Below, piece after piece: positions 1-21,465 of a DNA stretch of 21,465 nucleotides. Under the pieces are notes generated by a model. The model was not told where the DNA came from. It searched no databases and was given only the letters and a program-made list of their open reading frames with translations. A program made the translations under genes and the position numbers. The DNA comes from a virus: positions 1 through 21,465 of IMG/VR virus record IMGVR_UViG_3300030450_001579; one strand, given 5' to 3'. Every line of letters begins with the position of its first letter. Position 1 is the stretch's first letter.

Positions 1-26
1 AAATAAAAACAGCTACTTTTATTGTC

Positions 27-95
27 ATGCCTTCACACTACGGATCAATGAAGCCCAAAGGAACAAAGAAGAAAAAGAAAGGAGGCAAAAAGTAA
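27..95 (+). CDS. 22-residue lysine-rich micro-protein
   Basis: A very short frame beginning MPSHYGSMKPKGT and ending in a run of Lys and Gly (KKKKKGGKK). The same frame is open back to base 3, so it could instead be the tail of a longer upstream gene. I prefer the ATG at 27 because short proteins opening MP.HYG and ending in poly-Lys are, from memory, common near the capsid genes of marine phages. Its stop overlaps the next ATG by one base (TAATG). Function unknown; the charge suggests nucleic-acid or capsid-interior contact, which is inference only. Confidence 0.5.
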   Translation: MPSHYGSMKPKGTKKKKKGGKK

Positions 96-184
96 TGGGA
101 TATATTTTCAAAGTACAAGGCGAAGAGGAAACAAAAAAGCCTAAAGAAACTAAGCCCACTGCTAAAAAGAAAACTAAAAAGTGA
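95..184 (+). CDS. 29-residue basic micro-protein
   Basis: The frame starts at an ATG overlapping the previous stop and has a good ribosome site (AGGAGG, about 8 bases upstream, inside the previous gene). It opens MGYIFKVQGEEE and ends in a Lys/Pro/Thr tail (KPTAKKKTKK). Ten of its 29 residues are Lys. The frame is open leftward to base 2, but the ribosome site supports this start. It overlaps the next gene through GTGA at 181-184. Translational coupling and charge make it a real member of the cluster; function unknown. Confidence 0.5.
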   Translation: MGYIFKVQGEEETKKPKETKPTAKKKTKK

Positions 185-402
185 CTAGAAAACTAAGGCG
201 AGTTTCAAAGGACAAAAAGACAGGTATCCCTAAAAAATATCTGTCTGGTTCTAAAAATAAATCAGCTAAAGCAGCTGAGATAAAGCGAACTGCCGAAGCT
301 TATAGAAAAGGGGAGTATATTGATATAAAAGCCGTATCAAAATCACGCACTAAACAAAATGTCACAGGCAAAAAGAAGAAAACCACTAAGCGAAAGCGTT
401 AA
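181..402 (+). CDS. Small basic protein with KKYLSG motif
   Basis: A 73-residue, very basic protein that starts at GTG overlapping the preceding stop (GTGA). It carries GIPKKYLSGSKN followed by a predicted helical segment (AAEIKRTAEAYRKGEY), and ends in a Lys/Arg tail. Small phage proteins with a KKYLSG core followed by a helix are, from memory, recurrent in marine and other large-genome phages, without an assigned function. Its end overlaps the next gene by 44 bases in another frame, so the same DNA encodes two basic termini. It may bind DNA or the inner capsid surface; that is inferred from charge and position next to the scaffold gene. Confidence 0.65.
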   Translation: MTRKLRRVSKDKKTGIPKKYLSGSKNKSAKAAEIKRTAEAYRKGEYIDIKAVSKSRTKQNVTGKKKKTTKRKR

Positions 403-616
403 GAACAGTCTTAAGAAAAAGGCTGATGGTACAAAGTTTTTTTATGGAGAGCTTGCGGCTGTTTACAGAAAAGGGCAAGGTGCATATTTGTCAAGTGGAT
501 CAAGAAATGTTCCTATGGCTGCGTGGGCAATGGGCAGAGTAAATAGTTATATGAGAGGTGATAAAGCAAGAACAGCAGATGCAGCAATCTATTCAAGGTA
601 CAACAAGAAAAGATGA
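359..616 (+). CDS. Small basic protein with WAMGRVNSYMRG motif
   Basis: An 85-residue basic protein. The core runs LSESVKNSLKKKADG, then YGELAAVYRKGQGAYLSSGS, then WAMGRVNSYMRGDKA. The pattern of a GAY segment followed by W-A-M-x-R-V-N-S resembles a domain of unknown function seen in phages and giant viruses (from memory the DUF5824 type; a profile search would decide). It begins 44 bases before the previous gene ends and ends in ATGA with the next, so translation is probably coupled. No enzymatic motif is visible. It is plausibly structural or DNA-associated. Confidence 0.7.
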   Translation: MSQAKRRKPLSESVKNSLKKKADGTKFFYGELAAVYRKGQGAYLSSGSRNVPMAAWAMGRVNSYMRGDKARTADAAIYSRYNKKR

Positions 617-768
617 AGCTCACTACCAGACAAAAGAACACACTTGCAAAGCACCAAAAGGCTCATGGACACACAAAGGCTCACATGGAGTATATGAAAC
701 GTAAGATGAGAGAAGGGGTTTCTTTTACTGAAGCACACAATATGGCAATGAAGAGGAAAGGCAAATGA
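613..768 (+). CDS. 51-residue basic His/Lys/Met-rich protein
   Basis: A short frame joined by ATGA overlaps at both ends (613-616 and 765-768). It opens MKLTTRQKNTLAKHQKAH, then has HTKAHMEYMKRKMREG and a final SFTEAHNMAMKRKGK. Short proteins combining K-H-x(n)-H-M-x-x-M with G-x-S-F-x-x-A-H-x-x-A-M occur, from memory, in phages and algal viruses and have no known role. Overlap at both ends and this recurrent pattern support a real gene despite the length. Histidines and lysines dominate, so nucleic-acid contact is possible. Confidence 0.65.
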   Translation: MKLTTRQKNTLAKHQKAHGHTKAHMEYMKRKMREGVSFTEAHNMAMKRKGK

Positions 769-1046
769 GTGATCCTAGATTAAAAAGATTTGGACTTGCT
801 GGTTTTAACAAACCAAAGCGAACCCCATCACACCCAACAAAGTCTCATGTTGTCCTTGCCAAAGAAGGCGATAAGGTCAAGCTCATCAGGTTTGGTATGC
901 AGGGAGCAAAGAACAAACCACCAAGAAAGGGGGAATCAGACGCAGATAAAGCAAAACGTAAGAGTTTTAAAGCTAGACACGCTAAAAATATTGCCAAAGG
1001 TAAAATGTCAGCGGCATTTTGGGCAGACCGCACGAAGTGGAGCTAA
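765..1046 (+). CDS. Small basic phage protein, SFKARH/WADRTKW type
   Basis: A 93-residue basic protein, last of the micro-gene cluster. It starts in ATGA overlap with the previous gene, behind AG-rich ribosome-binding sequence (AAGAGGAAAGG). It contains HVVLAKEGDKVKLIRFGMQG, then KRKSFKARHAKNIAKGKMS and a final FWADRTKW. The S-F-(K/R)-A-R-H-x-x-x-x-A-x-x-K pattern with terminal tryptophans recurs in marine phage proteins of unknown function. Conservation of pattern makes the gene call strong; the role is unknown. Another frame over the same bases runs from 790 to 1101 but lacks such a pattern and overlaps the scaffold start. Confidence 0.75.
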   Translation: MSDPRLKRFGLAGFNKPKRTPSHPTKSHVVLAKEGDKVKLIRFGMQGAKNKPPRKGESDADKAKRKSFKARHAKNIAKGKMSAAFWADRTKWS

Positions 1047-1047
1047 G

Positions 1048-1066
1048 ATTGTAAATAATTGTAAAT
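1048..1066 (+). repeat. Two ATTGTAAAT direct repeats, 10-base period
   Basis: ATTGTAAAT occurs at 1048-1056 and again at 1058-1066, exactly one helical turn apart, in the 29-base gap before the scaffold gene. It could be a protein-binding site or part of a promoter, or chance in AT-rich sequence. Confidence 0.4.
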
Positions 1067-1075
1067 TTTTTATTT

Positions 1076-1744
1076 ATGGCAGACGAAGTAATCAAGCCTG
1101 ACAATTCAGCGGAAATAGCTGCATTAAAGGCAGAAGTTGAAAGACTAAGAAAATCTAATAGTGAAATATTAGATGATTACAAGAAAGCTAAGGAGGCGGC
1201 AAAAGCAGTTCCTCAAGATGTAGATGTAAATGCTTTGATCGCTTTCAAGCAGAAAAAAGAACAGGAAGAGCTTGAGGCTAAAGGCAGATATGAAGAGGCT
1301 ACAGAAAAACTAGCAGCCCAGTATAGACAAGCAGAAGAGCAGCAAAAGCAAAGGATACAGGAGCTAGAAAATAGACAAAGACAATTAGAAGTTGAAGCTC
1401 CAGCAGTAACAGCACTTGCTGACGTTGTACACGACCCTCAATATGTATTGAGTCGTATAAGCAAGGAACAGCTTGCCAGAGAAACAGACGGCACAGTTGT
1501 AGTTGTTGATGGTTATAACAGAACACCAGTCAAAGAATGGGCAATGTCCAAGATGCCTCAATGGGTACAAAAGAATCCAAGACCTCAGGGCGGTGGAGCT
1601 ACTACAACAAAGGTACAGACTGAGTTTGTTTCTAATGATAAAAACCCATTTGCACCTGATTCATTCAACCTTACAGAGCAAGCTAGATTATATAGGACAG
1701 ATATTAATAAATACAATATGCTCAAAAACGCAGTTACAGGTTAG
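1076..1744 (+). CDS. Capsid scaffolding protein
   Basis: A 222-residue protein directly upstream of the major capsid gene, the usual place for a scaffold. Residues about 10-110 are highly charged and rich in Glu, Lys and Gln (EIAALKAEVERLRKSN and following), predicting a long coiled coil. The middle (about 110-165) is more globular, with PQYVLSRISKEQLA. The end has NPFAPDSFNLTEQARLY and a Lys-containing helix, as in other phage scaffolds whose C-terminus binds the capsid protein. I see no Ser-His-Asp protease signature, so it is probably a pure scaffold removed by exit or by a protease elsewhere. There is no Shine-Dalgarno site; the start follows a T-rich leader (TTTATTTATG). Confidence 0.85.
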   Translation: MADEVIKPDNSAEIAALKAEVERLRKSNSEILDDYKKAKEAAKAVPQDVDVNALIAFKQKKEQEELEAKGRYEEATEKLAAQYRQAEEQQKQRIQELENRQRQLEVEAPAVTALADVVHDPQYVLSRISKEQLARETDGTVVVVDGYNRTPVKEWAMSKMPQWVQKNPRPQGGGATTTKVQTEFVSNDKNPFAPDSFNLTEQARLYRTDINKYNMLKNAVTG

Positions 1745-1754
1745 TATATAGACA

Positions 1755-1793
1755 ACGTGGTTGTGCCATGTCAGAGGTTGTGCCTCGAACTGA
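1755..1793 (+). promoter_or_regulatory. Twin stem-loops in the capsid gene leader
   Basis: The 78-base gap between scaffold and capsid gene holds two neighbouring hairpins with the same five-base loop TTGTG. The first pairs ACGTGG (1755-1760) with CCATGT (1766-1771), including one G-U pair. The second pairs GAGG (1774-1777) with CCTC (1783-1786), and can be extended by TCA/TGA around a GAAC bulge. The shared core GGTTGTGCC recurs 17 bases apart (1759-1767 and 1776-1784). No T-run follows at once, so neither is a classic terminator. An RNA processing, stability or regulatory element for the highly expressed capsid message is possible. Confidence 0.5.
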
Positions 1794-1822
1794 ACATATC
1801 TTTTACTTTTTAATTAAATCCA

Positions 1823-2860
1823 ATGGCTACATTGAGGTCGGATTTGATCATACCAGAAGTGTTCACCCCCTACTTAATTGAGGCTACTACTCAGACAGAT
1901 AGCTTTTTACAAAGTGGGGTTGTACAACCTTTGGCTGAATTAAATCTTTCAGCAGAAAGAGGTGGCGACTTTGTAAAAATCCCATCATATTCTGCAAACT
2001 TATCAGGTGATTTTGAGGTTTTAACAGACTCAACATCATTAACTCCAGCAAAGATAACAACAGGCGATCAGATTGCAGCCGTACTCCACAGAGGACGTGC
2101 GTTCAGTGCGAGAGATTTAGCTAGTCTTGCTGTTGGAAGCAGTGTTGATCCTATGGCTGCTATTGCTCAGAAAATGGCTGCATACGTCAACAACCAAAAA
2201 CAGAAAGATCTATATTCTTGTCTGACTGGTGCTTTTGGTTCTATAAATGCAAACGATAGTAATTCTGCATTATTTAGTTTGACTATTGACTCTGAATCAT
2301 CAGACACACCAACAGCATTAAGTCCTAGACACGTTGCAAAGGCTCAGTCATTACTTGGCGATCAAGGCGGCAAGCTTACAACGATTGCAATGCACAGCCG
2401 TTGCTACTATGACTTGGTAGAAAGAAGAGCAGTTGATTTTGTTCTTGCTACTGACATCAATGGTGGCGGTGCTACAGCGTCAGGTGGTTCTATCCAGAAC
2501 GCATTTGGAAATCCACAAGTCCCTACATTCATGGGGCTGCGGATAATAGTTTCGGACGACATTCCAACAACAGGCTCTGGATCTACAACGGAATACAGTG
2601 TTTTCATGTTCCAAAACGGAGCAGTCGTTACAGGCGAACAGGCTCCAATAAGAACACAGACAGATAGAGACATTCTTGCTCTTGAGGAAGCAATGGCAGT
2701 GGATCTACACTACATCTATCACCCTGTAGGTCTTAAGTATGCTGTTTCAACAGTTAACCCATCTAGATCAGTTCTAGAGACAGTAGGTTCATGGTCGAGA
2801 ACTTATGAATTGAAAAATATCGGTATTGTAAGAGCTACCGTTGTTTCTAATAACGACTAG
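1823..2860 (+). CDS. Major capsid protein, HK97-fold
   Basis: A 345-residue protein that matches by eye the coat proteins of many siphoviruses and podoviruses. It opens SDLIIPEVFTPYLIEATT, followed by SGVVQPLAELN, then GGDFVKIPSYSANLSGDFEV (spine-helix and E-loop region) and ITTGDQIAAVLHRGRAFSAR. Later come DPMAAIAQKMAAYVNNQKQK (long helix) and SPRHVAKAQSLLGDQGGKL in the P domain. The end is rich in beta structure. It forms the icosahedral shell. Position directly after the scaffold, with decoration and connector genes behind it, fits. There is no strong Shine-Dalgarno site, although this should be one of the most expressed genes. The leader with paired stem-loops may compensate. Confidence 0.93.
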   Translation: MATLRSDLIIPEVFTPYLIEATTQTDSFLQSGVVQPLAELNLSAERGGDFVKIPSYSANLSGDFEVLTDSTSLTPAKITTGDQIAAVLHRGRAFSARDLASLAVGSSVDPMAAIAQKMAAYVNNQKQKDLYSCLTGAFGSINANDSNSALFSLTIDSESSDTPTALSPRHVAKAQSLLGDQGGKLTTIAMHSRCYYDLVERRAVDFVLATDINGGGATASGGSIQNAFGNPQVPTFMGLRIIVSDDIPTTGSGSTTEYSVFMFQNGAVVTGEQAPIRTQTDRDILALEEAMAVDLHYIYHPVGLKYAVSTVNPSRSVLETVGSWSRTYELKNIGIVRATVVSNND

Positions 2861-2872
2861 AGGTAACTAATT

Positions 2873-3238
2873 ATGCCATCTTTATTTGATGTAACTGCTG
2901 GGTCTTTAGTTGGCCCAACAACAGGTGGAACTGTAACTCAGGCCACCAACAAATCAACAGGTGTAACTCTAAATGCAGAGTCTGGTCAGATCACAATGAA
3001 CAATGCACAGCTAAATGCTGGTGTTGAAGTATCTTTCACAGTAACTAATAGCAAGATCGCAGCAACTGACGTTGTAGTAGCTTGTCATGGTTCTGCTGGT
3101 ACTGCTGGTTCATATTTGGTAAATGCTAATGCTATTGCTGCGGGTTCTTTTGCTGTCACAGTTTCCAACGTATCTGCTGGAAACCTAAGTGAAGCTATTG
3201 TAATCAATTTTGTAGCTTTAAAAGGAGCATCTAGCTAA
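2873..3238 (+). CDS. Head decoration-like protein
   Basis: A 121-residue, acid-poor protein rich in Thr, Val, Ala and Asn, with alternating hydrophobic residues predicting an all-beta fold. It contains GGTVTQATNKSTGVTLN, then ITMNNAQLNAGVEVSFTVTN, and ends in LSEAIVINFVALKGASS. Proteins of this pattern sit right after the capsid gene in many marine phages and are often found in virions, from memory. Head decoration or stabilisation is the best guess; a small fibre or immunoglobulin-like surface protein is the alternative. A GAGGT ribosome site lies about 10 bases before the ATG. Its stop overlaps the next start (TAATG). Confidence 0.6.
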   Translation: MPSLFDVTAGSLVGPTTGGTVTQATNKSTGVTLNAESGQITMNNAQLNAGVEVSFTVTNSKIAATDVVVACHGSAGTAGSYLVNANAIAAGSFAVTVSNVSAGNLSEAIVINFVALKGASS

Positions 3239-3369
3239 TGGCAATGTTTGCCTTTAAGCGAATGAGGGAACAAAACGAAGCTGCTCAAAAGGCGGCTTCA
3301 GTTTCCACATCTAAGCCAAAACCAAAACGTAAAACCCAAAAGGTAAAACTCAATGGCGATAACTCTTGA
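3238..3369 (+). CDS. 43-residue basic protein of the head region
   Basis: A short frame starting in TAATG overlap with the previous stop and running 17 bases into the connector gene. It opens MAMFAFKRMREQNEAAQKAA and ends in a Pro/Lys/Arg-rich tail (KPKPKRKTQKVK). Similar short MAM-aromatic-KR proteins appear at this site in other marine siphoviruses, from memory. The role is unknown; placement between decoration and connector genes and translational coupling suggest a head function. Confidence 0.55.
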   Translation: MAMFAFKRMREQNEAAQKAASVSTSKPKPKRKTQKVKLNGDNS

Positions 3370-3913
3370 TGCCACTGTTGGTGGAGCTAATGCAAATACT
3401 TATATAACTCTTGCTGATGCAAACTCTTTTATTGAGGGTTTAATTCTTAGTGATGACACTGCGGCATGGGATGGATCAAGCACTGATAATAAAAACAGAG
3501 CTTTGTTTACAGCAGCCCAGAGAATTGACAGAGAGAAGTTTTTGGGAGCTAGGGTAGCTGACACACAGGCACTTGAGTGGCCAAGATCAGGAGTAAGGAA
3601 ACCTGACACATACACAAACCTGTATGGTTTAAGCTTTCCAAATAGATTAGTTGCTGATTATTACCTTGATACGGAAATTCCAGACAGGGTTAAACACGCA
3701 CAGGTCGTCTTGGCTGTATATCTGAACAACAATAGGAACGGACTGGAACTTAGTGGCTTAGAGGACTTTGCCGCTGTTAGTGTTGGAAATATAAATGTAA
3801 CCCCAAGATTCTATGGGGCTGTGGGCATTGATAGGATTCCACCAATCGTTGACCACTACCTAATGGGTATTAGAATAGGTGGAAGAGCAAATTTACAAAT
3901 CAAGAGGTCTTAA
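3353..3913 (+). CDS. Head-tail connector (DnaT-like family protein)
   Basis: A 186-residue protein. The N-terminus carries ANANTYITLADANSFIEG, then the helix NRALFTAAQRIDREKFLG, then LEWPRSGVRKPDTY and a helical RVKHAQVVLAVYLNNN. This matches the phage family usually labelled 'DnaT-like ssDNA-binding protein', whose structural counterparts are the first connector or head-completion proteins (HK97 gp6/SPP1 gp15 type). The DnaT label is a database name and does not imply replication here. Position after the capsid genes and before the stopper supports an adaptor bound under the portal. The start overlaps the preceding small gene. Confidence 0.8.
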   Translation: MAITLDATVGGANANTYITLADANSFIEGLILSDDTAAWDGSSTDNKNRALFTAAQRIDREKFLGARVADTQALEWPRSGVRKPDTYTNLYGLSFPNRLVADYYLDTEIPDRVKHAQVVLAVYLNNNRNGLELSGLEDFAAVSVGNINVTPRFYGAVGIDRIPPIVDHYLMGIRIGGRANLQIKRS

Positions 3914-3915
3914 AA

Positions 3916-4146
3916 ATGGGCTACGGCTACGAATATCCATCAGCAAGAATTATAAAAAATACAAATGCCAATGACGGCAGATTTGGGAAAGTTCTTGCCT
4001 TAGAAGATTCTGTAATTGAAGTACTTTTATCAGAAAATATAGATGGTGCCGCTTCAACTATCACATTAAATGCAAATTGTTGCATTGAAGGTGTAATCAC
4101 AAGAGTAAAACTTGCAAGCGGGTCTGTCATTGCTTATAGATTATGA
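3916..4146 (+). CDS. Small beta-rich head protein of unknown role
   Basis: A 76-residue protein beginning MGYGYEYPSARIIKNT, with a C-terminal beta-rich half (STITLNANCCIEGVITRVKL, then SGSVIAYRL). The pattern of a small domain ending in T-x-x-x-L-x-S-G-x-V-x-A-Y recurs in small head-region proteins of marine phages, from memory. It contains two adjacent cysteines. It follows the connector gene by two bases behind an AAGAGG site and overlaps the next gene by ATGA, so it belongs to the head-tail joining operon. A minor decoration or joining role is likely but not shown. Confidence 0.6.
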   Translation: MGYGYEYPSARIIKNTNANDGRFGKVLALEDSVIEVLLSENIDGAASTITLNANCCIEGVITRVKLASGSVIAYRL

Positions 4147-4496
4147 GTCTTGCCAAAGCATTAAAAAAAGCTGCCAGTGCTTCACTTAAAAAGCTTGGTG
4201 GTGATGTAACTATCAGGAAAGTAACAGCAGGGGCATACAATACCACTACTGGAGCTGTCACAGAATCTACATCTGATACAACCATCAAAGGTGCTTTAAG
4301 TAATGTTTCAAGAAATCAGGTGAATGATTTAGTAGAGTCACAGGATAAGTTGCTTACCATATCTGCTGGTGATCTTACATTTGCCCCTACAACAAAAGAC
4401 AGAGTAGTTATAAGTAGTGTTGAGTTTAAAATTATTCAAGTAATTACAAATGAGCAAAATAATACACCAGTAAGTTTTGATCTTATCTTGAGGTAA
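4143..4496 (+). CDS. Head-tail stopper/closure protein
   Basis: A 117-residue protein with an N-terminal basic helix (SLAKALKKAASASLKKLGGD) followed by beta strands: VTIRKVTAGAYNTTTGAVTE, then KGALSNVSRN, DKLLTISAGDLTF and a final FDLILR. The fold pattern and size match the small head-closure (stopper) proteins that seal the portal channel after DNA packaging and give a docking platform for the tail. Its place between the connector and the gp10-like/terminator pair is the standard one. It starts by ATGA overlap with the previous gene. Confidence 0.75.
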   Translation: MSLAKALKKAASASLKKLGGDVTIRKVTAGAYNTTTGAVTESTSDTTIKGALSNVSRNQVNDLVESQDKLLTISAGDLTFAPTTKDRVVISSVEFKIIQVITNEQNNTPVSFDLILR

Positions 4497-4498
4497 TT

Positions 4499-4849
4499 AT
4501 GACCAGAGAAATTAGAATAGATCAAATTCCAGATGTTATGGAAGAGGCTGTGATTGATCTGGTAGCAGCAACTACTCTTGAGTGGACTAGGAGAGTAGTA
4601 AAGGCTACACCAGTTGATACTGGTAGGCTAAGGAACTCATGGCAGACAGAGATTAAAGCAACTAGCGGACTCATAATCAACAATTTACCTTATGCAGAGC
4701 CAGTGTGTTATGGCGAAAACCTACCACCATCATGGGGTGGTCAATTCAGAACAAGACAAAAAACACAAAAAGGGTTTCCAGAACTCATTGGGAAAGAAAT
4801 GCAGAGGTGGGCTGATGATGAATATAACAAAATTAAAAGGAGGATATAA
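4499..4849 (+). CDS. HK97 gp10-like head-tail protein
   Basis: A 116-residue protein with the family hallmark TPVDTGRLRNSWQ at about residues 38-50, preceded by a helix (LVAATTLEWTRRVVKA), and a later NLPYAEPVCYGEN segment. HK97 gp10-like (and lambda Z-like) proteins act at the head-tail junction or in tail completion. It lies between the stopper and tail terminator genes, as expected. A GAGG site precedes it, and its TAA shares one base with the next ATG. A strong ribosome site for the next gene (AAAGGAGG) lies in its last codons. Confidence 0.85.
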   Translation: MTREIRIDQIPDVMEEAVIDLVAATTLEWTRRVVKATPVDTGRLRNSWQTEIKATSGLIINNLPYAEPVCYGENLPPSWGGQFRTRQKTQKGFPELIGKEMQRWADDEYNKIKRRI

Positions 4850-5256
4850 TGGCTGCTATTGATTTAAATACTGTTAGATCCATAATAGAGTCTAGGTTAG
4901 CCACAGAGCTTGCTTCAAGCCCAGCAATCCCTGTTGTTTTTAATAATATGGCTTTTGACTCGACAGCTGAAGATACTTTTGTTCAGTGTCAAACCAGCTT
5001 TGGGTCAGGATCTTACCTAGCAAACGGTGTCAATGTCGTTGTTGGATTAGTTACTCTTAATATTTTTACAGAAGAAGGTATCGGGGCTGGGTCAAACTAT
5101 ACTATTTGCAAAAGGCTTAGGGACTTATACAATAAGATTACAGTTTCAGATGTTATTTTTGACTCACCTGTTGGCCCAGAGGTATTGGCTTCAAGTCCAG
5201 AAGGAAAGTTTCAAACACAATTAAGAATAACTTTTGAAATATATGAGGAACTTTAA
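4849..5256 (+). CDS. Tail terminator protein
   Basis: A 135-residue alpha/beta protein. It opens IDLNTVRSIIESRLATEL (helix), has IPVVFNNMAFDSTAEDTFVQ and later FQTQLRITFEIYEEL. Size, order of secondary structure and location just before the tail tube gene match the gpU-like terminators, which cap the tail tube when it reaches the length set by the tape measure and bind the head. Good ribosome site (AAGGAGG, about 5 bases upstream). Confidence 0.78.
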   Translation: MAAIDLNTVRSIIESRLATELASSPAIPVVFNNMAFDSTAEDTFVQCQTSFGSGSYLANGVNVVVGLVTLNIFTEEGIGAGSNYTICKRLRDLYNKITVSDVIFDSPVGPEVLASSPEGKFQTQLRITFEIYEEL

Positions 5257-5258
5257 TC

Positions 5259-5411
5259 ATGGCAAAACTTGAAATTACAGAAGAAATGCTTGACGCTATC
5301 GAAGCTGTAAAAGGCAGAAGGGAAGCAAATTACTGGGATCCTGAGTGTAGGAAATACTTTGAGCAACAACAAAGTTTGAAAAAAGATGTAAAAAACTCTG
5401 AAAAGAGTTAA
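5259..5411 (+). CDS. 50-residue acidic/basic small protein
   Basis: A short frame two bases after the terminator gene, with a GAGGA site upstream. It opens MAKLEITEEMLDAIEAVKGR, then has REANYWDPECRKYFEQQQ and a Lys/Ser tail. The N-terminal part predicts an amphipathic helix, and a W-D-P-E-C turn follows. I do not recognise the family. Its good start context and position between terminator and tube genes argue for a real gene, perhaps a small tail accessory or chaperone. Confidence 0.55.
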   Translation: MAKLEITEEMLDAIEAVKGRREANYWDPECRKYFEQQQSLKKDVKNSEKS

Positions 5412-5440
5412 TATATTTATAAATATTTCTTTTTTTTGTT
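5412..5440 (+). promoter_or_regulatory. AT-rich leader of the tail tube gene
   Basis: This 29-base gap is almost wholly A and T. It holds TATAAATA (5418-5425) and a run of eight T before GTTATG. There is no Shine-Dalgarno site. It could carry a promoter -10 element for the highly expressed tube gene. The assignment is weak because such motifs also arise by chance inside coding sequence here. Confidence 0.25.
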
Positions 5441-5857
5441 ATGGCTGTTAAAGGTGATGTCGGCAAAATTATGTTTCACAATGCTGCTGGAACTGAGGCC
5501 GATATAAGCGATTTAAAAGCATGGTCTTTATCTGTATCTAAAGACACACTAGAAACAACAAAGATGGGTGACACAGCAAAATCGTTTGTTGGTGGCCTGA
5601 TTTCTGGTGAAGGATCTGCAACTTTACTTTACAACCCAGCTGGCAACTCAGATTATCAAGCTTTTATTGATGATATTTTGACTACTGGTGATGCTGGTGA
5701 TGCTTTGTTTGAACTTTTCCCAGACTCTGCACAATCAGCCAAGAAAATTGGATTTTCTGGAATTATTACTGAGGCTGAATATTCTGCAACACTTGGAGAA
5801 ATAGAGGAGATTGCTATTTCATTCATCACAACTGGTGCAATAACTTCAGCTATATAG
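5441..5857 (+). CDS. Major tail tube protein
   Basis: A 138-residue protein with the pattern of siphovirus tail tube subunits. Its N-terminal strand has VGKIMFHNAAGTEADISDLK, followed by AWSLSVSKDTLETTKMGD, which is typical of tube proteins ('ethTkmgd...'), and a GGLISGEGSATLLYN strand. A final beta pair carries GFSGIITEAEYSATLGEIE. It forms stacked hexamer rings around the tape measure. It stands between terminator and chaperone genes in the usual order. The start follows a T-rich, Shine-Dalgarno-free leader. Confidence 0.88.
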   Translation: MAVKGDVGKIMFHNAAGTEADISDLKAWSLSVSKDTLETTKMGDTAKSFVGGLISGEGSATLLYNPAGNSDYQAFIDDILTTGDAGDALFELFPDSAQSAKKIGFSGIITEAEYSATLGEIEEIAISFITTGAITSAI

Positions 5858-5890
5858 TAAATTTAAGATAAGAAACTTCGCACTTTATTT

Positions 5891-6244
5891 ATGCCAGCAC
5901 AAAGAACACTTGACACCTTAAAGGCAGCTTTTGACTTGAATCAGAGGCGAAAGTTTGATGTCAAAGATGATGACGGTAATATAGTTGTCTCACTGTACTT
6001 TAAAGCCATAACAAGAGCAGACAGAGCAAAAGCTACACACAGGGCTGGTAGTGAAGATCCTTTGGTTGTTTCAACTCACATGCTTTGCCAGTTAGCAGAA
6101 TTAGAGGACGGCACAAAAGCTTTTCACCCTTCAGATTTTGGAAATTTACAAGCAGAACTACCAGAAAATGTACTAAATGAAATTGAGATGTTTTTGTTTG
6201 GTGTAAATCCTAACCTAAATGTCGCAAATGCAAAGGAGTCTTAA
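5891..6244 (+). CDS. Tail assembly chaperone, G-type
   Basis: A 117-residue protein in the place of lambda G, between tube and tape measure genes. It opens TLDTLKAAFDLNQRRKFDVK, has a strand IVVSLYFKAITRADRAKA and a helical C-terminal half ending in EIEMFLFGVNPNLNVANA. Such proteins bind the tape measure and keep it soluble while tube subunits assemble; they are not in the finished virion. The last codons (AAG GAG TCT TAA) form a purine-rich, ribosome-site-like stretch, AAAGGAG at 6232-6238. A -1 slip before the stop would produce the longer G-T product. The start follows CTTTATTTATG without a Shine-Dalgarno site. Confidence 0.82.
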   Translation: MPAQRTLDTLKAAFDLNQRRKFDVKDDDGNIVVSLYFKAITRADRAKATHRAGSEDPLVVSTHMLCQLAELEDGTKAFHPSDFGNLQAELPENVLNEIEMFLFGVNPNLNVANAKES

Positions 6245-6426
6245 AGGGGGACAACTGGCTTAATTTTGAGTTTTTCCTAGCAACAGAACTTTCAAAGACA
6301 GTGAGTGAACTCAGAACACAGCTAACAGATGAAGAGTTCATATATTTTGCTGCATACTATGAATTAAAAAATGAAAGAGAAAAAAAACAGGCAGATGCAA
6401 TAAGACGTAAATCAAGATATAGTTAA
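6235..6426 (+). CDS. T portion of the G-T tail chaperone (-1 frameshift)
   Basis: This frame is -1 relative to the G gene and encodes NWLNFEFFLATELSKTVSEL, then TDEEFIYFAAYYELKNERE and a basic end (RRKSRYS). W-x-x-F-E-x-F-L-A-x-E-L and E-E-F-x-Y-x-A-A-Y are hallmarks of the T domain. It has no ATG; the first alternative start is GTG at 6301, inside the domain and without a ribosome site. The frame is open from 6214, so the shift must fall between 6214 and 6244. The start given here assumes a slip on AAG (6233-6235) back to AAA, giving a fusion of about 178 residues. No canonical heptamer is present, so the exact junction is inferred. Confidence 0.75.
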   Translation, partial: GVLKGDNWLNFEFFLATELSKTVSELRTQLTDEEFIYFAAYYELKNEREKKQADAIRRKSRYS

Positions 6427-6444
6427 AGAAGTTATTGTTAAGTC

Positions 6445-8628
6445 GTGGCAGTTTCAAATGTAGAGCTAAGAGTTGGAGCTACACAAGCGATTACAGCATT
6501 AAAAAAGGTAAATACACAGGCACAAAAATTTAATCAAACTGTAAACGGAACAAACAGCAAACTTAAAGACGCTAACAGAGGGCTGCCCATACTTGGAAAA
6601 GGTTTTTTTGGTGCTGGTAAAGGTGCAAGTGCGGCATCTTTAAGCTTTAAGGCTGCCGCTGCAAGTCTTGGCACTATGCTTGCACCCTTAACTGCTGGTA
6701 TAACTGCTGTTGCTGCGTTTGGAAAAGTATTTAGTACTTTGGCTGCACAAGATTTTGCAAATGCAAAAGTGAGAACTCTCGGAGTAAATGTTAAAGAGTT
6801 AAACCCACAACTTGCATCTCTATCCAATGAATTAAGTGGTCAAGCCTCAAAACTTGATCTTTTAACAGCTTCTTATGATTTAGCCTCTGCTGGCTTTGCT
6901 GAAACTGCTGAAATAACAGGAATTTTAAAAGCAGCCCAGTTAGGTGCAACTGGTGGATTTTCTGATTTGCAAACTGTTACTGATGCAACTACTTCGGTTC
7001 TAAATGCTTACGGTTTAGAGGCAGACCAAGCTGGAAAATTAGTTGACGGATTTGCACAGACTCAGGCAGACGGTAAAATTGTTGTTGATCAATATGCAAA
7101 ACAAATAGGTCGAATAGCACCAATAGCTGCTGGTGCTGGTGTTGAGATAGAAGAACTAAATGCTGCTATATCTGCTGTTACTGCGTCAGGTGTTCCTGTC
7201 GAATCTACTTTTGCTGGACTTAGACAGGTCATTGCTTCTATTCAAAAACCGACCAGTGAAGCATCAAAAATTGCTGAAAAGCTTGGAATAGATTTTAGTG
7301 CTACAGCATTGAAATCCAAAGGACTAAGCGGAGTTTTAGAAGAAATTGTTTCAAGTGGTGGTTCAAGTGCAGAAAATCTTTCAAAATTATTTGGAAGTGT
7401 AGAAGCACTTACAGCAATACAACCTTTGTTAAATGATGAACTTGTTAAGTTTAACGAGGCTTTAGAAAACCAATCTAATGCACAGGGCAAGGCTGCAAGG
7501 GACGCTTTTACAGCATCAAATACTATTAATGGCCAGTTAAAAAGATTGGGTTCAGCTTTCACAAATCTAGCTGGAGAAGGTTCTGAATTTGGGATAGTAA
7601 TTAGAGAAGTTTTAAAAGTTGCTGCCGTTACTGTTGAGGCATTAGGAGCTGCATTTAAAGTTGTTCTTGCACCAACAAGAGCTATTTTTGCTGCTGTCCA
7701 AGAAATAGGACTGGCTATTGCAGAGGCAATAGGTATAGATGCAACCAATGTGGTATTTGATCTAGAACAGAGTTGGATTGCAGTGAAAGAAGGTGTAACA
7801 AATTTTTCAAATGCTATTGTTAACGTAGGAAAAACTGTTGGAACTATTGTTGGAAGAATAGTCAAGGCTGTAATAGGGACTTTTCAGCAGATAGTTAATT
7901 TTATTGATAATCAACCAATTTTAAAATTTATTTTTGGTACTTTAAAACTTCCAGTTCTTGATTTGAAAATAAACACAAATTTAGAATCTGTGAATCTTTT
8001 AAAAGAAGGTATTGAAGGCACAAATGAAGCTACAAATAATATAAAAAATGATGTTATTACAACCAATGAAACAGTCCCAAAAGTCACTGAAGGTGTTGGT
8101 AAATTAAAAAATAAATTGGATGACACCAAAGATGCAACAGATGGTATTAAAACTGAATTTGAAAAGATTGGTGATAGTATTGCAACAGGAGTATCTGATG
8201 CCCTTGTTAGTGCAATACAAGGAACTAAAACTTTAGGCGAAGCTGCAAGAAATATTTTAAATGATATTGCTTCACAACTTTTAAGACTTGGAATTAACAC
8301 GTTTTTGGCAAGTTTTGGCGGCCCTTTTGCAAACTTGCCTAGTTTCTTACCAAAAAAAGCAGCTGGTGGCCCTGTCTCTGCTGGTGGTGCATATCTTGTA
8401 GGAGAAAAAGGCCCAGAGGTTTTACAGATGGGGTCAAAGGGTGGCAATATAGTGCCAAATAGTGCAATGGGCGGAGTTGTTAATAATATTAATGTATCAG
8501 TAGATGCCTCTGGAAGTAATGTAGAAGGAGATGAAAATCAAGCAGCTAAACTTGGAAAAGCTATTTCACAAGCTATACAGAATGAACTGTTAACTCAAAA
8601 AAGACAAGGAGGGTTGCTTTATAGTTAA
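6445..8628 (+). CDS. Tape measure protein
   Basis: A 727-residue protein starting at GTG, with a weak AAAGAAG site upstream. Residues 1-70 are basic and helical. A hydrophobic Ala/Gly stretch lies near 72-102 (GTMLAPLTAGITAVAAFGKV). Residues about 105-350 form the conserved phage tail tape-measure core (TP901 type), with SYDLASAGFAETAEITGILK, VTDATTSVLNAYG and TASGVPVESTFAGLRQVIAS. Further membrane-prone segments lie near 393-435 and 455-490. The end has Gly-rich AGGPVSAGGAYLVGEKGPEV at about 639-660. It sets tail length: at about 1.5 angstrom per residue the tail would be near 110 nm (inferred). The hydrophobic segments may insert in the host membrane during DNA entry. Confidence 0.93.
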   Translation: MAVSNVELRVGATQAITALKKVNTQAQKFNQTVNGTNSKLKDANRGLPILGKGFFGAGKGASAASLSFKAAAASLGTMLAPLTAGITAVAAFGKVFSTLAAQDFANAKVRTLGVNVKELNPQLASLSNELSGQASKLDLLTASYDLASAGFAETAEITGILKAAQLGATGGFSDLQTVTDATTSVLNAYGLEADQAGKLVDGFAQTQADGKIVVDQYAKQIGRIAPIAAGAGVEIEELNAAISAVTASGVPVESTFAGLRQVIASIQKPTSEASKIAEKLGIDFSATALKSKGLSGVLEEIVSSGGSSAENLSKLFGSVEALTAIQPLLNDELVKFNEALENQSNAQGKAARDAFTASNTINGQLKRLGSAFTNLAGEGSEFGIVIREVLKVAAVTVEALGAAFKVVLAPTRAIFAAVQEIGLAIAEAIGIDATNVVFDLEQSWIAVKEGVTNFSNAIVNVGKTVGTIVGRIVKAVIGTFQQIVNFIDNQPILKFIFGTLKLPVLDLKINTNLESVNLLKEGIEGTNEATNNIKNDVITTNETVPKVTEGVGKLKNKLDDTKDATDGIKTEFEKIGDSIATGVSDALVSAIQGTKTLGEAARNILNDIASQLLRLGINTFLASFGGPFANLPSFLPKKAAGGPVSAGGAYLVGEKGPEVLQMGSKGGNIVPNSAMGGVVNNINVSVDASGSNVEGDENQAAKLGKAISQAIQNELLTQKRQGGLLYS

Positions 8629-8993
8629 TGGCTAATTTACCAAACACCGCTGCTGGTTCTGCATTTGTTCCTACTTATGGGACAACAAAAAGAAATGCAC
8701 CAAATACTAAAATTGTAAAATTTGGTGATGGTTATGAACACAGAATTTCGTATGGACTGAACCAAAATGCAAAAATATTTAATTTAACCTTTGAAGTAAG
8801 TGAAGCTGATGCTGATACTTTGACTGATTTTTTTGATGCTAGAGCTGTAGATGGTGCAAACTTTGCATATACAGTGCCTACAGAAAGTGCTATGAATTTT
8901 GTTGTTGATGGTGGTTATACAAAAAATATAAATATAAATGGCAGAGCAAGAGTACAAGTAACATTCAGACAAGTATTTGAACCAGCTTCATAA
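8628..8993 (+). CDS. Minor tail protein, lambda M-like
   Basis: A 121-residue protein starting by one-base overlap with the tape measure stop. It shows IVKFGDGYEHRISYGLNQNA, with the family F-G-D-G-Y, then FNLTFEVSEADADTLTDFFD and a final VQVTFRQVFE strand. This is the pattern of the lambda M-like minor tail family, small distal-tail-like proteins that join the tube to the tip complex. It is followed without a gap by the L-like gene. AAGGAGG lies about 15 bases before the start, rather far. Confidence 0.85.
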   Translation: MANLPNTAAGSAFVPTYGTTKRNAPNTKIVKFGDGYEHRISYGLNQNAKIFNLTFEVSEADADTLTDFFDARAVDGANFAYTVPTESAMNFVVDGGYTKNININGRARVQVTFRQVFEPAS

Positions 8994-9613
8994 TGCCAGT
9001 ACCAGTTTCTAATTTACAATCTGTTAATCCAAGTCCAATTATAGAATTGTTTGAACTTACTTTAGATCCTGTCCTTCATGGTTCAACTACTATACAAGAC
9101 CCAAACGGAGATAATATTTCAACAATAAGATTTCACAACAACACTAAAGATACAACAGCTCAAGACAGTATTGTTTGGAAAGGTAATACATATTATCGTA
9201 TGCCTATTGAAGCTAGTGGCTTTAAATATGATGCAAAACAACTGCCAAGACCAAGTTTAACAATTAGTAATTTAGCAGTAATAGCTATAAATATAGGTAA
9301 TATGTCTAACGTGCTTGCTGCTGTAAACACTGAAACTTTTGCCAATGATCTCGTTGGTGCAACTTTAAAAAGAAGAAGAACACTTGCTGAATTTTTATCA
9401 AATGGCAATTTTACAGGAGATAATCCTTACGGAACACCAGATGAAAATCAGGAATTTCCTATTGAGGAATTTCAGATTGCTAGAAAATCAGTTGAGACAA
9501 GAGATATTGTTTCTTTTGAATTAGCTGCTGCTATAGATAATATAAACTCAAAATTACCAAAAAGACAGTTTCTACCGATTGAATTTTCTGGAATTGGAGA
9601 TTTTTATAATTGA
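8993..9613 (+). CDS. Minor tail protein, lambda L-like, lacking the cysteine domain
   Basis: A 206-residue protein with the marks of the lambda L family: QLPRPSLTISNLAVIAINIG, NDLVGATLKRRRTLAEFL, NPYGTPDENQEFPIEEFQIA and RKSVETRDIVSFELA. It belongs to the tail-tip hub ring. Lambda L ends in a domain with conserved cysteines that bind an iron-sulphur cluster. Here the protein stops soon after SKLPKRQFLPIEFSG and has no cysteine at all, so the cluster domain is absent. The frame closes just where the next gene starts (TTGA, 9610-9613). The other frames nearby show no displaced cysteine domain, so an ancestral loss is more likely than a recent frameshift. Confidence 0.85.
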   Translation: MPVPVSNLQSVNPSPIIELFELTLDPVLHGSTTIQDPNGDNISTIRFHNNTKDTTAQDSIVWKGNTYYRMPIEASGFKYDAKQLPRPSLTISNLAVIAINIGNMSNVLAAVNTETFANDLVGATLKRRRTLAEFLSNGNFTGDNPYGTPDENQEFPIEEFQIARKSVETRDIVSFELAAAIDNINSKLPKRQFLPIEFSGIGDFYN

Positions 9614-10335
9614 TTTACTGGAAAAAAAAAGTTATAGAAGATGCACTCAAAGAAAGTCCGAAGGAAATTTGTGGGTTGTTAGTAAATATAAAAGGCAAAT
9701 TAGTTTATAAAAAGTGTAAGAATCTAGCACAAATACCAACAGATCAATTTATTTTAAGTCCAACAGATTATGCTGATATAGAGGATGAATATGGTAATGA
9801 TGCAATCCAAGGTATTGTTCACTCACACCCCACATCAACTGCTTTTGCTAGTCCAGCAGATAGAGTTTGTGCAGCAAGGACAAATAAACACTGGTATATA
9901 GTTAACCCACATACAGAAGAGTGGTTTGATTTTGTTCCAAAAGAATATAAGCAATCTTTATTAGGGAGGACATGGACATGGCAACACACAAACTGTTGGC
10001 AGCTTGTAAGAGATTTTTTTAAAGCAGAATTAAATATTGAACTTATTGATTTTGAAAAGCCTGACGATCCAGAAGAATTTGCGTTTAATCCAACTTTTGA
10101 AGATTGTTATAAAAAAGGAGGATTTATTGCTATTGATGATGATGAACCTTTGAAATTATATGATTGTCCTTTAATGAATTTTTCTGGAGAATACCTTAAT
10201 CATATTGGTGTGTTATGTGAAAACAATATGTTACTGCATCATCCACAGGGGAGATTATCGTGCAAAGAAGAGTACAATAGGTATTATAGAAGCATTACAG
10301 GCAAGATTATTAGGTATGTTGGATTGCCCTCGTAA
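9610..10335 (+). CDS. Tail tip peptidase, lambda K-like (JAMM plus NlpC/P60)
   Basis: A 241-residue protein starting at TTG in overlap with the previous stop. The N-terminal half has a JAMM/Mov34 metallopeptidase signature: Glu19 (KEICG), His71 and His73 (VHSHPTS), Ser81 and Asp84 (ASPAD). The C-terminal half has NlpC/P60 features: Cys129 in TNCWQLVRDFF, His198 in LNHIGV and a third polar residue near His210-211. All expected catalytic or metal ligands of both domains are present. Lambda K-like proteins sit at the tail tip. The NlpC/P60 part probably cuts peptidoglycan peptides at entry; the JAMM part has no settled substrate. No ATG is available near the true N-terminus, which supports the TTG start. 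Confidence 0.88.
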   Translation: MIYWKKKVIEDALKESPKEICGLLVNIKGKLVYKKCKNLAQIPTDQFILSPTDYADIEDEYGNDAIQGIVHSHPTSTAFASPADRVCAARTNKHWYIVNPHTEEWFDFVPKEYKQSLLGRTWTWQHTNCWQLVRDFFKAELNIELIDFEKPDDPEEFAFNPTFEDCYKKGGFIAIDDDEPLKLYDCPLMNFSGEYLNHIGVLCENNMLLHHPQGRLSCKEEYNRYYRSITGKIIRYVGLPS

Positions 10336-10903
10336 AATTAAATTATATGGGGACTTAGCTGAGTTTGTAGGAGTTAAGGAAATAGAAACTGAAGTTCATA
10401 CGGTAGCAGATGCGATAAAGTGTTTAATCGGTAATTATCCACAGGCAGAAAATTATATGATGGATAAGAGCTACAAAGTCATAGTAAATGAAAAACCAAG
10501 AACATTAGAGGAATTACATTTTCCCACAGGGCAATCTGATATAAAAATTGTTCCTGTTATAAGCGGTCAGGGCAGAGGGTTAGGACAGATTTTATTAGGT
10601 GTTGCTTTAATTGGTTTGAGTTTTAGTGGTGGGCTTTTTCTAAACCCTATGTCATTCAAAGCTGGTGCCACTATTGGTGCTGGTGCTAAAGCTACATTTG
10701 CTATCGGTGCAAGTTTAGTGTTGGGAGGGGTATCTGCAATGCTTACACCTGTTACAGAATTTGAAGAAGAAACACCAAATAGTTTTCAATTTAACAGCCC
10801 TATTAATACAAGTATTGCAGGGTTGCCAGTTCCAATTTTATATGGAGAACGCATGGTTGGATCTGTGGTAATTTCAGCTGGAATAAATGTGATGAACAAC
10901 TAA
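10316..10903 (+). CDS. Tail assembly protein, lambda I-like
   Basis: A 195-residue protein. I place the start at the ATG at 10316 because homologous sequence begins just after it (RKIKLYGDLAEFVGV). The frame is open back to 10205, but that part only mirrors the K-like gene. Residues 1-80 look ubiquitin-like, as in lambda I (HTVADAIKCLIGNYPQAE). Two Gly/Ala-rich hydrophobic stretches follow (about 83-108, with GQILLGVALIGLSFSGG, and 113-142). The end has NTSIAGLPVPILYGERMVGS, a stretch conserved in the family. It acts in tip assembly with L, K and J. It overlaps K by 20 bases and J by one. Confidence 0.82.
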   Translation: MLDCPRKIKLYGDLAEFVGVKEIETEVHTVADAIKCLIGNYPQAENYMMDKSYKVIVNEKPRTLEELHFPTGQSDIKIVPVISGQGRGLGQILLGVALIGLSFSGGLFLNPMSFKAGATIGAGAKATFAIGASLVLGGVSAMLTPVTEFEEETPNSFQFNSPINTSIAGLPVPILYGERMVGSVVISAGINVMNN

Positions 10904-13900
10904 TGGAAGAAAAAGAAATTCATATAATCAGCGGAGAAAAAGGCAAAGGTGGCAGCCCATCAACTGCTGACGATAATTTAGATAGTCTTGCAACTGCTAA
11001 GATTTTAGATGCTATATGTGAAGGTCAAATAGAGGGTTTTCCATCAGCAAGAGATGAAGGTGTTGCTTTTGGTGCGACTAATTACAATAAATTTGGTCTT
11101 AAAGATATTTATTTAGATGATACACCTATCGTTGATGAGGACGCTGATTTAAATGACTCAGGAGAATTTGATGATGATGATAAAAACTTTGATAATGTAG
11201 TCGTTGACTCAAGAGTCGGCACTGCAAATCAAGGTGTCATGGGCGGTTTTCGTGCTACTAGAGAAGAAGTAAATGTAAACAGTGGTAATATTTTGAAAGC
11301 TGATCCTAATGTTGGAGTCTCTAGAAATTTCACAATAAGCAGCTATCCTAACGCAAATCAAATAGCTGTAATTATAAATGTCCCAGCCTTACAAATTTTT
11401 GAAGACGATGGAGATATTGTAGGAACAAATGTATTTTTTAGAATAGAATATGCTGTTGATTCTGACTCTTTTCAAAGTGCTTTCCCAAACAATAATCCAG
11501 AAGGGGCAAATCAAGGTGACGTTGGTATAGGAGGAAGAACAGGCGACCCATATCAAAGGCAGTTTAGATTTAAAGTTCCAGATAATTACAGCTCTGGAAC
11601 AACTTTTAATTTAAGAGTTCTTAGAATTTCAGATAACTCTACAACAAAGATTCAAAATGACATTCAATGGTTTTCTTATCAGTTAATTACTTTTGATAAT
11701 AAACCCTATCCAAATACAGCTCTAATTGGATTTAATGTTTCAAGTGAAAGTTTTTCACAAATTCCCAGACGATACTATAGGCTGCGTGGAACAAGGGTGG
11801 CTGTTCCAAGAGGGGTATATAACAACAACAGTAATCCAACCGACCCAGATAGGGCTGGTAGGCTTGATTACAACCTGTCTGCAAATTGGTCTGGGGGTTC
11901 TTCTTTAACTGCTAATGGCACATTGAGAGGCAGTTGGCAGAGACTATATACTAATGACCCAGCTTTTTGTCTCTATAATTTACTTACAGACACACGATAT
12001 GGGTTGTCTATCCCAGAAACAGCATTAGATGAATACAGTTTTTGGAATATTAGTAAATATAATAATGAGTTAATATCTAACCAAAGGGATGCTATAGGCT
12101 CAAAGTCTGGGACATATACTTACAATGCAAATCGTGGACACGTTTTAATTATTTGTACAACAGATCATAATTATGAAACAGGGGATCTTATAAACATTAC
12201 ATTTACAAGCACTTCAGATTCTGAAGGTAACGCACCCCACACATTAAACAATGCTAAACTTTTTAAAATACAAAAAAAGAATAGAAGAAGATTTATTGCT
12301 TTAAAAGTAACAAAAAACTCAACAAATATAAATGGAAATTGTAACTTTAGTATGGTTGGACTGGAAGCCAGATTTTCACTAAATGAATATATCAATAAAA
12401 GTTTTAAAGCATACGACTTGATTAATCTTATTTGTAGCAATATGCGTGTGATGCCATATTGGTCTGCTGGTACATTGTTTTTATCACAAGATAAACCAGC
12501 ACCACAAGTTGATGGTGGGACATATAGTGCAACTGCTGATGTCTTGCCAGCCTACATTTTCAATAAATCAAATGTTGTGGATGGAAACTTTACTTATGAG
12601 GGAAGTGATATTAAAAACAGAGCAACACTTGTTATCGCAAAGTATTACAACAATAATCAAAGAAAAATATCTTATGAGCAGTTCCCACATCCCTCTGTAA
12701 TCGAAAATACAACAATAGGTGATGTCTCAGCCACTACAAGTGCAGGGGGAGATGTGACTATTGCAAAGTATGGAATTTTAAAAAGAGAAATTCAAGCTTT
12801 TGGTTGCACAAGTTCTGGACAGGCACACAGACTTGCTAAATGGACAAGACTAAGTGAGCAACTTCTTACAGAAACAGTTACTTTTTCTGTCTCTATAGAG
12901 GCAGGGGTTCTTGTAAGAGTTGGACAAGTTATTGGTATTAGTGATGATGTTAAAACTGGAACTAGAAGAGGAGGAAGAATTTTTGCTGTAAATGGAACAA
13001 ATCAAATAACTGTTGACAATGCAAGTGCATCAAACTTACCAGCAGACTCTGTTGGTTATACAAGAACTCTCAATGTTTTAATGCCTGATGGCAGTGTAAG
13101 TAAAAAAAATGTTAGTAGCATTTCTGGTGCAAATATAACAGTAAGCGGTAATTTTCAAACTGCTGATGGAACTAACGCTGCACCCAATGTCATGTCAACA
13201 TGGATTCTTGAGACATCAGGAGGAAATGCAGCTCAAAATTTACAAGCACAACTTTATAGAGTTTTGGTTGTAGAGGAAGAGGAAACATATAAATATAAAG
13301 TCACTGCCCTTTTATATAATCATAGTATTTACGCTGCTGTTGAGACTGGCAGTACTGTTACCTTCAGAGATGCCTCTAATATTGATGTAAGACCAAAAAG
13401 GCCAGCAGCGGCAACAATTACTGAAAGACTTTACAAAGAGTCAATTCATAATTCTAGTAATAATTCTAATAAAGTCGTTATTAGATCAAAACTTATTGTT
13501 CAGTGGACTCAAGTTGAAGATGTTAGTAAGTTTTTTTTAAGAGTAAATGTTAATGGAACTGAAAGAACTGAAGAGATACAGGGGCAAAGTTTTGAAATTT
13601 TAAATGTAAGACCAAATAAAAAATTTACAATCAAAATATTTTCAGTAGGAAATTCAAGTGGTAAATTGTCTGGATTATCTAGAAATGTAAGCATTACAAC
13701 TGTAGGTCAAACTGAACCACCTAATGATGTAAGCTCAAGCGGATATAGTGTTACAGCAAATGGAACTACAGCAGCAAATTTAGTTTCATTTAATGAAAAC
13801 GAACCAAACCCTAGTTTTACAAGCAGTTCTGATAGCTCTGCTGTGAAAGTACAATTTAAAGATTTAGATATTGCTTTTTATGAGATTCACAAATCAAATA

Positions 13901-16731
13901 CAACTTTAACAACAGCACAGATAAATGCACTATTTGGAACTAAAGATGCAAGTTTTGTCGGTAGGCCAACATCAGCAGACTTTATAACAAAAGATCTTTT
14001 AACGGAAAATCATACATATTTTATCAAAGCTAGAGATAGAGGTGGAAGATACAGTCTTAATGCAACCTCTGCTGTTTTTAATTATGTTGCCCCATCAGCA
14101 CCAAGAAGAAGAAATAACTTTCCAAAATTACAAAATGGGCATATAGTTTTTAATTGGCTTGAGCCTAGTACAGTCGGTTCCTATGCAATAAAACATTATG
14201 TTGTTACTGATGAGACTGATACAGATATAATTCTTAAAAACGATATTACTACTTACAGAACTCCGCTAACGTATGCTGGTTCATCAAAAACTTTTACAAT
14301 AACTGCGGTTAATATTGCTGGTGGACAAGGTGCAACTTTAACATATATTGCAAATGTGCCAATGCCCTCATTTCCAGCAGGGGCATCAATAAAAGTAAAA
14401 ATAACTTTAGATAATATTATTCTTAAATGGCCTAAAGTAGAAAATCCTAATCCAAGCTACAACTCAGGAACTAATGTGCAGACTACAAAAATTCCAAATG
14501 TTATAGGGTATAAGGTAACAACAAGTTATGCTGATGCAACTTTAGGTGGTGAGGAAAATATATTCCCAGTAATTGTCAAAGGAACAAGTTTAAAAGTACC
14601 TATTTCTGCCGCAAATATTAACAGAAGTGATGGTACTACTACGATTTCAAGAACTTTTACAGTAAATCCTGTATATGAAAGGGCTGATTTTCCAGATGAA
14701 GGTGTAATTTCAAGTTCTCAGCTTTCAAAATCAGTGGATTTCACAAAACCACCAGCACCAACATTTAAAAATCCAGCTTTTTTCTTTATAGGTAATCAGG
14801 TAAGGATCAGATGGAATGAAGCTATTGGTACTTTTAAAACTATCAAATATGGTATTTATGATGATTCTAATTCTTTGCTTTTTGAAACTGATGCAACAGC
14901 AATAACCATAGATGTTGATTTTGCACAAAATAATTCTAATATGAGCAAAATTTTTAAGATTGCTGCTTTAGATTCTGGTTATGTAAATGAATCACAACAA
15001 GAAGTAAAAAATACATTTAGAGGTCTTTTTGCGACACAAACAGTAACAGTAACCCCAATTAATCCACCATCTAACGGTGCATACACATTAGGTAGTGAGG
15101 GTGGGCAAGGTTTTATTACAGTCAGTTTCACACCGCCAATAGTAAACAAGCAATCAAATTTAGGTTTAAAAGATTACAAGATAACAAGATCAACTTCCAG
15201 TACTTTTAGTGGAGTTACTAATGGAAACACTGATTTAGTAATATTTTCTGATGCTGAGGCTTTTAAAGAAGAAGTAAGTTGGACTATTAATCAAGGCCAG
15301 AGATATTATTATATTCAAACAAGAGATATGAATAATAACGTATCAACAACAGCATTACAAATTTATGCTTTTATTGCTGCCCCAACAAGACCTGTAACAT
15401 CTGGAACTATTGAAGTTATAGATAATAATGTTCTTTTACGTTGGGCTGCTGGTACGTTAAATCCTACAAATCAACTTAAGATTTCTACTTTTGAAATTAG
15501 AAAACATAGGTCATCAGCTATAGATACAACTGATTTCGATACTGCTGAATTAATAGGTAGAATTGACGGTATTTTTAATGTTGTTTTTGAACAAAGAGCA
15601 GATACTTATACATATCATATTGCTGCTGTAGACACTGCTGGTAATATTGGCCCTTCTTTACAATCTGCACAAACTGTATCACAACCACCTGATTTTATTC
15701 TAAATGCTAACTATGACAGTGTTTATCGAACTGCTTTTGGGACATATTCGCAATCAGGCACTACTGTAACTGTTACTTTAACGGATCATAGATTCTCAGT
15801 TGGTGATGAGGTGACTTTATTCCCCACAAGTGGTAATGCTGTTGATGATTTGCTTGTTTTAAGAATAATTACTTCAGTAACAAACGCTAATACTTTTGTA
15901 ACTACTTCACCTGTTTCAAAGACTGCAAGTGGAAATGTAACTGTAAAAACAATCACTGGGCTAACAGAACCACAAGAAATTGATGCTGTATCTTTTTCAA
16001 ATGCTTTTAGAGTATTTGATGAAGATTTAGATAAGCACGTTTTATATTTACCAGCAAATACTACAGAAACATGGTCTGAACACTTTATTGGTACAGGTTC
16101 TAGTTCTAGTCCTCAATTTAATAATATGAACGCTTTAATAACAGCAAATCCTACAAATACACATTATTTAGAGCCAGCCCCATCAACAGGTCATTTTATA
16201 GAAGATTTTGACTATGGTGCTACTTTAGCGTCAACAAAAATTACTGCTAGTCAGTTTGGGATAGGTTTAGGTTCTGGATCTTTACAGCATCAAGGCACTA
16301 TTAATATTGGTGGCAATGATAGCGGTTCGTTTACAACAGATGGCATAGTGCAAGATGGTACAAGTTTTTCCAGATTCGCTACTGCATTTAGAAGAGTGCG
16401 TTATAAAACAATAGTAAATTCTACAAATGGAAAATATAGAAAGATAACAAGACAAAATTTGAAAATCGACACTAAAATTCTTAATGATACTGGTATTGGA
16501 ACAGCAAATGCCAGTGATAGCGGTGGAACTCAGGTCAATTTTAATGTTACTTTTGTTGATGTACAAGGAATAGCAGTTACTCCAAATATTAATGGTACAA
16601 CTGTTGAAGGAATTATTCCTGTTGTTGATTTTGTAGACTCACCAAACCCTACTGGTTTTAAGGTTTATTTATTTAATACATCAGGAGTGCGTGTAAGCGG
16701 CAACTTTACTTGGCAATGTCGTGGAACGTAG
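10903..16731 (+). CDS. Central tail hub and host-specificity protein, lambda J-like
   Basis: A 1942-residue protein, far longer than lambda J (about 1130). Residues 1-600 form the J-like hub: LDSLATAKILDAICEGQIEG, DPAFCLYNLLTDTRYGLSIP and EARFSLNEYINKSFKAYDLI, then MPYWSAGTLFLSQDKPAP. An extra beta domain (about 392-485) splits this hub. Residues 600-830 hold the remaining hub domains. From about 833 to 1590 up to seven fibronectin-III-like modules follow, joined by Pro-rich links (KRPAAAT, EPPNDVS, KPPAPTF, NPPSNG). The last 330 residues are a beta-rich tip (NTTETWSEHF, then SPNPTGFKVYLFN), probably the receptor-contacting part. It starts by TAATG overlap with the I-like gene. J forms the trimeric hub and determines host range. 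Confidence 0.92.
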   Translation: MEEKEIHIISGEKGKGGSPSTADDNLDSLATAKILDAICEGQIEGFPSARDEGVAFGATNYNKFGLKDIYLDDTPIVDEDADLNDSGEFDDDDKNFDNVVVDSRVGTANQGVMGGFRATREEVNVNSGNILKADPNVGVSRNFTISSYPNANQIAVIINVPALQIFEDDGDIVGTNVFFRIEYAVDSDSFQSAFPNNNPEGANQGDVGIGGRTGDPYQRQFRFKVPDNYSSGTTFNLRVLRISDNSTTKIQNDIQWFSYQLITFDNKPYPNTALIGFNVSSESFSQIPRRYYRLRGTRVAVPRGVYNNNSNPTDPDRAGRLDYNLSANWSGGSSLTANGTLRGSWQRLYTNDPAFCLYNLLTDTRYGLSIPETALDEYSFWNISKYNNELISNQRDAIGSKSGTYTYNANRGHVLIICTTDHNYETGDLINITFTSTSDSEGNAPHTLNNAKLFKIQKKNRRRFIALKVTKNSTNINGNCNFSMVGLEARFSLNEYINKSFKAYDLINLICSNMRVMPYWSAGTLFLSQDKPAPQVDGGTYSATADVLPAYIFNKSNVVDGNFTYEGSDIKNRATLVIAKYYNNNQRKISYEQFPHPSVIENTTIGDVSATTSAGGDVTIAKYGILKREIQAFGCTSSGQAHRLAKWTRLSEQLLTETVTFSVSIEAGVLVRVGQVIGISDDVKTGTRRGGRIFAVNGTNQITVDNASASNLPADSVGYTRTLNVLMPDGSVSKKNVSSISGANITVSGNFQTADGTNAAPNVMSTWILETSGGNAAQNLQAQLYRVLVVEEEETYKYKVTALLYNHSIYAAVETGSTVTFRDASNIDVRPKRPAAATITERLYKESIHNSSNNSNKVVIRSKLIVQWTQVEDVSKFFLRVNVNGTERTEEIQGQSFEILNVRPNKKFTIKIFSVGNSSGKLSGLSRNVSITTVGQTEPPNDVSSSGYSVTANGTTAANLVSFNENEPNPSFTSSSDSSAVKVQFKDLDIAFYEIHKSNTTLTTAQINALFGTKDASFVGRPTSADFITKDLLTENHTYFIKARDRGGRYSLNATSAVFNYVAPSAPRRRNNFPKLQNGHIVFNWLEPSTVGSYAIKHYVVTDETDTDIILKNDITTYRTPLTYAGSSKTFTITAVNIAGGQGATLTYIANVPMPSFPAGASIKVKITLDNIILKWPKVENPNPSYNSGTNVQTTKIPNVIGYKVTTSYADATLGGEENIFPVIVKGTSLKVPISAANINRSDGTTTISRTFTVNPVYERADFPDEGVISSSQLSKSVDFTKPPAPTFKNPAFFFIGNQVRIRWNEAIGTFKTIKYGIYDDSNSLLFETDATAITIDVDFAQNNSNMSKIFKIAALDSGYVNESQQEVKNTFRGLFATQTVTVTPINPPSNGAYTLGSEGGQGFITVSFTPPIVNKQSNLGLKDYKITRSTSSTFSGVTNGNTDLVIFSDAEAFKEEVSWTINQGQRYYYIQTRDMNNNVSTTALQIYAFIAAPTRPVTSGTIEVIDNNVLLRWAAGTLNPTNQLKISTFEIRKHRSSAIDTTDFDTAELIGRIDGIFNVVFEQRADTYTYHIAAVDTAGNIGPSLQSAQTVSQPPDFILNANYDSVYRTAFGTYSQSGTTVTVTLTDHRFSVGDEVTLFPTSGNAVDDLLVLRIITSVTNANTFVTTSPVSKTASGNVTVKTITGLTEPQEIDAVSFSNAFRVFDEDLDKHVLYLPANTTETWSEHFIGTGSSSSPQFNNMNALITANPTNTHYLEPAPSTGHFIEDFDYGATLASTKITASQFGIGLGSGSLQHQGTINIGGNDSGSFTTDGIVQDGTSFSRFATAFRRVRYKTIVNSTNGKYRKITRQNLKIDTKILNDTGIGTANASDSGGTQVNFNVTFVDVQGIAVTPNINGTTVEGIIPVVDFVDSPNPTGFKVYLFNTSGVRVSGNFTWQCRGT

Positions 16732-16753
16732 TATTATTAAAGAAAAAAGTTAA

Positions 16754-19507
16754 ATGCCTGACATAAATTTTAATTTACCAACAGTTGCTACAACTTATAC
16801 TGATTTTCCAGAACAGGTAATTGAAAATATTGACGCAGCTTTACAACAGTTATCGGTAGGTTTACCAACTACTAACCCGAGTGCAGCAAATGTTCCTACA
16901 GGTGCAATTAGATGGGATATTAGTTTAAATAGGTGGAGAAAATGGAATGGAAGTGCTTATCAAGATTTAACAGGCACTTATAACTTTAATGCCAATATAA
17001 ATGCGACTCAGCTTAATATGGGTGATGGAGCTGCGAGTGGCACTAATGCAATAATGCTTGGAGCTGGAAATGACCTTCGCATATTTCATGACGGAAGTAA
17101 TAGCTTTATCAGAGATTTTAATGGTACTGGAAATATAAAAATAACAACTAATCAACTTGATATTACAAGTAACAATAATAGTGAATTTATGGCTAAATTC
17201 ATTGAAAATGGGAGTGTTGAGCTATATGAAAATAATACAAAGCGTTTTGAAACAACTACATCAGGTGCAACAGTAACAGGGAGTATCACTGCAACAGGTG
17301 GTATGACTATTGACAATGGTACTTTTCACGTTGATTCTAGTAGTAACCTAGTTGGTGTAGGCACCTCTAGTCCAGCAAAGAATCTACATATTAGAGCTAA
17401 TTCAAATGTAACGTTGAGATTAGATGATTCTGGTCAGTCTCATGGACAAATTACTTACAATAATGGCTCAAACTCAAATGATGCCTTAACTATTGCAGTT
17501 GATGAAGGTAATACACAGCCTGCTTCAACTATGAGATTTAGGCTTGATGCAAGCGAAAAGCTAAGAATTGATAGCTCATCACAATTTTCTTTCGGTAGCA
17601 CTAACCCTCAACATAAATATGATTTTGCGGATGCTGGTACTCCTCAAATGATACTTAGAACATCTGCTTCAAGTAGTCAAGATGCAATTTTAAGATTAAG
17701 AGGTTCTAGAACCAATGTAAGTACTTTTAACAAAATTTTATTTGAAACAAATGACATTGGTGGAGGTAATTATGCCTCAGGGTCTTTGGTTGCAAGTATT
17801 ACAAGTGGAAAATTATCTAACCTAACAACTTTAGGTTTTATTGATTTAAAAACTTGTCAGTCATCACCTACAGGAGGTGCTTTAGGTAGCACAGATACAA
17901 CTGTCATGCGACTTACAAATACAGGTAACGTTGGAATCGGCACTACAGCAGCAACCGCTTTGCTTACTTTGGCTTCAACCTCGCCAAGAGTTGTTATGAC
18001 TGATACAAACACAGGTGCAGATCATAGATTAAATGCCGACTCAAGTGTTGGAAATTTTGCTGTTGATGTTGATGTAAATGCTGAAATAAGTGATCCATCT
18101 TTTATCGTTAATTTAAAAGGAAGTGAAAAATTACGTTTAAAAAATAATGGCCGTTTAGGTTTAGGGGTTACGTCACCTGACTGTAATTTACATGTACTTA
18201 AAGGATCTGCTGGCAGTGTATCTGCTGATCCTAATGCTGTTCTAGCAATAGAAAATAACAATAATTGTGTATTTAATATCTTAGCTCCTAATAATAGAAG
18301 TGCTTATATAATGATGGGTGATCCCCAAGATATTAGTGCAGGGCAGATTAGATATAATAATAGTGACAATGTACTTTCTATAGATGTAAATGGTTCAGAG
18401 GCAGCTAGATTTAACTCTAGTCGTTTTTTTGGTATTCATGCTACAACTGTAGATTTACCACTTCATGTCAAACAAACATCTTCTTCTAGTGGTGCTATTA
18501 GGATTGAAGATGCGGACGCAAGCAATAGACATACTGATTTCAGTATTAGTGGTGCAACAACAACAATTTTATCAAGAAGTAATAACCAACATGGCAGAGT
18601 GCTTTTTCAAAGTACAAATGGCAGTGCTACAACTGAGAACTTAAGATTACATGACAATGGTTTAGGTGTTGCAATCGGAACAACAGCTGCTACAGCTAGT
18701 GTAAAATTAAATGTTTTTGGTGGAAGAATTGACTGTGATAGTCAAATTAGAGCTGGTGTTGGAGGTGGTGGTGTTGCTTTAACAACCAACGATGGCGGAG
18801 GTAACGCACAGATATGTTTTAATCATGCTGGTCAGGTGCCAGAACAAAATGGTACAGCAGGAAGAATAAGTGTAAATGCAGACAGCACAGGTGGTGTCGC
18901 AACAATGTCCTTTGGATTAGTTCATAACGCAAGTAATGGCACATCTGTTGGTGCGTCTGAAGTCATGTTACTAAGGAGAGGAACACAGGCAAATTTAGAT
19001 AATTCTGGAAATACTTTACGAGGACAGGTTCTTTTAAACACAGCAAGTACGACATTTCCCACTTTAACTTTTAGCGGTGATACAGATACAGGAATAAGCA
19101 GAAGTTCTACCAATAGAATGTCATTTATAACTGCTGGTGTGGAGAGAGTAAGGATAAATAATGATGGTTTAGATGTTAGATCAGGTTCGGCAACGGCTGT
19201 AAATACTGCAAAAGCATGGGTTCATCTAGACGGTAGTGGTACTATTAATAGAAGAAAGCATTTTAATGTTGATAGTGTTACAGATTTAGGTACAGGTAAT
19301 TATCGTATACATTGGGACAATGATTTTTCTGATACTTTTTACGTTGTTTTATTTGGTCAAAGTTTACAACCTAATAATGGCTCAACTCATGGTGGTCTTA
19401 AAGTTACGGCACAAAGAACAAATAATATAGATGTTTTAAATTGTAGAGATGAAAACAGCAGTGATAGAGTTGATAAAGATATGGTATCAGTTGCAGCTTT
19501 TTCATAA
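16754..19507 (+). CDS. Tail fibre with repeated GIGTT-type beta modules
   Basis: A 917-residue protein after J. The N-terminus (about 1-75) has TGAIRWDISLNRWRKWNGSA, a common attachment module of marine phage fibres. Residues 75-180 carry LGAGNDLRIFHDGSNSFIRD, then a GSITATGGMTIDNG turn. Then come four or five copies of a loose module of 90-150 residues built on G(I/V)GT(T/S)x(A/P)...L.(L/H)...: VGVGTSSPAKNLHI, VGIGTTAATALLTL, LGLGVTSPDCNLHVL and VAIGTTAATASVKLNV. Each is followed by a strand near EKLRL or ERVRI. The C-terminal domain (about 815-917, KAWVHLDGSGTINRRKHFNV) is a beta sandwich and likely receptor binder. There is no S74-type self-cleaving chaperone end. Side or tip fibre, probably trimeric. 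Confidence 0.85.
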   Translation: MPDINFNLPTVATTYTDFPEQVIENIDAALQQLSVGLPTTNPSAANVPTGAIRWDISLNRWRKWNGSAYQDLTGTYNFNANINATQLNMGDGAASGTNAIMLGAGNDLRIFHDGSNSFIRDFNGTGNIKITTNQLDITSNNNSEFMAKFIENGSVELYENNTKRFETTTSGATVTGSITATGGMTIDNGTFHVDSSSNLVGVGTSSPAKNLHIRANSNVTLRLDDSGQSHGQITYNNGSNSNDALTIAVDEGNTQPASTMRFRLDASEKLRIDSSSQFSFGSTNPQHKYDFADAGTPQMILRTSASSSQDAILRLRGSRTNVSTFNKILFETNDIGGGNYASGSLVASITSGKLSNLTTLGFIDLKTCQSSPTGGALGSTDTTVMRLTNTGNVGIGTTAATALLTLASTSPRVVMTDTNTGADHRLNADSSVGNFAVDVDVNAEISDPSFIVNLKGSEKLRLKNNGRLGLGVTSPDCNLHVLKGSAGSVSADPNAVLAIENNNNCVFNILAPNNRSAYIMMGDPQDISAGQIRYNNSDNVLSIDVNGSEAARFNSSRFFGIHATTVDLPLHVKQTSSSSGAIRIEDADASNRHTDFSISGATTTILSRSNNQHGRVLFQSTNGSATTENLRLHDNGLGVAIGTTAATASVKLNVFGGRIDCDSQIRAGVGGGGVALTTNDGGGNAQICFNHAGQVPEQNGTAGRISVNADSTGGVATMSFGLVHNASNGTSVGASEVMLLRRGTQANLDNSGNTLRGQVLLNTASTTFPTLTFSGDTDTGISRSSTNRMSFITAGVERVRINNDGLDVRSGSATAVNTAKAWVHLDGSGTINRRKHFNVDSVTDLGTGNYRIHWDNDFSDTFYVVLFGQSLQPNNGSTHGGLKVTAQRTNNIDVLNCRDENSSDRVDKDMVSVAAFS

Positions 19508-19531
19508 GCATATTAAACTGTATAAAAAACT

Positions 19532-19729
19532 ATGTCTGTTTTAGATAAAAGAATTGTTTATGTAGAAGATGATGGTGTTTTAGCAATTATTGCACCTGCA
19601 AATGAAAATAAAACTATTGAAGAACATATAAAAAAGGCTGTTCCAGAAGGTAAAACTTACTATATTGTTGATAGTTCTGAAATTCCTACAGACAGAAGTT
19701 TTAGAAACGCTTGGACTTACACACCTTAA
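19532..19729 (+). CDS. Small conserved phage protein after the fibre gene
   Basis: A 65-residue protein. It opens SVLDKRIVYVEDDGVLAIIA and ends GKTYYIVDSSEIPTDRSFRN followed by AWTY. Short proteins with R-I-x-Y-V-x-(D/E)-D-G at the start and D-x-S-E-I-P-x-D-R-x-F-R-x-A-W at the end are, from memory, frequent beside marine phage fibre genes. The function is unknown; fibre assembly is a guess from position. The strong pattern near both ends makes the gene call safe. No Shine-Dalgarno site is visible. Confidence 0.75.
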   Translation: MSVLDKRIVYVEDDGVLAIIAPANENKTIEEHIKKAVPEGKTYYIVDSSEIPTDRSFRNAWTYTP

Positions 19730-19733
19730 AAAT

Positions 19734-19994
19734 ATGGGATTTAGCTTTGACATGGCGAAAGCCAAAGAAATTCATAGAACAAATATAAGAAAAGCAAGAA
19801 CACCAAAGCTTGCAGAACTTGATGTTGAATTTAACAAGGCATTAGAAACTGGTTTAAGCACTACAGAAATAGTTGCAAAAAAACAAGCATTAAGAGATGC
19901 ACCTGCTGACTCTGCGATAGAATCTGCCTCTGATGATGCTGCACTAAAGGCTCAATGGAATACAGCTTTACTTGGTACGTCTCCGTACAGTTAA
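19734..19994 (+). CDS. Small helical protein, fibre-associated
   Basis: An 86-residue protein, taken to start at the ATG at 19734, four bases after the previous stop. The same frame is open to 19665 but there it only shadows the previous gene. It opens GFSFDMAKAKEIHRTNIRKA, then has KLAELDVEFNKALETG and IVAKKQALRDAPADSA, with a final AALKAQWNTALL. The pattern K-A-x-x-I-x-R...L-D-x-x-F-x-x-A-x-x-x-G...K-Q-x-L-R-D is common in small helical phage proteins coded next to fibres, where an assembly-chaperone role has been proposed. Role here inferred from that pattern and position. Confidence 0.7.
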   Translation: MGFSFDMAKAKEIHRTNIRKARTPKLAELDVEFNKALETGLSTTEIVAKKQALRDAPADSAIESASDDAALKAQWNTALLGTSPYS

Positions 19995-20012
19995 CACACA
20001 TAGACATTTAGA

Positions 20013-20021
20013 TTATCCACA
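20013..20021 (+). other. Perfect DnaA-box-like sequence
   Basis: TTATCCACA matches the strongest bacterial DnaA-box consensus and lies in the 54-base gap between two accessory genes. A second exact copy lies at 10435-10443 inside the I-like gene. With only one copy in a non-coding gap and no clustered boxes, an origin is not supported. Confidence 0.2.
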
Positions 20022-20048
20022 GATATAATTACAGAAAAGAGATTATTT

Positions 20049-20252
20049 ATGTCAAGTCCTAATCCAGCAGAAGAGATTACAAAACTTGAAGAGGAGTTAA
20101 AAACTATTCAAGCAAACAGAAACCAAGCACTTCAAATTGCTAATAATTGTGAAGTAAGAACAATACAAATACAGCAAGAAATAGAAACTCATAAAAAATA
20201 TTTGCCAGAAAAAGTTGTAAAAACAGAGCCAGCAGGTTTCACTAACAACTAA
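20049..20252 (+). CDS. 67-residue coiled-coil protein
   Basis: A short protein, predicted almost wholly helical. It runs AEEITKLEEELKTIQANRNQ, then ALQIANNCEVRTIQIQQEIE, with heptad-spaced Leu and Ile, and ends in a Pro/Val tail. It likely forms a coiled-coil oligomer. It starts after GATTATTTATG without a Shine-Dalgarno site, and is followed two bases after its stop by the next gene. Family not recognised; small coiled-coil proteins near fibres can serve as trimerisation or assembly factors, which is inference. Confidence 0.7.
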   Translation: MSSPNPAEEITKLEEELKTIQANRNQALQIANNCEVRTIQIQQEIETHKKYLPEKVVKTEPAGFTNN

Positions 20253-20254
20253 TT

Positions 20255-20599
20255 ATGGCTGATCCTACATACACAATCACTTGGGGTTTTCAATCTGCAA
20301 CACCATTAGAGGCTGTTAATGGTGGCAGTGATGATGGTCTTGTTACTACTGTTCACTGGAATTTAACTTGTAATTCAAGTGATGGATTTACTGGTTATCA
20401 CTATGACGCAATGGGACTTGAAAAAGGTAGTTCTGTTACCCCTTTGAAAGATTTAACAAAAGATCAAGTAATTGGCTGGATAAAAACAAAACTTGGTTCA
20501 GATGAAGTTTCAAAACTTGAAGCTTATGTAAAGCAGCAATGTATAGATCAACAAACACCAGCCAGTATCACAACCGCACCAGATAGTTGGACATCCTAA
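20255..20599 (+). CDS. Conserved marine-phage protein, beta domain
   Basis: A 114-residue protein. It opens PTYTITWGFQSATPLEA, has GLVTTVHWNLTCNSSDG and later VTPLKDLTKDQVIGWIKTKL, then EAYVKQQCIDQQ and a Trp near the end. A Trp-rich N-terminal beta part, a central L-T-x-x-(D/Q)-V-(I/L)-G-W-(I/V)-K and a helical end are typical of a family found in many cyanophages and other marine phages (from memory a DUF7936-like family, function unknown). Gene order and TAATG overlap with the next gene place it in the post-fibre accessory operon. Confidence 0.75.
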   Translation: MADPTYTITWGFQSATPLEAVNGGSDDGLVTTVHWNLTCNSSDGFTGYHYDAMGLEKGSSVTPLKDLTKDQVIGWIKTKLGSDEVSKLEAYVKQQCIDQQTPASITTAPDSWTS

Positions 20600-20868
20600 T
20601 GAAAAAGTTTCTTGCAACAATTTTTGCTATAAGTTTATTTATTCCTGTAATAGCTGAAGCTGGTGTTTCTTCAGAAGGTGTAAATAGACCAAGAAATCAC
20701 TTTCCAGAAGGTAGACCAAGAAAAAGAAAACCAAGATGCAAAGGTAGTGGAGGTGTAACGGTATGTCGTATGCCTAGATATAGAAAACCAAAAAGATGTG
20801 GCATCATGCCTTGTATTCCACCAAAATATTACAGACCAAATCCACCAAAATATATTCCTATGGGGTAG
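20599..20868 (+). CDS. Secreted Arg/Pro/Cys-rich small protein
   Basis: An 89-residue protein starting in TAATG overlap with the previous stop; an in-frame TTG at 20587 is less likely. The first 21 residues form a clear signal peptide: MKK, then the hydrophobic FLATIFAISLFIPVI, then a probable cleavage after AEA. There is no lipobox Cys, so it is not a lipoprotein. The mature part is strongly basic and Pro-rich (GRPRKRKPRCKG, MPRYRKPKRCG) with four cysteines that could form two disulphides, and ends PPKYYRPNPPKYIPMG. It should act in the periplasm or outside. I do not recognise the family. It may modify the envelope, assist lysis or block superinfection. Confidence 0.75.
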   Translation: MKKFLATIFAISLFIPVIAEAGVSSEGVNRPRNHFPEGRPRKRKPRCKGSGGVTVCRMPRYRKPKRCGIMPCIPPKYYRPNPPKYIPMG

Positions 20869-20992
20869 TTTTTTCAGTCATTTGTCTTGTTAGTATTCCC
20901 ATTGTCAAATAAAGAGGACACAAGGCCATTATGGTTATGAAGCAAATTAGAGTTAATGGTGTTGCCATCTTTAATAAAATTTCTTTTATCAT
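20858..20992 (-). CDS. 44-residue antisense membrane micro-protein
   Basis: The only candidate gene on the minus strand, filling an otherwise empty 150-base gap and overlapping the end of the secreted-protein gene by 11 bases. It reads MIKEILLKM, then a hydrophobic stretch TPLTLICFITIMALC-PLYL, then TMGILTRQMTEKTTP. Positive charges sit before and after the single membrane span. There is no clear Shine-Dalgarno site, but many genes in this window also lack one. The absence of stops over a membrane-like composition in a gap is suggestive, not proof. A small envelope protein expressed from its own promoter is possible. Confidence 0.4.
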   Translation of the reverse strand: MIKEILLKMATPLTLICFITIMALCPLYLTMGILTRQMTEKTTP

Positions 20993-21019
20993 TGTTTAAA
21001 AAAATTATTTGTTATATAA

Positions 21020-21244
21020 ATGATATTCAGTTTTTTAAAAAAAGTATATAAATATTATTTAGATAAATTAATAAATTGGTTACGCATGAAAAAATTTGAT
21101 TTAGAACTAAATTTACAAATTAAAAAATTTCATAAAAATTGGATAAAAGACAATGCAGAAAAAAAGCCAAAAATTCAAGAAGTTGGTAAGTTTGGTGATG
21201 ATGGTTGGTCTATTTCTATTGGAGACATAAAAGATGGAGATTAA
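21020..21244 (+). CDS. 74-residue basic/amphipathic protein of unknown function
   Basis: A small protein. It opens MIFSFLKKVYKYYLDKLINW, an amphipathic helix with hydrophobic and lysine faces. A second Lys-rich helix follows (DLELNLQIKKFHKNWIKD), and it ends in a short beta-like tail GDDGWSISIGDIKDGD. No known family is recognised. The N-terminal helix could lie on a membrane. It is more AT-rich than the structural genes. There is no Shine-Dalgarno site, and its end overlaps the next gene by 11 bases. Confidence 0.6.
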   Translation: MIFSFLKKVYKYYLDKLINWLRMKKFDLELNLQIKKFHKNWIKDNAEKKPKIQEVGKFGDDGWSISIGDIKDGD

Positions 21245-21465
21245 ATTACCTATATTGCCAAGCACAGATTATATTCTTGTTCCACCTACTACAATATTTT
21301 ATCCACCTCTGGCACAGGAACCATATCTAGATCCTTTATTGCTTCCAAGTCTGGAACAGGTACAGTCGGGACTTGGGGAAGATCAGGTAACCACCTCTTC
21401 AGAAAAGCCTTCTCCCAATGAGGTATTAGAAAAAGTAGACCCAGAACAGATACCGACAAACCTGC
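21234..21465 (+). CDS. Pro-rich protein, N-terminal part, cut by window end
   Basis: The frame starts inside the previous gene and is still open at the window end (77 complete codons). It reads MEIKLPILPSTDYILVPPTT, then FYPPLAQEPYLDPLLLPSLE and an acidic Ser/Pro/Glu stretch (SSEKPSPNEVLEKVDPEQ). No signal peptide or membrane span is seen in this part. From memory, marine cyanophages carry proteins with such a Pro-rich N-terminus followed by a membrane segment; the missing 3' end would decide whether this is one. Its function is unknown. Confidence 0.65.
   Translation, partial: MEIKLPILPSTDYILVPPTTIFYPPLAQEPYLDPLLLPSLEQVQSGLGEDQVTTSSEKPSPNEVLEKVDPEQIPTNL

Follow-up and report, generated by a model that had tools for sequence, protein, structure and literature searches.

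The balance of scaffold and shell protein in tailed phages is an old question, and the locus analysed here poses it in a particular form: what are the two small tandem hairpins lying between its scaffold and capsid genes, and what reads them? The window, i.e., the whole stretch of 21,465 nucleotides (nt) that was analysed, is part of a 22 kb record and covers a cyanosiphovirus head-tail gene cluster. As far as we know, an RNA site recognised by a scaffold protein has yet to be defined, and a search of the literature available without subscription found no description of such an element.

Hairpins in the gap between the scaffold and capsid genes

The scaffold ORF is separated from the major head protein ORF by a gap of 78 bases (1745-1822) (Table 1). 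The scaffold ORF matched the profile of PHROG 206 (head scaffolding protein) at E=1e-27 over residues 12-218 of 222, and its homologues in S-H1 and KBS-S-2A also matched PHROG 206. The preliminary description had assigned the element to the leader of the capsid gene, which agrees with the match of the downstream ORF to PHROG 247, the major head protein. The capsid protein of the window is 84% identical to those of MED4-117 and MED4-184/P-HS2, 67% to that of KBS-S-2A, and 65% to that of S-H1.

Table 1. Features of the scaffold-capsid region, in coordinates of the window.
Feature	Position	Strand	Basis
ORF of the scaffold protein (222 aa), the putative RNA-binding partner	1076..1744	+	PHROG 206 match; co-variation with loops
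Scaffold codons 11-44, N-terminal helix co-varying with loop type	1106..1207	+	co-variation; predicted separate helix
Codon of scaffold Arg25 (basic with U-ending loops, acidic with C-ending loops)	1148..1150	+	co-variation
Codon of scaffold Asp33 (D with UGU, K with CGU loops, Arg25 type)	1172..1174	+	co-variation
Hairpin 1, ACGTGGT-TGT-GCCATGT, UGU triloop at 1762-1764	1755..1771	+	fold; compensatory changes in relatives
CA linker separating the two hairpins; longer in some relatives	1772..1773	+	sequence
Hairpin 2, GAGGT-TGT-GCCTC, UGU triloop at 1779-1781	1774..1786	+	compensatory changes, e.g., GTGG/CCAC in L258
Single-stranded motif 3' of hairpin 2, CTGAAC in the window	1790..1795	+	comparison with relatives
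Major capsid protein ORF, presumed controlled gene	1823..2860	+	PHROG 247, E=1e-77; sole gene found downstream of the element

The core GGTTGTGCC was found twice, at 1759-1767 and 1776-1784, exactly as described before (17 bases apart), and no third copy is present in the window, even when one mismatch is allowed. Both copies are indeed flanked by pairing bases; hairpin 1, previously counted as six pairs closing a five-base loop, has seven pairs, two of them G-U, when the closing U-G pair is included. The reported lack of a terminator T-run also held, as hairpin 2 is followed by GAACTGAACAT and terminator calling gave nothing at 1755-1800; an intrinsic terminator was therefore rejected.

Taken as a single sequence, the tandem hairpins are not exceptional, and chance is not excluded by folding energy or by shuffling. 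The folding z-score of the element is -0.1, which is like shuffled sequence, and tandem hairpins of equal strength with the same loop arise by chance at 0.27 per shuffled window, against one place in the real one. The significance of the pair comes from its conservation in related leaders and from the covariation of its stems, not from the folding of one sequence.

Conservation, covariation and genomic context of the element

For the comparative analysis, 275 capsid loci were drawn from public viral contigs and cultured phages. The hairpin pair was present in 275/275 of the capsid leaders examined (74 distinct hairpin-region sequences), and thus in every closely related leader examined; MED4-117, MED4-184/P-HS2, KBS-S-2A, and S-H1 are among its carriers. 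In many AT-rich leaders the hairpins were overlooked or put in the wrong register by a blind parser, so the positions of the loops were set by motif.

The sequences of the stems are wholly different among classes. Hairpin 1 is built of ACGTGG/CCATGT, ACGTGG/CTACGT, ACGTAG/CTGCGT, CTAG/CTAG, CAAC/GGTTG, or CTTG/TAAG, and hairpin 2 of GAGG/CCTC, GTGG/CCAC, GGG/CCC, or GGTG/CACC. Pairing is kept in 100% of cells in the class of the window (8 sequences, 3 two-sided pairs), in 100% in the tetraloop class (13 sequences, 5 two-sided pairs), and in 91% in a distant clade (13 sequences, 8 two-sided pairs), and the respective covariation scores were reached in 3/500, 0/500, and 0/500 shuffles. When the partner was slid by one base as a control, the covariation signal was lost or strongly reduced. 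RNAalifold independently predicted both hairpins.

The core stems contain more than 50 G-U cells, which are not independent events, and 0 A-C cells, which is what would be expected if the plus-strand transcript folds. The comparison as a whole demonstrates a conserved RNA structure of the sense strand. Selection for RNA structure, proposed earlier from the window, is thereby upheld by hairpins in all related leaders examined, including the distant clade, and by abundant compensatory changes, the very check that had been suggested. In Rfam release 15, no family was found at the gathering threshold for the window and nine loci of other classes, and a permissive search of 1400-2100 gave one match, on the opposite strand and attributable to chance.

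The link of the element to the capsid gene proved exclusive in the genomes scanned. In each of four cultured phages, a scan of the whole genome gave a single copy, before the capsid gene. In the collection, the AG-type pattern lay before this capsid gene at 113/113 evaluable places and the Synechococcus-type pattern at 106 places, i.e., in every evaluable case. The few remaining pattern matches are chance ones in GC-rich coding DNA, and there are also a few matches to GGTTGTGCC without hairpins. The element was absent from S-2L and from those phages of Firmicutes, Pasteurella, and Bradyrhizobium with SPP1-like capsids that were checked. The annotated capsid protein of S-2L (L406 1393-1500) has 36 codons ahead of the part that its homologues match; the start may have been annotated in the wrong place, or the protein may be an extended one.

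In the AG-345-A17 group of marine phages, which is the distant clade, capsid identity is down to about 32%, yet the leaders contain two hairpins. These carry C-NGU-G triloops (e.g., GTCCC-CGT-GGGAC and CAAGTC-CGT-GACTTG), whose first base is free to vary and which all end in GU, and they are followed by CCGCAAAC at the place of the Synechococcus-type CCGTAAAC. The clade (L326-L405, L408-L487) is large and without cultured members, and has a different scaffold N-terminus. A single-stranded motif a few bases 3' of hairpin 2 is thus common even to this clade; at the position corresponding to 1790-1795 it reads GTRAAC in most Prochlorococcus- and Synechococcus-type relatives and CGCAAAC in the distant clade, and it may belong to the element.

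Correspondence between the loops and the scaffold N-terminal helix

The observation that like loops sit on different stems extends to the relatives, where the sameness of the loops is itself conserved: loops vary among phages, nearly always in both hairpins. In the Synechococcus type both hairpins carry identical triloops (UGC, UGU, UAC, or CGU). In the Prochlorococcus type both loops are UGU or are tetraloops (UUGC, UUGU, or GUGC), and only two classes, both of this type, have unequal loops (CGGC/UUGC and GUGC/UUGC). Such concerted loops on unrelated stems suggest that a single ligand reads both hairpins. Kissing between the two loops was rejected, because UUGU and UGU are not self-complementary.

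Since neighbouring genes recombine freely, the association between loops and genes could be tested. In Prochlorococcus-type loci, the scaffold N-terminus, the scaffold core, the capsid gene, and the downstream genes recombine independently, and their gene-by-gene identities to the window differ. Differentiation between loop classes, measured as the proportional excess of between-class over within-class difference in 66 distinct Prochlorococcus-type loci, was 0.66 in the leader and 0.53 and 0.43 in scaffold codons ~3-60, against 0.08-0.23 in the remainder of the scaffold gene, situated between these codons and the leader, and mostly 0.02-0.25 in the capsid gene, its first codons excepted. In the scaffold alignment, residues ~12-45 sort exactly by loop class and those after DVDV do not. 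On trees of 106 representatives, nine loop classes require 8 changes (the minimum) for the N-terminal segment, 19 for the rest of the scaffold, and 22 for the capsid. The best loop-predicting columns are scaffold residues 15-41, with residues 20 and 25 perfect, compared with 0.887 for the best capsid column. No association with loop class was found for four other neighbouring genes.

The loops thus co-vary with a scaffold helix that is encoded 500-700 bp upstream of the leader. The predicted scaffold structure (mean pLDDT 79, pTM 0.38) has a separate helix at residues 11-44, followed by a long helix at 51-115. As this helix tracks the loops more closely than the immediate neighbours of the leader do, physical linkage was rejected as the cause and matched function is favoured. 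The capsid protein was likewise rejected as the loop reader, given that capsids 95% identical accompany different loop classes and that its tree needs so many changes. We strongly infer from these comparisons that the scaffold protein is the partner of the hairpins.

The correspondence can be followed to single residues. Residue 25 (window numbering) is X in the scaffold motif [LM]-X-[RKA]-[KNS]-[NK]. Where both loops end in C it is Glu or Asp (131/131 distinct scaffolds), and where both end in U it is Arg or Lys (78/78), so that the rule holds in 209/209 distinct scaffolds. X is followed by ANN in 31/31 tetraloop scaffolds and in 0/178 triloop ones. Of the independent contrasts on supported branches of the capsid tree, 10 of 10 fit the rule for X (p=0.002) and 9 of 9 the link of ANN to tetraloops (p=0.004); the tree of the rest of the scaffold offers only 3 contrasts on supported branches, all of which agree.

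The rule for residue 25 had been spotted by inspection before testing, and a further scan, aimed at Synechococcus-type loops ending in GU, was therefore made with the prediction written down first. Arg was found at residue 25 in 16 of 18 distinct new scaffolds. The exceptions are L768, with CGU loops, Glu25, and a UAC-like helix (LEKKNFELIGKL), and L678, with UGU loops and Asn25 (TNRKN). In the new data, residue 33 of the Arg25 type is Lys with CGU and Asp with UGU. The scaffold helix of the AG-345 clade, where all loops end in GU, is unalignable, and the residue-25 rule could be checked in L425 and L515 only, both of which fit; these two members combine UGU loops with a Prochlorococcus-like helix (LKAQN).

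Arg25 codons of the AGR and CGN kinds occur with the same loops, which places the association at the level of the amino acid; pairing of the loops with scaffold coding RNA was ruled out on this ground. Residues 20 and 25 covary, and their spacing is that of two positions facing each other in a parallel coiled coil; the effect of residue 25 may therefore be indirect, via coiled-coil pairing instead of contact with the base. Unusually for an RNA-binding peptide, the scaffold helix is not strongly basic.

Proposed mechanism and its alternatives

Two features of an autogenous leader are found here, i.e., a conserved structured RNA in the untranslated region next to a gene and a protein of the same operon that co-varies with it. 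On this comparative evidence, we consider it probable that the element is a cis-acting intercistronic RNA bound by the phage's own scaffold protein through its N-terminal helix, most likely promoting capsid translation or protecting the mRNA. The two tandem hairpins, whose loops of 3 or 4 bases are alike, lie in the scaffold-capsid intercistronic region, and the coiled-coil helix (residues ~11-44) would read the loop. Scaffold proteins of this kind are helical and probably form dimers, and each of the two helices of a dimer could take one hairpin. Residue 25 would contact or determine the last loop base (an acid for C, Arg or Lys for U) and residue 33 would affect the first. Binding would then promote translation of the capsid gene, or protect its mRNA, for as long as free scaffold is available, and shell protein would be made when scaffold is present to guide assembly. 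Physical binding, the match of a dimer to two hairpins, and the capsid as the regulated gene are steps that we infer.

The regulatory effect is not obvious, as the hairpins leave the ribosome site uncovered. The distance from the end of hairpin 2 to the capsid start codon is 25-37 nt in all three clades, and simple ribosome blocking is not favoured, because hairpin 2 ends just upstream of the standard initiation footprint. In tailed phages, capsid protein made without scaffold tends to misassemble, and a scaffold-dependent output of capsid protein would therefore be useful; for this reason we lean, slightly and as a guess, to activation rather than repression. The element might also serve to repress, to have assembly take place locally at the mRNA, or to control the scaffold gene.

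The proposal has partial counterparts among known systems. The coat protein of MS2/R17 reads an operator hairpin in the phage mRNA and so links assembly to translation. In both cases a structural protein of a virus reads, or is proposed to read, a small mRNA hairpin loop, but the present one concerns a dsDNA tailed phage, a scaffold rather than a coat protein, an unrelated helical protein, and two hairpins, and whereas the MS2/R17 operator hairpin lies over the start region, the hairpins here lie upstream of it. In P22, free scaffold autoregulates the scaffold gene after transcription, and we know of no RNA site defined for this control; post-transcriptional control of assembly-protein synthesis by free scaffold is the shared (here proposed) element, and the difference is a site located between scaffold and capsid as a mapped RNA structure. 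The N protein of lambda reads the boxB hairpin loop with a short N-terminal arginine-rich helix in antitermination. As proposed for the scaffold, an N-terminal helix reads a hairpin loop there and the matched peptide-loop pairs differ by phage type, although the scaffold helix is not arginine-rich and the hairpins are in tandem copies.

T4 gp32 and its RB69 counterpart exemplify autogenous repression, in which a phage protein recognises its own mRNA and the targets diverge among relatives (PMC535899). The scaffold proposal shares both features, but gp32 acts in replication, where it binds single-stranded DNA, and is no assembly scaffold; the targets are unrelated. The pan RNA motif likewise consists of simple hairpins in tandem, for which a dimeric protein ligand was suggested, but it belongs to cellular pantothenate genes, has conserved bulged A residues, and shows no sequence relation to the phage element (PMC2864571).

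Several other readings were weighed. It is rather unlikely that the same scaffold-RNA contact tethers scaffold to the capsid mRNA for local assembly, or controls scaffold expression, without adjusting capsid translation, even though all of the co-variation evidence fits this equally well and the element adjoins the capsid start at a conserved distance.

A protein-independent mRNA boundary, in which the paired hairpins mark the limits of the scaffold and capsid mRNAs or make them more stable (as a 5' stabiliser or processing site) and so give unequal protein amounts, is improbable. It would suit hairpins lying between two genes that need different output, and the sequence TA[AG]NNT at the scaffold stop of Prochlorococcus and Synechococcus types could be a -10 element with the 5' end at hairpin 1; it leaves unexplained, however, the concerted loop changes and the tracking of the scaffold helix, and the distant clade lacks the -10-like sequence. 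A promoter at the scaffold stop was accordingly rejected as an explanation covering every clade. Across 97 distinct leaders of the two types the T of TA[AG]NNT never varies (background 19-29%), and TA[AG]NNT is possibly a -10 element that starts transcripts at hairpin 1. The scaffold stop codon overlaps it (1742-1747 in the window) in nearly all of the 97, and S-H1 and L087 keep TAAGAT though it is out of frame with their stop. KBS-S-2A (L315) is annotated with an RpoD-like sigma factor (HQ634187.1 7779-8708), so the late promoters of the group may differ from the host consensus.

We regard it as quite improbable that the loops are read by some other factor, of phage or host, and that the scaffold N-terminus co-varies for some other reason, e.g., co-inheritance with an unseen third gene. 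The comparison covered flanking genes only, which leaves room for such a factor, but none of the four other neighbouring genes was associated with the loops, and the residue-to-base correspondence extends across two clades and new data. One candidate, a phage tRNA-guanine transglycosylase recognising UGU loops, was dropped because UAC loops lack the G. A queuine tRNA-ribosyltransferase is annotated near the terminase in MED4-184 (NC_020847.1 17129-17914) and MED4-117 (NC_020857.1 12347-13132).

Finally, inverted repeats might also form a DNA-level element (operator palindromes or a recombination site), and HK022 put, which lies downstream of early promoters and acts on RNA polymerase to suppress pausing and termination, is likewise a phage RNA of two adjacent stem-loops (PMC9378689), but both readings are very improbable, as the stems differ in sequence yet stay paired, with G-U and no A-C (which ruled out a DNA palindrome or operator), and as the element measures about 32 nt against about 70 nt for put, lies in the head-gene region, and tracks the scaffold helix.

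If the preferred reading is right, i.e., scaffold binding to the hairpins before the capsid gene, its scope may be wide. We see an even chance that in a large group of dsDNA cyanophages the scaffolds act as regulators that bind RNA sequence-specifically by an evolving code, one that can be read from residue to base (with residue 25 answering to the final base of the loop, residue 33 to its first base, and ANN to tetraloops), and that tandem hairpins on the scaffold's own mRNA couple capsid synthesis to scaffold supply. The group, abundant in the ocean, would then offer a compact natural set of matched RNA-protein pairs, in which specificity is predicted from one or two residues and from which new orthogonal peptide-hairpin pairs would follow.
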